Below the pieces are notes generated by a model. The model was not told where the DNA came from. It made no database searches and saw only the letters and a list, made by a program, of their open reading frames with translations. A stretch of DNA of 64,000 nucleotides from positions 744,001-808,000 of the forward strand of contig NZ_CP007129.1 in NCBI RefSeq assembly GCF_000522985.1. Direction: 5' to 3'. Of this stretch, positions 1 through 64,000 are shown piece after piece (positions within the stretch are counted from its first letter, which is position 1; each line of letters opens with the position of its first letter). Position numbers and translations under genes: made by a program. Origin of the DNA: Gemmatirosa kalamazoonensis (GTDB lineage: Bacteria > Gemmatimonadota > Gemmatimonadetes > Gemmatimonadales > Gemmatimonadaceae).

Positions 1-518
1 GCGTCGGGGAGCACGCGCTTCATGTTCGACTCCACGTGGGCCCACCCGCCGCCGCCGCGGCCGAAGCCGCCGTCGCGGAAGTCGTCCATGATGAGAAAGC
101 CGCCCTTCTGCAGCCACCCGCGCAGCGACACCGCGTCGCTGTCGCTCATCATCCAGAAGCCCCCCTCGGTCATGTACGCGACGGGGTACTTGAAGAACTC
201 CGGGTCGCTCACCGCGAGCACGTTGCTCTCCTCGATGCGCGGCGCGATGTCGCTCACCTCGCCGAGGATCTGCATGAGGTCGCGCTCGGCCCGCGGGAAG
301 CCGTGCGCCCACGCGGGCAGGCCGCGGTAGTAGTAGCCGCCGTCGCCCGTCACGTAGCGCACGCGCGCGAACGTGAAGCGGCCGTCGTACTGCACGTTGT
401 GGATCAGGCTCTCCTCGTCGACGGGGGCGAAGCTGCCGCGGAAGCGCCCTTGCGCGAGCAGCGCGCCGCCGGCGAGCGTGAGCGCGCACAGCGCGACGAC
501 GGTCTCGCGCATTCTCAT
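1..518 (-). CDS. DUF4159 domain-containing exported protein (C-terminus beyond window edge)
   Basis: Leftward gene truncated by the window start; 172 codons are visible. The N-terminus has a signal-peptide-like stretch (MRMRETVVALCALTLAGG), followed by motifs typical of DUF4159: FTFARVRY, a GGGYYY-like aromatic run, a DPEFFKYP block, EGGFWMMSD and the KGGFLIMDDF strand. DUF4159 proteins are usually encoded beside MoxR ATPase, DUF58 and vWA genes; their biochemical role is unknown. The ATG at 518 overlaps the TGA of the upstream TPR gene (ATGA), so translation is probably coupled; an in-frame ATG at 512 is an alternative start. It is the last visible member of a four-gene leftward operon starting at 6523. 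Family assignment is confident, function is not. Confidence 0.82.
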   Translation of the reverse strand, partial: MRMRETVVALCALTLAGGALLAQGRFRGSFAPVDEESLIHNVQYDGRFTFARVRYVTGDGGYYYRGLPAWAHGFPRAERDLMQILGEVSDIAPRIEESNVLAVSDPEFFKYPVAYMTEGGFWMMSDSDAVSLRGWLQKGGFLIMDDFRDGGFGRGGGGWAHVESNMKRVLPD

Positions 519-3133
519 TGCCCGCCCCCCACGAGCTGCAGCAGCAGCTCCTGCGCCGGCGCGAACGTCGGCGCGCGCTCGAGCGACCGCAGCACCTCGC
601 GCTTCGCCTCGTCGCGCTGGCCCGCGTCGAACAGGGCGCGCGCGAGCTGGTACCGCGCGCCGGCCACGTCGACGGGTGCGAGCGCGAGGATCGCGCGCCG
701 CTCCCGCACCTCGCCCGCGCGGTCGCCGAGCCGCGCGGCGAACGTCGCGAGACGGTCGTGCACCGCGGCGTCGTACGGCGAGATCCAGATCGACTCCTCG
801 AGCGCCTTCGCGGCACCCGCGGTGTCGCCCACCTGGGCGCGCAGCTCGGCGAGCTTGAGCTGCGCGGGCAGGTGCGACGCGTTGTGCGCGGTGAGCTGCG
901 CGAGCTCCGCGGCCGCGCCTTTCACGTCCCCCTTCGCCTCGCGAATCGCCGCGATGCGCCAGTACGCGTTGTCCTCGCCCGACGCGAAGTCGGGGAAGAT
1001 CGCCTTCGCGCGCTCGAGCACGCGGAGCGCCGAGTCGGGCTGCTGCGCGCCGACGAAGGCCTCCGCCGAGTCGAGCCGCGTGACGTACGGGCCCGACGTG
1101 CCGCCGAGCGCCGCCCCGATCGCGGTCGCGAAGCGCTGCTTCACGTACTGATCGAAGCGCGCGTCGAGCGTCGGCAGGTCGACCTTGAGCGCACGCTGCA
1201 CGGCGGCCGGCGTGGCGAGGCCGTCGCGGTACGCACCGAGCAGCGCGTTCACCGCGCCGGGCCCGAAGTCGCGCTCGATGAGCTCGCACAGCAGCGACGC
1301 GGCGTAATACGAGAACAGCACCTGCTCGGGGAACGCGGGCCGCACGAACCCATCGTTCAACCGGCTCGGCGGCGGCACCTTGCCCTGCGCGTACGCGGCG
1401 AGGAACGCCGGCGTCGGGCCCTCGCCCCAGCCCGGGCGCGCCCGCCGCTCCTCGAGCGTCGAAAGCCCCTCGGAGAGCCACCGCGGCACGCGGTCCTCCG
1501 TGACGCCCAGCGTGAACGTGTGCGCGAGCTCGTGCCACGCCGTGGCGCCCCAGTGGAACTCGCCCGCCGCGCGCGCCGACGGCGCGTCCATCGCGAGCAC
1601 CGGCCCGAAGCTCACGCCCAGCGCGCCGAGCCCCGTCAGGCCCACCGAGCGCACGGAGAAGTCGGCGTGCGTGCGATACAGCTCGAGGCGCACGGGGCGC
1701 GTGGGCGTGTACGCGTAGCGCTTCGCGAACTCCGTGTAGCCGCGCTCGAGCAGGTCGCCGAGGTAGAGCGAGAGCAGCGTGGCCTCGGTGCTGTCGGCGA
1801 CGATCTCGAAGTGCGGCGTGCGGCTCGTGCGGTAGCTCTTCGCGGCGTCGAGCAGGTCGAGCGTGTTCTTCGTCCACACGTCGAAGGGGTCGCCCTTGAA
1901 CGCGACCTCGAGGCTCGCGCGCGCCGAGTCGACGTGGCCGAGCCGCAGCTGGTTGATGCCGCGCAGCGCGTGGCTGCGCCACGACGCGGAGTCGAGCGCG
2001 ACGCCGCGCTCCGCGAAGCGCGCCGCGGCGGCGTACTGGCGATGGCGCGCCGCGAGCTCGGCGAGCGTGGCGAACAGCTCCGCGTGCTTCGGGTCGCGCG
2101 CGAGCACGCGCCGCGTGACATCGTCGAGCCCCGCGCGGTCGCCCTGCAGGTAGCGCACGGCGCCGAGCAGCGTGAGCGCGTCGAGCGACGTGGAGTCGAC
2201 GGCGAGCGCGCGGCGCACGCTGGCCTCGGCCGCGATGTAGTCCTCCGCGTCGAGTCGCGCCGCGGCGACGAACAGCAGCGCGTCGGTGTAGCGCGGGTTG
2301 CTCCCGAGGCTCGAGTCGGCGAGCGCGACGGCGCCCGGCGCGCCGTCGGCGTCGAGCACCTTCGCGAGACCGAGCAGCGCGCGGGGGTTCGTGGGACTCG
2401 CGCGCAGCACCGACTCGAACGACTTGCGCGCCTCGGGGGCGTTGTACTTCTCGAGGAACAGGTCGCCGGCGCGGAGCTTGGGCTCGGGGTCCGCCGGCGC
2501 ATCGGCAGCGGCGCGGTCGTAGGCCTGGAGCGCGAACCGATAGCGCGCCGACTCCTCGCGCGCGAGCATGCGCTGCGCGTCGCCGACGGCGAGCCACTGG
2601 GTTCCCGTGAGCCGCGCGCCGGCCGATGCGGCGCCGACCACGCGTCGGAGCTGCGCGCGAGCGGAGTCGCGCGCGCCGCTCTCGCTCTGGAGCTTCGCGA
2701 TGCCGACGCGTGCGGTCAGCGAGTCGTCGCTCCGCGCCGCGAGCGCGCGCTCGAACGCGAGGCGCGCCGAGTCGCGCGCGCCTCGCTGGAGGAGCAGCTC
2801 GCCCAGCGCGGCCGGCGAGGCCCAGCGGCGCGCGTCCGCCTCGGCACGCGCATCGAGCCCCGCGTCGGCGAACGCGCGCGCGTAGGCCAGCCGCGCGGCC
2901 GCGTCGCCGCGGTCCGCCGCGTCGCGCAGGAGGCCGAGCGCGTCGGCCCAGCGCTTCTCGGCGACGGCGCGGTTCGCGGCGGTCAGCGTCGGCGCGTCGA
3001 ACTGCCGCGACTGCAGCGCCGACGACACCGCGCGGGCGAGCGCGGCGTTCGACGTGTCGGCCGGCGCGTTAGGCGGCTGCGCCGCAGCCGTCGACGCGGC
3101 CGCGCTCACGAGAAGAAGCAGCAGGCGCTTCAT
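515..3133 (-). CDS. Exported TPR protein with gluzincin (peptidase MA-like) domain
   Basis: 872-residue predicted secreted protein. It has a signal peptide (MKRLLLLLVSAAASTAAAQ), then many degenerate TPR helices (about residues 40-430) and a zinc-peptidase-like domain with HELAH at about 534-538. A downstream WLSEGLS segment (about 553) supplies the glutamate expected as third zinc ligand. More TPRs follow to the C-terminus. The HExxH...E arrangement and following helices fit the peptidase MA/gluzincin clan. The substrate is unknown; in such proteins TPRs probably scaffold partners. ATG 3133 overlaps the TGA of the caspase-like gene (ATGA) and its own TGA overlaps the DUF4159 start, indicating strict coupling in the operon. 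One CCT-AAC copy of the overrepresented octamer lies near the N-terminus (3068). Confidence 0.85.
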   Translation of the reverse strand: MKRLLLLLVSAAASTAAAQPPNAPADTSNAALARAVSSALQSRQFDAPTLTAANRAVAEKRWADALGLLRDAADRGDAAARLAYARAFADAGLDARAEADARRWASPAALGELLLQRGARDSARLAFERALAARSDDSLTARVGIAKLQSESGARDSARAQLRRVVGAASAGARLTGTQWLAVGDAQRMLAREESARYRFALQAYDRAAADAPADPEPKLRAGDLFLEKYNAPEARKSFESVLRASPTNPRALLGLAKVLDADGAPGAVALADSSLGSNPRYTDALLFVAAARLDAEDYIAAEASVRRALAVDSTSLDALTLLGAVRYLQGDRAGLDDVTRRVLARDPKHAELFATLAELAARHRQYAAAARFAERGVALDSASWRSHALRGINQLRLGHVDSARASLEVAFKGDPFDVWTKNTLDLLDAAKSYRTSRTPHFEIVADSTEATLLSLYLGDLLERGYTEFAKRYAYTPTRPVRLELYRTHADFSVRSVGLTGLGALGVSFGPVLAMDAPSARAAGEFHWGATAWHELAHTFTLGVTEDRVPRWLSEGLSTLEERRARPGWGEGPTPAFLAAYAQGKVPPPSRLNDGFVRPAFPEQVLFSYYAASLLCELIERDFGPGAVNALLGAYRDGLATPAAVQRALKVDLPTLDARFDQYVKQRFATAIGAALGGTSGPYVTRLDSAEAFVGAQQPDSALRVLERAKAIFPDFASGEDNAYWRIAAIREAKGDVKGAAAELAQLTAHNASHLPAQLKLAELRAQVGDTAGAAKALEESIWISPYDAAVHDRLATFAARLGDRAGEVRERRAILALAPVDVAGARYQLARALFDAGQRDEAKREVLRSLERAPTFAPAQELLLQLVGGGQ

Positions 3134-4199
3134 GGCTGCACCCCGCCCGCCGCGCGGACCGCGTGCGCGGTGCGCGCGAGATCCACGAGCACCGTCTCCA
3201 TCTGCTGCCAGTACGCGGTGGAGTCCATCGACGCGCGGCGGCGGCGCAGGTCGGCCACCTGCAGCTCGAGCGCGCGGCGCTTCGCGACGAGCGGCCCGAC
3301 GCGCGGGTCGGCCGACGCGGGGACGCCGCCCAGCACGAGCGACGCCGCCAGCCGCCCGTCCGGCGCGTCGACCGACGGCGTCGTGGACGCGTTGCCGTCG
3401 CCGTCGTCGTCGAGCTGCGCGTGCTCGGTCTGCAGCCGGTTCTCCACCTCGTACGAGCGCGCGGTCTCGCGCTGCGCGTACGTGAACGCCTCGAGCAGCG
3501 ACACACCGCCGTCCTTGTCGAGGTCCGCGGCGCCGGTCGCGAGCGCGGCGGCGAAGTAGCGCGCGAAGCGGGTCGCGTTGCGCTCGCCCGCGGCCTTCGT
3601 CGCGGTGACGATCGCGCGGTTCGGGCCGGCGAGCGCCTTCGCGAAGTCGGCGCTCGCGCTCGACGCGTCGACGAACGCGACCGACTGCTGGCGGAACGGC
3701 GCGAGCAGCCGCGCGAAGTCGGCGGCGGTCATGTCGGGGCCCGGCAGGTTGAAGCGCGGCGCGTCGCCCTCGGAGCTGCCGTGGCCGACGAGCACGACCC
3801 ACACCTGGTCGCCGGGCGCGACGCGCGCGGCGAGATCGGTGAACGCGCGCTCCACGTTCTCGCGCGTCGAGCGCGCCGCGATGCGCCCGCGCGCGCGCGC
3901 GTCGTGTCCTCGGCCAGCCACACGACCTCCGCGGCGGGGACGCCGTAGCGCGTGCGCGCCGCGCTGTCGATCTGCGCCGCGGCGCGATGGAACGCGTCGG
4001 CGTACTGCGGCTCACCCGACGCGCCGACGACGATCACGACATGCGCGGTGCCGGGACCCGGGACTCGGGACTCGGGACTCGTGCGCTGACCGCCCACGAG
4101 TCCCGAGTCCCGAGTCCCGAGTCCCGGTCGCTGAGCATGCGCCACGGCCACGACCGACGTCGCGGCGAGCACGCCCAACCATGTTAGGCGCCCTCTCAC
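3130..4199 (-). pseudogene. Caspase-fold (C13/C14-like) exported protein, frameshifted
   Basis: Two leftward frames together give one protein. The N-terminal frame starts at GTG 4199 (overlapping the preceding TGA) with a signal peptide (RLTWLGVLAATSVVAVAHA) and strand HVVIVVGASG. It continues to WLAEDTTRAR near 3900, where the reading must switch by one base to RIAARSTRENVERAF and the conserved VVLVGHGSSEGD block. The switch coincides with a CG dinucleotide run at about 3886-3900. The usual catalytic Cys after the second core strand is absent (FVDASSASADF), so even an intact protein would probably be a pseudo-peptidase. A calcium-loop-like DLDKDGGVSLLE is present near the middle. The heptamer-repeat hairpin at 4052-4127 is translated within the N-terminal linker. 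The frame break may be a base-calling error or a real mutation. Confidence 0.7.
4052..4127. repeat. GGGACTC heptamer repeat hairpin (family A)
   Basis: Tandem copies of GGGACTC on the left arm (about 4052-4080) are followed by CGAGTCC copies on the right arm (4097-4127), forming a long inverted repeat with a short GC-rich loop. The same unit recurs at 21639-21721, so it is a dispersed element. Here it lies inside the coding frame of the caspase-like gene, adding a low-complexity linker after the signal peptide. Confidence 0.85.
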
Positions 4200-6523
4200 G
4201 CGAGCCCCTCGCGGCGGCGCAGCGCCCACTCCCCGGCGAGCAGTCCGCCGAGCAGGAGGAACGTCGCCGGCAGATCCCAGAGATCCTTGCGCTCGGTGAC
4301 CGTGACGCCGCCCTTCGCGTAGCGCAGATCCTCGGGGAGCGAACCGACGGTGGCCGGCGTGTAGTAGCGGCCTCCCGTTTGCGTCGCGAGCTGGCGCAGC
4401 AGCGGCGCGCGCAGCGCCGACTCGAAGTACTCCTCCCGCGACGGCATCGCGTCGAGGTCGATCGCGGCGGAGTCGGGGCCGCCGCGCGTGGCGGTCACCG
4501 TGTACGGTCCCGCCTCCGCGGCGACGAACGAGCCACGATACTCGCCGTCGCGCGCCACGCTCCACGTGAGCGGCACGTCCTTCGCCGCGCCCGTCGGCCC
4601 CTGCACGCGCGCGACGACGCTCGCGCCGTTCACCGGGACGTAGAGGGAATCGCGCACGCTCGCGCGCAGCTCCACCGTCTCGCCGGGCGCCGGGTGGTCG
4701 TCCGACGCGACGACCTCCACGGGCCGCGGGACGTCGGCCGTGAGCCACCGCAGCAGCTGCCGCCACAGCAGCTCGTGCGTCATGTCCTCGACGGGGATGC
4801 TCGCGTGCATCTGCCACAGCCACGTGTCCTGCACCGGGAACGCGACCACCTTGCCGCGCCCGTAGCGCTGGTAGGCGAGCACGACGCGGTCGTCGCCGCC
4901 GCGGGTGGAGTCCCTCGTCTGGCCCGTGAGCAGCACCGTCGCGCCGGGGCGCACGCGCTTCACGAGGTTCACGGTCGTGAGCGGCGGGAGCGTGCGCCAC
5001 CGCTCGAGCGACGCGCGCTCGTCGGGGGCGACCTGCAGCGGCACGTGCGCGGCCCCGGCGGCCGTGAGCCGCACCGCGACCTCGGTGGCCGGGATGCGGT
5101 CGGAGCCGGCGCTGCCTAACGGGCGCTCCAGCACCACCGGCATCGCCTCCTCGAGCGGCGTTCCGGCGAACCCCCCCTCGGCGAACGCGCGGCGGCCGCC
5201 GAGCAGCACGAGACTCCCGCCGCGCACGCTCACGAAATCGGCCAGCATGCGCAGCTGCTCGACGGTGAACGCGCTCGCCTCGACGGAGCCGAGGATGACG
5301 GCCTTGTACTTGAACAGCACGTCGCGGCTCGTCGGGAACCCGCCCACGAGATCGAGGCTGTCCTCGACGCCGAGGCGCAGGTACTTGCCCTCGGCGGTGC
5401 GCTGCAGGAGCACGACGCGGAGCCCCTGATCGTCGGCCACCGCACGGCGCAGGAACTTCGCCTCGAACCGCGGCTCGCCCTCGAAGTAGAGCACCTGCTC
5501 GCGCTCGTCGCGCACGTCGAGCAGGAGATCGCGCGCGTTGTTCTCCGCCACCGGCTCGCCACCCACCGGCGGCACGCGGACCGTGAGGCGGTGCAGCCCG
5601 GCGTCGGGAAGCGGGAGCGGGACGCGCACCGACACGGCATCGCCCGCGTTAGGCAGCACGACCGCGCGGCGCGCGAGGATGCGCCCGTCCTCCTCGACGA
5701 GCACCGCCGCCGAGTCGCCGGCCAGCCCGCGGTGCGCGAGCACGACGTCGACCGCGACGGTGGAGCCCTTGAGCGCGCGGCGCGGCGCCTCCACGCGTCG
5801 CACCTCGACGTCCTTCCCCGTCGCCTCGGCGCCCACGCCGACGGCGAACACCGGCGTGCCGCGCGCGCGGAGCGCCGTCGTCGCGTCGGCGAGCGCGGAC
5901 GGCGCGCCGTCGGCGCCGTCGCTCACGACCACCACGCCGGCGAGCGGCACGCCGTCGAGCTCCTCGCGCACGCGGTCGAGCGCGGCGCCGAGGCGCGTGC
6001 GGTCGCCCGCGAACGCCAGCGCGCCGACGCTGTCGACCGGCGCGGCGACGTCCGAGAAGCGGTAGACGCGCACGGCGAACTGCTCGCCTAACGCGCGGCG
6101 GAGCGGCGACGCGCTGCCGAGCATGGCGCGCGCGAAGTCGGCGCGCGGTCGCCCGTCGAAGTCGCGCACGCGCATGGAGCGCGAGTCGTCCACCAGCACG
6201 GCGACGGTGTTGCGGCGCGGCACCGCCGCGTCGAGCACGAGCACGGGGCGCAGCAGGCAGACGACGAGCAGCACGATCGCCGCGGCGCGCAGCGCGGCGA
6301 GCAGCGGGTGCGCTCGGCGCCTCACGGGGGATCCCACGGTCGATCCGACGCGGAGCGCGCCGCCGCGATACGCGGTGACGGCGACCGCGACGAGCACCGT
6401 GCCGACGAGCGCGAGCGCCCACGCCGCGGGACGCGGCGCGTCGAACGCCAGGCGTCCCTGCGCGTACAGCGCGGGACGGTACTTGAGCAGCAGCTCGAGT
6501 GCCCGGTCGAGGCTCACGGTCAT
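4196..6523 (-). CDS. vWA-domain membrane protein (BatA-like operon member)
   Basis: 775-residue membrane protein. Two N-terminal membrane segments (about residues 28-48 and 72-92) precede a von Willebrand A domain whose MIDAS is visible as DDSRS at about 109-113. A glutamine-amidotransferase-like fold follows (region around ILGSVEASAF and SVRGGSLVLLGG), then beta-rich repeats and a C-terminal membrane helix (LPATFLLLGGLLAGEWAL). Such proteins sit in MoxR/DUF58/BatA-type clusters, and the coupled DUF4159 gene three positions downstream supports this. It is the first gene of the operon; ATG 6523 was chosen because the predicted membrane topology starts soon after. Its TGA overlaps the GTG of the next gene. 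Three copies of the octamer core are inside it, read as Leu-Gly or Pro-Asn. Confidence 0.82.
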   Translation of the reverse strand: MTVSLDRALELLLKYRPALYAQGRLAFDAPRPAAWALALVGTVLVAVAVTAYRGGALRVGSTVGSPVRRRAHPLLAALRAAAIVLLVVCLLRPVLVLDAAVPRRNTVAVLVDDSRSMRVRDFDGRPRADFARAMLGSASPLRRALGEQFAVRVYRFSDVAAPVDSVGALAFAGDRTRLGAALDRVREELDGVPLAGVVVVSDGADGAPSALADATTALRARGTPVFAVGVGAEATGKDVEVRRVEAPRRALKGSTVAVDVVLAHRGLAGDSAAVLVEEDGRILARRAVVLPNAGDAVSVRVPLPLPDAGLHRLTVRVPPVGGEPVAENNARDLLLDVRDEREQVLYFEGEPRFEAKFLRRAVADDQGLRVVLLQRTAEGKYLRLGVEDSLDLVGGFPTSRDVLFKYKAVILGSVEASAFTVEQLRMLADFVSVRGGSLVLLGGRRAFAEGGFAGTPLEEAMPVVLERPLGSAGSDRIPATEVAVRLTAAGAAHVPLQVAPDERASLERWRTLPPLTTVNLVKRVRPGATVLLTGQTRDSTRGGDDRVVLAYQRYGRGKVVAFPVQDTWLWQMHASIPVEDMTHELLWRQLLRWLTADVPRPVEVVASDDHPAPGETVELRASVRDSLYVPVNGASVVARVQGPTGAAKDVPLTWSVARDGEYRGSFVAAEAGPYTVTATRGGPDSAAIDLDAMPSREEYFESALRAPLLRQLATQTGGRYYTPATVGSLPEDLRYAKGGVTVTERKDLWDLPATFLLLGGLLAGEWALRRREGLA

Positions 6524-6979
6524 CGCTGATGGCCCGGATCGCATTCGACGGCCGCCGTGGTGCAGCCGTCTCCTTAAGACGTATGGCACGGACCGGGCGT
6601 TGCCCACCGCCCGCGGCCGGCGCCCTCACGATTCCCGCGCGTACCCCGGGGGGCCGGCGAGGTTCGCGGCCGGCCGAGTTCGGTTTCGGGACGCCCGGTG
6701 TCGCTCTCGGGAGAGTCGCTCGCGGTACGAGGCGCGGCAATCCCCTCGGCGCGCGCCGATGGCGACCGTGTGACGGCGACCCATGCACCGCGACCCACAC
6801 CGTTCGTCACATCGGCCGGCGCGCGGCCGTTAGGACGGCAACCGGTCGACGCGCGACTTTGTCCAATGACGCACGAGCTCCCCGGCCGGGCAGCCCTCGA
6901 GGTTCGCGATGACGCACGCGACAGCCGCGTACGTCGCGCGAACGCACACTCGACTTCGTGTCGTCTGATGGAGGGCATC
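6524..6979. other. Divergent intergenic region
   Basis: About 455 bases between the leftward vWA operon and a rightward lipoprotein gene. No convincing coding frame is seen. The rightward gene has a purine-rich GGAGGG just before ATG 6980. A variant of the octamer core (GTTAGGA) is at 6829. I could not assign a promoter with confidence. Confidence 0.5.
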
Positions 6980-7495
6980 ATGGTCCCGTCTTCCGCGCCG
7001 CGGCCGGCGTTGGGCACCCGCACGCACGCCCAGCACCTCGCGCGGGTCCTCTCCGCGTGCACCGCGCTCACCGCGCTCGCCACACTCACGGCCTGCGCCA
7101 CCGGTGCGTCCCGCTACGCGTCCTATGACGTCGCGCCGAGGCGCGCGCCGACGGCGACGCCGGGCACCACCCTGCGCACGCTCGACGCGAGCGCGCTGCG
7201 TCGCACGCCGTACGACTTCCTGTTCGACGCGGTGAACGCGTACTGGCCCACCGTGGGCAATCCACCGTTCACCGTGACGTCGCTCGCGACGAGCGCCGCG
7301 GAGCCGGTCGGCGTGTACGCGAACGGCATGTTCATCGGCGGCCTCGACGCGCTGCGCGAAGTGCGCGTGAACGAGGTCGCCCGCGTGCGCCGCATCACGA
7401 CGGCCGAGGAGAACCTCCAGTTCGGACGGCAGCACCGCGCGGGCGCGATCCTCGTGGAGTGGTTGCGGGCGCCGGCGAGCAAGGCACCTCGTTAG
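6980..7495 (+). CDS. Putative lipoprotein with TonB-plug-like C-terminal motif
   Basis: 171-residue protein with a basic N-terminus, hydrophobic stretch and lipobox-like LTAC, so probably lipid-anchored. The C-terminal segment (EVARVRRITTAEENLQFG, then HRAGAILVEW) resembles the end of TonB-dependent receptor plug domains, where a similar strand-turn-strand precedes the barrel, but there is no barrel here. The start at 6980 is preferred over the in-frame ATG at 6968 because GGAGGG lies just upstream. The TAG stop is part of the GTTAGGC word at 7491. No partner gene is evident; function unknown. Confidence 0.65.
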   Translation: MVPSSAPRPALGTRTHAQHLARVLSACTALTALATLTACATGASRYASYDVAPRRAPTATPGTTLRTLDASALRRTPYDFLFDAVNAYWPTVGNPPFTVTSLATSAAEPVGVYANGMFIGGLDALREVRVNEVARVRRITTAEENLQFGRQHRAGAILVEWLRAPASKAPR

Positions 7496-7507
7496 GCGCG
7501 GCCGCCT

Positions 7508-7606
7508 GCGGCGGCGAAACGACGGAAGAGGGGCCGAAACGGCGGATCGCCTCCACGCTCCGGCACGAGGCCATCCGCAATTTCGGCCCTTTCCGCCGTT
7601 TCCGCT
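7508..7606. repeat. Imperfect palindrome between lipoprotein and kinase genes
   Basis: The left arm, starting GCGGCGAAACGACGG, pairs imperfectly with the right arm ending TTTCCGCCGTTTCCGC, with a central asymmetric loop. It lies in the leader of the kinase gene and may end the upstream transcript or act as a mobile palindromic element. A TATATT box at about 7620-7625 just downstream could be a -10 element for the kinase gene, but no good -35 is visible. Confidence 0.5.
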
Positions 7607-7647
7607 TTCCGCGGAGAGGTATATTTCATCGGAACCCCTGCGTCCCG

Positions 7648-9960
<2,313 letters not shown>

Positions 9961-10000
9961 CCGGCCGCTGCGCCGACGGGCCGCCGGACTGACGCGCTGC

Positions 10001-10270
10001 CTAACGGTAGCGGATCTTCGCCGCCGCGAGCGCCGCGTTCAGCGCCACCATGCCGCCGTTCGTCGCCACCACCGGCCAGTCAGCGGCGAGCGCGCCGTAG
10101 ATCATCCACAGGGTGCCCGAGGTGATGAGCAGCGCGAACGTGCCGAGCGACAGGTCGCGCGTGCGCCTCGTACGCCACGCGCGCACGACCTGCGGCACGA
10201 ACGACGCGACGGTCAGCACGCCCGCCACCGTGCCGAGCAGCGGCGGGCGCGCCGAGGGGCCGCCCGTCAT
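10001..10270 (-). CDS. SemiSWEET-type small sugar transporter
   Basis: 89-residue three-helix membrane protein with the PQ-loop signature ([21 protein letters not shown]) and a conserved [10 protein letters not shown] helix. SemiSWEETs form dimers that move sugars down their gradient across the inner membrane; the substrate here is unknown. ATG 10270 overlaps the TGA of the HAD phosphatase gene (ATGA), implying co-expression, perhaps uptake followed by dephosphorylation. The TAG stop is embedded in a GCCTAAC word (9999-10005). Confidence 0.9.
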
Positions 10271-11079
10271 GCGGAGAGCTCGGTCGGCGGCGGCTCGGCG
10301 CCGTCGCGGAACGTGAGCCAGTCCGTGCGCACGCGGCCCCACTCCTGGATCGTCACGCCGTGCCGCTCGAGCAGCCGGCGGATCTGGGCGCGCGGATAGC
10401 CGGCCAGCTCCTCGAGGACCGGCACGAGCACACTCAGCGCGTCGTCGCTCACCACCGTGCGCCGCGCGATCTGCGCGATGTGCCGCGCCTCGGAGGCGGC
10501 AATCGTGAGGCCATCGCCACGGTTGACGTGCAGCATCACGTGCAGATCCGACGAGCCGTCGCCGACGTACACCACACGGTCGGTCGGGATGTTGAGCGCG
10601 AGGCGCAATTCCTCCACCGCGGTCACCTTGCCATAGCCGGCGGCCACGCGCTCGACGGACTCGATCTCCCCCGACACCGCGTCGTAGCCGAAGCGCGTGG
10701 CGACGATGTGGTCGGGCGGCACGAGGTCGCGCAGCGCGGCGTGCACGACCTCTTCCGGCGCGGCGGACACGACGTAGAAGTCGAAGTGGAAGCCCTCGAT
10801 CCCCGACGCGAGACACTCGGCGAGCAGCGCGATGTTGGCCTTCAGCCGGATCGCCGCGCCGGCGGCGGAGAGGTCGGCGCGTCGCACGCGTCGGTACTCC
10901 GGATCGTGGCGCAGCAGGTACGTCAGCTCCGCACCCTCCTGCACGAGGTTTAGCCGCGACAGCCCGGCGACCTTCGCGTCGAAGCCGTCGATGCCGAGCA
11001 TCCGGCTCAGCGTGTGCCCCGAGTCGTCGAAGCTGAGCGTCTGATCGAAATCGCTGACGAAGAGATAGCGCTTGCGCAT
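10267..11079 (-). CDS. HAD-superfamily phosphatase (PSP/HAD-IB-like)
   Basis: 270-residue cytosolic hydrolase. Motif I is [10 protein letters not shown] near residue 8-16 (nucleophile Asp and general acid Asp). FYVVSAAP acts as motif II, a lysine-containing segment ([11 protein letters not shown]) as motif III, and [13 protein letters not shown] (about 170-182) as motif IV. The large cap between motifs I and II resembles phosphoserine phosphatase relatives, but the substrate is unknown. ATG 11079 is preceded by GGAGGC at good spacing, whereas the ORF would otherwise extend 13 codons upstream. Coupled to the SemiSWEET gene. Confidence 0.88.
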
Positions 11080-11102
11080 GAGGCAGCCTCCAGAAAATCG
11101 AA

Positions 11103-11135
11103 TCGCCCTCGCGTCCACGTCGGACGCGAGGGCGA
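11103..11135 (-). promoter_or_regulatory. Perfect 14-bp hairpin with U-rich tail in the HAD gene leader
   Basis: TCGCCCTCGCGTCC and its perfect complement flank a 5-base loop. Read leftward (the HAD gene strand) it is followed by TTCGATTTTCT and then the GGAGGC ribosome site. No leftward gene lies upstream to terminate, so it may be an attenuator-like leader hairpin. The rest of the 358-base divergent region to egtB shows no coding frame. Confidence 0.6.
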
Positions 11136-11437
11136 GATTGCGTGCAGCTCACACTGCTCAACCCGATCGCGTCCGTGGTCGTGGGTGCTGCTGTTGCTGG
11201 AGCGGCATGGCGATGCGAGGCGCGGCGTGAGCGGGGTGTCATGACGGACGTCCAACGCAAGCTGACCGGGCTGCAGGGATCGCGCCACGCGTCGCGCGGG
11301 CACGCGACGGAATCGTTACGGGGCGGCGCCATTCGTGCACACCTTGCACGAACCGCGGCTCCCGTCCGATACTGCGCGCCCGGGAACCTTCGCGCCTGGC
11401 GCGGTATTCTGATTCATCCCGCCCTCGAGGAGCACCG

Positions 11438-12727
11438 ATGACCGTGGTCGACGTGGGACCGGTCGCCGCCCCACCGGCCGGCGCGACGCTCGCGGAGCGC
11501 TACGCCGCCGTGCGCGCGCAGACCGAAGCGCTGTGCGCGCCGCTGGAGACGGAGGACTACGTCGTCAGCACGATGACCGACGTGAGCCCGACGAAGTGGC
11601 ACCTCGCGCACACGAGCTGGTTCTTCGAGACGTTCGTGCTCGCACCGAACGACGACGCGTACGTCTCGCCGAACCCGCGCTACGCGTTCCTGTTCAACTC
11701 GTACTACGTGCAGGCGGGCGAGCGGCACTGTCGCGCGAAACGCGGCATCGTCACCCGCCCCACGGTGGCCGAGGTGTTCGCCTATCGCGCGCACGTCGAT
11801 GCCGCGATGCACCGCCTACTCGCCGAGGTCGGCGACGACGCGTCGCATCCGGCGTACGGCGTGATCGAGCTCGGGCTGCACCACGAGCAGCAGCATCAGG
11901 AGCTGCTCGTCACCGACATCAAGCACGTCTTCTGGATGAACCCCTTGCGCCCCGCGTATCTCCCGCGGGTGCCGGAGCGCGCCGCGGCGGCGCCGCTCCG
12001 TTGGGCATCGTTCGACGAGGGCGTGCACCACGTCGGCTTCGCCGGGCCCGGCTTCTCGTTCGACAACGAGACGCCCGCGCACCGCGTGCTCGTCGGCGCG
12101 TTCCGTCTCGCGTCGCGATGCGTGACGAACGGCGAGTGGCTCGCGTTCGTCGACGACGGTGGCTACCGCAAGCCCGAGCTGTGGCTGTCGAACGGGTGGG
12201 CCACGGTGCAGGAGCGCCGCTGGGAGGCGCCGCTGTACTGGGAGCGCACGCCCGACGGCTGGACCGAGTTCACGCTCGCCGGCACCGCGCCGCTCGCCCT
12301 CGCGGAGCCGGCGTGCCACGTGAGCTACTACGAGGCGGACGCGTTCGCGCGGTGGGCGGGCCATCGCCTGCCGACGGAGGCGGAGTGGGAGGTCGCGGCC
12401 GAGCGCGTGCCGGTCGACGGCCGCTTCGTCGACGCGCGCCGCTTCCATCCCGGGCCGGCGCCGAGCGTGCCTAACGACGTCGGGCTCGCGCAGCTCTACG
12501 GCGACGTGTGGCAGTGGACGGGGAGCGCGTACGTGGCGTACCCGGGGTTCCGACCGTCGCCCGGCGCGATCGGCGAGTACAACGGCAAGTTCATGTGCGA
12601 CCAGTGGGTGCTGCGCGGCGCGTCGTGCGCCACGCCGCGGTCGCACGCGCGGCGCACGTACCGCAACTTCTTCCCGTCGGACGCGCGGTGGCAGTTCACC
12701 GGCGTGCGACTCGCGGGGGAGCCGTGA
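11438..12727 (+). CDS. egtB: Ergothioneine biosynthesis sulfoxide synthase EgtB
   Basis: 429 residues, the usual EgtB length. The N-terminal DinB-like domain provides the three-histidine iron site: PTKWHLAHTSWFFE at about 48-61 and LGLHHEQQHQELL at about 145-157. The C-terminal formylglycine-generating-enzyme-like domain ends in RGASCATPRSHARRTYRNFF and GVRLAG. EgtB uses O2 and iron to join a thiol donor to N-alpha-trimethylhistidine. Whether it uses gamma-glutamylcysteine or cysteine cannot be read from sequence alone. Its TGA overlaps the GTG of egtD, giving the minimal egtB-egtD unit; egtC and egtE are not in the window. Confidence 0.96.
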   Translation: MTVVDVGPVAAPPAGATLAERYAAVRAQTEALCAPLETEDYVVSTMTDVSPTKWHLAHTSWFFETFVLAPNDDAYVSPNPRYAFLFNSYYVQAGERHCRAKRGIVTRPTVAEVFAYRAHVDAAMHRLLAEVGDDASHPAYGVIELGLHHEQQHQELLVTDIKHVFWMNPLRPAYLPRVPERAAAAPLRWASFDEGVHHVGFAGPGFSFDNETPAHRVLVGAFRLASRCVTNGEWLAFVDDGGYRKPELWLSNGWATVQERRWEAPLYWERTPDGWTEFTLAGTAPLALAEPACHVSYYEADAFARWAGHRLPTEAEWEVAAERVPVDGRFVDARRFHPGPAPSVPNDVGLAQLYGDVWQWTGSAYVAYPGFRPSPGAIGEYNGKFMCDQWVLRGASCATPRSHARRTYRNFFPSDARWQFTGVRLAGEP

Positions 12728-13683
12728 CCGCGCCGCTCGCCCGTCCACTCGGCGACGACCCGGTGCTCGTCGAGATCCTCGCCGGCCTGCGCGGCTCGCC
12801 GAAGACGCTCCCACCGAAGCTGTTCTACGATGCCGCGGGCGCGGAGCTGTTCGAGCGGATCTGCGAGCTGGACGAGTACTACCTCACGCGCACCGAGCTC
12901 ACGATCCTGCGCCGCCACGTCGGCGAGATCGCGGCGCTCGCGGGACCGCGCGCGGCGCTCGTCGAGTACGGCAGCGGCGCCGGCGTGAAAGTGCGTCTGC
13001 TGCTCGACGCGATGGAGGATCCCGCAGCCTACGTGCCGATCGACATCTCGCGCGAGCAGCTCGCGCGCGTCGCCAGCGAGCTCGCGGCCGAGTACCGGAC
13101 CGTGCCGATCCTGCCGGTGTGCGCCGACTACACGGCGCCGGTCGTCATCCCCGACCTGCCGCAGCGCGCGCGGCGCGTCGCGTTCTTTCCCGGCTCCACG
13201 ATCGGCAACTTCCACCCGCCGGAAGCGACGGCGTTCCTCCGCCGCGTGCGCCGCACGCTCGGCCGCGACGGGCTGCTGATCCTCGGCGTCGACCGTCGCA
13301 AGGACGCCGCGACGCTGCATGCTGCGTATGACGACGCGCAGGGCGTCACCGCGGCGTTCAACCGCAACATGCTCGCACGGCTGAACCGCGAGTACGGCGC
13401 CGACTTCGATCTCGCGCGCTTCCGCCACCGCGCGGTGTGGAACGACGAGGCGAGCCGCGTGGAAATGCACCTCGTGAGCACGGCCGACCAGTGCGTGCAC
13501 GTCGCGGGGCAGACGTTCCACTTCGCGCGCGGCGAGACGCTGTGGACGGAGAGCTCGTACAAGTACGATCGACAGCGGCTGGACGCGCTGGCGTCGGGCG
13601 CGGGGTTCTCGGTCGCGCGGCTGTGGACGGATGAGGGAGAGCGGTTCTGGGTCGCGGCGCTGGAGGTGCGGCCCGACGTCTGA
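12724..13683 (+). CDS. egtD: L-histidine N-alpha-methyltransferase EgtD
   Basis: 319-residue SAM-dependent methyltransferase that trimethylates histidine in the first step of ergothioneine synthesis. Recognisable blocks are the N-terminal KTLPPKLFYDAAGAELFE and ICELDEYYLTRTE, the SAM-binding LVEYGSGAGVK (about 79-89), FFPGSTIGNF and the substrate-pocket LNREYGADFDLARFRH. The GTG start at 12724 overlaps the egtB stop (GTGA). Length and all key blocks are intact. Confidence 0.96.
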   Translation: MTAPLARPLGDDPVLVEILAGLRGSPKTLPPKLFYDAAGAELFERICELDEYYLTRTELTILRRHVGEIAALAGPRAALVEYGSGAGVKVRLLLDAMEDPAAYVPIDISREQLARVASELAAEYRTVPILPVCADYTAPVVIPDLPQRARRVAFFPGSTIGNFHPPEATAFLRRVRRTLGRDGLLILGVDRRKDAATLHAAYDDAQGVTAAFNRNMLARLNREYGADFDLARFRHRAVWNDEASRVEMHLVSTADQCVHVAGQTFHFARGETLWTESSYKYDRQRLDALASGAGFSVARLWTDEGERFWVAALEVRPDV

Positions 13684-13718
13684 GGGTGCACCTTCATCTC
13701 ACCCCGCCGCATACCAGC

Positions 13719-15230
13719 ATGCGACTGCACCGGCTCGCGTTTCTACTCGCGCTCCCGTTCACCGCCGCCGCTCAACGTCCGGATCCCCTGCACGGCTTCG
13801 ACGCCTACGCCGAGCAGGCGCGCAAGGAGTGGCGCGTGCCGGGCATGGCGGTCGTCGTCGTGAAGGACGACAGCGTGGTGTTCATGAAGGGCTTCGGCGT
13901 GCGCGAGCTCGGGAAGCCCGACTCCGTCGGCGTGCACACGCGCTTCGGCAACATGTCGACGACGAAGGCGTTCACCGCGATGCTCGTCGCGATGCTCGCC
14001 GACAGCGGCCTGCTGCGGTTCGACGACCCGGTCGCCGCGTACGTGCCCGATCTCCGGCTCGCCGACCCGTACGTGACGCGCGAGCTCACCGTGCGCGACC
14101 TGCTCACGCATCGACTCGGCTTCCCGGATCCGTACTACCTCTGGGACAACACCACGCTCGGCTTCGACGAGATCGTGCGCCGACTGCGGCTGGTGCCCGT
14201 CGCGTCGAGCTTCCGATCGCGCTTCGCGTACAACAACGTCGGCTATGGGCTCGCCGGCACCATCGCGGGGCGCGCGGGGGGGACCACGTGGCAGACGCTG
14301 CTCCGTCGGCGGATCCTCGGCCCGTTAGGCATGACCGAGACCGCCGTCGATGGCGCGGAGCTCGCCGCGTCCGGCGTGACCGACGTGACGGCGCCGCACG
14401 GGATCGTGCGCGACACGGTGCGCGTGCTCCCCGCCTCCGCGGCGGTCATCGACCCCGTGGCACCGGCGGGATCGATGTTCTCGACGGCGTCGGACATGGG
14501 GCGCTGGCTTCGCTTCCTGCTCGACTCGGCACGCGTGAACGGCCGCCGCCTCGTGAGCGCCGAGAGGTTCGCGGAGCTGTTCACGGCGCAGCAGATCGTC
14601 CCACCCGAGGAGTTCTATCCCACGATGCGCCTCACGCGGCCGCACGTCGCCGCGTACGGCATGGGATGGTTCCTCGAGGACTACCGCGGCGAGTTCGTCG
14701 CGTTCCACACCGGCAGCATCGAGGGACGCTCGGCGATCGTGGGGCTCATCCCCGACCGGCGGCTCGGCGTCGCGGTGTTCACGAACCTCGACCACGCCGA
14801 GGTGCGCCACGCGCTCATGTACACCGTGTTCGACCGCTACCTGCCGGCGCAGGCGCGGCCGCACGACTGGAGCGCGGAGCTGCGCACGCTCTACCGCGCG
14901 ATCGCCGACAGCGCGACGCAGCGGCGACGCGACCGCGACGCGAAGCGCGTGACCGGCACGCGTCCGTCGCTCCCGCTCGATCGCTACGCGGGCACCTATG
15001 CCGACAGCCTGTTCGGCATCGCCACCGTGACGCGCGACGGCGACCACCTGACCCTGCAGGTCGGCACGCAGACCGGCACGCTGGAGCACTGGCAGTACGA
15101 CGTGTTCCGCGTGCACTGGCGCGACCCGTTCCTCGGCACCGACGACGTCGCGTTCGCGCTCGATCCGGACGGAGTGGTCGGGGCGCTGCGGTTCGTGGAC
15201 GCGCCTAACCGATATCAGAGAAGTCGATGA
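13719..15230 (+). CDS. Exported serine hydrolase, class C beta-lactamase fold
   Basis: 503-residue protein with a signal peptide beginning MRLHRLAFLLALPFTAAA, the reason for choosing ATG 13719 rather than 13686. The serine beta-lactamase/penicillin-binding fold is marked by STTK (about 79-82, catalytic Ser and Lys), YNNVGYGLAG (YxN tyrosine motif) and FHTGSIEGR (HxG motif). A C-terminal beta domain of the DUF3471 type follows (about 420-500). Such enzymes are D-amino-acid amidases, esterases or peptidases; the sequence does not decide. It follows egtD by 35 bases but is probably functionally unrelated. It ends immediately at the family B repeat. Confidence 0.88.
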   Translation: MRLHRLAFLLALPFTAAAQRPDPLHGFDAYAEQARKEWRVPGMAVVVVKDDSVVFMKGFGVRELGKPDSVGVHTRFGNMSTTKAFTAMLVAMLADSGLLRFDDPVAAYVPDLRLADPYVTRELTVRDLLTHRLGFPDPYYLWDNTTLGFDEIVRRLRLVPVASSFRSRFAYNNVGYGLAGTIAGRAGGTTWQTLLRRRILGPLGMTETAVDGAELAASGVTDVTAPHGIVRDTVRVLPASAAVIDPVAPAGSMFSTASDMGRWLRFLLDSARVNGRRLVSAERFAELFTAQQIVPPEEFYPTMRLTRPHVAAYGMGWFLEDYRGEFVAFHTGSIEGRSAIVGLIPDRRLGVAVFTNLDHAEVRHALMYTVFDRYLPAQARPHDWSAELRTLYRAIADSATQRRRDRDAKRVTGTRPSLPLDRYAGTYADSLFGIATVTRDGDHLTLQVGTQTGTLEHWQYDVFRVHWRDPFLGTDDVAFALDPDGVVGALRFVDAPNRYQRSR

Positions 15231-15421
15231 GGCGGCGCTGGAACGGCGGCGCTGGAACGGCGGCGCTGGAACGGCGGCGCTGGAACGGCGGCGCTGGTAA
15301 CGCGCGGTATCAGTGCCGTTCCAGCGCCGCCGCACCAGCGCCGAGGTATCAGCGCCGCCGCACCAGCGCCGCGGTATCAGCGCCGCCCCACCAGCGCCGA
15401 GGTATCAGCGCCGCCCCACCA
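15229..15421. repeat. GGCGCTGGAAC / GGTATCAGCGCC repeat cluster (family B)
   Basis: Five tandem copies of a 14-base unit containing GGCGGCGCTGGAAC (15231-15295) are followed by inverted, diverged units alternating GCACCAGCGCCG and GGTATCAGCGCC to 15421. The arms can form long hairpins. The same vocabulary recurs at 27400-27523. It separates two convergent genes. Confidence 0.88.
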
Positions 15422-15424
15422 GAA

Positions 15425-15793
15425 TCACGCCATGTCGGTATCCGGCAGCGCCGTCGGATGGCGCGGCTCGTAGATCCCGAGCTCCATCCCGCCCGGAAGC
15501 CGCAGCGCGGTGACGCGCCCCCATCCCTGATCCGTGATCGGCCGCGTGAACTCCACGCCCTTCGCGGTCAGCTCGCGCACGGTCGCGTCGACGTCGTCGC
15601 ACATGAAGTAGAGCTCGTGCGTGCCGTGGCCGCCGTCCTCCTCGGGATGGATGCCCAGCTCCGCCGGCGGCAGCGTGAAGATGAGCCATCCCTGGCCGGC
15701 GTCGACGTGCGACAGGCCGAGGACGTCGCGGAAGAACGCGCGCACGGCGTCGGCCTGCGGCGTGTAGATGAGAGCGTGCGTGCCGGTGATCAT
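15425..15793 (-). CDS. VOC (glyoxalase/bleomycin-resistance) family protein
   Basis: 122-residue single-domain VOC protein: ALIYTPQADAVRAFFRDVLGL start, GWLIFTLPPAELGIHP middle and a DVDATVRELTAKGVEF helix before the final strand (GGMELGIYEP). VOC proteins bind divalent metal through paired half-barrels; the reaction is unknown. Its ATG overlaps the TGA of the upstream serine hydrolase gene, so both are one transcript. Confidence 0.85.
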   Translation of the reverse strand: MITGTHALIYTPQADAVRAFFRDVLGLSHVDAGQGWLIFTLPPAELGIHPEEDGGHGTHELYFMCDDVDATVRELTAKGVEFTRPITDQGWGRVTALRLPGGMELGIYEPRHPTALPDTDMA

Positions 15794-17793
15794 CGCGTCG
15801 TGGGGGTGGAGTCCTGGCGCGCGAAGCGCACGTCGCGTACGCGGCCACTCGTCACGCGCAGCGCAGCCGGCCGCCCCGCGGCGTCGCGCTCCACGCGCAC
15901 CGTGGCGATCGGCCACGCGCCGGCGAACGCGTCGCGCCCGGTGACCGTGAGCGTGACGTCCGGGTTGTGGCGGCGCCGCACGACGAGCGTCGTGCCGTCG
16001 GCGACGAGGTCGAGCGCGGCGTCGACCTCGGGGCTGTAGTAGCGGCCCGCGAGCGCGCCGATGTCGGCGGCGCTCGCGACGTACGGCGCGCGCCGTGTGA
16101 GCAGCAGCGTGCTGCCGTTCTGCGCGAGCCGCATCGTGTCGACGCCCGCCGCGCGGCGCAGGAACGTGAGCGTGGCGCCGACGTCCGCCACGTCGAACGT
16201 GGAGTCCGACGTCGCGCGCAGCACGCGCCGCTGCCCGCCGCGCGACTGCCCGACGAGTCGTTCGCCGTCGCGCGACACGGTGATCGCGAGCCCGTCCGCC
16301 GCCGCGAACTCGCCGACGAGCGCGTCGAGCCGCGCCCGATCGATCGTGATCGTCGGCGTCGACGTGTTGGACGCCGCGACCGCGCGCACCGGCGGACGTG
16401 CCGGGGCCGCGAACGCGTCGCCGAGGAACGCGTCGGCCACCTGCTGCGCCACGCCCGTCGGGTCGAACGTGCCGAGGTTGCTGAGCACGACCACCCCGGC
16501 GTCGATGTCGGGCAGGAACATGACGTAGCTGCGGAAGCCGGCGTCCGCGCCGCCGTGCTCGATACGACGCTGCCCGCGGTACGAGTCGACGGCGATGCCG
16601 AGCGCGTACGGCAGCGTGTCGCCCGACGTGCGCACGCCGCGCGTGAGGAGCATCTCGCGCGCCGCGGCGCCGCCTAACGCACCGGTGTGGAGGTTCTCGA
16701 GCCACCGCGCGAGATCCTCGACCGTCGTGAACAGGCTCGTCGCGCCGGCGTTCGCGTAGCTCAGTACCGCGTTCTGGTAGCCGCCGCTGGGGCCCGGCGC
16801 GTACGAGTACGCGCGCCCGGGGACGATCTCCTGGTGGTCCATGTGCACGCGCGTGTCGCGCATGCCGAGCGGCTCGAACACGCGCTCGCGCATGAACTCC
16901 GGGAACGGCTTGCCCCCGACGCGCTCGACGACCTTCGACAGCAGCATGAACCCGCTGTTCGAGTACAGGTACTCCGCGCCGGGCGTGAAGTTGAGCGCGT
17001 GCTGGCGCGTCACGAGGCGGAACAGGTCGTCCTGGGTGATGACGTCGTCCATGCGACCACCGGACATCCCCCACAGATCCCACTGGTCGCGGATGCCGCT
17101 CGTGTGGTTCAGCAGATGCCGCAGCGTGATCGTCGTGCCGTACTCGGGCAGCTCGGGGATGTACTTGTGCACGTCGTCGTCGAGCGAGAGCTTGCCGTCG
17201 CGCGCGAGCAGCACGATGGCGAACGCCGTGAACTGCTTCGACACCGACGCGACGTGGAACGGCGTGCGCGGCGTGATCGGCGCGGGGAACTCGAGCGACG
17301 CGCGGCCGTAGCCCTTCTCGAACACGAGCTTCCCGCCGCGCAGCACGCCGATCGCGGCGCCGGGGCCGTCGGCGTCGTACTGCGACATCAGCTGGTCCAC
17401 CTTCCCCACCGCATCGGTGGCGAGGCGGTCGACGCGGCGGAGGTGCAGCGCGTAGTCGCCGCCGCTGTCGGCTCGGAACGCCGCGACGCGGATGCGATAC
17501 GTCCCCGCCCGCTCCGCTGTGAAGGCGAACTTCTCGGGCCCCCGCGCAGGACCGTCGAACTGCCGCAGCTCGCGTCCGGCGGAATCGAGGATCGTGACGA
17601 CGACGTCGAGGCCTCGCTGATCGACGTCCCCTTGCACGAGCGCGGGCGCGGCGATCGGCAGCGTGAACTCGTCTCGCCCGCCCGGACCGAGCGTCCGCTC
17701 GACGGTCGCGCCGCGCGACAGCGGCGTTGTCGGTTGTGCGGCGAGCTGCGTGCCTAACGCGAGCGCGACGACGAAGGCGCGGTGCGGCTTCAT
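15790..17793 (-). CDS. Exported serine hydrolase with N-terminal PPC-like domain
   Basis: 667 residues. A signal peptide (MKPHRAFVVALALGTQLAAQ) is followed by a beta-sandwich resembling the bacterial pre-peptidase C-terminal domain (about 35-120; GTYRIRVAAF, GDYALHL). The class C beta-lactamase fold then shows SVSKQF (about 182-187), YSNSGFMLL and a HGG motif (RIEHGGADAGF), with a C-terminal DUF3471-like beta domain. Probably a periplasmic or secreted peptidase/esterase. The 20 codons upstream of ATG 17793 are ignored because the signal peptide starts there. Two Leu-Gly (TTA GGC) copies of the octamer are inside. Confidence 0.87.
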   Translation of the reverse strand: MKPHRAFVVALALGTQLAAQPTTPLSRGATVERTLGPGGRDEFTLPIAAPALVQGDVDQRGLDVVVTILDSAGRELRQFDGPARGPEKFAFTAERAGTYRIRVAAFRADSGGDYALHLRRVDRLATDAVGKVDQLMSQYDADGPGAAIGVLRGGKLVFEKGYGRASLEFPAPITPRTPFHVASVSKQFTAFAIVLLARDGKLSLDDDVHKYIPELPEYGTTITLRHLLNHTSGIRDQWDLWGMSGGRMDDVITQDDLFRLVTRQHALNFTPGAEYLYSNSGFMLLSKVVERVGGKPFPEFMRERVFEPLGMRDTRVHMDHQEIVPGRAYSYAPGPSGGYQNAVLSYANAGATSLFTTVEDLARWLENLHTGALGGAAAREMLLTRGVRTSGDTLPYALGIAVDSYRGQRRIEHGGADAGFRSYVMFLPDIDAGVVVLSNLGTFDPTGVAQQVADAFLGDAFAAPARPPVRAVAASNTSTPTITIDRARLDALVGEFAAADGLAITVSRDGERLVGQSRGGQRRVLRATSDSTFDVADVGATLTFLRRAAGVDTMRLAQNGSTLLLTRRAPYVASAADIGALAGRYYSPEVDAALDLVADGTTLVVRRRHNPDVTLTVTGRDAFAGAWPIATVRVERDAAGRPAALRVTSGRVRDVRFARQDSTPTTR

Positions 17794-17881
17794 GGCAGGC
17801 GAGGCTGGGGTGAGACGGCCCGCTACGATACCGGCCCGTGCGACCGACGGCAACTCGGCGCGGAGTACGCATCATGCGGGG

Positions 17882-18010
17882 CTCCACGTACGAGTTTCTG
17901 CAGGACTGAAGAGGGACTGAAGGAGGACTGAAGAACGACCAACGACAACTTGTTCGTTGTTTGGTCCTCCTTCAGTCCTTCTTCAGTCCCACGAGCACAC
18001 GTACGTGGAG
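17882..18010. repeat. Long imperfect inverted repeat with GGACTGAAG direct repeats
   Basis: CTCCACGTACGAG at the left end pairs with CACACGTACGTGGAG at the right end. Inside, three GGACTGAAG-like units face CTTCAGTCC units, and the centre is CGACAACTTGTTCGTTG. The whole 129 bases can fold into one extended hairpin. It lies between two leftward genes, upstream of the hydrolase at 17793. Confidence 0.85.
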
Positions 18011-18026
18011 TCCAGACTGGCGCGGC

Positions 18027-18353
18027 TCAGCTGATGATCGTGCCTAGCCCGATCGCCACGACCCCCGCGCCGAGCGCGAGCGCCGCGACGACGCCGAGCG
18101 TGGCGGCGGCCGCGCGGAGCGTACGGTTGCCCGCGCGGTCGGCGATCCCCCACAGGCCGAACGCGACGAAGCAGAGCGCGGCGCTCAGCAACAGGACCCA
18201 CGCGGTCGGTCGCCAGAACAGCGCGGCCGCAGCGACGAGCACGCCGACGCCGACGTCGAGGGCGAGGCGGAGGTCGGAGGCTCGGCGGGCGCGGGCGGCG
18301 AGCAGCTCGGGGAGCGTCGCGTCGGCTGCCGGCGGAAGCGCGGAGTCGTTCAT
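18027..18353 (-). CDS. Small membrane protein, three predicted helices
   Basis: 108 residues. A short polar N-terminus rich in Ala/Arg precedes three hydrophobic stretches (about 32-46, 48-68 and 82-106). No family recognised. ATG 18353 is the only reasonable start. Upstream is the divergent Rieske gene; downstream is the palindrome at 17882-18010. Codon use matches its neighbours. Confidence 0.65.
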   Translation of the reverse strand: MNDSALPPAADATLPELLAARARRASDLRLALDVGVGVLVAAAALFWRPTAWVLLLSAALCFVAFGLWGIADRAGNRTLRAAAATLGVVAALALGAGVVAIGLGTIIS

Positions 18354-18453
18354 GGGTCCGTCTCCGAGAGTGGCGTGCGTGGGCTCATAACCTTCGCAAC
18401 CCGACGCGCGCGCGGAAGGTCACGCGCGCCGGGGCCGGCGGTAAGTTTGTCGC

Positions 18454-19533
18454 ATGCCCCTCGTCTTCCCGTTCGACCCGCGCATCGAGCGCGCCGCGAC
18501 GATCCCGGCGCGACTGTACAACGATCCCGTCTACCTCGAGCTCGAGCGCGAGCGCGTGTTCGCGCACACGTGGCAGCTCGTCGGCCGCGCCGAGCAGGTG
18601 GCGGAGCACGGGCAGTACTTCACGGCGGAGGTGGGGAACGACTCCATCGTCGTCGTGCGCGACGGCGACGCGCTGCGCGCCTACCACAACGTGTGCCTGC
18701 ACCGCGCCGGCCCGGTCGCGCAGGGCTGCGGGCGGCGCAACACGCTGCAGTGCCGCTACCACGGCTGGACGTACGCGCTCGACGGCACGCTGAAGCGCGC
18801 GCCCGAGATGGACGGCGTCGAGGGGTTCCGGCCGGAGGAGATGCGGCTCGTCCCGGTGCAGGTCGCGCGGTGGGGCCCGCTCGTGTTCGCGAACCTCGAC
18901 GGCAAGGCGCCGCCGTTAGGCGAGGTGCTCGAGGACGTGCCGGCGCGCGTCGCGCCGTTCCGCTGCGAGGAGATGCGCTACGTCACGCGGAAGCACTGGG
19001 ACATCGCGTGCAACTGGAAGGTCTACGTCGACAACTACCTCGAGGGCTATCACCTCCCCGTCGTGCATCCGGGGCTGCACAAGGAGCTCGACTACGACAA
19101 CTACAAGGTCGAGCCGCATCGCTACTTCTCGATCCAGCACGCGCCGCTGCGGCCCGTGCACGGCGGACAGCCCGACCGCAAGTACGACCCGGCGGCGACG
19201 GACGTGCCCGAGGCGGTGTACGTGTGGCTGTTCCCGAACGTGATGCTGAACGTCTACATGGGGCAGATGCAGACGAACGTCGTGCTCCCGCTCGCGCACG
19301 ACCGCACGCGCGTCGTGTTCGAGTGGTTCGCCGCGGAGCCGCCGGCCGCGGACGATCCGACCTGGACGAAGCTCCTCGCGTTCAGCGACGAGATCCAGGA
19401 CGAGGACATCGAGATCTGCGAGGCGGTGCAGCGCAACCTGCGCTCACGCATCTACGACCGCGGCCGGTACTCGGCGGCGCGGGAGAACGGCGTGCATCAC
19501 TTTCACGGGCTGCTGCACGAGTTTCTCACCTGA
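18454..19533 (+). CDS. Rieske aromatic-ring-hydroxylating-type oxygenase, alpha subunit
   Basis: 359-residue oxygenase subunit. The Rieske [2Fe-2S] ligands are seen as CLHR then CRYHGW (Cys-X-His...Cys-X2-His, about 81-104). The mononuclear iron site is in NYLEGYHLPVVHPGL (about 194-208: Asp/Asn bridge, two His), with a distal acidic ligand expected near DEDIEICEAVQ. The length and the N-terminus starting directly with the Rieske region resemble choline-monooxygenase-like and quaternary-ammonium oxygenases more than large dioxygenases, but the substrate is unknown. No reductase or ferredoxin gene is adjacent. One TTA-GGC octamer copy is inside (18915). Confidence 0.9.
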   Translation: MPLVFPFDPRIERAATIPARLYNDPVYLELERERVFAHTWQLVGRAEQVAEHGQYFTAEVGNDSIVVVRDGDALRAYHNVCLHRAGPVAQGCGRRNTLQCRYHGWTYALDGTLKRAPEMDGVEGFRPEEMRLVPVQVARWGPLVFANLDGKAPPLGEVLEDVPARVAPFRCEEMRYVTRKHWDIACNWKVYVDNYLEGYHLPVVHPGLHKELDYDNYKVEPHRYFSIQHAPLRPVHGGQPDRKYDPAATDVPEAVYVWLFPNVMLNVYMGQMQTNVVLPLAHDRTRVVFEWFAAEPPAADDPTWTKLLAFSDEIQDEDIEICEAVQRNLRSRIYDRGRYSAARENGVHHFHGLLHEFLT

Positions 19534-19568
19534 AGGCCTGAACGGCGGGACGAACCACCGCGGGACGT

Positions 19569-19593
19569 CGTCTGGGTCTTTCGACCCAAGACG
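19569..19593 (+). terminator. Probable terminator hairpin after Rieske gene
   Basis: CGTCTGGGTC and GACCCAAGACG pair with one bulge around a TTT loop, 36 bases after the Rieske stop. There is no long T run, so it is at best an imperfect intrinsic terminator. Confidence 0.55.
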
Positions 19594-19661
19594 CGGGCGC
19601 GGGATCGGGCCAGCTTGTCGTCCGCTTCCCCCCCCCGCGCCCACGCCAACCCGCTGGTCCC

Positions 19662-20354
19662 ATGCGACGACTCGTCTCGCTCCTCGCCGCGGCGCTGCTG
19701 CTCGCCGCGCGCTCCACGCACGCCCAGGACGTCACGTTCGGCGGCTCCGTCGACGGCACCATCGGGTCGCCGTTCACGTTCTACAACTCGCCGATGCCGA
19801 ACCGGTATCAGCAGATGTACGTCGGGTCCCAGTTCCCGCAGCCGGTGTGGATCGACGCGGTCCGGTTCCAGAACACGCGGGCGGTCTCGTACGGCACCGC
19901 CGGCCCGATCGCGCCAGGCAATTACCTCGTGCGCTTCGCGATCACGGACCGCGCGGAGAACGGCCTCACCGCCGACTTCGACGCGAACGTGACCGGGTAC
20001 TCGGCCACGTTCTTCAGCGGCGCGATCGTCGGCAACACGCTGCGCATCGCCGGCGCGCCCTACCTGTTCGACCCGTCGCGCGGCAACCTGCTGCTCGACG
20101 TCACCGTGCTGTCGCAGGACTACGTGTCCTACTACGGCTTCGACTTCTCGCGGAGCACGACCGACGGCACGAGCCGCGTCTACAACAGCTCCGCGCTCCC
20201 CGGCGTCCCGTCCACCGTGCGGACCGACGCGCTCGGCCTGATCACGACGTTCGAGACGCGGCCGTACGTGACCACCCCCGAGCCGGCCACCCTCGCGCTT
20301 CTCGCCGGCGGGGTGGGACTGCTCGTCGTCGTCGCCCGGCGGCGGAGGGTCTGA
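19662..20354 (+). CDS. PEP-CTERM-sorted exported protein
   Basis: 230 residues. It has a signal peptide (MRRLVSLLAAALLLAARSTHA), a beta-rich middle of unknown family, and a C-terminal PEP-CTERM sorting signal: TPEPATLALLAGGVGLL followed by a basic tail RRRR. Such proteins are cleaved and processed by exosortase and are usually exported to the surface or extracellular matrix; no exosortase gene is in this window. A purine-poor upstream region leaves the ribosome site unclear. Confidence 0.88.
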   Translation: MRRLVSLLAAALLLAARSTHAQDVTFGGSVDGTIGSPFTFYNSPMPNRYQQMYVGSQFPQPVWIDAVRFQNTRAVSYGTAGPIAPGNYLVRFAITDRAENGLTADFDANVTGYSATFFSGAIVGNTLRIAGAPYLFDPSRGNLLLDVTVLSQDYVSYYGFDFSRSTTDGTSRVYNSSALPGVPSTVRTDALGLITTFETRPYVTTPEPATLALLAGGVGLLVVVARRRRV

Positions 20355-20364
20355 GCCCGGTTCG

Positions 20365-20517
20365 GTCTCACGCGGAGGCGCGGAGCACGCGGAGAACTTC
20401 GACAGCAAAGACCTGGGGATGAAGAGGATCCCGGGATCTCGAGGGATCCTTTTCATCCCCGGGTCGTTGCTGTTCGAAGGGGCGGTTTTCCGCGTGCGCC
20501 GCGCGTCCGCGTGAGAC
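20365..20517. repeat. 153-bp near-palindrome
   Basis: Begins GTCTCACGCGGAGG and ends CCGCGTGAGAC. Inner blocks CTGGGGATGAAGAGGATCCC and its complement, and ACAGCAAAGAC/GTCGTTGCTGT, also pair, so almost the whole stretch forms a single hairpin with mismatches. It lies between the PEP-CTERM gene and the Sak4-like gene. Confidence 0.88.
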
Positions 20518-20675
20518 GACCATGGCCCGAATCCGCCCGGCGCAGTAGATTGCATCACCACCGAACAGGACCCGAAGCGCCGCAGAGTGTCGCGGGCGGG
20601 AGTCGGCTTCGGGCGGTGGACGGATGGATGATCCGGACTGGACGCGTCGCGACGAATCCCGGGAGGACGAACGAG

Positions 20676-21638
20676 ATGACGAAGCCCACGGCGGCCCACG
20701 CGGCCGCCCCCCTGCGCACGAGCTTCCTCGACCAGGTCGAGGACAGCACGCAGCTCGCGATGGGGGCCAAGATCCAGGTCTGGGGCGGCCCCGAGACCGG
20801 CAAGAGCCACGACGCCTACGAGAACCTCCCCCGGCCGCTCATCGTGGTCGACTCGGACGTCTCCGCGGGGCTGTTCAACGACGACCGGTTCGAGGGGTTC
20901 AAGCGCCTCGGGCCGGACAAGATCCCCGACATCGAGACGCTCATCGCGTTCCTCGACGAGTTCACGAGCGACGCGCGCTGGTACCGCACCTACAAGTCGC
21001 TCCTCATCGACTCGCTGACCCAGTTCGTGGACCCGAAGGTCGCGCAGCTCGGCATCGACATGACGTCGGCGGCCGAGAAGCAGGACGGGCGGGCGCAGGC
21101 CGACTGGGCGCGCGTGGCGAAGGAGCTCACGCGCCTCGTCCGGAAGGTCAGCGCGCTCGGCGTCAACATCTACGTCGTGGCCGAGGAGCGCACGCGGTTC
21201 GTCGGGAACCGGCCGGGTGACGGCGAGGAGGGGGCGAAGTCGTCGCTCTCGCCGAAGAAGTTCACGCACGCCTTCGACCTCATCCTGCAGAAGACGTCGA
21301 AGGGCGACGTCATCGTCCGCAAGACGCGCTACCGCAAGTGGACGAAGGACCAGAAGCTGGCCGGGTACCAGGCGCCCCGCGACCTCGCGCCGATCCTGCA
21401 GGGGACCGAGCAGAAGGCCGCGGGGCTCGAGGACTTCGACCCCGGCACGGCGGCGCACGAGGAGCTCATGGAGCTGCTGAAGGCCCTCGGCTCCGACGTG
21501 CGCGGCGGGAAGATCCCGCTCGCGAAGATGCGCGAGTACCTCGCGCTGGCGAAGAACAACGACGCCGGCGAGCCCGAGGTGCGCCGGTCGATCAACGAGA
21601 TCAAGCGCACGTACGGCGACGCGGCGCGCGCTGCCTAG
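20676..21638 (+). CDS. Phage-type RecA-like/AAA_24 ATPase (Sak4-like)
   Basis: 320 residues. A Walker A motif GGPETGKS near residue 38-45 follows a short N-terminus. A Walker-B-like KSLLIDSLTQ lies about residue 108-117. The conserved FTHAFDLILQ and VRKTRYRKW strands resemble the AAA_24/Sak4 ATPases that phages use in single-strand annealing and recombination. GGGAGG precedes ATG 20676 at about 10 bases. No other phage gene is nearby, and codon use is slightly less alanine/arginine-GCG-heavy than that of its neighbours. It is bracketed by two palindromic repeats (20365-20517 and 21639-21721) and carries no copy of the octamer. Probably a domesticated or recently transferred solo gene. Confidence 0.75.
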   Translation: MTKPTAAHAAAPLRTSFLDQVEDSTQLAMGAKIQVWGGPETGKSHDAYENLPRPLIVVDSDVSAGLFNDDRFEGFKRLGPDKIPDIETLIAFLDEFTSDARWYRTYKSLLIDSLTQFVDPKVAQLGIDMTSAAEKQDGRAQADWARVAKELTRLVRKVSALGVNIYVVAEERTRFVGNRPGDGEEGAKSSLSPKKFTHAFDLILQKTSKGDVIVRKTRYRKWTKDQKLAGYQAPRDLAPILQGTEQKAAGLEDFDPGTAAHEELMELLKALGSDVRGGKIPLAKMREYLALAKNNDAGEPEVRRSINEIKRTYGDAARAA

Positions 21639-21721
21639 TCGGGACTCGGGACTCGGGACTCGGGACTCGGGACTCGGGACTCGGGACTCGTGGGCGAACA
21701 GCTCCCGAGTCCCGAGTCCCG
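21639..21721. repeat. GGGACTC heptamer repeat hairpin (family A)
   Basis: About seven head-to-tail copies of CGGGACT (21640-21690), a short spacer, then inverted CCCGAGT copies (21702-21721). Same unit as at 4052-4127 with a different copy number, as expected of slippage. It lies between the convergent Sak4-like and cold-shock genes and could also stop transcription. Confidence 0.88.
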
Positions 21722-21729
21722 CTTAGCGA

Positions 21730-22197
21730 CTAGAAGTCGTCGTCGTCGCTGCGACCGCCGCGGCCGCCGCCGCCCCAGTCGCCGCCGCCGCTGCGCTCGC
21801 GCCGGCCGCCGCCTTCACCGCCGCGGCCGCCCCCACCGCCGCCGCCATAGCCGCCGCCGCCCCCGCCGCCGCCGTAGCCGCCCCCGCCGCCGCTGCCGCC
21901 GTAGCCGCCGCCACGTCCGCCGCGGCCACCACCACCGCCGCCGGCGCCACCGCCACCGCCGGCGCCACCACCGGCGCTCGGAGTGCCGCCGCCGAGGCGG
22001 ACGACGTTCTCAGCCTGCGGACCCTTCTGCCCCTGGCCGACCTCGAACTCCACGCGCTCGCCTTCGTCGAGCGACTTGAAGCCCGAACCCTGGATCGCCG
22101 AGAAGTGCACGAAGCAATCCTTGCCGCCGTCGTCCGGCGCGATGAACCCGTATCCTTTCTCTGCGTTGAACCACTTCACCGTTCCGGTCGTGCGCAT
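21730..22197 (-). CDS. Cold-shock-domain protein with long glycine/RGG-rich tail
   Basis: 155 residues. Residues 1-68 form a complete cold-shock domain with RNP1-like [10 protein letters not shown] and RNP2-like CFVHFSAI. From about residue 72 the chain is almost pure Gly with Arg and Tyr ([13 protein letters not shown]-type) and ends in an acidic DDDDF. Bacterial CspA is normally about 70 residues. RGG/YGG tails occur on eukaryotic and cyanobacterial RNA-binding proteins and promote RNA binding or condensation; that role is inference here. The tail DNA is a GGC/CCG-rich simple sequence prone to length change. Confidence 0.93.
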
Positions 22198-22591
22198 CGT
22201 GCCTCTCCAGGCGTGGTGTTCGGGTCTCGAGTTCGACGGGTCGGCCCGCGGCCGTGCGGGTGATTCGTCGGGCCCCGCGGATCCCCGTTGCCGATACGGG
22301 GGATCCGTCGAGTTGGGGCCAAGGGTTCACGAGACGCAGCTTCCGCTCCACTGGCGCCGAGGTCGGGTGTGACGCGCGGCGCCGTCCCCTCGATCGACTC
22401 CCGGGGCACCTGCCGAGAAGATACCAGCCCCGGGCCGGCCGTACAGACGGCGCCGCGTCAGAGTCTGTGACCTGGAGAGCTCGCGGAACATTCCCCGCTC
22501 CGTCGCCTAACGCGGTGGCGGTGGCCGCGGCGACCCCGTAACGTCCGCGGGTCTCGCACGACACCACCCTCAGAGCACGGAGCACGTCACC
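22198..22591. other. Divergent leader region of the cold-shock gene
   Basis: About 390 bases between the leftward cold-shock gene and the rightward OsmC gene. It contains several inverted repeats (for example GGGTCGGCCCG with CGGGCC around 22235-22275, and GGGGATC repeats near 22277-22307). Long structured leaders are usual for cold-shock mRNAs, but the start of transcription cannot be placed. An octamer copy is at 22505. Confidence 0.45.
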
Positions 22592-23026
22592 ATGCAGCGA
22601 TCGGGGAACGCCGTCTGGCGCGGCGCGGGGAAGGACGGGTCGGGGACGGTGAGCACGCCGAGCGGTGCGCTGAAGGAGCAGCCGTACTCGTTCCGCACGC
22701 GGTTCGAGGACGAGAGCGGACGCGCCGGGACGAACCCGGAGGAGCTGATCGCCGCCGCGCACGCGGGGTGCTTCTCGATGGCGACCGCGTTCCAGCTCGC
22801 CGGCGCCGGCTTCACGCCCGAGGAGCTGCGCACCGAGGCGCAGATCACGATGACCCAGGGCGCCGGCGGCTGGTCGATCAGCGCCGTGAAGCTCGTGCTC
22901 CGCGCCCGCGTGCCCGGCATCGACGACGCGAAGTTCCAGGAGCTCGCGAACAACGCGAAGGCCGGCTGCCCGGTGTCGCGGGTGCTGAACGCGCCGATCA
23001 CGCTGGACGCGAAGCTGGAAGGCTGA
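22592..23026 (+). CDS. OsmC/Ohr-family peroxiredoxin
   Basis: 144 residues, normal OsmC length. The two reactive cysteines are visible in AAHAGCFSMA (about 57-62) and NAKAGCPVSRVL (about 126). TNPEELIAAAHAGC and LRTEAQITM are typical. OsmC proteins reduce organic hydroperoxides in the cytosol. The subfamily (OsmC versus Ohr) is OsmC-like by the NPEEL block. It stands alone and ends at a strong hairpin shared with the convergent permease gene. Confidence 0.93.
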   Translation: MQRSGNAVWRGAGKDGSGTVSTPSGALKEQPYSFRTRFEDESGRAGTNPEELIAAAHAGCFSMATAFQLAGAGFTPEELRTEAQITMTQGAGGWSISAVKLVLRARVPGIDDAKFQELANNAKAGCPVSRVLNAPITLDAKLEG

Positions 23027-23027
23027 C

Positions 23028-23087
23028 GCGGCGTGGCTGCGTGGCTGCGTGGCTGCGTGGCGTTACGCATCCACGCAGCCACGCCGC
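23028..23087. terminator. Hairpin between convergent osmC and permease genes
   Basis: Tandem GCGTGGCT units on the left face CCACGCAGCCACGCCGC on the right around CGTTACGCAT. Placed exactly between the two convergent stop codons, it could serve as a bidirectional terminator, although T runs are missing. Confidence 0.6.
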
Positions 23088-25711
23088 TACTCGTTCCGCA
23101 GGACCCGCATCGGATCCACCCGCGCCGCGCGGCGCGCCGGAGCGTACGCGGCGGCGAGGCACGACAGCAGCACGACGGCGGCGCCGCCCACGTAGCCCGC
23201 GGCGTCGAACGTGTTCACGATCACGAGCACACTCTCGAAGAGGTGCGACACCGCGATCGCGAGCACCACGCCGGCGCCGAGGCCGACCGCGGCGAGGCGG
23301 AGCGACTGTCCGAGGACGCCGCCGACCACGCCCCGCGCGGCCGCGCCTAACGCCATGCGGATGCCGATCTCGCGCGTGCGCTGCGCCACGAGGTACGACA
23401 GCACGCCGTAGGTGCCGAGCACCGTGAGCAGGAGCGCGATCGCGCCGATGGCGCCCGACACCATCGAGAACGCGTGGAACGGGTAGCGCTGCACGGCGAG
23501 GTAGTCGTCCATCGTGTGGATCTCATCCACCCCGCCCGGCACCACGCCCGAGATCTCGCGATCGAGCCGCTCGCGCGCGTACGTCGCGTCGCCCGCCACC
23601 CGCGCGAGCACGCGCACGCCCGGCGCGTCGACGCTCACCGGGAAGTAGACCAGCGGCCGGTCGAGCCCCGTCCCGATCCACCCGCTGACCGCGTCGCCCG
23701 CAACGCCGATCACCTCCGCGGTGCGCACGCGGGCGAGCCGGCTCCCCGCCGTCGGCTCGGCGCCGAGCTGCACGTGCTGCCCGATCGGGTCGCGCCCGGG
23801 CCACAGCCGGCGCGCCGTCGCCGCGCTCACGACCGCCACCGCGGCGCCGGCGCGCTCCTCCGCGTCGGTGAACGTCCGGCCGCGCACGATCGGGATGCCG
23901 AGCACGGGAAAGTAGCCGCCGGATACGAAATCGTACGCCGTCTGCGCGAGCGGGCGTTCGCCGAGGGCGCGCATCGGCGTCGTCGGATAGCTGCCGTCGA
24001 GCGGCGCGGACACGGAGCCGGCGAGCTCCAGCACGCCGGCGTCGCGACGCAGAACGTCGAGCGCCGGCGCGCGCGACCGATCGTCGAGCGCCACCTGCAC
24101 GCCGTGCGCGGTCCGCATCCCGGTCTCCAGATGCCGCGCCTTCTGTGCGCCGCGCAGCAGCACCCCCGTCGCGATGAGCAGCAGGGCGCAGACGGTGATC
24201 TGGCCGACGACGAGCGCGCTGCGCAGCCGTCCGGGCCGGAACTCGTTCTCGAAGTTCCCGCGCGCGGCCTGCACGACGCTCGGCCGCGTCGCCTGCAGCG
24301 CCGGCACGAGGCCGAACAGCAGCGCCGAGCCCAACGCCGCGGCGAGCAGGAAGAGGAACACGCGCGTGTCCGGCGCCAGCGGCACGACGCGCATGTAGGG
24401 CACGAACTCCTGCGGCATCGTCGCGAACATGACGCGCACGCCGGCGTCGATCGACCAGCGCGACAGCAGAAAGCCGAGCACCGCCGCGGGCAGCGCGAGC
24501 AGCGCGCTCTCGGTCAGCAGCTGCGCGACGAGCCGCCCGCGGCCGGCGCCGAGCGTGAGCCGGATGCCGATCTCGCGCTGCCGCGCCAGCGCGCGGGCGA
24601 GCATCACGTTCATCACGTTCGCGCACGCGATGAGCAGCACGAGCGCGAATGCGGTGAGGATCGGCGCGAACATCGCGATCGTCTCGGCGTTCCGCGGCAT
24701 CGCGCTGGCGATCGACGTGAGCTCCGCACCGACGGCGCGCAGCGAGTCGGGATTGTCGTGGGTGAGACGCGCCACGAACGGCGCGAGCGTCGCGCGCGCG
24801 TCCGCGTCGCTGCGGCCGGGACGCAGGCGCAGCACGACGGTGAGCGACGGCTCGCCCTTCGGCCCGAACAGATCCGGCGCGCCGGTGAGACGGCTCGCGA
24901 GCGTGATCGGCACCCAGAAGTCGGGAGGCACGGCACTGATGCCGCCGAATCCCTTGTCCAGCACGCCCACGACCGTGAGCGCGATGCCGCGCACGAGCAG
25001 GCGCCGCCCGACGATGCTCGAGTCGCCGCCGAAGTGGGCGCGCCACGTGTCGTAGCTCAGCACCATCACCGGCGCGCCGACGGGGGGCTCGGCGTCCTCG
25101 GGCACGAGCGTGCGGCCCAACACCGTCGTCGCGCCGAGGATCCCCAACGCGTCGCCGGTCGTCGCGGCACCGAACAGCGGTCGGCCGTCGATGCGCGTCG
25201 CGACGCGCTGGTAGGCGAAGGCCGCGGTCGCGACGGGCAGCGCGCGTGCCGCCTCGTAGCCGGTCCAGGTGAACGCGTGGCCGTGCCCCATGCGGTCGAC
25301 CCACCCCAGCTCGTACAGCGAGAACGGATCGCGCACGGCGATGGGCCGCAGCACGTACGCGTCGAAGATCGTGAACGCGGTGGTGTTGAGGCCGAGGGCG
25401 AGCGCGATCGTGAGCACGACCGTGGCGACGAACGCCGGGGCGCGCCGGAAGCTCCGCAGCGCGAAGCGCACGTCGCGCTGCGCGTCGGCGAGGCGGTGGA
25501 CGCGCCACACGTCGCGGACGTCCTCCTTGTGCGCCTCCACGTCGCCGAACTCGTGCCGCGCGACGCGCCGCGCGTCCTCCGCGCTCAGCCCGCGCCGCAT
25601 CAATCGCTCGGCGTCGCGCTCCAGGTGGTAGCGCAGCTCCTCGTCGAGCTCCGTCTCGGTGCGCGCGTGCCGTACGAGTGCGCGGGCGCGCACGAGGAAT
25701 CGTCGGAGCAT
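23087..25711 (-). CDS. ABC transporter permease, ADOP (duplicated orphan permease) family
   Basis: 874 residues. An N-terminal cytosolic segment (about 1-80, RTETELDEELRYHLERDAERL) is typical of the acidobacterial duplicated orphan permease family. Two FtsX/MacB-type halves follow, each with a periplasmic MacB-like domain and membrane helices (first near 95-115, then at about 345-480 and at the C-terminus). PARRAARVDPMRVLRNE is the canonical end. No ATPase gene is adjacent, as usual for ADOP members. It is preceded by a PadR regulator gene 13 bases upstream, a common pairing, so the regulator probably controls it. Confidence 0.92.
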   Translation of the reverse strand: MLRRFLVRARALVRHARTETELDEELRYHLERDAERLMRRGLSAEDARRVARHEFGDVEAHKEDVRDVWRVHRLADAQRDVRFALRSFRRAPAFVATVVLTIALALGLNTTAFTIFDAYVLRPIAVRDPFSLYELGWVDRMGHGHAFTWTGYEAARALPVATAAFAYQRVATRIDGRPLFGAATTGDALGILGATTVLGRTLVPEDAEPPVGAPVMVLSYDTWRAHFGGDSSIVGRRLLVRGIALTVVGVLDKGFGGISAVPPDFWVPITLASRLTGAPDLFGPKGEPSLTVVLRLRPGRSDADARATLAPFVARLTHDNPDSLRAVGAELTSIASAMPRNAETIAMFAPILTAFALVLLIACANVMNVMLARALARQREIGIRLTLGAGRGRLVAQLLTESALLALPAAVLGFLLSRWSIDAGVRVMFATMPQEFVPYMRVVPLAPDTRVFLFLLAAALGSALLFGLVPALQATRPSVVQAARGNFENEFRPGRLRSALVVGQITVCALLLIATGVLLRGAQKARHLETGMRTAHGVQVALDDRSRAPALDVLRRDAGVLELAGSVSAPLDGSYPTTPMRALGERPLAQTAYDFVSGGYFPVLGIPIVRGRTFTDAEERAGAAVAVVSAATARRLWPGRDPIGQHVQLGAEPTAGSRLARVRTAEVIGVAGDAVSGWIGTGLDRPLVYFPVSVDAPGVRVLARVAGDATYARERLDREISGVVPGGVDEIHTMDDYLAVQRYPFHAFSMVSGAIGAIALLLTVLGTYGVLSYLVAQRTREIGIRMALGAAARGVVGGVLGQSLRLAAVGLGAGVVLAIAVSHLFESVLVIVNTFDAAGYVGGAAVVLLSCLAAAYAPARRAARVDPMRVLRNE

Positions 25712-25724
25712 GTGCTGCCTGGTC

Positions 25725-26063
25725 TCAGTCCTGGTCGAGGATCAGGTCGAGCGCGGAGGCGAAGCGCTTCCACTCGTCGCGCTCCACGTCGAGCTGCCGC
25801 CGGCCGGCGGCGGTGAGCGTGTAGTAGCGCGCGCGGCGGTTGTTCTCCGACGTGCCCCACCTGGCCGTCACCCACCCCTTCCCCTCGATGCGCCGCAGCG
25901 CCGGGTAGAGCGTGCCGTAGTTCACGTCGAGCACGCCGCGCGACACGGCCTGGATGGACTGCGTGAGCTCCCACCCGTTCGCCGGGCCGGCGCGCAGCAG
26001 CTTGAGCACGATGAGGTCGAGCGTGCCTTGCAGCAGGTCGGTCTTCTCGCGGTCGCGGCTCAC
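25725..26063 (-). CDS. PadR-family transcriptional regulator
   Basis: 112 residues from GTG 26063: REKTDLLQGTLDLIVLKLL, a winged helix with GYxLT-like GWELTQSI, the NYGTLYPALRRIEGKGW recognition/wing block and YYTLTAAGRRQL. GTG 26063 was preferred over ATG 26081 because AAGGGAG lies just upstream of it and PadR proteins normally begin with this sequence. The ATG at 26081 lies inside an inverted repeat that looks like an operator. Its partner is the ADOP permease downstream. Confidence 0.9.
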   Translation of the reverse strand: MSRDREKTDLLQGTLDLIVLKLLRAGPANGWELTQSIQAVSRGVLDVNYGTLYPALRRIEGKGWVTARWGTSENNRRARYYTLTAAGRRQLDVERDEWKRFASALDLILDQD

Positions 26064-26079
26064 GCGTGCTCCCTTGAGC

Positions 26080-26134
26080 ATCCCATAGGAGCCAACGTGC
26101 GGCCCCGCGCGCGTCCTGTCAACTCCTATGGGAT
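26080..26134 (-). promoter_or_regulatory. Inverted-repeat operator/promoter of the padR-permease unit
   Basis: Perfect 12-bp arms ATCCCATAGGAG (26080-26091) and CTCCTATGGGAT (26123-26134) are separated by 31 bases. Read leftward, the distal arm is followed directly by TTGACA, a consensus -35; the proximal arm (CTATGGGAT) lies where a -10/start region would be. This suggests autoregulation by PadR, although the sequence is not the ATGT-N8-ACAT site of the best-known PadR proteins. Confidence 0.65.
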
Positions 26135-26794
26135 GATCAAAGGAACCCCGAGCTCCTCGCCGTACGCGGCGAGCAGCGTGCGCATCACGGCCGCACGCCG
26201 CCGGGCCTCGGCACGCCCCGCTTCCGTATGGAACGTGTCGGGGAGGCGCAGAAGTTTCGTGAAGAAGTGGTCGATCGAGTACCGCGCGTCGTCGAGCGGC
26301 CGCGACCCGGCCCAGGGGTCGTCGGGGTGGCTGAACTGCGCGCCGAAGCGGACGCCGGTCGCGATGCAGCGGAACGTGCCGATCACGCCGAGCGCCTCGA
26401 GCCGGTCGGCGTCCTGCAGCGCGCGGCCTAACGGCGACGCGGGCACCGCGCCGCGCGTGAAGCTGTGGTCGCGCACCGCGTCCGCGACGAGCGTCGTCTC
26501 CGCGGCCGAGTAGCCTAACGTCGGCAGCAGCTCGCGCGCGACCGCGGCCGACAGCTCGCTCGCCCGCGCGCGCTCGGGGCTCGTCTTCGGCACGTTCACC
26601 ACGTCGTGCAGCAGCGCCGCGGCGACGGCGAGCCGCGGATCGACCTCGGGGCCCCCGAGCCGCAGCGTCCAGTGCGCGACACGCAGCAGATGTCCCTCGT
26701 CGTGCGCCGCGTCGGTCGCCATGCGCGCGCGCACCTCGGCGAGGATGGCGCGCAGGGCCGGATCGGCGTCGATGACGTCGTGGATGGAGGTCAC
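26126..26794 (-). CDS. HD-domain phosphohydrolase
   Basis: 222 residues with the HD fold. The first His is in AAHDEGHLLRVAHW (about 30-43), the HD pair in AAALLHDVVN (about 63-68), with further ligands in AVRDHSFTRG and QDADRLEALG. The close relation of the last motif to YedJ/YpgQ-like nucleotide phosphohydrolases is inferred. GTG 26794 overlaps the TGA of the upstream gene. The TAG stop lies in the distal arm of the padR operator. Two Leu-Gly (TTA GGC) octamer copies are inside. Confidence 0.85.
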   Translation of the reverse strand: MTSIHDVIDADPALRAILAEVRARMATDAAHDEGHLLRVAHWTLRLGGPEVDPRLAVAAALLHDVVNVPKTSPERARASELSAAVARELLPTLGYSAAETTLVADAVRDHSFTRGAVPASPLGRALQDADRLEALGVIGTFRCIATGVRFGAQFSHPDDPWAGSRPLDDARYSIDHFFTKLLRLPDTFHTEAGRAEARRRAAVMRTLLAAYGEELGVPLIIP

Positions 26795-27384
26795 TGCGCC
26801 CCGCGATCCACCTCGGCCACGCGGCGCGCCGCCTCGGCCCAGTCCACCGCGGGCGCGACGTCGAGATCTTCCATCTCGAGCGTGGCGAGCGCGCGCTCGA
26901 TCACGGGCGCGCCGAGCGCGGGGGGCAGCGCCTGGCCGAAGTCGAGCTCCGCGCGGCGGCAGAGCCGCTCCTCGCGCGGCATCTGCGACGGATCGTCGCC
27001 CGAGCCGAACGCCTCGCGCAGCGCGTGCACGCGCGCGTGCATCCCCTCGTGCACGATCGACGCGGCCACCGGCGCGGCGGTGATGTCGCGGCGCGCGAGG
27101 AAGGTCAGCTCCGTCAGGCACGCGCGCCCGTCGGGGAAGAACGCGCCGCGACACGGGAACCGCGCGACCCGGAACTCGCGCAGGTCGCGCCGCAGGTGGC
27201 GCAGCCGCAGCGGCGCGTGACGCTCGATCAGGGCGAGCGCCTCGTCGAGCCGCGCGATCACGTCGGCCGTCGCGATGTCGGGGCGCGTGTTCTCCACCAC
27301 GACGCGGAACCCGCGCACCTCGCGCACCTCGGGCTCGGGCGCCGCCGGACGTCCCAGCAGCGCGGAGATGATCTTGGACAGCAT
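26791..27384 (-). CDS. Hypothetical protein with HExxH zinc-peptidase-like motif
   Basis: 197 residues. Following a short N-terminal hydrophobic patch (MLSKIISALLG) the protein is soluble. SIVHEGMHARVHAL (about 117-130) contains HEGMH, an HExxH zinc motif, and LCRRAELDFG about 25 residues later could supply the glutamate ligand. DUF-level family not recognised; proteolytic activity is only a possibility. ATG 27384 avoids translating the family B repeat lying just upstream. Coupled to the HD gene by GTGA. Confidence 0.7.
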   Translation of the reverse strand: MLSKIISALLGRPAAPEPEVREVRGFRVVVENTRPDIATADVIARLDEALALIERHAPLRLRHLRRDLREFRVARFPCRGAFFPDGRACLTELTFLARRDITAAPVAASIVHEGMHARVHALREAFGSGDDPSQMPREERLCRRAELDFGQALPPALGAPVIERALATLEMEDLDVAPAVDWAEAARRVAEVDRGAQ

Positions 27385-27399
27385 GCGAACCTCTGTTGA

Positions 27400-27523
27400 A
27401 GCGGCGCTGATACCTCGGCGCTGATCGTGCGGCTCTGATACGGCGGCGCCGATACCACGCCTTATCAGCGCCGCGGTTCCAGCGCCGAAGTTACAGCGCC
27501 GCCGTATCAGCGCCGCCCCACCC
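27400..27523. repeat. GGCGCTGATAC / GTATCAGCGCC repeat cluster (family B)
   Basis: GCGGCGCTGATACC, CGGCGCTGATCG, CGGCTCTGATAC and CGGCGCCGATACC on the left face TTATCAGCGCCG, GTTCCAGCGCCG, GTTACAGCGCCG and GTATCAGCGCCG on the right. Second occurrence of the family seen at 15229-15421, here between two leftward genes. Confidence 0.87.
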
Positions 27524-27537
27524 ACAATATGGCGTCC

Positions 27538-28140
27538 TCAGCTCGCGGCGTCCTCCAGCGGCGCGCCGGCCGCGCAGAGCGGACACTCGCCGGGGTTCCA
27601 CAGCGCGTACGCGGAGCGCGCCGGCGACACGACCGGAATTCCCTGCGCGTCGAAGTGCGCTGCGCCCGCGTCGCCGAGGACGAGCAGCGCGCCGACGACC
27701 ACCGGCTCGGCCCCGTGCGCGCGCAGCTCGGCGACCGTGCCGCGCATCGCGGAGCCGGCGCTCATCACGTCGTCGACCACCGCGACGCGACGCCCGCGCA
27801 CGCGAGCCGCGAGCGCCGGCGGCAGCCGGTACTGCGCGCGGTACATCCCATGGGAGTCCGTCGGCATGTGCCGCTCGGCGAACGCGAACTCCGCGTCGAG
27901 CTCGCGCGCGACGAGCTGGGCGAGGAACGCGCCGCCGAGCAGCGGCCCGCACACGACGTGCGGCGCGTACGGGCGGATCGCGGCGGCGAGCGCGGTGACG
28001 AACGGCGCCACGCCGCGCGCGTCGGCGAACAGCGGATCGAGGTCGAGCCACAGCGCACCGTGGTGCCCCGACTCCAATCGGAAGTGCCCGCGCCGCCCGG
28101 CGACGAGCGCGAGGAACGCGTCGGCCGAGGCGTCGGGCAC
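27538..28140 (-). CDS. Orotate-phosphoribosyltransferase-like PRTase
   Basis: 200 residues. The PRPP-binding motif VAVVDDVMSAGSAMRGTV (about 126-143) and the N-terminal HFRLESGHHGALWLDLD block resemble orotate phosphoribosyltransferase (PyrE), where the latter contacts orotate. The C-terminus has NPGECPLCAAG, a CxxC pair not expected in PyrE. It may be a paralogue acting on another base. GTG 28140 begins 12 bases after the upstream TAA; there is no better start. No other pyrimidine gene is nearby. Confidence 0.82.
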   Translation of the reverse strand: MPDASADAFLALVAGRRGHFRLESGHHGALWLDLDPLFADARGVAPFVTALAAAIRPYAPHVVCGPLLGGAFLAQLVARELDAEFAFAERHMPTDSHGMYRAQYRLPPALAARVRGRRVAVVDDVMSAGSAMRGTVAELRAHGAEPVVVGALLVLGDAGAAHFDAQGIPVVSPARSAYALWNPGECPLCAAGAPLEDAAS

Positions 28141-28151
28141 GCGCGATCTCG

Positions 28152-28409
28152 TTAGGCGCCGCGCGGCGCGATGCCGCCGAGCAGCGACTCGATCTGCCGC
28201 GCGCAGATCGCCGCGAGCCGCGCCGGCGGCACCCCGCGCTCCACGGGATCGCGCAGCACCTCCGCCACACACAGCAGGCTCGCGCCGAGCGCGGCGCTGA
28301 ACTGCGCGTCCTGCGGGAGCGCGAGCAGCTCGGCGCGGCTGCGATCGCCGAGGTGGCGCGAGAGCTCGCCGCCGACGCGGTCCGCGAACTCCATCGGATC
28401 CGTCGGCAT
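28152..28409 (-). CDS. Small hypothetical protein, 85 residues
   Basis: Short helical, soluble protein (MPTDPMEFADRVGGELSRHL...) of unknown family. ATG 28409 overlaps the TGA of the DUF2277 gene (TGATG); GTG 28412 is an alternative. The TAA stop is supplied by a GTTAGGC word at 28151. Position and coupling support it being real. Confidence 0.65.
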   Translation of the reverse strand: MPTDPMEFADRVGGELSRHLGDRSRAELLALPQDAQFSAALGASLLCVAEVLRDPVERGVPPARLAAICARQIESLLGGIAPRGA

Positions 28410-28675
28410 CACGCGAAGCGGCGGCGGTTGCGCTCGCGCGCCTTCTGCAGCTCCGTCTCGCGGTCGCGCGGCGGCGCATGGATCTCGAGCGAGCGCACGA
28501 GACGCTCGGCGGCCGCGGCCACCTCCTCGACGGCGCGGTCGAACGCGGCCTCGTTCGCGCGCGACGGGCGTGTCGTGCCGCTCAGCTTGCGCACGAACTG
28601 GAGCGCCGCGGCGCGGATCTCGTCGTCCGTCGCCGGCGGCTCGAAGTTCGCGAGCGTTCTGATGTTACGGCACAT
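28409..28675 (-). CDS. DUF2277 family protein
   Basis: 88 residues. The sequence from MCRNIRTLANFEPPATDDEI through AALQFVRKLSG and NEAAFDRAVEEVA matches the DUF2277 family very closely, which has a conserved N-terminal Cys and no known function. ATG 28675 is chosen because the family begins exactly there; the frame is open further upstream. It overlaps the end of the DUF2809 gene by 11 bases. Confidence 0.9.
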   Translation of the reverse strand: MCRNIRTLANFEPPATDDEIRAAALQFVRKLSGTTRPSRANEAAFDRAVEEVAAAAERLVRSLEIHAPPRDRETELQKARERNRRRFA

Positions 28676-29474
28676 GCGCGCGGTCCTCGGCGGCGGAGAG
28701 GGGAACGTTGGACGGGAGGTTTTGTCCAATACTGCCGGCGCCGCGCGGTTCGCGCCAGCGCACGGTGCCGACGAGCGCGAGCAGCACCGCGAGCGTCATC
28801 GGCACGAAGCCCCACGACGGGTGCAGCACGCGGCGCAGCAGCGGGTCGGCGATCGTGCCCGACGGCGCACGCGTGAGCCGCCAGTACACGACGGCCAGCA
28901 CGAGCGCGGACAGCGCACCCGGCACGCGGCGCCACCATCCGCGCCGCCAGAGCGACACGACCAGCGTGGCCGCGCCGAGCGTGACGAGCGCCACGCCCGC
29001 CGTCGGGAGCCGCACGAACGGCACGCCGCCGACGACGCGCGCGTGGGCCGCCGGCGTGAACACCGCCGCGAGCTGGAGGAGTCCGGCGACGAGCAGCACG
29101 CGGTCCGCCGCGCGCTCGATCAGCGCGGCGACGAGCACGCCTAACGCGTACGCCGCGAGGTCGCGCGCGTCGAAGCCGGAGCCGAGCACGAGGTGGCCGA
29201 GCGTCGTGCCGCGCACCGCGTCGAGCGCGGGCGCGTGATACAGCTGGCTCACCTCGACCACGAAGCAGAGCGCGAGCGCGACGGCGGCGCGACGCGGCAG
29301 CGCTACGTCAGGCACCGCCGCGCCGACCCACCACGCGATCATCGCCGCCCACAGCGCGTCGCCGACGAAGTCGCGCGCGGCGGCGGGCATCGCCGACCCG
29401 CCGAGGTGCACGGCGAGGCCGACCGCGATCGTGGCGACGGCGAGCGCGACGTACGTGCCGCGAGCGGGCCTCAC
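28665..29474 (-). CDS. DUF2809-like integral membrane protein
   Basis: 269 residues with roughly seven hydrophobic helices. Residues 1-120 (GDALWAAMIAWWVG, FVVEVSQLYHAPALDAVRGT, GFDARDLAAYALGVLVAAL) match DUF2809, a small four-helix family. The C-terminal half adds three more helices ending before WREPRGAGS and has no recognised family, so this is a longer-than-usual member. GTG 29474 start. Function unknown. Confidence 0.75.
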   Translation of the reverse strand: MRPARGTYVALAVATIAVGLAVHLGGSAMPAAARDFVGDALWAAMIAWWVGAAVPDVALPRRAAVALALCFVVEVSQLYHAPALDAVRGTTLGHLVLGSGFDARDLAAYALGVLVAALIERAADRVLLVAGLLQLAAVFTPAAHARVVGGVPFVRLPTAGVALVTLGAATLVVSLWRRGWWRRVPGALSALVLAVVYWRLTRAPSGTIADPLLRRVLHPSWGFVPMTLAVLLALVGTVRWREPRGAGSIGQNLPSNVPLSAAEDRAHVP

Positions 29475-29481
29475 GCGTCGG

Positions 29482-29856
29482 TCACTCCACCGTCCGGCGC
29501 AGGTCGGCCGGCGCCTGCGTGCGCCACGCCGCGGGGATGAGCGTCTCGAGGTCGGCGACGGTCACCGCATCGAGTCGCACGAGCACGGCGGGAAAGCCCG
29601 CGTAGTGCGGCTCGGTGAAGAACTTCTCCGGTTCGGCGGCGATCATCAGATCCCGCTGCGCGAGATTGGGCACGCGGACGGCGACCACGCCGTCGTTGGG
29701 CACGCGCGGCTTCTTCGGGATGACGCGCTCCATCCAGACCCAGAGGAAGCCTTTCGGCTTGCCGCGATGGCGGACGCTGAACGCGAAGCGGTCCGCGGCC
29801 TCCTCGACCTCGGGCAGCGCGAGCGCGATGCGGCGGACGTCGGCCTGGGTCGCCAT
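29482..29856 (-). CDS. MmcQ/YjbR family protein
   Basis: 124 residues. VRRIALALPEVEEAADRFAFSVR, KGFLWVWMERV and EPHYAGFPAVLVRLDAV fit the MmcQ/YjbR family, small DNA-binding-fold proteins. ATG 29856 fits the family length; GTG 29871 would overlap the preceding TGA (GTGA) and adds five residues. It is co-directional with the SpdH-like gene upstream. Confidence 0.85.
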   Translation of the reverse strand: MATQADVRRIALALPEVEEAADRFAFSVRHRGKPKGFLWVWMERVIPKKPRVPNDGVVAVRVPNLAQRDLMIAAEPEKFFTEPHYAGFPAVLVRLDAVTVADLETLIPAAWRTQAPADLRRTVE

Positions 29857-29867
29857 GCGGGTCGTCG

Positions 29868-31745
29868 TCACGCGCCGGCGAGCTGTCGCACCGCGCGGTC
29901 CGCCTCGCGGATGGAGTTGCGGTGGTCCGCCGCGCCCGCGAGGTCGGTGTTCGCGAACGCGATGCGGCCGTGCGGCCGGTCGCGCAGCACGTCGCGCGGC
30001 GCCGGCTTCCCGTCGACGCCGAAGAAGAAGCCGGGCTGCGGATTCACGTACGCGTGCCCCCATCGGTTCAGGATGATCCCCGCGATGTCGCGCCTCGGGT
30101 CGAAGCCGCCGGCCGAGAACATGTCGCCGAGCTGCTCGCGGAACGCGCGCTCGTACTGCGCGAACGACGTGGCGAACAGCTCCGCGCGTCCGCGGCTCCC
30201 CTGCTCGCCGATCGGCAGTCCGGGGCGCGCGAACAGCACCTTGATCGTCAGCGCCGTCGGCGAGTCGGGTCCGAAGGTATCGGTGCCGACGAGCGTCGGC
30301 ATCTTGCGCACGGCGAGGTAGTCGCCGAGCCCCCCGAACCAGCGGCATCCCGTCATGCCCATGCGGTACAGGAAGCGCCAGTTGCGCACCGCGACGTTCG
30401 CCATGAGGCACGGCGAGCGGTAGAACTGCGCGTACGCGTCGCGGTGGCTCTGCGGCAGATCGTGCACGACGTGCTTCGTCGTCCAGCTGCCGCCGGCCAT
30501 GACGACCTTTCGTGCTCTCACGCGAAAAAGTCGGCCGCCCTTCGCGTAGGTGAGCGCGACGTGCGACGCGCTCGTCGGATCACCGGCGTGCTGCACGCGG
30601 ACCACCGTGGCGCCGAGCCGGATGCGCGTCGGCCGGCCGGCGCGGTCGAGCGCCGCGAAGCGCACGCGGTCGTGCCACACCGCCTCGACGGTGCGCGGCC
30701 CGTCGAAGGCCTCGGGCACGAGCGTCTTCACCATGAGCCGCGCGAAGCCCGCGTTGCCGTCCGGGAACATCTGGTCGCCTAACGCGTCGTCGCCGTCCTC
30801 GGGGAACTCGGTCTCGATCGCATACGCGCAGTAGCCCGAGAGCGCGTCGGGTCCCAGGCCGTAGCCGCCGCCTTCCACGGGCGACAGAAACGTGCGCACC
30901 GTCTCACGGCTGATGCCGTGCCGCTGGATGAGCAGATCCTCGAGCGTGATCGTGTCGAGCTGGCGCGAGATCGCGTCGCCTTCGGTCTTCGGGCGCGGAC
31001 CGCCGTCGCGTACCGTGCGCCAGCGCAGCAGATCCGCCTTCGCCGCGTCGCTCAGCGGCGCGCCCTCGAGCTTCCGTCCCCACGGGTCGAGCACCCACAC
31101 GCCCGGCTTCACGCCGAAGCCCGGGCCGAAGTAGAAGCCGTAGTTGCGCGGCTGGTCGTAGGGGCTCTTCGCCAGCGGCATCTCGGGGTCGGGGCCGCGC
31201 CAGCGCTGATACTCGAACGCTCGGCGGTCCATCCCGATCGTGTCGTAGAAGCTCTCGGTGTAGCCGCCCTTCCCCGGCACGAGGAAGATGGCCGAGCCCT
31301 GGTGCGCGACGACGCGCTGGCCGTCGACGAGGAACTCGTTGCGCTTCGCCTCGCCGCCGAACATCGGGTGGTTGTCGAGCACGAGGCAGCGGCCGCCCTC
31401 GCGCTTCTGGAAGAACACCGCCGCGGCGAGGCCGCTGATGCCGCCGCCGACGATCGCGAGATCGTACGTCTCGCCGGTGTCGACGGCGCTCGCGATCGAG
31501 CGCTCGTACCTGCCGTCGCGCATCGCGTGCGCGGCGCTCATCACCTCGTAGGTGTTGCCGTTGGAGCGCGCGTAGTCGCCGACGCCGCCGTAGCCGGTCC
31601 AGTCGTCGTCGGCGAGCGGCATCGAGAGCACGTTAGGCAGCAGCATCCCCGCGCCGGCGGCGAGCGTGCCGTTGACGAAGTCGCGCCGGGAGATCGGCTC
31701 GTGCATGCCGAGCCGATCGTCGCCCCGTCCGTCGTACGCGCTCAT
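29868..31745 (-). CDS. Tat-exported FAD flavoprotein, spermidine-dehydrogenase-like
   Basis: 625 residues. A twin-arginine signal ISRRDFVNGTLAAGAGML (about 18-35) is followed by the dinucleotide fold YDLAIVGGGISGLAAAVFF (about 92-110) and LDNHPMFGGEAKRNEF. The N-terminal layout and these blocks resemble periplasmic spermidine dehydrogenase SpdH; the substrate here is not proven, and haem ligands were not identified. ATG 31745 overlaps the TGA of the DUF1080 gene. Two octamer copies are inside (one Leu-Gly, one Pro-Asn). Confidence 0.8.
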   Translation of the reverse strand: MSAYDGRGDDRLGMHEPISRRDFVNGTLAAGAGMLLPNVLSMPLADDDWTGYGGVGDYARSNGNTYEVMSAAHAMRDGRYERSIASAVDTGETYDLAIVGGGISGLAAAVFFQKREGGRCLVLDNHPMFGGEAKRNEFLVDGQRVVAHQGSAIFLVPGKGGYTESFYDTIGMDRRAFEYQRWRGPDPEMPLAKSPYDQPRNYGFYFGPGFGVKPGVWVLDPWGRKLEGAPLSDAAKADLLRWRTVRDGGPRPKTEGDAISRQLDTITLEDLLIQRHGISRETVRTFLSPVEGGGYGLGPDALSGYCAYAIETEFPEDGDDALGDQMFPDGNAGFARLMVKTLVPEAFDGPRTVEAVWHDRVRFAALDRAGRPTRIRLGATVVRVQHAGDPTSASHVALTYAKGGRLFRVRARKVVMAGGSWTTKHVVHDLPQSHRDAYAQFYRSPCLMANVAVRNWRFLYRMGMTGCRWFGGLGDYLAVRKMPTLVGTDTFGPDSPTALTIKVLFARPGLPIGEQGSRGRAELFATSFAQYERAFREQLGDMFSAGGFDPRRDIAGIILNRWGHAYVNPQPGFFFGVDGKPAPRDVLRDRPHGRIAFANTDLAGAADHRNSIREADRAVRQLAGA

Positions 31746-32362
31746 CGGCCGAGCGGCCGGATCATGATGTTGCGGTAGTGCACCTCGCTCCCCGGATCGT
31801 GCCCCTGCAGCGCGATGGTGCCGCCCGTCAGGCGGGTGGGCGACCCCTCTGGCTCGGTGTAATCCACGAGCTGCCGGTCGTCGACGAAGATCTGCACGCG
31901 GCGGCCGCGCACGATGGTGTGGATCGTGAACCACGTGTCGTCGCGCCCCGCCTCGCGGATGTCCCGCACGGCGTAGAGGCTCCCGGTGCGGCGCCAGTCC
32001 TGCGCGAACGAGTTGTTGACCTGCACCTCGTAGCCCTTCGACGGCCAGTCGCTCGGCTGATACTCGGTGCGGATGAAGATCCCCGAGTTCGCGCCGGGTC
32101 GCGTGAGCACGTCGGCCTTCAGCTCGAAGTCGCGGAAGTCGTGGTTCATCACCGGACCGTCGTAGAACAGGTGCGCCCGCGGCCCGTGCACGACGATCTC
32201 GCCGTTCTGCACGCTGAACGTCGCCGGGTTCTCGCTCGCGCGCCATCCGTCGAGCGTGCGGCCGTCGAACAGTGGGACCCAACCGTCGGTGCGGCCCGCC
32301 GTCGCGGCCGAGGAGCAGGCGACGATCGCGAGCGCGGAGGCGAGCCGAGTGATGGTCTTCAT
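31742..32362 (-). CDS. DUF1080 (3-keto-disaccharide hydrolase-like) exported protein
   Basis: 206 residues with a signal peptide (MKTITRLASALAIVACSSAATA). WVPLFDGRTLDGWRASEN, RDFELKADVLTRPGANSGIFIRTE and GGTIALQGHDPGSEVHYRNI are diagnostic of DUF1080, a concanavalin-like fold found in sugar-processing secreted proteins. A cysteine near the signal end leaves open a lipoprotein. It is coupled to the downstream flavoprotein, suggesting an oxidised-sugar pathway in the periplasm (inference). Confidence 0.9.
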   Translation of the reverse strand: MKTITRLASALAIVACSSAATAGRTDGWVPLFDGRTLDGWRASENPATFSVQNGEIVVHGPRAHLFYDGPVMNHDFRDFELKADVLTRPGANSGIFIRTEYQPSDWPSKGYEVQVNNSFAQDWRRTGSLYAVRDIREAGRDDTWFTIHTIVRGRRVQIFVDDRQLVDYTEPEGSPTRLTGGTIALQGHDPGSEVHYRNIMIRPLGR

Positions 32363-32430
32363 GCGCGGTGCGGTGAGAGGGTCGGCCGGGCGTCCGACAA
32401 GTATGGCACCGGAGCACCGCTCACGCGCGC

Positions 32431-33459
32431 TCACGCGCGCACCCGCCACTCCACGGTCTCCCGCACGACGGGGAACGCCGCCGCGGCGAGCGCGCGCCAC
32501 CCCGGCCGCTCGACCGCCGGCGCCGGAAGCAGCGGCCGCAGCTCGGCGCGCGCCGTCGCCGCGTCGGGGCGGTTCGCCCGCGTGCGCGACAGACAGCGCC
32601 GCAGCCAGCGCAGGAACGGCTCGCCCATGTGCACGAGCGGCTCGCCGTCGAACGACGGCGTCCCGTGCAGGTGCCCGTGCACCGCGCCCTCGATGTCCGT
32701 CGCGTCCACCGGCGGGCGGCCGAACACGAGCTCGTAGAGCGTGCAGCCGAGCGCGTAGACGTCGCTGCGTCCGTCGACCGGCCGGCCGAGGATCTGCTCG
32801 GGCGCGCAGTAGCTCGGGCTTCCGACGAGGCGCCGGGAAGGCGCCGCCGCGTCGCGCGGGCAGGCGACGCCGAGGTCGATGAGCACGAGCCGACCCGACG
32901 CGTTCACGAGCAGGTTCGACGGCTTCACGTCGCGGTGCACGAGCCCCGCCGCGTGCAGCGCGGTGAGCGCGGAGAGTCCCTCGTCGGCCACGCGCAGCAC
33001 CTGCTCGCGCGCGAGCGTGGCCGCGCCGTCGATGTGCGCGCGCAGCGTGTCGCCCTCGATCCACGGCATCACCATGAAGAACGTGCCGAGCGCCGCGAAG
33101 ACGTCGAGCACGCGCACGATCCCCGGGTGGTCGAGCTGCACGAGCAGCCCCGCCTCGCGCACGAACTCGTCGGGCCCGCCCGGCGCGAGCGCGTGCGCGT
33201 GCGACAGCATCTTCAGCGCGAGCGGGATGCCGAGCAGCGGGTGACGCGCGCGCAGCACGCGCCCCGACCCGCCCTCGCCGATGATCCCGTCGACGACGAA
33301 GCGGCCCGCGAGCGGCGCGGCGCCCGGCGCGCACAGCGCCCGAGCCACCATCTCCGTGACCGCCTGCCCCAGCTGCGCCGCGACGGGGGCGCCGTCTGTC
33401 AGGCACTCGCCGCGCAGCAGCGCGTCGGCGAGCGCCCGCGCCTCATCGGCCGAACTCAT
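32431..33459 (-). CDS. Ser/Thr protein kinase
   Basis: 342-residue soluble Hanks-type kinase. The glycine loop GEGGSGRV (about 61-68), PLALKML lysine, HRDVKPSNLLV (about 176), DLGV in place of DFG, and SPSYCAPEQILG activation segment are present. DLG is a tolerated variant in bacterial kinases. No TPR or membrane segment follows. It overlaps the YrdC-like gene upstream by 17 bases, so the two are probably co-translated. Confidence 0.92.
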   Translation of the reverse strand: MSSADEARALADALLRGECLTDGAPVAAQLGQAVTEMVARALCAPGAAPLAGRFVVDGIIGEGGSGRVLRARHPLLGIPLALKMLSHAHALAPGGPDEFVREAGLLVQLDHPGIVRVLDVFAALGTFFMVMPWIEGDTLRAHIDGAATLAREQVLRVADEGLSALTALHAAGLVHRDVKPSNLLVNASGRLVLIDLGVACPRDAAAPSRRLVGSPSYCAPEQILGRPVDGRSDVYALGCTLYELVFGRPPVDATDIEGAVHGHLHGTPSFDGEPLVHMGEPFLRWLRRCLSRTRANRPDAATARAELRPLLPAPAVERPGWRALAAAAFPVVRETVEWRVRA

Positions 33460-34327
33460 AGGCGCGCTGCTGCAGTCGCTCGCGTCCCCCGTCGGCGATC
33501 TCGAGGCCGAGGTCGAAGCGGTCCAGCAGCGCGCGCACGTCGGGGACGTCCATCGAGCCGTAGCGCTCGAGGCGCAGCGCGGGGCGCCCGTCGACCATGG
33601 CCGGCCGGTGGAACGAGATCACGGTCGTCGACATCTCCGCGTAGCCCGGGTAGTTGTCGTGCGCGACGTTCTCCGACTCGTGGCGGATCAGCTGCATGTT
33701 CACGATGTGTCGGAAGTCGAAGATGAGCGGCGCCGGCTTCCAGTGCGCGGGCTCCTCGATGCCCGTGCGGTGGTGGCTGAGGTTCGCGGACGTGATGTAG
33801 AGGTAGCGCTCCGGGAGCTGCTCGATCGCGCGCGCGACGACCTTGTTGCTCGGGCAGCGGTAGCCGGGGACGATGGTCTGCGCGGTGCGCACGTCGCCGT
33901 CGCGGCCCGTCATGTGATCCGGCAGATCCGCGGCCGCCGGCCCGCGAATGCCGATCGGCCCGCGGTTGAGGAACGCCTCCATCACGTCGAGCACGCGCTT
34001 CTCGCTCAGCGTGTGCGGCAGCTTCGCGAAGTCGAACAGCGTCGGGATGCGCAGCGTGGTGGTGCCGATCGATCCCGTCTGCGTCGGCGGCCGCCCCTTC
34101 CACACGTTCATCTGCGCGACGGTCGCGGCGTCGGCGCGCGTGTAGATGACGTAGAAGTTCGCGAACCCCGCGGCGAGCGGCAGCCCCTCGACGAGCGCCT
34201 CCGCGGCGAGCTCGATGTCGGCCTCGTTCGCGAGACAGAGCAGCTTCGTCACATCGAGCTCGTAGCCGCTCTGCGTGCGCGCCACGAGCGTGCTGAGCTC
34301 CGCGCGCGGCGTCGTGGAGTGCGTCAT
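33443..34327 (-). CDS. YrdC/Sua5-fold protein (divergent)
   Basis: 294 residues. NVWKGRPPTQTGSIGTTT, then CPSNKVVARAIEQLPERYLYITSANLSHHRTGI resembles the KxRP and SxN nucleotide-binding blocks of the YrdC/Sua5/YciO fold that makes threonylcarbamoyl-AMP. The overall sequence is too divergent to call it the tRNA enzyme. GGGAGGTGA stands 7 bases before ATG 34327, which also overlaps the preceding TGA. Its partners (maleate-isomerase-like and kinase) point to a specialised role. Confidence 0.65.
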   Translation of the reverse strand: MTHSTTPRAELSTLVARTQSGYELDVTKLLCLANEADIELAAEALVEGLPLAAGFANFYVIYTRADAATVAQMNVWKGRPPTQTGSIGTTTLRIPTLFDFAKLPHTLSEKRVLDVMEAFLNRGPIGIRGPAAADLPDHMTGRDGDVRTAQTIVPGYRCPSNKVVARAIEQLPERYLYITSANLSHHRTGIEEPAHWKPAPLIFDFRHIVNMQLIRHESENVAHDNYPGYAEMSTTVISFHRPAMVDGRPALRLERYGSMDVPDVRALLDRFDLGLEIADGGRERLQQRAYEFGR

Positions 34328-35142
34328 CGCGTCACCTCCCGCGGCCGCGTCGCCAGCGCGTCGTACGACGGCACCGGCGCCGCCGGCCGCGCGAGGAAGC
34401 TGCCGAACCCCGGGATCGCCGGGTCGAGCTGCAGCGCGCGCAGGATCGACCGCGTGGTCGCCGCGGCGGCCGAGAGACAGGGCAGCCCGACGCGCGCTTC
34501 GGCCGGCTGCAGCGCGCGGAGCGACGGCATCTGCACGCAGCTCGAGAGCACGACCGCGTCCGCGCGACGCACGTCGAGCCGCGTGGCGGATAGGTCGACG
34601 AGGTCCTGCTGCGGGAGCCGTCCGACCTCGCAGTTGTCCGACACCGAGAGGCTGATCGCGTCGACGACCTCGACGCCGGCGCTCGCCTCGATGTACGAGA
34701 CGACGATCCGCGTCAGCTCCGGCACGTACGGCGCGACGAGCGCCACTCGCGCGTAGCCGGCGGCGCGGATCTCGTCGACGAGGGCGCCCGCGCTGGTGAC
34801 GATCGGCGCCGCCCACCCCGACTCGGCGGCCGACGCGTGCAGGCGCTCGGCCACCGCCTCGTGCGCGCGCGGGCCCTGGACCATGACGGCGACGAGGCAC
34901 GCGTACGCCTGGACGTCGCACTGCGCGTCGGCGAGGTAGGCGGCGCACGCCGCGCCCTCGCGGTCCATCGCGAGCAGCGCCTCGGCGGTCACCTTCTTCA
35001 TGCGCATGCGCGCGCCGTGGAACGTGAACGCGACGCCCGCGGCGGCCTCGTACGCGCGCAGCAGCGCGGGGACCTCGGTCTCCATCGTGACGTTCGAGCT
35101 GGGCACGATGAGCCCGACACGGTAGGGCGGAACGGTCGACAC
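34324..35142 (-). CDS. Maleate isomerase / arylmalonate decarboxylase-family protein
   Basis: 272 residues of the Asp/Glu racemase superfamily. RVGLIVPSSNVTMETEVPALL is the maleate cis-trans isomerase N-terminal signature including the first half of the active site. VLSSCVQMPSL carries the second catalytic Cys. The usual first catalytic Cys near the middle (AYACLVAVMVQG) appears present. GTG 35142 has GGGAGGC at good spacing and gives the family-typical start. First gene of a leftward unit with the YrdC-like and kinase genes. Confidence 0.82.
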   Translation of the reverse strand: MSTVPPYRVGLIVPSSNVTMETEVPALLRAYEAAAGVAFTFHGARMRMKKVTAEALLAMDREGAACAAYLADAQCDVQAYACLVAVMVQGPRAHEAVAERLHASAAESGWAAPIVTSAGALVDEIRAAGYARVALVAPYVPELTRIVVSYIEASAGVEVVDAISLSVSDNCEVGRLPQQDLVDLSATRLDVRRADAVVLSSCVQMPSLRALQPAEARVGLPCLSAAAATTRSILRALQLDPAIPGFGSFLARPAAPVPSYDALATRPREVTR

Positions 35143-35372
35143 GCACGCCTCCCGAAGGACGAGGGGGCCAAGGTAGCATCGCCCGGAGAACGGAGCGAGC
35201 TCGGGCGGCTCGACGGAATCCGTTAGGCGGTCCCCGGCACCGCGGGCGTTCGTCCCGCGCCCGATGCGTCCCATCACTGGTGCACGCGACTCGGCGCAAC
35301 GGGCGTCGCGGCCGCGCGCGCGCCGAGTATGCTTCCCCGCACCGCCGTCGACCGCCCGCCACCGACCATGCC

Positions 35373-36584
35373 ATGACGCGCCTCCTTCTCGCCGCGCTCG
35401 TGCTCCTCGCGCTGCCCGCGTGCCGTCCCGCCGCGCCCGCGGAGCACTACGGCTTCGTCGCCCGACTCGGCCGCGACACCGTCTCCGTCGAGAGCGTGAC
35501 GCGCCGCGGCAACGAGGTGACCAGCGACGCCGTCGACCGCTTCCCGGTCGTGCGACGCCGGCACACCGAAATCGAGCTCGCCCCCGACGGCGGCATCCGG
35601 CATCTCGTGATGGACATCCACACGCCGAGCGAGCCGACGAACGAGCGCGAGCGCCACGTCGTCGCCGACGTGACGCGCGACTCCGTGCGCGTGACGAAGA
35701 CCGACGGCGCGGGCACCGTGGAGCGCGCGTTCGCCACCGGCGGCGGCACGGCGATGGCGCACGTGCCGCAGATGTACAGCCTCTACGAGCTGTACTTCGA
35801 CGCCGCGTTGAAGCGCGCCGCGGCGACGCACCGCGCCGCCGGCGACACCGTGCAGATGCGGCAGTTCTACGTCGACCGCGAGTTCGACCGCTTCCCGCTG
35901 CACCACGGCATCGTGCGCCCGCTGGCCGGCGGCCGCGCGGAGATCATGCACGACTGGCTCTCCGGCATCGGCGAGGCGACGTTCGACTCCGCGTACCGGA
36001 TGCAGAGCTACTCCGGCGCGCGCACGACGTACCTCGTGGACGTGCAGCGCGTGACGACGCCGCCCGACGTGCGCGCCGTCGCCGACCGGTTCGAGGCGCT
36101 GGAGACGAAGAGCGGCCCGCGCCAGCTCAGCGTCCGCGACGTGCTGCACGCCGACATCGGCGCGGCGACGTTCACGGTCGACTACGGCCGGCCGCTCGCG
36201 CGCGGCCGCACGCTGCTCGGCGAGGTCATCCCGTACGACCGCGTCTGGCGCACCGGCGCGAACGCCGCGACGGAGTTCACGACGTCGGCGCCGATCACGC
36301 TCGCGGGCCTCGCCGTGCCCGCGGGGAAGTACACGCTGTGGACGCTGCCGCACCCGGGCGGCGCCGTGGAGCTGATCGTGAATCGCCAGACCGGCCAGTG
36401 GGGCACCGGCTACGGTCCCGCGCACGACCTCGGGCGCTCGCGCATGACGACGGAGACGCTCGCGACGCCGGTGGAGCAGTTCACGATCTCCGTGGTGCCG
36501 GGCGACGCGCGACACGGCACGCTCGCCATGGCGTGGGGGCCGTTCCGGTGGACGGCGCCGATCGAGGTGCGCGGGGGCAACTGA
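35373..36584 (+). CDS. DUF2911 lipoprotein
   Basis: 403 residues. The lipobox LLALPACRP gives lipidation at about Cys17. The N-terminal 260 residues are beta-rich and of unknown family. The C-terminal 140 residues (LLGEVIPYDRVWRTGANAATEF, AGKYTLWTLP, TGQWGTGY) match DUF2911, common in secreted proteins of Bacteroidota and Gemmatimonadota. ATG 35373 starts the lipoprotein signal. It converges on the S9 peptidase with only six bases between stops. Confidence 0.87.
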   Translation: MTRLLLAALVLLALPACRPAAPAEHYGFVARLGRDTVSVESVTRRGNEVTSDAVDRFPVVRRRHTEIELAPDGGIRHLVMDIHTPSEPTNERERHVVADVTRDSVRVTKTDGAGTVERAFATGGGTAMAHVPQMYSLYELYFDAALKRAAATHRAAGDTVQMRQFYVDREFDRFPLHHGIVRPLAGGRAEIMHDWLSGIGEATFDSAYRMQSYSGARTTYLVDVQRVTTPPDVRAVADRFEALETKSGPRQLSVRDVLHADIGAATFTVDYGRPLARGRTLLGEVIPYDRVWRTGANAATEFTTSAPITLAGLAVPAGKYTLWTLPHPGGAVELIVNRQTGQWGTGYGPAHDLGRSRMTTETLATPVEQFTISVVPGDARHGTLAMAWGPFRWTAPIEVRGGN

Positions 36585-36590
36585 CGCGGC

Positions 36591-38741
36591 CTAACGCGCG
36601 CTCCCCGACGCGACGTTCGGGCGCAGGTGCTGCTTGAAGAACGCGTCCACGCGCTGCCACGCGTCGCGCACCACGAAGCTGCGGTCGAAGTAGTGGAACT
36701 CGCCCGGGTAGACCATGAAGTCGACCAGGCTGCCCTTCCCTGCCTTCAGCAGGTGGTCGATCAGCAGCACGGAGTGAACGAACGGCACGTTCACGTCCGC
36801 GCTGCCGTGCAGGATCAGCAGCGGGCGTTGCAGCCGGTCCACGTGATACATGGGCGCCGCCTGCGCGTAGACCTCCGGATGCTCCTGCGGCGTGCCGATG
36901 CGGCTCGTCGTCCACCCGCCGTGGTACGGATCGTCGTAGTAGAGCGTGTAGTCGGCGACGCCGGCGACGTCCACCGCCGCGCGGAACAACGTCGGCTCCT
37001 GGGTGACGGCGAGCAACGTGAAGAAGCCGCCGTAGCTCAGTCCCCACACGCCGATGCGATCGCCGTCGACGTAGCCGAGCGACTTGAGGTAGGTCGCGGC
37101 CATGCGCGCGTCCTTCGCGTCCTTGCCCCCGACGTCCATGTACACGTCGTTGCGCCAGTCGCGCCCGTACCCGATGCTGCCGCGATAATCCGGTGCGATG
37201 ACGACGTAGCCCTGCTGCAGCAGGTACTGATGGAACTCGTAGTAGACGGCCTCGTTCCGGTCGGTGTGCCAGCCGTCGTAGTTCTGGTTCACGCCGTCCG
37301 GATGGATCCACACGATCGCCGGGTGCTGCGTGGCGCGGTCGAGGTGCTTCGGCACGAAGAGCCACGCCGGCACCGGCTTCCCGTCGGGGCCGGGATAGTG
37401 GATCAGCTGCGGCGCGACCAGCTCGTTCTTGTCGATGCTGTTAGGCATCGACGAGGTCAGACGCGTCACGGCCGCGTTCGCGCGGGCGTCGGCGACGTAC
37501 AGGTCGGCGGAGTTCCGCGCGTCGGTATGCTGGAACAGCAGGCGTCTGTCGTCGGGCGACCACTGCGGGGCGGTGTTCGTGCCGGGGCCCGAGGTCACGG
37601 TGACGATGGTCGCGGCGGCCGGGTCATCGCCGATCGTCGCGACCTCGATCTGACGCGTGCCCGGCTTGTCGGCGGTGTTCGCGTCCCACGCGATGCGCTT
37701 GCTGTCGTGCGACCAGACGGCGCGCCAGTGCTCGCCCGGTGCCTTCGTGATCTGCACCGGTGTGCCGCCGGCGGTGGACACGACGTAGAGCTGGTCCCAG
37801 CCGGTCGCGTCGCTCGTGTACAGCAGCCAGCGTCGGTCCGGCGAGAGCGCGTTGGTCGTCGTGTTCACGGAGCTGAAGAACCGCGCGACCGTGTCGACGT
37901 GGAGCACCACCGGTGGGCCGCCACCGACGTCGATCGACTCCGTCGTGCGCATCCGCCCGTCGCTCGAGCTGCGCGTCGACAGGAAGTGCGTGGCATCGAT
38001 CCACGCACCGCGACCGCCGCGCGCGAGCGGTTGGGGCGTGCCGCCGCTCGCGGGGACGATGAACGTCGTATCGCCACCGCGTCCGCCGAACTCGGTGGCG
38101 ACGAAGATCAGCTTCGCGCCGACCTCGGGGGGCGACGCGAAATGCTGCCTCGGGCCGCCTCGGCCGCCGACGCTGTACGTGAGGCGCTCGCCGGTGGGCA
38201 TCCACGCGAGTGCGCCGAGGGTGCTGTCGCCGTGCGCGATCCTCTCGTCCGCGTTCGTCGCGATGGTGTGCACGATCAGGTCGACGCCGCCCGACGACGA
38301 TGGCGCGAGGAAGGCGACGCGCGTGCCGTCGGGCGAGAGCGCGAATCCGCGCGCCTGCGCCGCCGACGGCCACGCGGTGTGCGGCGTGCCGCCGTTCACC
38401 GACACGGCGAGCAGGCCGCCGTCTCGAGGGAAGAAGAAGGTCTGGCCGTCCCTGCTCCAGAAGCTCCCGCCGGCGGTCTGCCCCTCGGCGTAGCTGGTGA
38501 GCGCGACCGCTGGACCGCTGCCGTCGGCGGGGACGGCCCACACGTTGTTGATCCCGCCATCGTCGTAGGTGAACCAGACGTGACTGCCATCGGGCGTCCA
38601 CTGGTGCCCCGACGGATGCTTGATCTGGATCAACTGATCGATCGTGAGCTTCGACGGCGCGCGCGGCGTGGCCGTCTGCGCCGCGGCGGCTCCGGCGAGC
38701 AGCGCCGTGGCCGCGAGGAAGAGCGTTCCCGAGGTGTGCAT
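36591..38741 (-). CDS. S9-family prolyl oligopeptidase (DPP4-like), exported
   Basis: 716 residues. A signal peptide (MHTSGTLFLAATALLAGAAAAQ) is followed by a beta-propeller of WD-like TolB repeats (about 30-440). The alpha/beta hydrolase domain has the nucleophile elbow GLSYGGFF (about 571), Asp in LHGSADVNVP and His in GEFHYFDRS. It cleaves short peptides, usually after proline, in the periplasm. The TAG stop lies in a GCCTAAC word at 36589. Confidence 0.92.
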   Translation of the reverse strand: MHTSGTLFLAATALLAGAAAAQTATPRAPSKLTIDQLIQIKHPSGHQWTPDGSHVWFTYDDGGINNVWAVPADGSGPAVALTSYAEGQTAGGSFWSRDGQTFFFPRDGGLLAVSVNGGTPHTAWPSAAQARGFALSPDGTRVAFLAPSSSGGVDLIVHTIATNADERIAHGDSTLGALAWMPTGERLTYSVGGRGGPRQHFASPPEVGAKLIFVATEFGGRGGDTTFIVPASGGTPQPLARGGRGAWIDATHFLSTRSSSDGRMRTTESIDVGGGPPVVLHVDTVARFFSSVNTTTNALSPDRRWLLYTSDATGWDQLYVVSTAGGTPVQITKAPGEHWRAVWSHDSKRIAWDANTADKPGTRQIEVATIGDDPAAATIVTVTSGPGTNTAPQWSPDDRRLLFQHTDARNSADLYVADARANAAVTRLTSSMPNSIDKNELVAPQLIHYPGPDGKPVPAWLFVPKHLDRATQHPAIVWIHPDGVNQNYDGWHTDRNEAVYYEFHQYLLQQGYVVIAPDYRGSIGYGRDWRNDVYMDVGGKDAKDARMAATYLKSLGYVDGDRIGVWGLSYGGFFTLLAVTQEPTLFRAAVDVAGVADYTLYYDDPYHGGWTTSRIGTPQEHPEVYAQAAPMYHVDRLQRPLLILHGSADVNVPFVHSVLLIDHLLKAGKGSLVDFMVYPGEFHYFDRSFVVRDAWQRVDAFFKQHLRPNVASGSAR

Positions 38742-38751
38742 GGCTGCTACG

Positions 38752-39213
38752 CTAGATCGGTGTCGTGAACCGCCGCCCGGTGTACGCGAGCCCGCAGGCG
38801 GGGTAGAACGCGTGCGCGTCGGCGCGCTGCTCGCCGCTCGTCACGGTGAGCCGCACGCAACCACGCGCCGCCGCCCATCGCTTCGCGTCGTCCACCAGTC
38901 GGCGTCCGACGCCGCGTCCCCGCGCGGCGCGCGTGACGACGAGCGCGGTGATCAGCGCCACCGGCCCCGCCGCGTGCAGCACCGCATGCGCCGCGATCGT
39001 CATGAGGCCGAGCGGCTCGCCGGCCGCGTCGAGCGCGAGCCATGCCGCTCCGCCTTCGGCACGGAGCGCGTCGAGGCGCGCCGGCAGCGGCGCCTCGTCG
39101 GTCGGGTGACCGAGCTCGGTGAGCAGTGCCGCGACGGCCGCGGCGTCGGCGGCGGTCACGTCGCGCACGACGACGGAGTCGGTGTCGTCGGTCGACACGG
39201 TCTCGATGCGCAC
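38752..39213 (-). CDS. GNAT-family N-acetyltransferase
   Basis: 153 residues from GTG 39213. ALVVTRAARGRGVGRRLVDDA is the acetyl-CoA binding V/I-x-x-x-x-R-G-x-G motif, and GEQRADAHAFYPACGLAYTGRRF is the usual C-terminal beta-bulge. The substrate is unknown. It starts a short leftward unit ahead of the S9 peptidase with an 11-base gap. Confidence 0.88.
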   Translation of the reverse strand: MRIETVSTDDTDSVVVRDVTAADAAAVAALLTELGHPTDEAPLPARLDALRAEGGAAWLALDAAGEPLGLMTIAAHAVLHAAGPVALITALVVTRAARGRGVGRRLVDDAKRWAAARGCVRLTVTSGEQRADAHAFYPACGLAYTGRRFTTPI

Positions 39214-39243
39214 GTCAGCGGAGGGCCGCCGGATCGGACCGCG

Positions 39244-39414
39244 TCACTCGTCGCCGGCGCTCGAGGAGCCGCCGTAGCCCGGCCGCTTGCGGCTGCCCTT
39301 CGGGGGCGGGGCTCCGGCCGGTCGTTTTCCCGGCGTGGGCTTCGGCTTGCCGCGGCCGCCGGGTGGACGGCCACCGCCCGGCTTCGGGTCGCGTCCTTTC
39401 TTGCCGCCTTTCAT
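39244..39414 (-). CDS. Very small basic Gly/Lys/Pro-rich protein (tentative)
   Basis: 56 residues rich in Lys, Gly, Arg and Pro (MKGGKKGRDPKPGGGRPPGG...). No family; possibly a disordered nucleic-acid-binding peptide. The frame is open well upstream, so ATG 39414 is a guess. A GAGAGA upstream is a poor ribosome site. Could be a chance ORF in GC-rich DNA. Confidence 0.4.
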   Translation of the reverse strand: MKGGKKGRDPKPGGGRPPGGRGKPKPTPGKRPAGAPPPKGSRKRPGYGGSSSAGDE

Positions 39415-39470
39415 GAGGTCTCTCGCGTCGAATGGGTGGGTGCGGCCCGACGTCGCCACGCCGCCTAACG

Positions 39471-39665
39471 CTAGTTGTCGCCCGCTTCCCGCTGCACTTC
39501 CTCGCGACATCGCGTGCACAGCCACGTCCGGCGCGCACCGATCGCCGCCGCGTCGCCATCGGCCGCCGACATGAAGTCCAGCCATGAGCTCCCGGGCCGC
39601 GCCCGACAGCGCGCGCACGGCTCGGGCTCGACCGGCCCGCGGTCCTTTCGCTCCGAGAAGATCAC
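39471..39665 (-). CDS. Small zinc-ribbon protein
   Basis: 64 residues with two CxxC knuckles: PCARCRARPG (about 17-20) and WLCTRCREEV (about 49-52), enough for one zinc ribbon. It begins MIFSERKDRGPVEPEP. Probably a nucleic-acid- or protein-binding module. The TAG stop is next to a GCCTAAC word at 39463. Small stand-alone zinc ribbons are frequent in accessory regions. Confidence 0.7.
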   Translation of the reverse strand: MIFSERKDRGPVEPEPCARCRARPGSSWLDFMSAADGDAAAIGARRTWLCTRCREEVQREAGDN

Positions 39666-39677
39666 GAGTGCGACCCG

Positions 39678-40097
39678 TTAGGCAGCGTCGGGGCTCGGCG
39701 CCGGTGCGCGCCACCGCGCGAGCAGCGCCGCCGCGGCCCGCGCGCCGAGGTACACGCCGAGGTACGAGCACGCCAGATCCGCGGCCGAGAGCGTGCGATC
39801 GGGGAAGAACGCCTGCGACGCCTCCTCCATCGTGATCGCGGCGGCGACGAGCACGCTGCCGAGCTGCGGCGCGAGACCGCCGAGCCGGATCCGCCGCCCG
39901 CCGAGCGCGAGGTCGACGAGGAGCGTGAGCACGGCGAGCAGCGTCACGTGGCCGACCTTGTCGCCACCCGGCCAGTCGTAGAGGTGCTTGATGAACGGCG
40001 GCAGCGTGTTGCGGTCCGCCGCGACGACGATGGCCGCGAAGCCGAGGAGCGACGCGGCGGCGAGGACGGCGATGACGATTCGCCGGGCGTTAGGCAC
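39678..40097 (-). CDS. VanZ-like membrane protein
   Basis: 139 residues, four helices. FIKHLYDWPGGDKVGHVTLLAVLTLL and ITMEEASQAFFPDRTLSAADLACSYLGV are VanZ-family hallmarks; the family is linked to teicoplanin tolerance but its usual role is unknown. Start and stop both lie in octamer words: GTG CCT AAC at 40097 and TAA in GTTAGGC at 39677. Confidence 0.85.
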   Translation of the reverse strand: MPNARRIVIAVLAAASLLGFAAIVVAADRNTLPPFIKHLYDWPGGDKVGHVTLLAVLTLLVDLALGGRRIRLGGLAPQLGSVLVAAAITMEEASQAFFPDRTLSAADLACSYLGVYLGARAAAALLARWRAPAPSPDAA

Positions 40098-40103
40098 CGG
40101 CCG

Positions 40104-40478
40104 TCAGTGCGGGGTCGGCACGCGGAACTCGCTGCGCGGCGTGACGCGCGCCGCGGCATCCGGGCGTGGCGCGCGCTCCGCGGCGGTGCGCTCGGCGAGC
40201 AGCCGCGCCGCGAACCGCTGGGCCTCCGCGACGCGCTCCACCTCGACGGCCGTGCTCTCGACGGTGTGCCGGAGCCCGTCGAGCTGCGGGCGCAGCGCGG
40301 CGACGGCGCGCTCGACGGCCCGTTCCGCGACGCGCGCCGCGTCGTCGGCCGCGTGCCCGGCCGCGTCCCGAGCGGCCCGCCGCGCCCCGAATCGCGCGCC
40401 GAGCCACGCGGCGATGGTGCTGCTCACCGTGGCGATCGCCCCGGCGGCGCCGAACAGCAGCAGGTAGTGCTCGCGCAT
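40104..40478 (-). CDS. Membrane-anchored coiled-coil hypothetical protein
   Basis: 124 residues. A single N-terminal helix (YLLLFGAAGAIATVSSTIAAWLG) is followed by Ala/Arg/Glu-rich heptads (about 35-100), probably a coiled coil. No family recognised. ATG 40478 chosen as the start of the membrane segment. It lies 7 bases upstream of the VanZ-like gene in the same direction. Confidence 0.6.
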   Translation of the reverse strand: MREHYLLLFGAAGAIATVSSTIAAWLGARFGARRAARDAAGHAADDAARVAERAVERAVAALRPQLDGLRHTVESTAVEVERVAEAQRFAARLLAERTAAERAPRPDAAARVTPRSEFRVPTPH

Positions 40479-40573
40479 GGTGCCGTGCCAGAAGGGAGGA
40501 AGCATATGACGGCGGTGTGGGAGCGGAACGGGTGGACCTCGAATGCTAACCGAACGATCGCCGCGCGTGCGGC

Positions 40574-41062
40574 TCACGCGCGCGCCTGCACCCCCGCGAG
40601 GATCTGTCGGATCGCTCCGAGGTGATACGCCGTGTGCGCCGCGGTGGACAGCGCGGCGGGAGCGGCCATGCCGTCCCAGTTCGTGCGCTCGGCGACGACC
40701 TTCCGCCACGTCGCGGCCTCGTCGCGGAGCGCGTCGCGCAGCGTGCGCCACGCATCGTCGGTGACGGTCGTGCGCCGCCAGCTCGCGTTCCAGTCGCTGC
40801 CGGCCCACGGATTCGCCTCGCCCGCCGCCCATCGGTTCAGCATCGCGAGGCCGAAGTGCAGGTGATCGACGTGCGACGCGATGGTCGATCGTTCGAAACC
40901 GGGCCGCTCGGACGCGGTGCTCGCATCGATGCTGTCGAGCTGGCGCAGGAGGCCCGGATCGCCGGGGTTGAGCACGTACGCTTCCTGCCCCGGCGGGCCG
41001 TCGAAGATCTCCGTCAGCATTGCGGACAACGCGCGCTGGAAGATCGAGTCCGTCGTCGTCAT
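40574..41062 (-). CDS. DinB-superfamily protein
   Basis: 162 residues of the four-helix DinB/YfiT-like fold. Candidate metal ligands are HVDHLHFGL (about 58-63) and AAHTAYHLGAIRQIL (near 145-151). DinB-like enzymes include thiol transferases and hydrolases. ATG 41062 has GGGAG six bases upstream; the ATG at 41095 lies inside the octamer and overlaps the upstream gene's stop, so it is less likely. Adjacent to a second DinB-like gene. Confidence 0.82.
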   Translation of the reverse strand: MTTTDSIFQRALSAMLTEIFDGPPGQEAYVLNPGDPGLLRQLDSIDASTASERPGFERSTIASHVDHLHFGLAMLNRWAAGEANPWAGSDWNASWRRTTVTDDAWRTLRDALRDEAATWRKVVAERTNWDGMAAPAALSTAAHTAYHLGAIRQILAGVQARA

Positions 41063-41087
41063 CGATGCTCCCGTCGAATCGGAATCG

Positions 41088-41624
41088 TTAGGCATCGGCC
41101 TGCGCCCATTCGCGCGACCGCGTCGTCCACTGCCACAGCCCGTCGGTGGCCTCGCGCGGCAATCGGTGTCCGAGCTGGCGGGCGACCATGACGATCTGCC
41201 CGCGGTGATGCGCCTCGTGCGCGACGAAGTACGTCAGCACGTGACCGACGTCGAGCGGCAGGTTGCGCCAGACGTACCCCTTCGACGGCGGCACGACGCC
41301 GCCCGCGCCGACGCCGAGCGCGATCAGCGACTCGATGCCCGCGCCGCTGCGCCGCAACGCGGCGAGGAGATCGGCTCGCGAGACCCGCCCGCGATCCACC
41401 AGCGCCGGTGCGGTGATGCCGTGCTCGCGTCCGAGGGTCTTCAGCCACTGCGCGCGGGCGTTGTGCAGGTGGGCCGCGACGCCGCGCACCGTGCGTCGCG
41501 GTGCGCCGGGCACGGCTTCGCTCCAGAGCTCCGGCGGGATTCGCTCCACCAGGAACGCCGTCACGCGGCAGTTCGTCCGCCACGCGCCGAGCAGCGTGTC
41601 GCGCAGATCGGGGGCCGGTGCCAT
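41088..41624 (-). CDS. DinB-superfamily protein
   Basis: 178 residues. AAHLHNARAQWL (about 50), DVGHVLTYFVAHEAHHRGQIVMVARQLG (about 128-155) are classic DinB metal-binding histidines (H...HxxxH). LWQWTTRSREWAQ ends the protein. ATG 41624 is preferred over 41654. Its TAA stop is supplied by a GTTAGGC word. Not paralogous in detail to its neighbour; substrate unknown. Confidence 0.87.
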   Translation of the reverse strand: MAPAPDLRDTLLGAWRTNCRVTAFLVERIPPELWSEAVPGAPRRTVRGVAAHLHNARAQWLKTLGREHGITAPALVDRGRVSRADLLAALRRSGAGIESLIALGVGAGGVVPPSKGYVWRNLPLDVGHVLTYFVAHEAHHRGQIVMVARQLGHRLPREATDGLWQWTTRSREWAQADA

Positions 41625-41637
41625 GACCGGGTGGTGG

Positions 41638-42141
41638 CTACTCGCGCGCCGCACGTCGCCGCGGCCGCTGCTTGGCGGATACCGAGCGGATCACGAGCGT
41701 CCCGGGCGGCCCGTCGCGCAGCGGCACCGGCGCGGACGTCGCGGCGGCCGTCAGCAGCGCCGCCACCTCGGGCCGCTCGAGATCGGCCGCCGACGAGACG
41801 CGAAGGAAGCGCGTCTGCTTGCCCGCACCGTGCAGCAGGCCCGCGGGATCGGCGAGCGCGGCACCGTGAATGAGGCACACGCTGACTCCCTTCGCCGATG
41901 CGGCGATCGAGAGCGCCGCGTCCGACGGTCGCAGCGTCGCCGAGTAGCCGATGACGAAGAAGTTGTAGTTGTCGTACACCAGCTCGTGCGCCGCCGGGAA
42001 GCGCCGCCGCAGGGCGTCGCGCACGTCGCCGATCAGCGCCCGATGCGCGGGCTCGAACTTGGCGATGAACTCCGCGAGCGTCGCCTCGGCGATGTCCGTC
42101 ACCGGTATCTCGGGCACCGCGCCGGGGAACTCCGACGACAT
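41638..42141 (-). CDS. DUF1801-family protein
   Basis: 167 residues. TLAEFIAKFEPAHRALIGDVRDALRRRFP, AHELVYDNYNFFVIGYS and ASAKGVSVCLIHGAAL match DUF1801-like (YdhG-related) proteins of unknown function. ATG 42141 has GAGGAA six bases upstream. An octamer word is at 42169, just upstream of this start. Confidence 0.85.
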   Translation of the reverse strand: MSSEFPGAVPEIPVTDIAEATLAEFIAKFEPAHRALIGDVRDALRRRFPAAHELVYDNYNFFVIGYSATLRPSDAALSIAASAKGVSVCLIHGAALADPAGLLHGAGKQTRFLRVSSAADLERPEVAALLTAAATSAPVPLRDGPPGTLVIRSVSAKQRPRRRAARE

Positions 42142-42227
42142 GGGCGATTCCTCACTGCGAGCGGGGATGCCTAACGCCTCGGCGTTCGTGCCGGCGCGGG
42201 CGCTGCGATCGCGTACCCTGTCCATCG

Positions 42228-42737
42228 TCAGAACGCGCGCTCTCGCAAGACGCGCCGCGGCACCTCGAGCAGCTGCACGACGGCGCCCCGGCCGGCATCG
42301 GCCGTCAGCAGCACCCATGCGAGATCCTCGCGCAGGAGCACGCGCGCGGCGGACGGACCGTGCGGCGCCGGCATCCGGAGCGAGGGCACGGCGACCCAGC
42401 CGGCCTCGATGCTCGCGCGCTCGACCGCTGCCCGCACCGCCGACGCTTCGTCCCGGCTCGCGCAGGGCCACCGCGCGCCCGGCGACATGCCGCCGTCCCG
42501 CGTCTCCGTCGTGAACACCGGCCGATCCGGCAGGAACGGGAGCCGCGCCGGATAGCTCGGCGGCCGCTGCGGCGCCGCCGAGTACTCGGTGACGATCTCC
42601 GCGCGGCCGGCGGCCGCGAGGCGCTGCCGGACGTACGGGTCGCTCGGCCGCGCGTCCACCGGCGTGTACGGCGTCGCGGCGACGCCCTCGGGCCCTCGCG
42701 TCACGAGGACCATCTGCGGCAGGGATGGCTCGCTCAT
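42228..42737 (-). CDS. Hypothetical protein, 169 residues
   Basis: Soluble, proline- and arginine-rich protein (MSEPSLPQMVLVTRGPEGVA...) of unknown family with no membrane segment or obvious motif. ATG 42737 overlaps the TGA of the RibD-like gene (ATGA), which supports it being translated. Codon use matches its neighbours. Confidence 0.6.
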   Translation of the reverse strand: MSEPSLPQMVLVTRGPEGVAATPYTPVDARPSDPYVRQRLAAAGRAEIVTEYSAAPQRPPSYPARLPFLPDRPVFTTETRDGGMSPGARWPCASRDEASAVRAAVERASIEAGWVAVPSLRMPAPHGPSAARVLLREDLAWVLLTADAGRGAVVQLLEVPRRVLRERAF

Positions 42738-43306
42738 GTCTGTCGCTTCACCTCGTAGCGGAGCGCCACCATGCCGCTCCGGTATGGCGTCACCTCGAGC
42801 AGATGCAGGGCGACCGTCCGGTCGAGGCCCTCGAAGAACGCGATGCCGTGGCCGATCACGACCGGCAGGATGGAGTAGCGAAGCTCGTCGGCGAGGCCGC
42901 GGCGCAGACACTCGCCGGCGACCGCGCCACCGCCCACGAACCAGATGCTGCGAAAGCTCGGCTTCAGCCGCTCGTCCACGAAGCGCTGGAGATCGCCCGC
43001 GTGGAACTCGACGGTCGGCCTCGTCCGGCGCAGCTCGCGACGGGTCAGGACGAACGTCGCCTTGTCGCCGTACGGCCAGCCGAGGCCCCGGGCCTCGAAG
43101 CCTAACGCGGTCTCGTAGGTTCGCGACCCCATGACGTAGCAGTCGATCGTCCGGAGGAAGTCGGCGACGGAATCCGGCGCCATGATCTCGCCGCCGTCGA
43201 AGTGGTCGGCGGTCTCCAGCCAGTCGACGCTGCCGTCCTTTCGCGCGATGAACCCGTCCAGGCTCGCCGCCATGTGGATCGTGACCCGAGAGTCCGCGGT
43301 CGCCAT
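42734..43306 (-). CDS. RibD-C/dihydrofolate-reductase-like protein
   Basis: 190 residues. MAASLDGFIARKDGSVDWL, YVMGSRTYETAL and SIWFVGGGAVAGECLRRGLADELR match the RibD C-terminal/YwjB-like reductase family that binds NADPH in a DHFR fold. Substrate unknown; these are common stand-alone accessory genes. A TTA-GGC octamer copy is inside (43100). Confidence 0.88.
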   Translation of the reverse strand: MATADSRVTIHMAASLDGFIARKDGSVDWLETADHFDGGEIMAPDSVADFLRTIDCYVMGSRTYETALGFEARGLGWPYGDKATFVLTRRELRRTRPTVEFHAGDLQRFVDERLKPSFRSIWFVGGGAVAGECLRRGLADELRYSILPVVIGHGIAFFEGLDRTVALHLLEVTPYRSGMVALRYEVKRQT

Positions 43307-43309
43307 GCG

Positions 43310-43660
43310 TCAGCCACCCGTGAAGGGAAGCTCCACTCGGCGCGCCTCTCCGCGAACGTACCGCTCGACGACCTCTCGCGCCGCCGGCTCGTACGCCGCG
43401 ACCGGCGGCAGCCCGCCGTCGAGCAGCGGCCCGCTGTCCCGCAGCAGCCGCGCGACCGCGTCCACGAGCAACTCCGTGTCGTGGTGGTCGGTCACGCAGG
43501 CCTCGACCAGCTCGACGAGATAGCTCGCCAGCTCCTCGGGGCTCGGCTCGCCGACGGCGCGCCACCCGATCGCGGTGAGCGCGGCCGCGAGTCCGGGCAG
43601 GGCACCGCCGCCGTGTCGGTCCGCGAGGAAGCGCTCCCGAAGTGAAGTGAAGCTGATCAT
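43310..43660 (-). CDS. Hypothetical protein, 116 residues
   Basis: Helical, acidic soluble protein (MISFTSLRERFLADRHGGGALP...) without recognised family. It ends three bases before the RibD-like start, so it is probably the first gene of that unit. ATG 43660 is the natural start; the upstream region diverges toward the GH43 gene. Confidence 0.6.
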   Translation of the reverse strand: MISFTSLRERFLADRHGGGALPGLAAALTAIGWRAVGEPSPEELASYLVELVEACVTDHHDTELLVDAVARLLRDSGPLLDGGLPPVAAYEPAAREVVERYVRGEARRVELPFTGG

Positions 43661-43801
43661 GAAGGTGCGATGGGTGTCACCGCGGCGCCCACCGGGATCA
43701 TGGAGCCCAGCCCGAGGCGGAGGAAGACCGTCCATCCGGCCACCCTTCGAGCGATCGGACGGGTGGCGCGGCGGAACGCCGTGCGGCCATCGTTCGCGGC
43801 G

Positions 43802-45391
43802 ATGCGTCTCTCCATCCCGATCGCCCTGCTGCCGCTGCTCGCCGCGTGCGCGTCGTCCCCACGCGTGGCGACCGTCCCTCGACACGGGCTCGAAGCGCGA
43901 GCCGTGCACGCGACGTCGAACCCGATCCTGTCCGACGGCACCGACTACACGGCCGATCCCGCGCCGCTCGTCGCCGGCGGAAAGCTCTACGTCATCACGG
44001 GACGCGACACCGCGGGGCCGCGCGTCAACGACTTCAAGATGCCCGAGTGGCAGATGCTGGTGACGAGCGGCGACCCGATGGCCGGACGGTGGACGCACTA
44101 TCCGCATTTTCTGAAGCCCGACGAGGTCTTCGAGTGGGCGGCCCCCGGTCGAGCGTATGCCGCGCAGATCGTGCGGGGGCCGAACGGCAAGTTCTATCTC
44201 TATGCCCCGGTCATCCATGCCGCCGCGACCACGAGAGACAAGTTCGCGATCGGCGTCGCCGTCGCCGATGCGCCACTCGGCCCGTGGGTCGACGCGCATC
44301 CGGCCGGCCCGGTCGTGTCGCAGTCGTATCCGATCGCGAACGACATCCAGAACATCGACCCGACGGTGCTCGTCGACGACGACGGGCGCGTCTATCTGTA
44401 CTGGGGCACGTTCGGGCACCTGAAGGGGGTCGAGCTCGAGCGGGACATGGTGACGTTCAAGGGCACGCCGATCGACGTGCGCACGCTGAACGGCTTCTTC
44501 GAGGCCGCCTGGCTGTTCAAGCGCAACGGCACGTACTACATGGCGTACGCGGCGAACACCGCCGGGCCGACGTCGGAATGCACGGAGGCCGTGTACTACG
44601 CCTGCATCGCGTACGGCACGTCGCCGTCGCCGCTCGGCCCGTGGACCTATCGCGGCGTGATCCTCGACCCGGTGTCCTCGACGACGTCGCATCCCGGGAT
44701 CGTGGCCTACGAGGGGAAGTGGTACATCACGTATCACACGGCCGACGCGAAGGGCGGCGGACACTTTCGTCGCTCGGTCGCCATCGATCGCGTCGAATGG
44801 GACGACGGCGTGAGCCCCGCGCGCATTCGCAAGGTCGTCCCGACCGGCGCTCCGCTCGACACCACGCCGATCGCGAACATCGCGTCGCACGCCCGCATCA
44901 CGGCGTCGAACGTGCCGGTCCCCGTGCAGTACTGGCTGCGCGCCGTCAACGACGGCAAGGTGCGCCCGAATCCACTGCCGCCGGACATGTGGGCCACGTG
45001 GTCGCGGAACAACCCGCCGCAGCAGTGGATCGTGTATCAGTGGGAGCAGCCCGAGACGCTCGTCGGGTCGAGCCTCCACTTCTGGGGCGATCATGCGGCG
45101 GGCGCCGGCGCCGGCGTCGCGCCGCCGAAGGCGTGGCGGCTGGAATACTGGGACGGCGGCGCGTGGAAGCCGGTCAGCGCGACCTCGCCGTACACCGCCA
45201 CGCTCGGCGCCGACAACCGCGTGGACTTCGCGCCGGTGACGACGCGCTGTCTGCGCGCGGTGTTCGACGCGTCGACCGATGGGACGAGCTTCGCGGCCGT
45301 CGCGCTCCAGGAGTGGGAGGCGTTCTCCACCCGGCCGCGCGCGGCGCGTCGACCATCCGTGAAGGGAGCCGCGACGGCGAACTGCTCGTAG
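43802..45391 (+). CDS. GH43-like glycoside hydrolase lipoprotein
   Basis: 529 residues. A lipobox (LLPLLAACASS) precedes a five-bladed propeller of the GH43 type: SDGTDYTADPAPL (catalytic base Asp), NIDPTVLVDDDGRVYLYWGT and EAAWLFKRNGTYYMAYA (acid Glu). From about residue 350 a discoidin/CBM-like beta-sandwich follows (WEQPETLVGSSLHFWGD, RCLRAVFDASTDGTSFAAV). It probably removes arabinose or xylose side chains at the cell surface. ATG 43802 starts the lipoprotein signal. Inserted rightward among leftward small genes. Confidence 0.87.
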   Translation: MRLSIPIALLPLLAACASSPRVATVPRHGLEARAVHATSNPILSDGTDYTADPAPLVAGGKLYVITGRDTAGPRVNDFKMPEWQMLVTSGDPMAGRWTHYPHFLKPDEVFEWAAPGRAYAAQIVRGPNGKFYLYAPVIHAAATTRDKFAIGVAVADAPLGPWVDAHPAGPVVSQSYPIANDIQNIDPTVLVDDDGRVYLYWGTFGHLKGVELERDMVTFKGTPIDVRTLNGFFEAAWLFKRNGTYYMAYAANTAGPTSECTEAVYYACIAYGTSPSPLGPWTYRGVILDPVSSTTSHPGIVAYEGKWYITYHTADAKGGGHFRRSVAIDRVEWDDGVSPARIRKVVPTGAPLDTTPIANIASHARITASNVPVPVQYWLRAVNDGKVRPNPLPPDMWATWSRNNPPQQWIVYQWEQPETLVGSSLHFWGDHAAGAGAGVAPPKAWRLEYWDGGAWKPVSATSPYTATLGADNRVDFAPVTTRCLRAVFDASTDGTSFAAVALQEWEAFSTRPRAARRPSVKGAATANCS

Positions 45392-45434
45392 GCGGGCGGG
45401 CGCGAGCCGTTAGGCGGCGGCACCGAGCGCGGTG

Positions 45435-45695
45435 CTAGGGGCGCGTGAGGTCGACGGTGGCGATGCGGAGATCGCCGCACCGCCGGCGCCGGTGGGCCGC
45501 CGAGTCCGCGAACGACCGCAGGTCCGTCGACACCGTGTCCGCGTGCGTCCGGGCAGTGGCGTACGCTCGCGCGCACGCCTCGGCGTTCGGCGCCGCGTGG
45601 ATCGGCGCGAGGGCGAGCCGAGCCGCCAGCACGGCGAGCGCGAGCAGCAGCGCCACCGCGCCGCCGTACGGCACCGCATCGCGACGACGCATCAT
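45435..45695 (-). CDS. Small single-helix exported or membrane protein
   Basis: 86 residues. A hydrophobic segment (GGAVALLLALAVLAARLAL, about 11-29) is followed by a polar tail with two cysteines (EACARAY and RRRCGDL). Could be a signal-anchored periplasmic peptide. Two in-frame ATGs (45695, 45692). A GTTAGGC word lies 20 bases beyond its stop. Confidence 0.55.
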   Translation of the reverse strand: MMRRRDAVPYGGAVALLLALAVLAARLALAPIHAAPNAEACARAYATARTHADTVSTDLRSFADSAAHRRRRCGDLRIATVDLTRP

Positions 45696-45725
45696 GTCCT
45701 CCGAGCCGAGGGTGGTCGGGCGCGC

Positions 45726-45748
45726 CTCCGTCAGCTGCAACGATGCGT
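45726..45748 (-). other. attC-like arm after VOC gene
   Basis: Read leftward, CGTTGCAGCTGACGG follows the VOC stop region. The same CGYTGCAGCTGAC block occurs at 52673-52699 and 53807-53830, twice next to a GCCTAAC-type or degenerate core. No matching GTTAGGC partner lies within the usual attC length, so this would be a remnant. Confidence 0.45.
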
Positions 45749-46158
45749 CACGCGTCGCGCGGCGAGGAGATCGTGAACCGGAAGCCGTCGGGGTCGCGCA
45801 GCCGGAAGGCACGCTTGCCCGCCACCGTCATCGGCGCCGATTCGAGCACGCCGCCGCGCGACTCGACTCGCGCGGCGAGGGCATCGATGTCCTGCGCCGT
45901 CGTGACCTGCAGCGAGAATCCCTCGCCCCGGACCCGGTCGACTCCTCTCGCGCCGTCGTCCTGGACGAGCAGCAGCTCCACGCTCCCCGCCTGCATCGCG
46001 ATCGCGATCAGGCGCTCGTCGCGTCGGTACTCGCGCGCCACGGCGAAGCCCACGACGTCGCGGTACCACGCCGCGCTCGTCGAGAGATCGCGCACCGTGA
46101 GCGACGCCTCGAGACTCCGCGCCACGAGGCCGTCGGTGGGCGGGAGACGCTCCGTCAT
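45748..46158 (-). CDS. VOC-family protein
   Basis: 136 residues. SLEASLTVRDLSTSAAWYRDVVGF, AGSVELLLVQDD, DIDALAARVESRGG and RAFRLRDPDGFRFTI give the full paired beta-alpha-beta-beta-beta units of a VOC/glyoxalase-like protein. Reaction unknown. ATG 46158 overlaps the preceding TGA of the PhnB-like gene. Confidence 0.87.
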   Translation of the reverse strand: MTERLPPTDGLVARSLEASLTVRDLSTSAAWYRDVVGFAVAREYRRDERLIAIAMQAGSVELLLVQDDGARGVDRVRGEGFSLQVTTAQDIDALAARVESRGGVLESAPMTVAGKRAFRLRDPDGFRFTISSPRDA

Positions 46159-46640
46159 CCGCGGCGCGCCGCCTCGATCGCCGCGACGTCGATCTTCGTC
46201 ATCTGCATCATCGCGTCGAACGCGCGCTTGGCGGCGGCCGGGTCGGGGTCGGTGATGGCCTCCGTGAGCGCGATCGGCGTGATCTGCCACGACAGCCCCC
46301 ATCGATCCTTGCACCAGCCGCACGCGCTCTCCTCGCCGCCGTTGCCGACGATGGCGTTCCAGTAACGATCGGTCTCCGCCTGATCCGCGGTCGCGACCTG
46401 GAACGAGAACGCTTCGGTGTGCTTGAACGCGGGACCGCCGTTCAGCCCGAGGCACGGGATGCCCAGCACGGTGAACTCGACGGTCAAGACGTCGCCCTGC
46501 TTCCCCGACGGGAAGTCTCCGGGGGCGCGATGCACCGCCCGGACGGACGAATCGGGAAACGTCTCGGCGTAGAACCGCGCCGCCGCCTCGGCGTCGCGAT
46601 CGTACCAGAGACAGATCGTGTTCCGTGCGGGCTTCGCCAT
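46155..46640 (-). CDS. PhnB-like (VOC superfamily) protein
   Basis: 161 residues. NTICLWYDRDAEAAARFYAETFPDS, GPAFKHTEAFSFQV, CGWCKDRWGLSWQITP and RAFDAMMQMTKIDVAAIEAA match the 3-demethylubiquinone-methyltransferase-like/PhnB family very well. Despite the old family name, enzymatic role is unknown. Coupled to the VOC gene downstream. Confidence 0.9.
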   Translation of the reverse strand: MAKPARNTICLWYDRDAEAAARFYAETFPDSSVRAVHRAPGDFPSGKQGDVLTVEFTVLGIPCLGLNGGPAFKHTEAFSFQVATADQAETDRYWNAIVGNGGEESACGWCKDRWGLSWQITPIALTEAITDPDPAAAKRAFDAMMQMTKIDVAAIEAARRG

Positions 46641-46718
46641 GGCACCTCTCCATTCGATGGGGATCGGCGCCGAGCCGCGCCGACGCTGCAGTCTAGCACA
46701 CGGCCCGCGCGGCCGGGT

Positions 46719-47123
46719 CTAACGTTCGAGCTCGGACAACCGCAGGAGTGCAGCCTCGGTCGGACGGAAGCCGACGGCCGCGTAGAAGCCACGCAGCGCC
46801 GGATCGTAGTCGACGTGCAGCCATACCGCCCCCCTGTCGCGTGCGAGACGAGCCGCACGCCGGACCAGCTCGCGGCCGATCCCCCGCCGCCGGAAGCCGG
46901 GATGCACCGTGGGGTCGAGGAGGAACGCGTGCGCGCCGCCATCCCACGCCACGTTGACGAAGCCGACGAGCTCCTCGTCGACGAACGCCGCGAGGTAGGC
47001 GAGGCTCCGGTCGAGGACCGCGCCGTACGCGCGCGGGGTGTGCGCCGGCCAGGCGGACGCGAACAGCGCATTCAGCTCGTCGTCCTCCAGCGTCGGGCAC
47101 ACGGCGATCGCCACCTGGTTCAT
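46719..47123 (-). CDS. GNAT-family N-acetyltransferase
   Basis: 134 residues. AFLLDPTVHPGFRRRGIGRELVRRAARLA is the acetyl-CoA-binding motif; LRGFYAAVGFRPTEAAL ends the fold. ATG 47123 (MNQVAIAV) fits family length. Substrate unknown. It is 78 bases from the PhnB-like gene, co-directional. Confidence 0.88.
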   Translation of the reverse strand: MNQVAIAVCPTLEDDELNALFASAWPAHTPRAYGAVLDRSLAYLAAFVDEELVGFVNVAWDGGAHAFLLDPTVHPGFRRRGIGRELVRRAARLARDRGAVWLHVDYDPALRGFYAAVGFRPTEAALLRLSELER

Positions 47124-47134
47124 GCTGCGAGTCC

Positions 47135-47542
47135 TCAGTGAGATGCGCGGGCCATCGAGGCAGCCGCGTGCTCGCACCCGGGCACCTCGGACAGCGCGTG
47201 ATACACGGCCAGGCCGCGAGCCCGCGCCGTCTCGACCATCAGATCCGCGCCCTGCGACGCCCCGCCCACGCGCAGCACCGCGTCGCAGTGCGTCAGCAGC
47301 CGCTCGGCGATCGGGTGGAACACCTCGACGAACGCCGCATCACCCGTGTGCCGCGATCCGGCGAGTGCGGCCAGCGGGAGCGCGAGCCACTCGCCGACCA
47401 CGGGAATGTGGCCCGCGCGGAAGAGCGGCAGCGCGTACGCCTCCATCGCCGCCACGTTGGCCGCGAGCTTCTCCGGGTGGTCGTCCGTCCCCGATCGATA
47501 CGGACCGGCGACGAGGATCATGAGGGGCGAGGTGCCGGACAT
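47135..47542 (-). CDS. Nucleoside 2-deoxyribosyltransferase-fold (DUF4406-like) protein
   Basis: 135 residues. MILVAGPYRSGTDD at the start, an ANVAAMEAYALPLFRAGHIPVVGEWLALPL helix-strand, and VLRVGGASQGADLMVETARARGLAVYHALSEVPG recall the nucleoside deoxyribosyltransferase/DUF4406 fold. Catalytic Glu in EWLA and substrate are uncertain. Two tandem GCCTAAC words lie just upstream of its start. Confidence 0.7.
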   Translation of the reverse strand: MSGTSPLMILVAGPYRSGTDDHPEKLAANVAAMEAYALPLFRAGHIPVVGEWLALPLAALAGSRHTGDAAFVEVFHPIAERLLTHCDAVLRVGGASQGADLMVETARARGLAVYHALSEVPGCEHAAASMARASH

Positions 47543-47612
47543 GGGTGGGAGCCGGGTGATCGGCGAGACGGGGTGCTGCCTAACGCTGCCTAACGCGCCG
47601 CGATCCGTCGGG

Positions 47613-47896
47613 TCAGAACGTGAGCTGGAACTGGAACGGCTGCTGCACGCGTTGGCGCACCACGACACCCGCGATCCGCGCGGGCTCGAACCGCATCCAC
47701 CCCAGCGCCTCCTGGCCGCGGTGAACGCCGGGGCCGTCGACCGGAGGGCGTGGAAGGAGCCGGGCTCGACGCGCCCCGCCGTATCCACGATGAAGTCGGC
47801 CAGCACCACGCCCTCGACGTTCGCCTGCTTCAGCTCGGGCGGATAGTGCGGCCCGCGATTGCCCGGCAGCGGCACGGCCGGCCGGTCGACGTTCAC
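47613..47896 (-). pseudogene. TonB C-terminal-domain fragment, truncated and frameshifted
   Basis: The frame from GTG 47896 reads GPHYPPELKQANVEGVVLADFIVDTAGRV and HALRSTAPAFTAA, the TonB-like energy-transducer fold. A one-base shift near 47715-47730 is needed to reach EALGWMRFEPARIAGVV and the end QQPFQFQLTF. There is no signal peptide or membrane anchor before the domain, unlike working transducers. The GTG overlaps the TGA of the monooxygenase-like gene. Probably a relic, although a sequencing indel cannot be excluded. Confidence 0.7.
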
Positions 47897-48192
47897 GGCG
47901 TGGGCCGCGGCAGGCCGTCCACCACCTCGAAGATCGAGAGCGCCGGCTCCGCACCGGCGGCGCGGAACATCACGACGCCGGCCGGCGTGCCCGTCCCGCG
48001 CATCGCGTCGAGCGCCTCACGGCTGGCCCACCACGTCTGGATCCGCCAGCGCGCGGCGTCCCGGACATCGCGCACCAGCTCCGTGCGTACGAGGCCGGGT
48101 GGCAGCGGCCCGGTACCGGCGGCGGCGTACGCCGCCTGCAGCGCCTCCGCGCCGCCGGAGGGAAGCTGTGCTTCGAGGACCGTCAGGATCAT
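47893..48192 (-). CDS. Antibiotic-biosynthesis-monooxygenase-like (ABM) protein
   Basis: 99 residues. MILTVLEAQLPSGGAEALQAAY, LVRTELVRDVRDAARWRIQTWWASREALDAMR and PALSIFEVVDG fit the dimeric alpha/beta-barrel ABM family. Such proteins may be haem- or quinol-acting monooxygenases or just ligand binders. An attC-like arm lies just upstream of its start (48221-48240). Confidence 0.75.
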   Translation of the reverse strand: MILTVLEAQLPSGGAEALQAAYAAAGTGPLPPGLVRTELVRDVRDAARWRIQTWWASREALDAMRGTGTPAGVVMFRAAGAEPALSIFEVVDGLPRPTP

Positions 48193-48220
48193 GCGCTCTC
48201 ACCGTCGTCGTGTGTGGGCC

Positions 48221-48240
48221 GCCTAACACCGGAACTCAGC
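48221..48240 (-). other. attC-like arm upstream of ABM gene
   Basis: Read leftward this is GCTGAGTTCCGGTGTTAGGC, differing at two positions from GCTGAGCTCCGGCGTTAGGC at 53161-53180. The terminal GTTAGGC matches the integron R-box consensus GTTRRRY. The matching second arm is not seen nearby. Confidence 0.5.
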
Positions 48241-48316
48241 GCCCGGGCGGCCGGCGGTCGCCCCGGCGCCGATCGGCAAGCATTATCACCCGGAGCGTCG
48301 GATTCACCAGACCCGA

Positions 48317-49498
48317 ATGATTGCCCCGTGCCCCATGCACGACATGCATGACGAGCAGGTAAGCCGGCGAGCGTTCGCGACGTCGGCCGTCGGCACGGTG
48401 GTCGCGCTGGGCGCGGCGTCCGGCCTGACGCAGGCGTGCGCGCGCCTCCCGACGGCCGCGTCGATGCAGCCACCGCCCCCGCTCCCGGAGAGTCGGCGGG
48501 TCGAGCTGTCGGGCGCGGACTTCAGCACGTGGCGCGACATCGATCACCTCGCGCGGCTGGCGCCGACGCCGCACAACACGCAGCCGTATCGCATTCGACC
48601 ACTCGATCCCAGGACGGCCGACATCGTGGCGCTGGGCGAGCGGTTCCTGCCCGAGGAGGATCACGGCAACCGCTACGTGGCGAGCGCGTTCGGCATCCTC
48701 TCGTCGGCGATCGAGATGGCGGCGAGGACGCTCGGCGTCCAGGTCACGACCACGCCGGCATCGTCGGTCGACGTCGCCGGGCTGCACCGCGCTGCAGCGC
48801 CGACGACGCTCGGGAGGGTGACGGTCGTCGGGGTCACGGAGCCGTCGCGCGACGCCAGCCTCCTGGACGTCCGCCGAACGTCGCGCATCCCCTATCACGA
48901 TCGCATCGTCGAGCCGGAGATCTGGAGGGGGCTGCAAGGCATCGCCGCGACGTACGGCCACCGGCTCCTGGAGTACCACGACCGCGACGTCGTCGACGCC
49001 ACGCTGCGGCTCAACGTCGACGCACTGATCGACAATCTCGGACTGCACCGCGAGCGGGAGGAGATCCGGCACTGGTATCGGACCGGACCGACGCCCCCGT
49101 TCGGCGACGGCCTGTGGGAGAAGCCGCTGAACCAGCGCGCGATCGAGATCAAGACGGCGTTCGGCAGCCCGGGATTCTTCCGTCTTCCCGTCATCCGCCC
49201 GATCGCCACGCACCAGTACCTGAAGACGCAGCGCGGAACCCGCCACGTCGCGTTGCTCTGTGGTCGGTTCACGACCTGGCCGGACCTCGTCGGCGCCGGC
49301 CGCGCGCTGTTCGACGTCTGGATCGAGATGGCTCGGCACGGGGTCTACATGCATCCCATGGGGTCGATGCTCACCAACTCCGTCTACGCGACCGAGATCG
49401 CGCGACGATTCGGCGTGACCGATTGCTGGCTCGCGATGCGCGTCGGCTACAGCGACGCGCCGCCGAGGGCGCCCCGCCTCGCGTCCATCCTCCTATGA
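48317..49498 (+). CDS. Nitroreductase-fold protein with Tat-like signal
   Basis: 393 residues. A twin-arginine-like N-terminus (VSRRAFATSAVGTVVALGAA, about 15-34) is followed by a double nitroreductase-like domain: LARLAPTPHNTQPYRI (FMN-contacting), DVRRTSRIPYHDRIVEP and the ending GVTDCWLAMRVGYSDAPPRAP. Resembles the Acg-like nitroreductase relatives, which may bind FMN without being true reductases. Its TGA overlaps the ATG of the adenylating enzyme, so the pair works together. Diverges from the ABM gene. Confidence 0.82.
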   Translation: MIAPCPMHDMHDEQVSRRAFATSAVGTVVALGAASGLTQACARLPTAASMQPPPPLPESRRVELSGADFSTWRDIDHLARLAPTPHNTQPYRIRPLDPRTADIVALGERFLPEEDHGNRYVASAFGILSSAIEMAARTLGVQVTTTPASSVDVAGLHRAAAPTTLGRVTVVGVTEPSRDASLLDVRRTSRIPYHDRIVEPEIWRGLQGIAATYGHRLLEYHDRDVVDATLRLNVDALIDNLGLHREREEIRHWYRTGPTPPFGDGLWEKPLNQRAIEIKTAFGSPGFFRLPVIRPIATHQYLKTQRGTRHVALLCGRFTTWPDLVGAGRALFDVWIEMARHGVYMHPMGSMLTNSVYATEIARRFGVTDCWLAMRVGYSDAPPRAPRLASILL

Positions 49499-50970
49499 AC
49501 GAGATCTTCGACCGGGCGTTCGGCTTCGTGGCGAGCAAGACCGGCAGCGCGACGAACGCGTCGTGGCTCGCGTACCGCATGCTCTTCGCTCCGGGGATGA
49601 TCGGCCGCACGAGGGAGTGGATCAGTCGCCACCGTGCGACGGCGGCGTTCTACAACGCACGGCGTCGTGTGCCGGCGTATCGGGAGTTCCTGACGAGGCA
49701 CGGAGCGACCGATCCGCGTCGCTTCGAAGAGATCCCGCCGATGGACAAGCGCAACTACATCACGCAATGGCCGATCGAGCTGCGCTGCCAGGGCGGCCGG
49801 CTCCCGTTGCGCGACGCGGTCATCGACGAATCGTCGGGCTCGAGCGGCACGGCGACGAACTGGGTGCGGGGCGCCGCCGAGCGCGCGGCGACGCGGCGAC
49901 TGATCCAGTACTCGACCCGAGCCACGCTCGGTGACGACGGCTTCATCCTCCTGAACTGCTTCGCGCTCGGGCCGTGGGCGACGGGGATGAACGTGTCGAT
50001 GTCGCTCGTCGAACGGAGCCTCGTCAAGTCGATCGGGCCCGACGCCGCGAAGGCGCTCGCGACGCTCGAGCTGTTCGGACCGACGTACAAGTACGTGATC
50101 GCGGGCTACCCGCCGTTTCTCAAGTCGCTTGTCGACTCGACCGACTTCGACTGGGCGCCGTACGACATCTCGGCCATCGTCGGTGGCGAGGGGATGTCGG
50201 AGCCCCTGCGCGCGGCGCTCAACACGCGCTTCCGGAGGACGATCTCGTGCTTCGGGGCCTCCGACCTCGAGATCAACCTGGCGGTTGAGACGCCGTTCAC
50301 GATGGCCTTGCGGGAGTCGATCGCATCGAACGAGCGTCTCGCCGGCGACATCTATGGAAACGAGGGGCTGCCGATGGTCTTCCAGTACGACCCGCTGCTG
50401 ACGTACGTGGAGAGCGACGCCGAGCGCAGTCTCCTGTTCACGCTCAACCGGTTGGAGAACGTCAGCCCGCGGATCCGCTACAACCTGCACGATCGCGGCG
50501 TGGTCCGGACGGTGGCCGAGCTCGAGCCGATCCTGCGAGACCACGGGCTGACCCCGCGCGCGATGGGGCTCACGGTGGCGCTGCCGGTGATGTTCCACTG
50601 GGGCCGGCAGGATTCGTCGGTCGCGTTCTACGGATGCAAGATCACGCCGGAGGACGTGCAGCACGCGCTGCTGCGTCTCGCGCCGACGATGGGCGCGGTG
50701 GCCAGCTTCGCGCTGCACCCGTTCGAGGACGCTGCCGCGAACAAGCGCCTGGAGGTGTGGATCGAGATGGAGCGCGGCGTCGCGCCACCGGTCGACCGCG
50801 ATGCCGCGACCGCGGACGTGCTGCGCGAGCTGGCGGCGGTGAACCAGGACTTCAGGGAGTCGGCGAAGATGATTCCGGCGGCGCTCCAGCCGACCGCGGT
50901 GTTCTACGCGTTCGGCGACGGTCCGATGTCCGGCCAGGACGTTCGCCTCAAGCGGCGGTACATCATGTAA
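49495..50970 (+). CDS. PaaK/CapK-like adenylate-forming (ANL) enzyme
   Basis: 491 residues. VIDESSGSSGTATNW (about 117-131) is the phosphate loop of ANL enzymes; IVGGEGMSEPLRAAL and FGASDLEINLAVETP are the adenylate-binding core; VAFYGCKITPEDVQHALL starts the C-terminal subdomain. It is close to the phenylacetate-CoA ligase/CapK family used to activate aromatic acids or in cofactor-F390 and polyketide pathways. Substrate unknown. Coupled by ATGA to the nitroreductase-like gene. GC and codon choice are slightly milder than nearby genes. Confidence 0.85.
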   Translation: MNEIFDRAFGFVASKTGSATNASWLAYRMLFAPGMIGRTREWISRHRATAAFYNARRRVPAYREFLTRHGATDPRRFEEIPPMDKRNYITQWPIELRCQGGRLPLRDAVIDESSGSSGTATNWVRGAAERAATRRLIQYSTRATLGDDGFILLNCFALGPWATGMNVSMSLVERSLVKSIGPDAAKALATLELFGPTYKYVIAGYPPFLKSLVDSTDFDWAPYDISAIVGGEGMSEPLRAALNTRFRRTISCFGASDLEINLAVETPFTMALRESIASNERLAGDIYGNEGLPMVFQYDPLLTYVESDAERSLLFTLNRLENVSPRIRYNLHDRGVVRTVAELEPILRDHGLTPRAMGLTVALPVMFHWGRQDSSVAFYGCKITPEDVQHALLRLAPTMGAVASFALHPFEDAAANKRLEVWIEMERGVAPPVDRDAATADVLRELAAVNQDFRESAKMIPAALQPTAVFYAFGDGPMSGQDVRLKRRYIM

Positions 50971-50984
50971 GCCGACGTCGCCGC

Positions 50985-51019
50985 CGCCGCCTAACGCCAC
51001 ACCGATTCGTTAGGCGGCC
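50985..51019. terminator. Octamer-pair hairpin between convergent genes (mini attC-like)
   Basis: GCCGCCTAACG and CGTTAGGCGGC form a perfect 11-bp stem around a 13-base loop containing ACCGATT. It stands exactly between the stops of the adenylating enzyme and the leftward nucleotidyltransferase gene, where it may act as a bidirectional terminator. The right arm CGATTCGTTAGGC equals the start of the attC-like arms, so it may be an internally deleted recombination site. Confidence 0.7.
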
Positions 51020-51029
51020 GTGCGATGCG

Positions 51030-51794
51030 CTACGCGCTCAACACGCGCGCGACCTCGTCCACCCAGCGGCCCGTCTCGCGCGCCGGCGCCCGCGTGAACA
51101 CCTCGCCGACGTCGCCGAGTCCGGCCGCGACGAGCAGGCGCTTCTCGTTCAGCGTCCACTGCCCGCGCTCGCAGACCCGCGCGTGCGCCTCCTCCATCGC
51201 CGCCTTCGCTGCCTGCCCCACCGCGCCCACCACGTTGCCGCGCGCCGCGTGCATCCGCGCGTACTCCAGGCTGAAGTCGCGCGCGAAGCGCCAGCGCGGC
51301 GGCGCGGTCGCGACGAGCTTCGCCGGCACCGGCCCGACCGCCGGCAACTCGCCGACGAGGACGCGGCCCGACGCCAGCTCGGCCGCGAGGCTGTACGTCG
51401 GGATCCCGGCGAGGTAGCCGAGGAGCGCGTCGAGCTCGAACACACCTTTCTCCGCCTGCCGCGTCCAGTGCAGGGCGACGTCGAGGTCCCGGAGGATCAC
51501 GTCGACGTCCGCGTCGCCGACGCGCAGCCACGCCCCGCCGTTCATGAGCCGGCCCCACGCGCCCGGCGGGTGCACCTCCCCGTACGCCTCGAGCGCGCCG
51601 AGCTCGATCCCGCCGCGGTAGTACACGGCGAGGTCCCAGTCGCTGCCGCCGTCGGCGCCGCCCGCGGCGCGCGATCCTCCGAGCGCGACGCCGACCGCAC
51701 CGGGCAGCGCCGCGAGCGTCCGCACGAGCGCCTGCACTCCGGGAGGGAGCAGCGCCAGCTCGTGCCGCGCCGGTGCCGACGCAAGGAACGTCAT
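51030..51794 (-). CDS. Nucleotidyltransferase-fold protein
   Basis: 254 residues. VALGGSRAAGGADGGSDWDLAVYY (about 38-61) gives the GGSxA(x)n-SDxDL signature of pol-beta-like nucleotidyltransferases, and DADVDVILRDLD supplies the third carboxylate. The C-terminal half is helical (ARMHAARGNVVGAVGQAAKA), as in DUF4037/ANT-like proteins. It may modify an antibiotic or other small molecule, or act on RNA. Confidence 0.8.
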   Translation of the reverse strand: MTFLASAPARHELALLPPGVQALVRTLAALPGAVGVALGGSRAAGGADGGSDWDLAVYYRGGIELGALEAYGEVHPPGAWGRLMNGGAWLRVGDADVDVILRDLDVALHWTRQAEKGVFELDALLGYLAGIPTYSLAAELASGRVLVGELPAVGPVPAKLVATAPPRWRFARDFSLEYARMHAARGNVVGAVGQAAKAAMEEAHARVCERGQWTLNEKRLLVAAGLGDVGEVFTRAPARETGRWVDEVARVLSA

Positions 51795-51797
51795 CGA

Positions 51798-51983
51798 TCA
51801 GACTCGGCGCTGTCTGCCTGCGACCAGTAGGCCGACGCCCACCAGCAACAGCAGCCCGCCATACACCGCCCACTTCGACTGGCCCGTCATGAAGCTGCCC
51901 GGGAGCACGCCGATGCCCTGGAGCAGCCAGACGCCGCCCATCAGGCAACACAGCGCGCCGACGACGTACCGTACGATCCGCAT
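51798..51983 (-). CDS. Two-helix small membrane protein
   Basis: 61 residues with helices at about 5-25 and 39-56 (VVGALCCLMGGVWLLQGIGVLPGSFMTG, WAVYGGLLLLVGVGLLVAG). Small proteins of this type, with an IGVLPGSFM-like loop, are widespread in Proteobacteria and Gemmatimonadota; function unknown. Separated by three bases from the nucleotidyltransferase gene. Confidence 0.75.
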   Translation of the reverse strand: MRIVRYVVGALCCLMGGVWLLQGIGVLPGSFMTGQSKWAVYGGLLLLVGVGLLVAGRQRRV

Positions 51984-52062
51984 CGGTCGATCGGGAGAAG
52001 GTGGATTCGGTAGCCGCCTAACGTCAGAGATCGACTGGCAACGAGCGAACGTGACCGCTGCC

Positions 52063-52461
52063 CTACTCCGCCGGGACCAGCTCGAGCGTCGTCGCCTCTC
52101 GCGCCGGCTCGGCGAACCCGCGCACCCACTGCTGCGACGCCGGCGTCCGGTACTTCCGGGCGTACGCCGCCGTCACCGCTGCCCGGAGGCGCGTGCTGCG
52201 CACCGGCCGGGCGCGGACCGCGATCTCGCGCGCGTCGACCCCGCGCCGTCCGCCGAACGCGATCGTGCCGCGCGGCTCCGCTCGCAGCGCGCGATACCAC
52301 CCGGTCGGCTTGTCGTTCCAGGAGCGCACGAACACACGACCCTCGACGACGACGACCCAGACGCCCGTGTGCTTGTGCGACGTCCCCGAGCGCACGCCGA
52401 GGATCGACGCCCGGTCGAGTGCTTGCACGTCCGATTCGGGGAACCGTGGGGTGTTGGCCAT
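52063..52461 (-). CDS. DUF2255-family protein
   Basis: 132 residues. SGTSHKHTGVWVVVVEGRVFVRSW, PTGWYRALRAEPRGTIAFGGR and TAAYARKYRTP match DUF2255, small split-barrel-like proteins possibly binding flavin. An octamer word lies just beyond its stop side at 52016. Typical integron-cassette-type gene content. Confidence 0.85.
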   Translation of the reverse strand: MANTPRFPESDVQALDRASILGVRSGTSHKHTGVWVVVVEGRVFVRSWNDKPTGWYRALRAEPRGTIAFGGRRGVDAREIAVRARPVRSTRLRAAVTAAYARKYRTPASQQWVRGFAEPAREATTLELVPAE

Positions 52462-52700
52462 CGCCCGCTCACTGTGCGTGCCGCGCTGCAGGCTGCTCCG
52501 CTACTTCTTCGCCGGTGGGGAGCGGGAGCGGGTGGAATCTCCGAGTGGGCTCCGAGCGCAAAGATGTGCGGCCCCGGGTGTGCGGCAAGGTTCGGGTCAG
52601 GCGACGGTGCGCGCGCTTCCGGCAGGCCGGCACCGTGATGCGGCGCCGGCGCCGGGTTCGGAAGCCGCGCCCCACGTCAGCTGCAGCGGTTCGTTAGGCG
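52462..52700. other. Intergenic with attC-like arm
   Basis: About 240 bases without a gene. Its right end (52673-52699) read leftward is GCCTAACGAACCGCTGCAGC followed by TGACG. The middle is rich in GC palindromes (for example GCGCCGGCGCC at about 52644-52654). It could be one long degenerate attC, but the distal core is missing. Confidence 0.5.
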
Positions 52701-53138
52701 TCAGGGCGCGGCGGCCATCACCTGCGAGGTGGTGCAGTCCGCGCGCACTCGAGCGGCGCTCGCCGGCTCGGTCCTCGCCCGCTCACCCGTCGTGCCGGAC
52801 GCGCTGGTCGGCGCGTACTCCCCGAGGGCGCTCCGGAGCACCCCGGTCGTCACGCCCTGTGAGCGCCGGGAGTCGTGCGTGATCTCGGAGCGCATCAGGA
52901 GGTACTCCTGCCCGGTCACCGTGTCCCGCAGCCGCATCGCGCAGGCTCGATCGAACCCGGAGGTGCCGGGACCCACGGGGACGCCCGGCGGCGTCGGGAG
53001 CTCCGCCACGCGCGCGAGCCGGGTGCCTGGCACGGGCGTCGCGGGCCGAGCGGATCGTCCACACGCGCCGAGCACGGCGGCGACGGTCGCGGTGAGCGGG
53101 AGCGACGAACGAAGTCTGCTACTCAATCTCCTATCCAT
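52701..53138 (-). CDS. Putative lipoprotein, 145 residues
   Basis: A basic N-terminus, hydrophobic core and lipobox-like VLGACGRS suggest lipidation. The mature part is polar with two cysteines (RACAMRLRD and RADCTTSQ) and no recognised domain. It lies exactly between GTTAGGC (52693, 2 bases beyond its stop) and GCCTAAC (53161, 23 bases before its start), the layout of one integron cassette. Confidence 0.65.
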   Translation of the reverse strand: MDRRLSSRLRSSLPLTATVAAVLGACGRSARPATPVPGTRLARVAELPTPPGVPVGPGTSGFDRACAMRLRDTVTGQEYLLMRSEITHDSRRSQGVTTGVLRSALGEYAPTSASGTTGERARTEPASAARVRADCTTSQVMAAAP

Positions 53139-53160
53139 GTGCGAATGATGACGCGTTGGC

Positions 53161-53180
53161 GCCTAACGCCGGAGCTCAGC
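53161..53180 (-). other. attC-like arm after YdeI-like gene
   Basis: Read leftward, GCTGAGCTCCGGCGTTAGGC stands between the YdeI-like stop and the lipoprotein start, where the right end (L' and R' boxes) of an attC would lie. The left end would overlap the YdeI-like 3' end and is not clear. Confidence 0.5.
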
Positions 53181-53191
53181 TACGGAGCCTG

Positions 53192-53773
53192 CTACGGATG
53201 CAGTGTCTCCCTTCGCTGAAGCATCGCGATGAACTCGGCGATCCGGCGCGCTCTCGTCTCGGCTTTCACGGCGGTCTGGATCCGGTAGAGGATGCTGTAT
53301 CGGTGCGCGCCCTTCAACGTCTCGAAGAAGGCCTTCGCCTCCGGATGCTCGGCGAGTGCCGCTTGGAAGTCCGCCGGCACCGTCACCGTGCCCGGTGAAT
53401 CATAGGCGCGGTCCCACCGACCGTCCGCCTTCGCTGCGTCGACGGCCGCCAGTCCCGCGGCGTGCATCTCGCCCGCTGCGAGCAGCCGCTCCACGTGCTC
53501 GCGGTTCCGCTTCGACCAGGGACTCCGCTTCTGCCGAGGGGTGAACTTCTGGAGGAAGGAATCCGCATCGTAGCTCCGTTTCTGTCCGTCGATCCAGCCG
53601 AAGCAGAGCGCGAGATCGAGCGCTTCGGCATAGGTGACGGATCGGAGGGGCGAGTCGGCCTTCGCAATCCGTAGCCAGAGACCTGGCTGTGAGGCGTGAT
53701 GCGCGGCGAGCCACGCTCGGAACGCGGTGCGGTCAGCGAAGAGAACGATCGGGTAGTCGGACGCGGGTGCCAC
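53192..53773 (-). CDS. YdeI/OmpD-associated family protein
   Basis: 193 residues from GTG 53773. DRTAFRAWLAAHH, ALDLALCFGWIDGQKRSYDADSFLQKFTPRQKRSPWSKRN and ALAEHPEAKAFFETLKGAHRYSILYRI are highly typical of the YdeI family, whose function is unresolved. Common as an integron or genomic-island cassette gene. GTG is the only start in range. Confidence 0.92.
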   Translation of the reverse strand: MAPASDYPIVLFADRTAFRAWLAAHHASQPGLWLRIAKADSPLRSVTYAEALDLALCFGWIDGQKRSYDADSFLQKFTPRQKRSPWSKRNREHVERLLAAGEMHAAGLAAVDAAKADGRWDRAYDSPGTVTVPADFQAALAEHPEAKAFFETLKGAHRYSILYRIQTAVKAETRARRIAEFIAMLQRRETLHP

Positions 53774-53806
53774 GTTCGGTCAACGGAGAGTCGCTGGAGT
53801 CAATTG

Positions 53807-53830
53807 CGGAGCGCCGTCAGCTGCAACGAT
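53807..53830 (-). other. attC-like arm upstream of YdeI-like gene
   Basis: Read leftward, GGGCTCACGAATCGTTGCAG then CTGACGG. This keeps the AATCGTTGCAGCTGACGG block of the other arms but the core has decayed from GCCTAAC to GGCTCAC. Confidence 0.45.
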
Positions 53831-53959
53831 TCGTGAGCCCGTCGCGAGGTATGATCCGGGCCCATAGGTAACGGAACATTGTCGGGTGATGGGTGACGCT
53901 CGCCAGCCTATGGGCACCGGCCGGGACGGAGGCGCCCATGCCGTGGAGCGATCACCCCG

Positions 53960-54231
53960 ATGGACGCGCGGCTGCGCTGCATCGCCGACGGGCGCGGCGG
54001 GGCGGCGCGACTGATTCACGACGGGGCATACGAGTGGATCGTCGTCGACCGACGACTGCTTGCGCGCCTCGTCCGGCGCGCCTCGTCCGGCCCGCCTCGG
54101 CGACACTCGCGTTCGCGATCGAGTTCGTGGTGCCGGACGTCGCGGCGTGGGACGTGCGCCTGACGATCGCGCGAGAGCTGCGCCGCGTGCTCGGGTCCCG
54201 AGCGGCGTCCGCGTTACGAATGGACGCTTGA
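53960..54231 (+). pseudogene. Small gene disrupted by a 14-bp tandem duplication
   Basis: From ATG 53960 the frame reads MDARLRCIADGRGGAARLI, then WIVVDRRLLARLVR and goes out of frame. The 14-base unit CGCGCCTCGTCCGG occurs twice in tandem (54063-54076, 54077-54090). Removing one copy restores a continuous 85-residue frame that continues PASATLAFAIEFVVPDVAAW to RVLGSRAASALRMDA and stops at 54231. No family recognised. The duplication could be reversible by slippage or recombination. It ends inside the marR promoter. Confidence 0.75.
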
Positions 54232-54256
54232 CATTACTCGTTATCACAACTATCCT
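54228..54256 (+). promoter_or_regulatory. marR promoter with embedded operator
   Basis: TTGACA (54228-54233), exactly 17 bases, then TATCCT (54251-54256): a near-consensus sigma-70 promoter. The spacer holds TCGTTATCACAAC, the same word as at 54781, 58200 and 58281. A repressor bound there would block RNA polymerase, so MarR autoregulation is likely. Confidence 0.8.
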
Positions 54257-54303
54257 TATAAGGGAATCAGACAGGTCGCGATCACGAACCTGGGAGCCGA
54301 GCC

Positions 54304-54747
54304 ATGCCGAAACGTCGATTCGAGACGCCGCCGTTGCTGGCGTTCGACCTGCTCCTGCGGACGGCGCTCGAGCTCGACCTGCAGCTCGGTCAGGCGCTCC
54401 GGCCGGCCGAGGTCACGCCGGCGCAGTACAACGTGCTCCGCATCCTGCGCGACGCGGGGCGGCAGGGCACGGCGTGCAGCGAGATCGCCGAGCGCCTCGT
54501 GCGCCCCGACCCGGACGTGACGCGGCTGCTCGATCGGCTCGAGGCGCGGGGGTTCGTCACCCGCGCGCGGGACACCGAGGACCGCCGCGTGGTGCTCGCC
54601 CGGATCACGCCCGAGGGGCTCGCCGTGCTCGACAAGCACGGCGCCGCGATCGCCGCGCTCCACGCGGAGCAGTTCAGCCGGCTCGACGCGGACGAGTTCG
54701 ATACGCTCGGCGCGCTCCTCGAGAAGCTGCACGGCGGGGATCGCTGA
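54304..54747 (+). CDS. MarR-family transcriptional regulator
   Basis: 147 residues with the winged helix-turn-helix: TPAQYNVLRILRDAG, ACSEIAERLVRPDPDVTRLLDRLEARGFVTR (recognition helix), and the wing DTEDRRVVLARITPEGLAVL. GGGAG precedes ATG 54304. Its binding word recurs upstream of itself, of the next unit at 54818 and at 58.2 kb. Probable sensor of a small ligand or oxidant; the ligand is unknown. Confidence 0.92.
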   Translation: MPKRRFETPPLLAFDLLLRTALELDLQLGQALRPAEVTPAQYNVLRILRDAGRQGTACSEIAERLVRPDPDVTRLLDRLEARGFVTRARDTEDRRVVLARITPEGLAVLDKHGAAIAALHAEQFSRLDADEFDTLGALLEKLHGGDR

Positions 54748-54780
54748 TCCCACATGTATTCGGCGCGCCGTCCCATTTAT

Positions 54781-54793
54781 TCGTTATCACGAC
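54781..54793 (+). promoter_or_regulatory. Second MarR-type operator
   Basis: TCGTTATCACGAC, part of the palindrome GTCGT-N4-ACGAC, lies 34 bases after the marR stop and just before AAGGAGGG and ATG 54818. It is followed by AAACCCTACAAGG, alignable with TATCCTTATAAGG of the marR promoter, so a second promoter probably serves the downstream genes. Confidence 0.7.
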
Positions 54794-54817
54794 AAACCCT
54801 ACAAGGAGGGATAGCCG

Positions 54818-55147
54818 ATGTCAGCCATCCACGCCACGCACCACGCGCACGCGCCTGACGGTCCCCGCTTCTCGGCGAGCGACCGGCCGCTGCCGCCGAC
54901 CGAGTCCCGTACCACGTGGAGAGCCCGGGCATGGCTATGGGGGTCGATCGTCGTGGTCTACGCGCTCGCGGCGCTCGCCATCGTGGCGCCCACGATGACG
55001 CTCGCCCTGCTGTTGGGCGCCGCCGTCGCCGGCGCCGTGATCTGGATCATGTTCCGACTGCTCGACCGACGGGTGAAGTCGCTCGGTGCGGAGCCGTCCC
55101 GCGCGCGCCATGCCTGGCCCCATCGCGCCACGCGGAGGGACGCATGA
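54818..55147 (+). CDS. Small membrane protein, MarR-controlled
   Basis: 109 residues. A polar, His-rich N-terminus (MSAIHATHHAHAPDG) is followed by two helices (about 42-60 and 63-80) and a basic tail. No family recognised. AAGGAGGG is 8 bases upstream of the ATG. Its TGA overlaps the ATG of the baeRF-like gene. Confidence 0.7.
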   Translation: MSAIHATHHAHAPDGPRFSASDRPLPPTESRTTWRARAWLWGSIVVVYALAALAIVAPTMTLALLLGAAVAGAVIWIMFRLLDRRVKSLGAEPSRARHAWPHRATRRDA

Positions 55148-56288
55148 TGACGCCGCGCGAGCTGGCCGCTTTCGCACGCGAGGGCGCAGGGGCCCGGACG
55201 CTCTCCGTCTATCTCGACGCGCGCGTGACCGACCCGGCGATGCGAAATGCCTGGCGTCCCGCGCTGACGACGGCGCTGCGCGACGCCCGGGCCGCGGTCG
55301 CCGACGAGCGCGAGCGCGCCGCGTTCGACCGGGCGGCGGCGTTCCTCGAGCAGCCGCTGACCGCACCCGGCGGCGTCTGGGGCGCACGTGGCTGGGTGGC
55401 GATCGCGACCGCCGACGGGCTCCGGTACGCGGCCGAGCTGCCCGTCCGGGTGCCGACGCTGGCGGTCTGGCGTTCGGGGCCGGTCGTGTCCCCGTACGTG
55501 CGCGTGTTGAAGGAGCACGTCCGGTCATCGTCGCGCTGGTCGACTCGCGCTCCGCGCGGTTCTTCCGCTACACCTGGGGCACGCTCGCGGCGCTGCCCGA
55601 AGCGACGCTGACGGCGCCGAGCGACCTCGCGGCCGCGACGCCCGGTAGCTCCGAGCTGCGCGCGACGTCGTCGCCGGCGCCGCGGGGCGCGCTCGACACC
55701 GAGCGGGCGGACCGACGGCGCGGCGCACTGTTCCGCCGCCTCGCGGCATCGATTGCCGCGCGGCTCGCGGAGCTCGCCGGCGACGACGGCTGGATCCTGA
55801 TCGGCGGGACGCGCGAGTGGGCGCGGCTCGCCGCCGGGACGCTCGCGCCGCGCTTCGCCGACCGGCTGCTCGTGAGCGCGTCGCTCGACCACGACGCGAC
55901 CGACCGCCAGATCGTGGATGCGGCGCGGGAGGCGGCGAGCGGCCTGCGGGCGATGCACGGCCGCGCCCTGCTCGACCGCCTGCTGGAGCGGATGCTCCCG
56001 CAGGGGCGTGGCGAGGTGGGCGTGCCGGCCACGCAGCGCGCGCTGCACGCTGAGGCCGTCGACCTGCTGCTCCTCTCGCCGCAGTTCCTCGAGACGGACG
56101 CGCCGGTCGCGGAGAACGCCGTGCATGCAGCGCTCGCACAGGGCGCCGACGTCGAGGTGCTCTCGGGCGAAGCGGCGGCGCACCTCGATCGGGCAGCGGG
56201 CGGGATCGCGGCGCGTCTTCGCTTCGCCATCGACGGCTCGCCCCGGCCGGACACCGGACGTGACGACAGACCTGACACCCTGAGCTGA
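55144..56288 (+). pseudogene. baeRF-like (bacterial eRF1-domain) protein, frameshifted
   Basis: The first frame (TPRELAAFAREGAGARTLSVYLDAR ... VSPYVRVLKEH) covers about 125 residues. A missing base near 55517-55522 must be supplied to continue as RPVIVALVDSRSARFFRYTWG, GWILIGGTREWARLAAGTL and the final helix. The two-part architecture and the VDSRSARFF strand resemble the bacterial archaeo-eukaryotic release-factor-like (baeRF) family, thought to act at stalled or hibernating ribosomes. Either a sequencing indel or a real loss. MarR-regulated by position. Confidence 0.72.
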
Positions 56289-56300
56289 GGAAACCCTGCC

Positions 56301-57353
56301 ATGCACGAACACCACGGCACCACGATCGCCCGGACGCCGTCGCGACTCCCGACACCGCCGCCACTCGCCCTCGATCTCAGTCACGCGGGACGACCAGTCG
56401 GCTGGGTGCGCGGCGACACGATCGGCTTCCGTGGCTTCGCGAGCAACGTGGAGGCGGCGCACGCCGCGTGGGTCGCATACCGCGCCGTCGCGCTGCGGCT
56501 CGCCAAGACCGACGGCCGCCGGCCGATTCCCGTCGACATCGGGCGCCTAACGCTGAGCGCCGGCGACGACGGCGACGACGGCGACGACCGCACCGTCGTC
56601 ATGGCCAGCGGTCAGCCGATCGCGACGCTGCTGCCGCCCGACCCCGGGAGCCGTAGCGGTGACTCGTTCGGCTTCGAGCTCCGCGTCCCCGCGCCGACGT
56701 ACGAGACGAGGATGCGCGCGATGGCGTATCTCGCGCACCGCGCGCTCCGGAAGTCGGGGGTCCGCTGGGCCCTCTGGGCGCGCGACGGTCAGCCGAGAGA
56801 GCGCCGCGGCGATGCGGTCCCGGCAGAGGCCATCACGTCACCTCGTCCGCCCCGCGCGGAGGCTCGTAGCGCGCGGCGCGCCGTGGACCGGGGCTTCGCC
56901 CTGCTCTGTCTCGCCCTCGTCGTCTCTGTCGCGCTCATCGTGCCTCGCAATGCGGTGCTCCCGCTCGGCGCCATGGTGCTCGCGGCGCTGGTGCTCGTCG
57001 GCGCGATCGAGCTGCCGCGCCGCTGGTGGGTGCGTCGCGTGCGTGCCGCCGAAGCGCGCGCGGGACTCGTCACCGTCGACCACGCCACCGCCACGCGGCG
57101 CGCGCCGGCAGCCGAACCGCAGACGCGAGGCGGTGCGCTGCGGCGGCCAGTGGCGGTCGCGGTGACCGTGACGGCGAGCGTCGCGGCGCTGCTGCTCGCG
57201 TTGGTGATGCCGGATCACCTTGCAGGCCCGGTGGGCGTGCTGGGACTGACGGGTCTCCTCGCCAGCCGGCTGTTGGCTCCGCGGCCTGGGATCCACGAGC
57301 GGGAGGAGATCGAAGCCCGACGAGAGCCTGACGAGGGCCTAACGAGAGCCTAA
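56301..57353 (+). CDS. Hypothetical membrane protein, 350 residues
   Basis: Residues 1-195 are soluble, with repeated WAL/RALRKSG segments and a DDGDDGDD acidic run. Residues 200-245 and 295-335 give about four helices (FALLCLALVVSVALIV, LPLGAMVLAALVLVGAIEL, VAVTVTASVAALLLALV, LLGLTGLLASRLL-type). No family recognised. Same direction and close after the baeRF-like gene. Its end holds two tandem GCCTAAC words, one giving the TAA stop. Confidence 0.6.
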   Translation: MHEHHGTTIARTPSRLPTPPPLALDLSHAGRPVGWVRGDTIGFRGFASNVEAAHAAWVAYRAVALRLAKTDGRRPIPVDIGRLTLSAGDDGDDGDDRTVVMASGQPIATLLPPDPGSRSGDSFGFELRVPAPTYETRMRAMAYLAHRALRKSGVRWALWARDGQPRERRGDAVPAEAITSPRPPRAEARSARRAVDRGFALLCLALVVSVALIVPRNAVLPLGAMVLAALVLVGAIELPRRWWVRRVRAAEARAGLVTVDHATATRRAPAAEPQTRGGALRRPVAVAVTVTASVAALLLALVMPDHLAGPVGVLGLTGLLASRLLAPRPGIHEREEIEARREPDEGLTRA

Positions 57354-57422
57354 CGGGGCGAATCGCGCCTCATGGGTCGTTGGCATCAGTGCCGTCATTC
57401 ACGTCAACCACGGGAGGCTCGC

Positions 57423-57656
57423 ATGCACGCCATCCGCGCATTCATTCGCTCGCACCTGTACGGGGCCCATGCGACGCCCCACACCACGCGTGACGCGGCC
57501 AGATCCCACACGCCCGTCGTCGCGACCAGGCCCGACGCCATGCCGCGCCGCCGCCGCGCGCGTGCGCTCACCAGGGCGCTCGTACGGGCGCTCCGGTCGT
57601 TCGATCCGCGGCACCACGGCGCGCACGCGGACTGGCCGGCGCCGGTCCCGCGCTGA
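57423..57656 (+). CDS. Small basic hypothetical protein
   Basis: 77 residues, rich in Arg, Ala and His (MHAIRAFIRSHLYGAHATPH...). No recognised family. GGGAGGC stands just before ATG 57423, the reason for this start. Could be a DNA- or ribosome-associated peptide; function unknown. Confidence 0.5.
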   Translation: MHAIRAFIRSHLYGAHATPHTTRDAARSHTPVVATRPDAMPRRRRARALTRALVRALRSFDPRHHGAHADWPAPVPR

Positions 57657-57683
57657 CGCCGAGACGGCCGGCATCGGTCACGC

Positions 57684-57880
57684 GCGACGAGCATCGTGCG
57701 GAGCTCCTCCGGCAGATTGGCCAGGAGCGGCGTCCCGATGTGCGCGGGCCCGACGCAGTTGATTCGTGGCCCCTGGGGTCCGTATTCGGCGGCCGCATTC
57801 TTGGTGAGGCCGACGACGCCGTGCTTGGCGGCCGTGTACGCGGCGTTGCCGATGGCCGCGACGGCTCCGTCGATTGGCCG
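57684..57880 (-). pseudogene. Relic of a short-chain dehydrogenase (C-terminal third)
   Basis: Leftward frame with IDGAVAAIGNAAYTAAKHG, VVGLTKNAAAEYGPQGPRIN and CVGPAHIGTPLLANLPEELR, the SDR catalytic YxxxK helix and following strand. Neither the Rossmann N-terminus nor a normal C-terminus is present; homology fades after LRTMLVAR. It begins directly after the TGA of the small gene 57881-58084 in the same frame. A clear remnant. Confidence 0.75.
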
Positions 57881-58084
57881 TCAGCCGGCCACGCGGGCGA
57901 ACGCGGGCTCGGACGGGCGGCTTGCCGGGGGACCGATGCGCAGCGGGCTCCACGAGGGCGCGTCGCTCGCCGGGAAGCTGTCCAGCGCCGCGTCGTGCAC
58001 CTCGTCCCGGTCGCGCGTCGCCGGCGTCGATGCCGGCTGCTCAGCGCGCGTGGCCAGGTCGACGGCGCGGAGGGCCGCCGTCAC
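57881..58084 (-). CDS. Small SFPASD-motif protein
   Basis: 67 residues from GTG 58084. DEVHDAALDSFPASDAPSW (about 27-45) is a short motif common to many small proteobacterial proteins of unknown function. A better-placed ATG at 58147, with GGAGACCCG just before it, is in the same frame but is followed by TGA at codon 14 (58106-58108), so the working start is uncertain. It lies downstream of two MarR-type operators. Confidence 0.6.
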   Translation of the reverse strand: MTAALRAVDLATRAEQPASTPATRDRDEVHDAALDSFPASDAPSWSPLRIGPPASRPSEPAFARVAG

Positions 58085-58199
58085 GGCGGCCCCGTAAGGC
58101 AGGCGTCACCCTTCGGACCGCCGCCAGGTACGTGTGTTGGTGTGCATCGGGTCTCCAGTTTCTCGAGTGAAGTACGATCTCGTAATCGCGCTTACGATT

Positions 58200-58292
58200 G
58201 TCGTTATCACGACTATAAGAACCGCGGGGCTGGCATTTCCAGCACACGCGGCGCAGCTGAGTTCTACCTTGTGAGTATAGTCGTTATAACAC
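58200..58292. promoter_or_regulatory. Twin MarR-type operators
   Basis: GTCGTTATCACGAC (58200-58213, perfect GTCGT-N4-ACGAC palindrome) and TCGTTATAACAC (58281-58292). The second is followed leftward by TATACT (58274-58279), a plausible -10 for the small leftward gene; the first is followed rightward by TATAAG. The region is visibly AT-richer than its surroundings. Confidence 0.7.
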
Positions 58293-58352
58293 TTAAATGG
58301 AAGGCCGGACGCGCGTCCGCGTCGCGCGAGGCGGCGATCCGGCGCCGTGGCC

Positions 58353-59036
58353 TCACGGCGTCTGATCGCGCGTCGCGCGCGGCAGCGGCGCCCGCCAGCC
58401 GCGGTAGATGGCCATGAGGCGGAGAAACAGGCAGACCGCCGCTCCGAGCAGCGTGTAGAGCGTCGGCGGGCCGTGGATGGCGTGGCCGATCGCGACGACC
58501 ACGCCGCCCGCGAGCGCCGCGACCGCGTACAGGTCGCTCCGAAGCACGAACGGCGTGTCGCGGGCGAGCACGTCGCGCACCATCCCGCCCCCGATGCCCG
58601 TGAGCATGCCCATCAACGCGGCCATCGCCGGATGAATGCCGTACACGACCGCCTTCTGCGCGCCGACGACCGCGAACAGCGCGAGGCCGATCGCGTCGAC
58701 GAGCAGAATCGGCCGCTGCCACAGCGCGATCTGCTGCGCCCAGTAGAACGTGATCACCCCGGCGGACATCGAGATGGCGAAGTAGTGAATCTCCCGCATC
58801 GCGGCGGGCGGCGTGGCGCCGATCAGGACGTCGCGCATCATCCCGCCCGCCACCGACACGACGAACGAGAGAAACAGCACGCCGAACAGGTCGAACCCCT
58901 TGCGCACGCCGAGCATCCCGCCGCTCAGCGCGAACGCGAGCGTCCCGACCCAGTCCAGCACCACGGCCGTGCGCGCGAGCAGCGCGTCGACCTCACGCGG
59001 CGCGAGCGGCAGTCCGATCCTCGGCTCGAGCATCAT
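58353..59036 (-). CDS. TRIC/UPF0126-family cation channel
   Basis: 227 residues, seven helices in two repeats, each with the conserved GGxxRD: SVAGGMMRDVLIG (about 68-80) and TGIGGGMVRDVLA (about 153-165). LDWVGTLAFALSGGMLGVRKG starts the fold. Prokaryotic TRIC proteins form trimeric monovalent-cation channels in the inner membrane. ATG 59036 overlaps the TGA of the amidohydrolase gene (ATGATG). Confidence 0.92.
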   Translation of the reverse strand: MMLEPRIGLPLAPREVDALLARTAVVLDWVGTLAFALSGGMLGVRKGFDLFGVLFLSFVVSVAGGMMRDVLIGATPPAAMREIHYFAISMSAGVITFYWAQQIALWQRPILLVDAIGLALFAVVGAQKAVVYGIHPAMAALMGMLTGIGGGMVRDVLARDTPFVLRSDLYAVAALAGGVVVAIGHAIHGPPTLYTLLGAAVCLFLRLMAIYRGWRAPLPRATRDQTP

Positions 59037-60364
59037 GTGGGACCGAGTGTCGGACCGAGTGTCGGACCGGCATCCGTGGCGCCCGTCCACGCGCCCACGG
59101 CCGCGAGCATCGCTTCGATGCCGGTACGCAGCGTGGGATCGATCACCGGCGCGAAATCCGGCGCGTGGTTGGCCGGCAGCTGGTCGAGCGTGCCGGCCGC
59201 CCGCGCCCGCTCGTACGTGGCGGGGTCGATGCCGCCGATCACCCAGAACACCGTCGGGACGTTCCACGCGGTGCCGAACAGCCCGAAGTCCTCGCTCGCC
59301 GTCGCGGGCGTGATCTCGTGCACGCGCGCCTCGCCGAACCGCGCCGCCAGTGCGGCCACCACGCGCCGCGTCGCCGCCTCGTCGTTGTGCGTGAGCGGGA
59401 ACTCGCTGAGCACCGAGAACTCCGGCGACTTGGGCGCCCCCGAGGCGGCGGCTTCCGCTTCCAGAATGCAGCGGATCGCCGCGAGCACGCGCGTGCGCAC
59501 CTCCGCCTTGAACGTCCGCACGTTCAGCCGGAGGAGCGCACGATCCGGGATCACGTTCTCGTTCATCCCCGCGCTCAGCGTGCCGACGGTCACCACGGCC
59601 GAATCGGTCATCGCCACCTCGCGCGACACGACGGCCTGCAGGCGCATCACCGCCGATGCCGCCATCACGACCGGGTCGACGCTCTTCTGCGGCATCGAGC
59701 CGTGCGCGCCACGACCGAACAGCGTCACCTCCCAACTGTCGCCCGCCGACAGCATGGTGCCGGCACGCCAGCCGATCTGGCCGGCGGAGAGCGGCATCAC
59801 GTGCTGGGCGAGCGTGACGTCGGGCTTCGGGAATCGCTGCACCATCCCGTCCTCGATCATCGCGCGGGCGCCCTGCCCGGTCTCCTCACCAGGCTGGAAG
59901 ACGGCCATGAGCGTGCCGTGCCAGGCATCGCGGTTGCGCGCGAGGATCTCGGTCGCGCCGAGCAGCCACGCCACGTGCATGTCGTGCCCGCAGGCGTGGC
60001 TGATGTACGTCGTCTGTCCGAAGCGATCCGTGCCCGTCGCCTGGCTCGCGTAGGGCAGCCCGGTGCTCTCGCGGATCGGGAGCGCGTCCATGTCGGCGCG
60101 GGCCAGAACGGTCGCTCCGTCGCCGTTGCGCAGCACGCCCACCACGCCAGTGCCGCCGACGCCCTCGGTCACCTCGTAGCCACGCTCGCGTAGCCACGAG
60201 GCGGCGATGCCCGACGTGCGATGCTCCTGCATGGAGAGCTCGGGATGCGCGTGAATGTCGCGGTAGATGCCCTCGAGCGTTGCGAGCAGCTCATCGGACG
60301 GTCCGGGCAACGGTCCGGGCAACGGGCCGGACGCTACGGCATGAAGTTCCGCATGGGAAGTCAT
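59033..60364 (-). CDS. M20-family amidohydrolase (hippurate-hydrolase-like)
   Basis: 443 residues. HAHPELSMQEHRTSG, ARADMDALPI, SHACGHDMHVAWLLGA (metal His/Asp), FQPGEETGQGARAMIEDG and GAHGSMPQKSVDP are M20D blocks; TPATASEDFGLF holds the late glutamate. It hydrolyses N-acyl amino acids or similar amides in the cytosol. ATG 60364 gives the family start. Tandem 12-bp repeats at both ends extend the protein with GPLPGPLPGP and GPTLGPTLGPT, which the fold does not need. Confidence 0.9.
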   Translation of the reverse strand: MTSHAELHAVASGPLPGPLPGPSDELLATLEGIYRDIHAHPELSMQEHRTSGIAASWLRERGYEVTEGVGGTGVVGVLRNGDGATVLARADMDALPIRESTGLPYASQATGTDRFGQTTYISHACGHDMHVAWLLGATEILARNRDAWHGTLMAVFQPGEETGQGARAMIEDGMVQRFPKPDVTLAQHVMPLSAGQIGWRAGTMLSAGDSWEVTLFGRGAHGSMPQKSVDPVVMAASAVMRLQAVVSREVAMTDSAVVTVGTLSAGMNENVIPDRALLRLNVRTFKAEVRTRVLAAIRCILEAEAAASGAPKSPEFSVLSEFPLTHNDEAATRRVVAALAARFGEARVHEITPATASEDFGLFGTAWNVPTVFWVIGGIDPATYERARAAGTLDQLPANHAPDFAPVIDPTLRTGIEAMLAAVGAWTGATDAGPTLGPTLGPT

Positions 60365-60474
60365 TCGTACCGCCACGCGCGATGCGCGAGCTCGCGATCC
60401 GACCCGTCTGCACGGTGCGGACACATGAAAGCCTCCGGTTTCGAGAGGTCGAGTGCGCCGACATGGCTTGCTCC

Positions 60475-60490
60475 GTCAGGCGTGCCTGAC
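60475..60490. terminator. Short palindrome between ftsH and M20 genes
   Basis: GTCAGGC-GT-GCCTGAC, a perfect 7-bp hairpin in the 156-base gap. Could be part of a terminator for ftsH or an operator for the M20 unit; no T run follows. Confidence 0.4.
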
Positions 60491-60520
60491 TGACACGGTG
60501 ATCGGCTCGTTCGATGCCTG

Positions 60521-62622
60521 TCAGGCGGGCGCGCGTGCCGTCGCGAGCGCGGGCGCGGGCGGCAGCCCGGTCACCTCGAGGATCTCGCGCTCGTCGAGCG
60601 TCTCGCGGGCGAGCAGCGCCGTGGCGAGCGCGTCGAGCGCCCCGCGATGCTCGGCGAGCAGTCGCTTCGCGTCCTCGTGGCACTCCGCGATGATGCGGTG
60701 CACCTCGGCGTCGATCGTGCGCGCGGTCTCCTCGCTGAACGGGCGCGATGTGCCGTCGAACCCCGCCGCGCCGCTCGGGCCAGCGAGGTACGGGTTCGCG
60801 CGCGGCGCGAGCTGCACGAGCCCCAGCCGGTCGCTCATGCCCCACCGCGTCACCATGTTGCGCGCGAGGCTCGTCGCCTGCTCGATGTCGCTCTCCGCGC
60901 CCGTCGTGCGCGTACCGTAGACGATCTCCTCGGCGGCGCGGCCGCCCAACATGCCGACGATTCGCGCGCGCAGGTACGCCTCCGGGTAATTGTAGCGGTC
61001 GGCGTCGGGGCGCTGGTAGGTCACGCCTAACGCCTGACCGCGCGGCACGATCGTCACGCGGTGTACGGGATCGGCGCCGGGCACGACGAGGCCGAGGATC
61101 GCGTGCCCCCCCTCGTGATACGCCACGCGCTCCCGGTCCGCCTGGCTCAGGAGCAGCGCCCGCTCGGGGCCCAGCACGATCTTCTCGAGCGCGTCGAGGA
61201 AGTCCTTCTGGTGCACCGCGTCCTGCCCGCGCCGCGCGGCGAGCAGCGCTGCCTCGTTCACCAGGTTGCGCAGGTCGGCGCCCGCGAGCCCCGGCGTCGC
61301 CGCCGCGACCTCGGGGAGGCTGACGTCGGGCGCCAGCGGCACCTGCCGCGTGTGCACGGCGAGGATCGCCTCGCGCCCGTTCCTGTCGGGGAGGTTCACC
61401 ACCACGCGGCGGTCGAAGCGACCCGGCCGGAGCAGCGCACGATCGAGCACGTCGGGCTGGTTCGTCGCCGCGAGCACGATGATCCCCTCGCGGCTCGAGA
61501 AGCCGTCCATCTCCGTGAGGATCTGGTTCAGCGTCTGCTCCTGCTCGCTCGACCCGCCTAACGCGACCTGGCCGCGCGCGCGCGGCCGATGGAGTCCAGC
61601 TCGTCGATGAAGATGATCGCGGGCGCATGCTCCCTGGCCTGCTTGAACAGGTCGCGCACGCGCGCCGCGCCGACGCCGACGATCATCTCCACGAACTCGG
61701 AGCCCGACATCGAGAAGAACGGCACGCCCGCCTCGCCCGCCACCGCGCGCGCGAGAAGCGTCTTGCCCGTGCCCGGCGCGCCGACGAGCAGCACACCCTT
61801 CGGCGCGGTGCCGCCCAGCCGCGTGTACTTCTTCGGGTCGCGGAGGAAGTCGACGATCTCGACGAGCTCGTTCTCGGCCTCGTCGATCCCCGCCACGTCC
61901 TCGAACGTGACTTTCCCTTCGACGTTCTGATCGAAGCGCCGCGCCGTGCTCTTCCCGAGGCCGGTGAACATGCCGCCGATCCCGCCGCCCTGCTTCGCGG
62001 CGCGACGGAAAAGCCACACGTAGAGCCCGACGATCACCAGCGTGGGCGCGAAGCTCGCGAGCAGGCCGAGGACTCCGCCGCCCTGCTGGATCGGCTGCGC
62101 GCTGATCTCCGCGCCGCTCGCGATGAGCAGCGTCTCGAGGCCCGGATCGACGAAGGCCGGGAGCTCGGTCGCGAAGTCGGTCACGGGCCGCGGCGCGGGC
62201 CGCGACCTGGCGAAGAACGTCGTGCGCCTCGCCGTGTCGCGCCTCGAGGAGTCGCGCGGCGTGGAGTCTCGCGTCGCCGCCGAGTCGCCGCGCGGATACA
62301 TGACCGGCGTGCGGAAGCGGCCGGTGATGCTCGTGCCGCGGCTATAGATCGCCTGAACGTTGTGCCTCGTGATCTCCTCGCGGAACAGCGTGTACGGCAC
62401 CTTCACCGGCGCGTTGCCGCTCGGGAACAGGAACCGCGCGAGCAGGAAGTTGACGAGCAGGATGAACAGGAACGACAGCCACGTCCGGCGGGGCGGCATC
62501 CGCCGCTGCGCCGCGGGCGGCTCCCCGGCGCTGCCGGGGCTTCCGGTGCTGGGCGGCGTCCGCGTCGGCACGCTCGGGGCGGGGGCGCCACGGGCTCCTG
62601 GCTCTGCCTGCCGACTCGCCAT
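60521..62622 (-). pseudogene. ftsH: ATP-dependent zinc metalloprotease FtsH, frameshifted in this sequence
   Basis: Start ATG 62622 gives MASRQAEPG, a proline-rich tail, helix 1 ([19 protein letters not shown]), a periplasmic segment, helix 2 ([14 protein letters not shown]), and the AAA domain with [13 protein letters not shown] and [12 protein letters not shown]. Here a CG run (61573-61584) shifts the frame and a TAG follows within the octamer at 61556. The correct continuation, [21 protein letters not shown], the second region of homology (RPGRFDRR), the zinc site HEGGH and PDADRYNYPEAYL are in the next frame. FtsH degrades membrane and heat-shock proteins and is usually important, so a sequencing error at the CG run is as likely as a real break. 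Confidence 0.85.
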
Positions 62623-62658
62623 CGTTCCCCCGTCGTGACGGGCGCGCGTGCCCTCATG

Positions 62659-62677
62659 GCGCCATGTCGCCGACATG
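62659..62677. promoter_or_regulatory. Palindrome in the ftsH/P-type ATPase divergent promoter
   Basis: GCCATGTCG-C-CGACATGGC, perfect 9-bp arms, overlapped on the left by CATGGCGCCATG (another palindrome). It lies 37 bases before the ftsH start and about 100 before the ATPase start. Probably an operator; the regulator is not in the window. Confidence 0.6.
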
Positions 62678-62779
62678 GCGGCGTAGTACGACACGGCACA
62701 TTGTGGTACATCGTCGCGCCGCACAACTCGACGGTCCCCACGCGGCCGCAAACCGCCAGGTCTGGTGCGGAGGATCGAC

Positions 62780-64000
62780 GTGACAGCAGTCCACCATCAG
62801 TCGGTGGCGGTCGTCGCCGCGGCGCTCGACGTCGATCCGCGCCGCGGCCTCTCCGAGACCGAGGCGCGGGCGCGGCTCGCGCGTGCGGGGCGCAACGAGC
62901 TGGAGGCGGCGCCGGCGGCACCGGCGTGGCGCCGATTCCTCGCGCAGTTCCAGGACGTGCTCGTGCTCCTGCTGCTCGCCGCGACCGCGATCTCGACGGC
63001 GCTCTGGCTCTACGAGCGCGACACCGCGCTGCCGTACGAGTCGATCGCGATCCTCGCCGTCGTGCTGCTCAACGCCGCGATGGGATACATACAGGAGGCG
63101 CGAGCGGAGGCGGCCGTGGCGGCACTGCGCGCGATGTCGGCGGCGGAAGCGACCGTGGTCCGTGATGGTGAGCGACGGCGCGTCCCCGCGGCGGAGCTCG
63201 TGCCCGGCGACGTCGTGCTCATCGAAGAGGGCGACACGATCCCCGCCGACGCGCGGCTCGTCGAGTCGACGGCGCTGCAGACCGCCGAAGCGGCGCTCAC
63301 CGGCGAGAGCCTGCCAGTCTCGAAGGACCCCGCGCCGCTCGACGCGGACGCGCCGTTAGGCGACCGGCACGACATGGTGTTCAGCGGCACGGCGGCGACC
63401 TACGGGCGCGGCCGGGCCATCGTCACGGCGACCGGGATGCGCACCGAGATGGGGCACATCGCCGGCCTGCTGAAGGGGACGCGCGACGAGGCGACGCCGC
63501 TGCAGCGGGAGCTCGACCGCACGGGGAAGCTGCTCGGCCTCGTCGTCGTCGTCATCGCCGTGGTGATGATCGCGACCATCATCCTCGTCGAGGACGTGCG
63601 GGGGTTCGGAGCGATCGTCGACGTCCTCATCCTCGGCGTGGCGCTCGCGGTCGCCGCGGTGCCGGAGGGGCTGCCGGCGGTCGTCACGGCGGTGCTCTCC
63701 ATCGGCGTGCAGCGCATGGCGCGGCGGAACGCGGTCGTCAGGCATCTCGCGGCCGTGGAGACGTTAGGCTCGGCGAGCGTGATCGCGTCGGACAAGACGG
63801 GGACGCTCACGCGCAACGAGATGACGGTACGGGTGGTGGCGACGGCGAGCGGCCGTGTGACGTTCGGCGGCACCGGCTACGCGCCACTCGGCGAGGTGAC
63901 GCGGGACGGCGGCGGCCCGGTCGACGGCGCGCTCCGTCACGAGCTCGAGCGCGCGCTCGCCGCGGCCGATCGCGCGAACAACGCGGCGGTGACGGAGCGT
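62780..64000 (+). CDS. P-type cation ATPase (type II, Ca2+-like), 3' end beyond window
   Basis: Visible 407 residues from GTG 62780, which has GGAGGA upstream. The N-terminal cation_ATPase_N segment ([19 protein letters not shown]) precedes helices M1-M2, the actuator domain with [12 protein letters not shown]3-M4 containing [11 protein letters not shown] (PEGLP of type II Ca2+/Na+,K+-like pumps), and the phosphorylation site [12 protein letters not shown]. Presumably exports Ca2+ or another divalent or monovalent ion. Two TTA-GGC octamer copies are inside. Divergent from ftsH. Confidence 0.93.

Follow-up and report, generated by a model that had tools for sequence, protein, structure and literature searches.

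The window considered here, that is, the whole stretch of 64,000 nucleotides that was analysed, belongs to contig C3, which has 1,106,233 bases; the genome totals 7,479,215 bases in four contigs, among them also C2 (5,311,527 bases) and C4 (1,040,503 bases). The genus Gemmatirosa is placed within the Gemmatimonadaceae, and the strain, Gemmatirosa kalamazoonensis KBS708, is a soil bacterium with replicons of 5,312, 1,106, 1,041 and 21 kb (PMC3974934). The locus under study and its parts are located on the forward strand, as are marR and the frame at 56301-57353. The locus lies immediately upstream of an intact gene for a MarR-family regulator of 147 amino acids (54304-54747; Pfam PF01047, 54.7 bits), which is 77% and 75% identical to its matches in the genomes G066 and G033, respectively. 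The marR promoter (54228-54256) comprises a TTGACA element (54228-54233), a spacer of 17 bases and a TATCCT element (54251-54256), and similar stretches are found 5' of marR at three further loci (L091, L092 and L093). Upstream of this promoter lie a decayed left end of an IS481-family insertion sequence (53860-53991) and two pieces of an old gene, one in frame 2 (54002-54091) and one in frame 1 (54070-54210, with its stop codon at 54229-54231), which meet at a 14-bp tandem duplication. Further downstream (56301-57353) lies an intact gene for a protein of 350 amino acids that is a more distant member of the old gene's protein family. The stop codon of the gene remnant overlaps the -35 element TTGACA, so the initial annotation was right in ending its proposed gene immediately before the marR promoter.

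The duplication consists of two perfect head-to-tail copies of CGCGCCTCGTCCGG (54063-54076 and 54077-54090), which are identical at 14/14 positions, and the period-14 match extends from 54062 to 54091. Directly after the perfect pair follows a degenerate copy, CCCGCCTCGGCGAC (54091-54104), which agrees with the unit at 8 of the first 9 and at 9 of all 14 positions, and which accounts for the 2.7 copies assigned by TRF to 54062-54099. The segments on either side of the duplication are in different frames, namely frame 2 and frame 1. At present, translation in frame 2 from 53960 ends at a stop at 54163 (67 amino acids). Frame 1 contains no stop ahead of 54229-54231 when read from 53938 (97 codons) or from 53893 (112 codons). 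On the exact tandem repeat at 54063-54090 and the out-of-frame segments that flank it, and also in the arithmetic of its 85 codons (the 272 bases of 53960-54231, minus 14, leave 258, or 86 codons including the stop), the initial annotation was accurate. It had further proposed that the duplication broke a gene, that removing one copy restores a clean gene of 85 codons, and that the repeat could be a recent, possibly reversible on/off switch or a fixed inactivation; these proposals fared differently, as set out below.

The coding ancestry of the region is revealed by a family profile built from five full-length relatives from the Gemmatimonadaceae, with which the 1003 stop-to-stop segments of the window of at least 20 codons were searched (hmmsearch). 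The upstream piece matches profile positions 72-101 (30.0 bits, E 2.4e-8) and the downstream piece matches positions 90-137 (14.9 bits, E 0.0011), and because the two match consecutive stretches of one profile, the duplication must have shifted a real coding frame. That both cover positions 90-101 is expected of a duplicated segment. The 350-amino-acid frame matches positions 17-132 (29.7 bits, E 3e-8; E 1.2e-6 in a whole-genome search), and the next match in the window has an E of 0.42. The upstream piece is found again in a separate whole-genome search, which returns the remnant at positions 72-100 only (E 1.3e-5). When used as queries against the proteins of the own genome, the upstream piece retrieves itself, one paralogue (E 9.9e-4) and one weak match (E 0.108), and the downstream piece retrieves itself and two matches with E 0.77 and 0.92. 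The codon-position base pattern in the own frame, over 18 codons of the upstream and 47 codons of the downstream piece, is suggestive only. At the DNA level, a search of 59 genomes (own included) identified a stretch in G025 (L007) that is 72% identical over 112 columns, spans the duplication site and sits within a frame of 160 residues. A lack of any conserved product in the repaired frame among relatives, which the initial annotation had named as evidence against its proposal, is not what was found: all five relatives in the profile have an open frame across the site. Profile positions 1-71, on the other hand, are without a match in the region, and the native start is missing as well. The gene was therefore broken by the duplication in the sense that a real coding frame was shifted, but it was also truncated at its front, and the repaired frame does not amount to a clean gene.

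What stands in place of the gene's front is the relic of an insertion sequence. Searched with an nhmmer model of five IS481-type left ends (L040, L041, L042, L043 and L046), the 64 kb yield a match at 53860-53991 (39.5 bits, E 1.5e-11); the next match in the window reaches 4.3 bits, and the highest score among 500 Markov sequences, each of 600 bases and searched on one strand, is 5.5 bits. The relic contains, besides two iteron-like copies (CCCATAGGTAAC and GTGATGGGTGAC), the beginning of the transposase gene, and the iteron part alone gives E 2e-4, the sole window match at E<=5. In the alignment with L012 and L040, the ATG at 53938-53940 (frame 1) occupies the position of the transposase start (MPW..., MPWRETCPMDERLRF), and the ATG at 53960-53962, which had been proposed as the gene start, corresponds in L012 to an internal transposase methionine (CP-M-DERLRF). 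A net loss of 2 bases between these two methionine codons, relative to L012 in the gapped alignment, indicates that the relic is itself frame-shifted. Among the three of the five source transposases tested against NCBIfam NF033577 (cut-off 224), one scored above the cut-off (L041, 234.1 bits) and two just below it (L012, 222.6 bits; L046, 219.6 bits).

No transposase body was detected by tblastn with five transposases against the window, which yielded four rows at E<=1; the best of these (E 0.038) lies inside marR on the other strand and is taken as chance. Nor was a second IS end found in the window, where the iteron-only model matches the left end alone. What remains is accordingly a one-ended relic and not an element: it resembles IS481-family insertion sequences in its left end with paired iteron-like repeats and in a transposase start like MPW...MDERLRF, and it differs from them in being reduced to about 130 frame-shifted bases of one end, with neither the catalytic core of the transposase nor the right end in the window. 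In the genome as a whole, the L012 transposase is without a match at E 1e-20, and one match to the rve_3 domain was found. The IS-end model gave one match (E 0.48) on 20 sampled stretches together with L069. With the relic as query, short matches came up in 16 records of a plasmid collection, the best with E 8e-4; none of them covers 80% of the query or lies under an annotated transposase gene. Codon-position bias is absent from 53860-53991, which is not informative here, since most of this segment would be non-coding in a living insertion sequence too.

Taken together, the region 5' of the conserved marR promoter is very probably a pseudogene with two lesions. Both are directly visible in the DNA, as profile positions 1-71 are missing and the frame changes at 54063-54090; homology to intact family members is detectable in both pieces (E 2.4e-8 and 1.1e-3), and frame and length are disrupted in comparison with these members. 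The ancestral gene would have encoded a protein of about 150 residues belonging to a small Gemmatimonadaceae family, with its end where the remnant ends today, 5' of marR. The front half, with the native start, is now gone, and the second half is fused to the decayed IS481-family left end, with the junction between about 53991 and 54002. This probably came about by insertion of the IS and subsequent loss of its remainder together with the gene's front. The frameshift caused by the 14-bp duplication would be an event separate from this IS-linked truncation, and either order is possible. The product of the remnant is probably non-functional, and its 3' end may persist owing to the abutting conserved marR promoter. 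Bacterial pseudogenes can arise by insertion-sequence truncation plus frameshift, and the locus shares with this class an intact homologue elsewhere, a missing front half, an IS relic at the break and a frameshift. It differs in that the lesions are so close together that, once one repeat copy is disregarded, they pass for one neat short gene.

Several observations weigh against this reading or concern single steps of it. The retained half contains neither a stop nor any frameshift beyond that of 14 bp, which would indicate either recent decay or remaining constraint, although weakly, because open frames are cheap in G+C-rich DNA. The score of the downstream piece on its own is modest (E 0.0011), and the kept part starts near a predicted repeat boundary, as a viable one-unit protein would. 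The IS-mediated loss is deduced from one end of the element, the match of the IS part comes from a model of five elements, and the old arrangement of the gene 5' of marR is backed by a single locus, L093.

The duplication itself would be the product of slippage. With short tandem duplications made by slipped-strand mispairing, the repeat at 54063-54090 has in common an exact head-to-tail unit that is as long as the distance between the copies of a neighbouring imperfect repeat, and it differs from them in nothing notable. The imperfect repeat that directly follows the perfect pair (offset 14, with agreement at 8 of its first 9 positions) is a likely slippage partner: the imperfect 9-bp copies CGCGCCTCG and CCCGCCTCG, spaced by 14 bp, would have mispaired, and slippage between them would have inserted one extra 14-bp unit and shifted the frame. 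If the imperfect pair predated the event, its offset accounts for the unit length of 14. In the predicted structure of the L094 protein, the duplicated segment closes strand 97-103 and the frame break adjoins the loop of residues 104-113, where the extra copy falls, ahead of strand 114-119; the extra unit would thus have been placed just 3' of the third strand of the second structural unit.

Such repeats are a general feature of the surrounding DNA. Exact tandem repeats with units of 10-40 bp occur at 8 distinct places in the window (10 rows when overlapping periods are included), compared with 16 rows altogether, or a mean of 0.8, when the whole window was simulated 20 times with a first-order Markov model. 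In a genome sample of 400,000 bases they occur at 40 places, which pool coding and intergenic DNA and hence speak for commonness rather than for how often genes are hit; the period is not divisible by three at 26 of the 40, and 11 of the 40 are arms of inverted array pairs, which the repeat at 54063-54090 is not. Agreement of at least 8/9 at offset 14 is seen at 703 of 463,517 positions (0.15%) of the sampled DNA of this genome. The repeat at 54063-54090 is above chance expectation, yet it is not unusual in this genome. An Rfam scan of the window gave 0 matches at the gathering threshold.

These results bear on the other ways in which the locus could be read. Phase-variable (contingency) loci carry intragenic repeats whose number sets the reading frame, and a reversible switch, in which gain or loss of one 14-bp unit toggles the 85-codon gene in part of the population, would share this property with them: the unit length is not divisible by three, the repeat lies inside coding sequence, both pieces derive from coding sequence, and slippage can shorten a perfect repeat. 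The window nevertheless differs from such loci in having two copies of a long unit, a truncated gene and no variation seen, the genomes compared on this question all belonging to other genera. There are just two perfect copies of the 14-mer, repeats of this kind are common in the sampled 400 kb, many of them out of phase with codons, and neither copy-number state gives an intact full-length product: the frame opened by loss of a unit starts inside the IS481 relic, without profile positions 1-71, and would be a chimera of a transposase start and half a gene. We therefore reject the switch together with the clean gene, the former being very unlikely and nothing at the locus supporting it. A truncated but working small protein would place the remnant of the insertion sequence in a constructive role, its end having given a promoter, a ribosome site and a start to the second unit of the protein, with the duplication as a recent hit or a tolerated change. 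Frame 1 indeed runs without interruption between the IS start at 53938 and 54231, GGAGG is kept in the IS end ahead of the ATG at 53938, the kept half corresponds approximately to one predicted structural unit, and the codon-position pattern is kept in both gene pieces. The frame open from 53938, however, reads the upstream piece out of its ancestral frame, and among the matches listed for 179 family genomes, in which very short genes could be missed, the only match to the second half alone is the window's own, which leaves this possibility improbable. The combined scenario of a new small protein built from IS481 signals and a single unit of a two-unit protein, with 14-bp slippage toggling its frame and with an overlap with the promoter of a MarR regulator that elsewhere is clustered with the same family, is a long shot.

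Two further explanations were weighed. That the second 14-bp copy is absent from the organism and arose in sequencing or assembly is very unlikely, given that exact 14-bp duplications are atypical of long-read indel errors and that the imperfect repeat provides a natural cause. The assembly is PacBio-only and one collapsed tandem region of 53 kb on this replicon was resolved by manual curation, but the coverage of this element was 102x and the sequence was polished with Quiver (PMC3974934). Chance open frames, with no gene ever present, would be suggested by the abundance of long frames at this G+C-rich composition, but the two pieces match the family separately, correctly ordered and in adjoining frames, the stronger match was found again in the whole-genome search, and the DNA of L007 is 72% identical over 112 columns spanning the site. 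A chance origin is thus next to inconceivable, and it was rejected on the profile matches of both pieces. As a general caution, where an exact tandem duplication seems to interrupt an otherwise clean small gene, the gene may be dead and the duplication just one of its two lesions, and a switch should be proposed only after full-length comparison with homologues. Of more lasting use than the site itself are the protein family of two predicted units, which is clustered with a MarR regulator, and the tandem-repeat-rich genome.

The family of the pseudogene is small. Where frames were read with their start, its members comprise 149-164 amino acids (L003, L007, L094 and L093), and full-length members are present in G000, G025, G015, G027 and G069. 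The 149-residue frame L003 lies on the same replicon as the window, and on this replicon the whole-genome search finds a full-length copy (positions 1-134) at G000:C3:524721-525125; at G000:C3:523893-525125 (L003, L069), two family members are adjacent, one full-length (149 amino acids) and one longer and divergent. Searches starting from the L007 and L003 frames found protein relatives in 9 of 149 genomes (own included), and the five-row profile has matches at E<=0.001 in 25 of 179 family genomes. In 9 of these 25 the best E is 2e-8 or lower, and the other 16 lie between 1.5e-5 and 6.4e-4; 14 of the latter are partial matches inside frames of 915-1306 codons and may represent chance or a different protein. 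When genome contigs were scanned with one peptide pattern, 2 of 9 candidate stretches were confirmed, which come from records titled as Gemmatimonas MAGs of Hopland soil, and the plasmid collection holds no relative of the 149-amino-acid protein at E 1e-3. Scans of both pieces and of the intact relatives tried against Pfam and NCBIfam reached no family cut-off, the only matches at E<=1, both far under the cut-off, being MmeI_N (E 0.15, L007's protein) and EIIC-GAT (E 0.089, the 350-amino-acid protein). Members of this family are located at 56301-57353 of the window, at 8738-10228 of L069, in L067 and at 3426-7643 of L093.

The protein family is predicted to consist of two units, as the model of one member (pLDDT 75.6, six-row alignment) contains two units of four strands plus a helix. 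Profile-profile comparison of the two family halves gave a weak match (probability 6.6%, E 0.0056), so the division into two units is taken from the predicted model. In fold comparisons, Foldseek returned nothing usable (best E 0.012), and the best VIA-align hit (Z 5.5, 109 aligned, rmsd 4.0) is at the tool's background level, with biotin/lipoate ligases, MscS and others near-tied.

The association of the family with marR extends beyond the window. Family members lie within a few kb of a marR relative in G066, G033, G027 and G069, and in G069 (L093) a full-length family gene is found two genes 5' of marR; G002, G028 and other genomes with a strong marR match have no family match among the 149 genomes searched or among the matches listed for the 179. 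The two closest marR relatives (L090 and L091) have other genes 5' of marR, and the 5' neighbours in G066 and G033 differ and, by the look of their sequence, resemble antiporter-type membrane genes. A promoter and operator-like sequence, TTGACA...ATAACGAYTATCC, precedes marR in L091, L092 and L093, and its inner part alone is found in L090, which keeps the ACAACGATTATCC part of the stretch without TTGACA. A further copy is located at 3180 of L093, ahead of a run of family genes that starts at 3426. This run of several family genes stands beside marR and a protein that reads as universal-stress-like. In the window, an operator-like sequence, TTAnTCGTTATCACnAC..., occurs both 5' of marR (54234-54263) and 5' of the next gene (54777-54806; gene at 54818-55147), the two being 80% identical over 30 bases. 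Similar operator-like sites 5' of marR and of family genes in relatives suggest a putative autoregulated MarR regulon.

The wider window and genome also contain inverted pairs of tandem arrays, in which each hairpin arm consists of 2-9 copies of a unit of 7-14 bases. They are located in the window at 4052-4126, 15231-15422, 17902-17989 and 27402-27517 and are likewise present in L128, L129, L130, L131, L133, L136, L138, L139, L140, L142 and L143, amounting to 23 pairs in the 464 kb examined (a raw count, uncorrected for chance). Up to rotation, a small set of array units, for example GAGCGTG, TCGGGAC, CGTGGCTG and AGGACTGAAGA, recurs at separate places. Furthermore, the window contains a run of 223 bases of degenerate CCG-type triplet repeats at 21755-21977.
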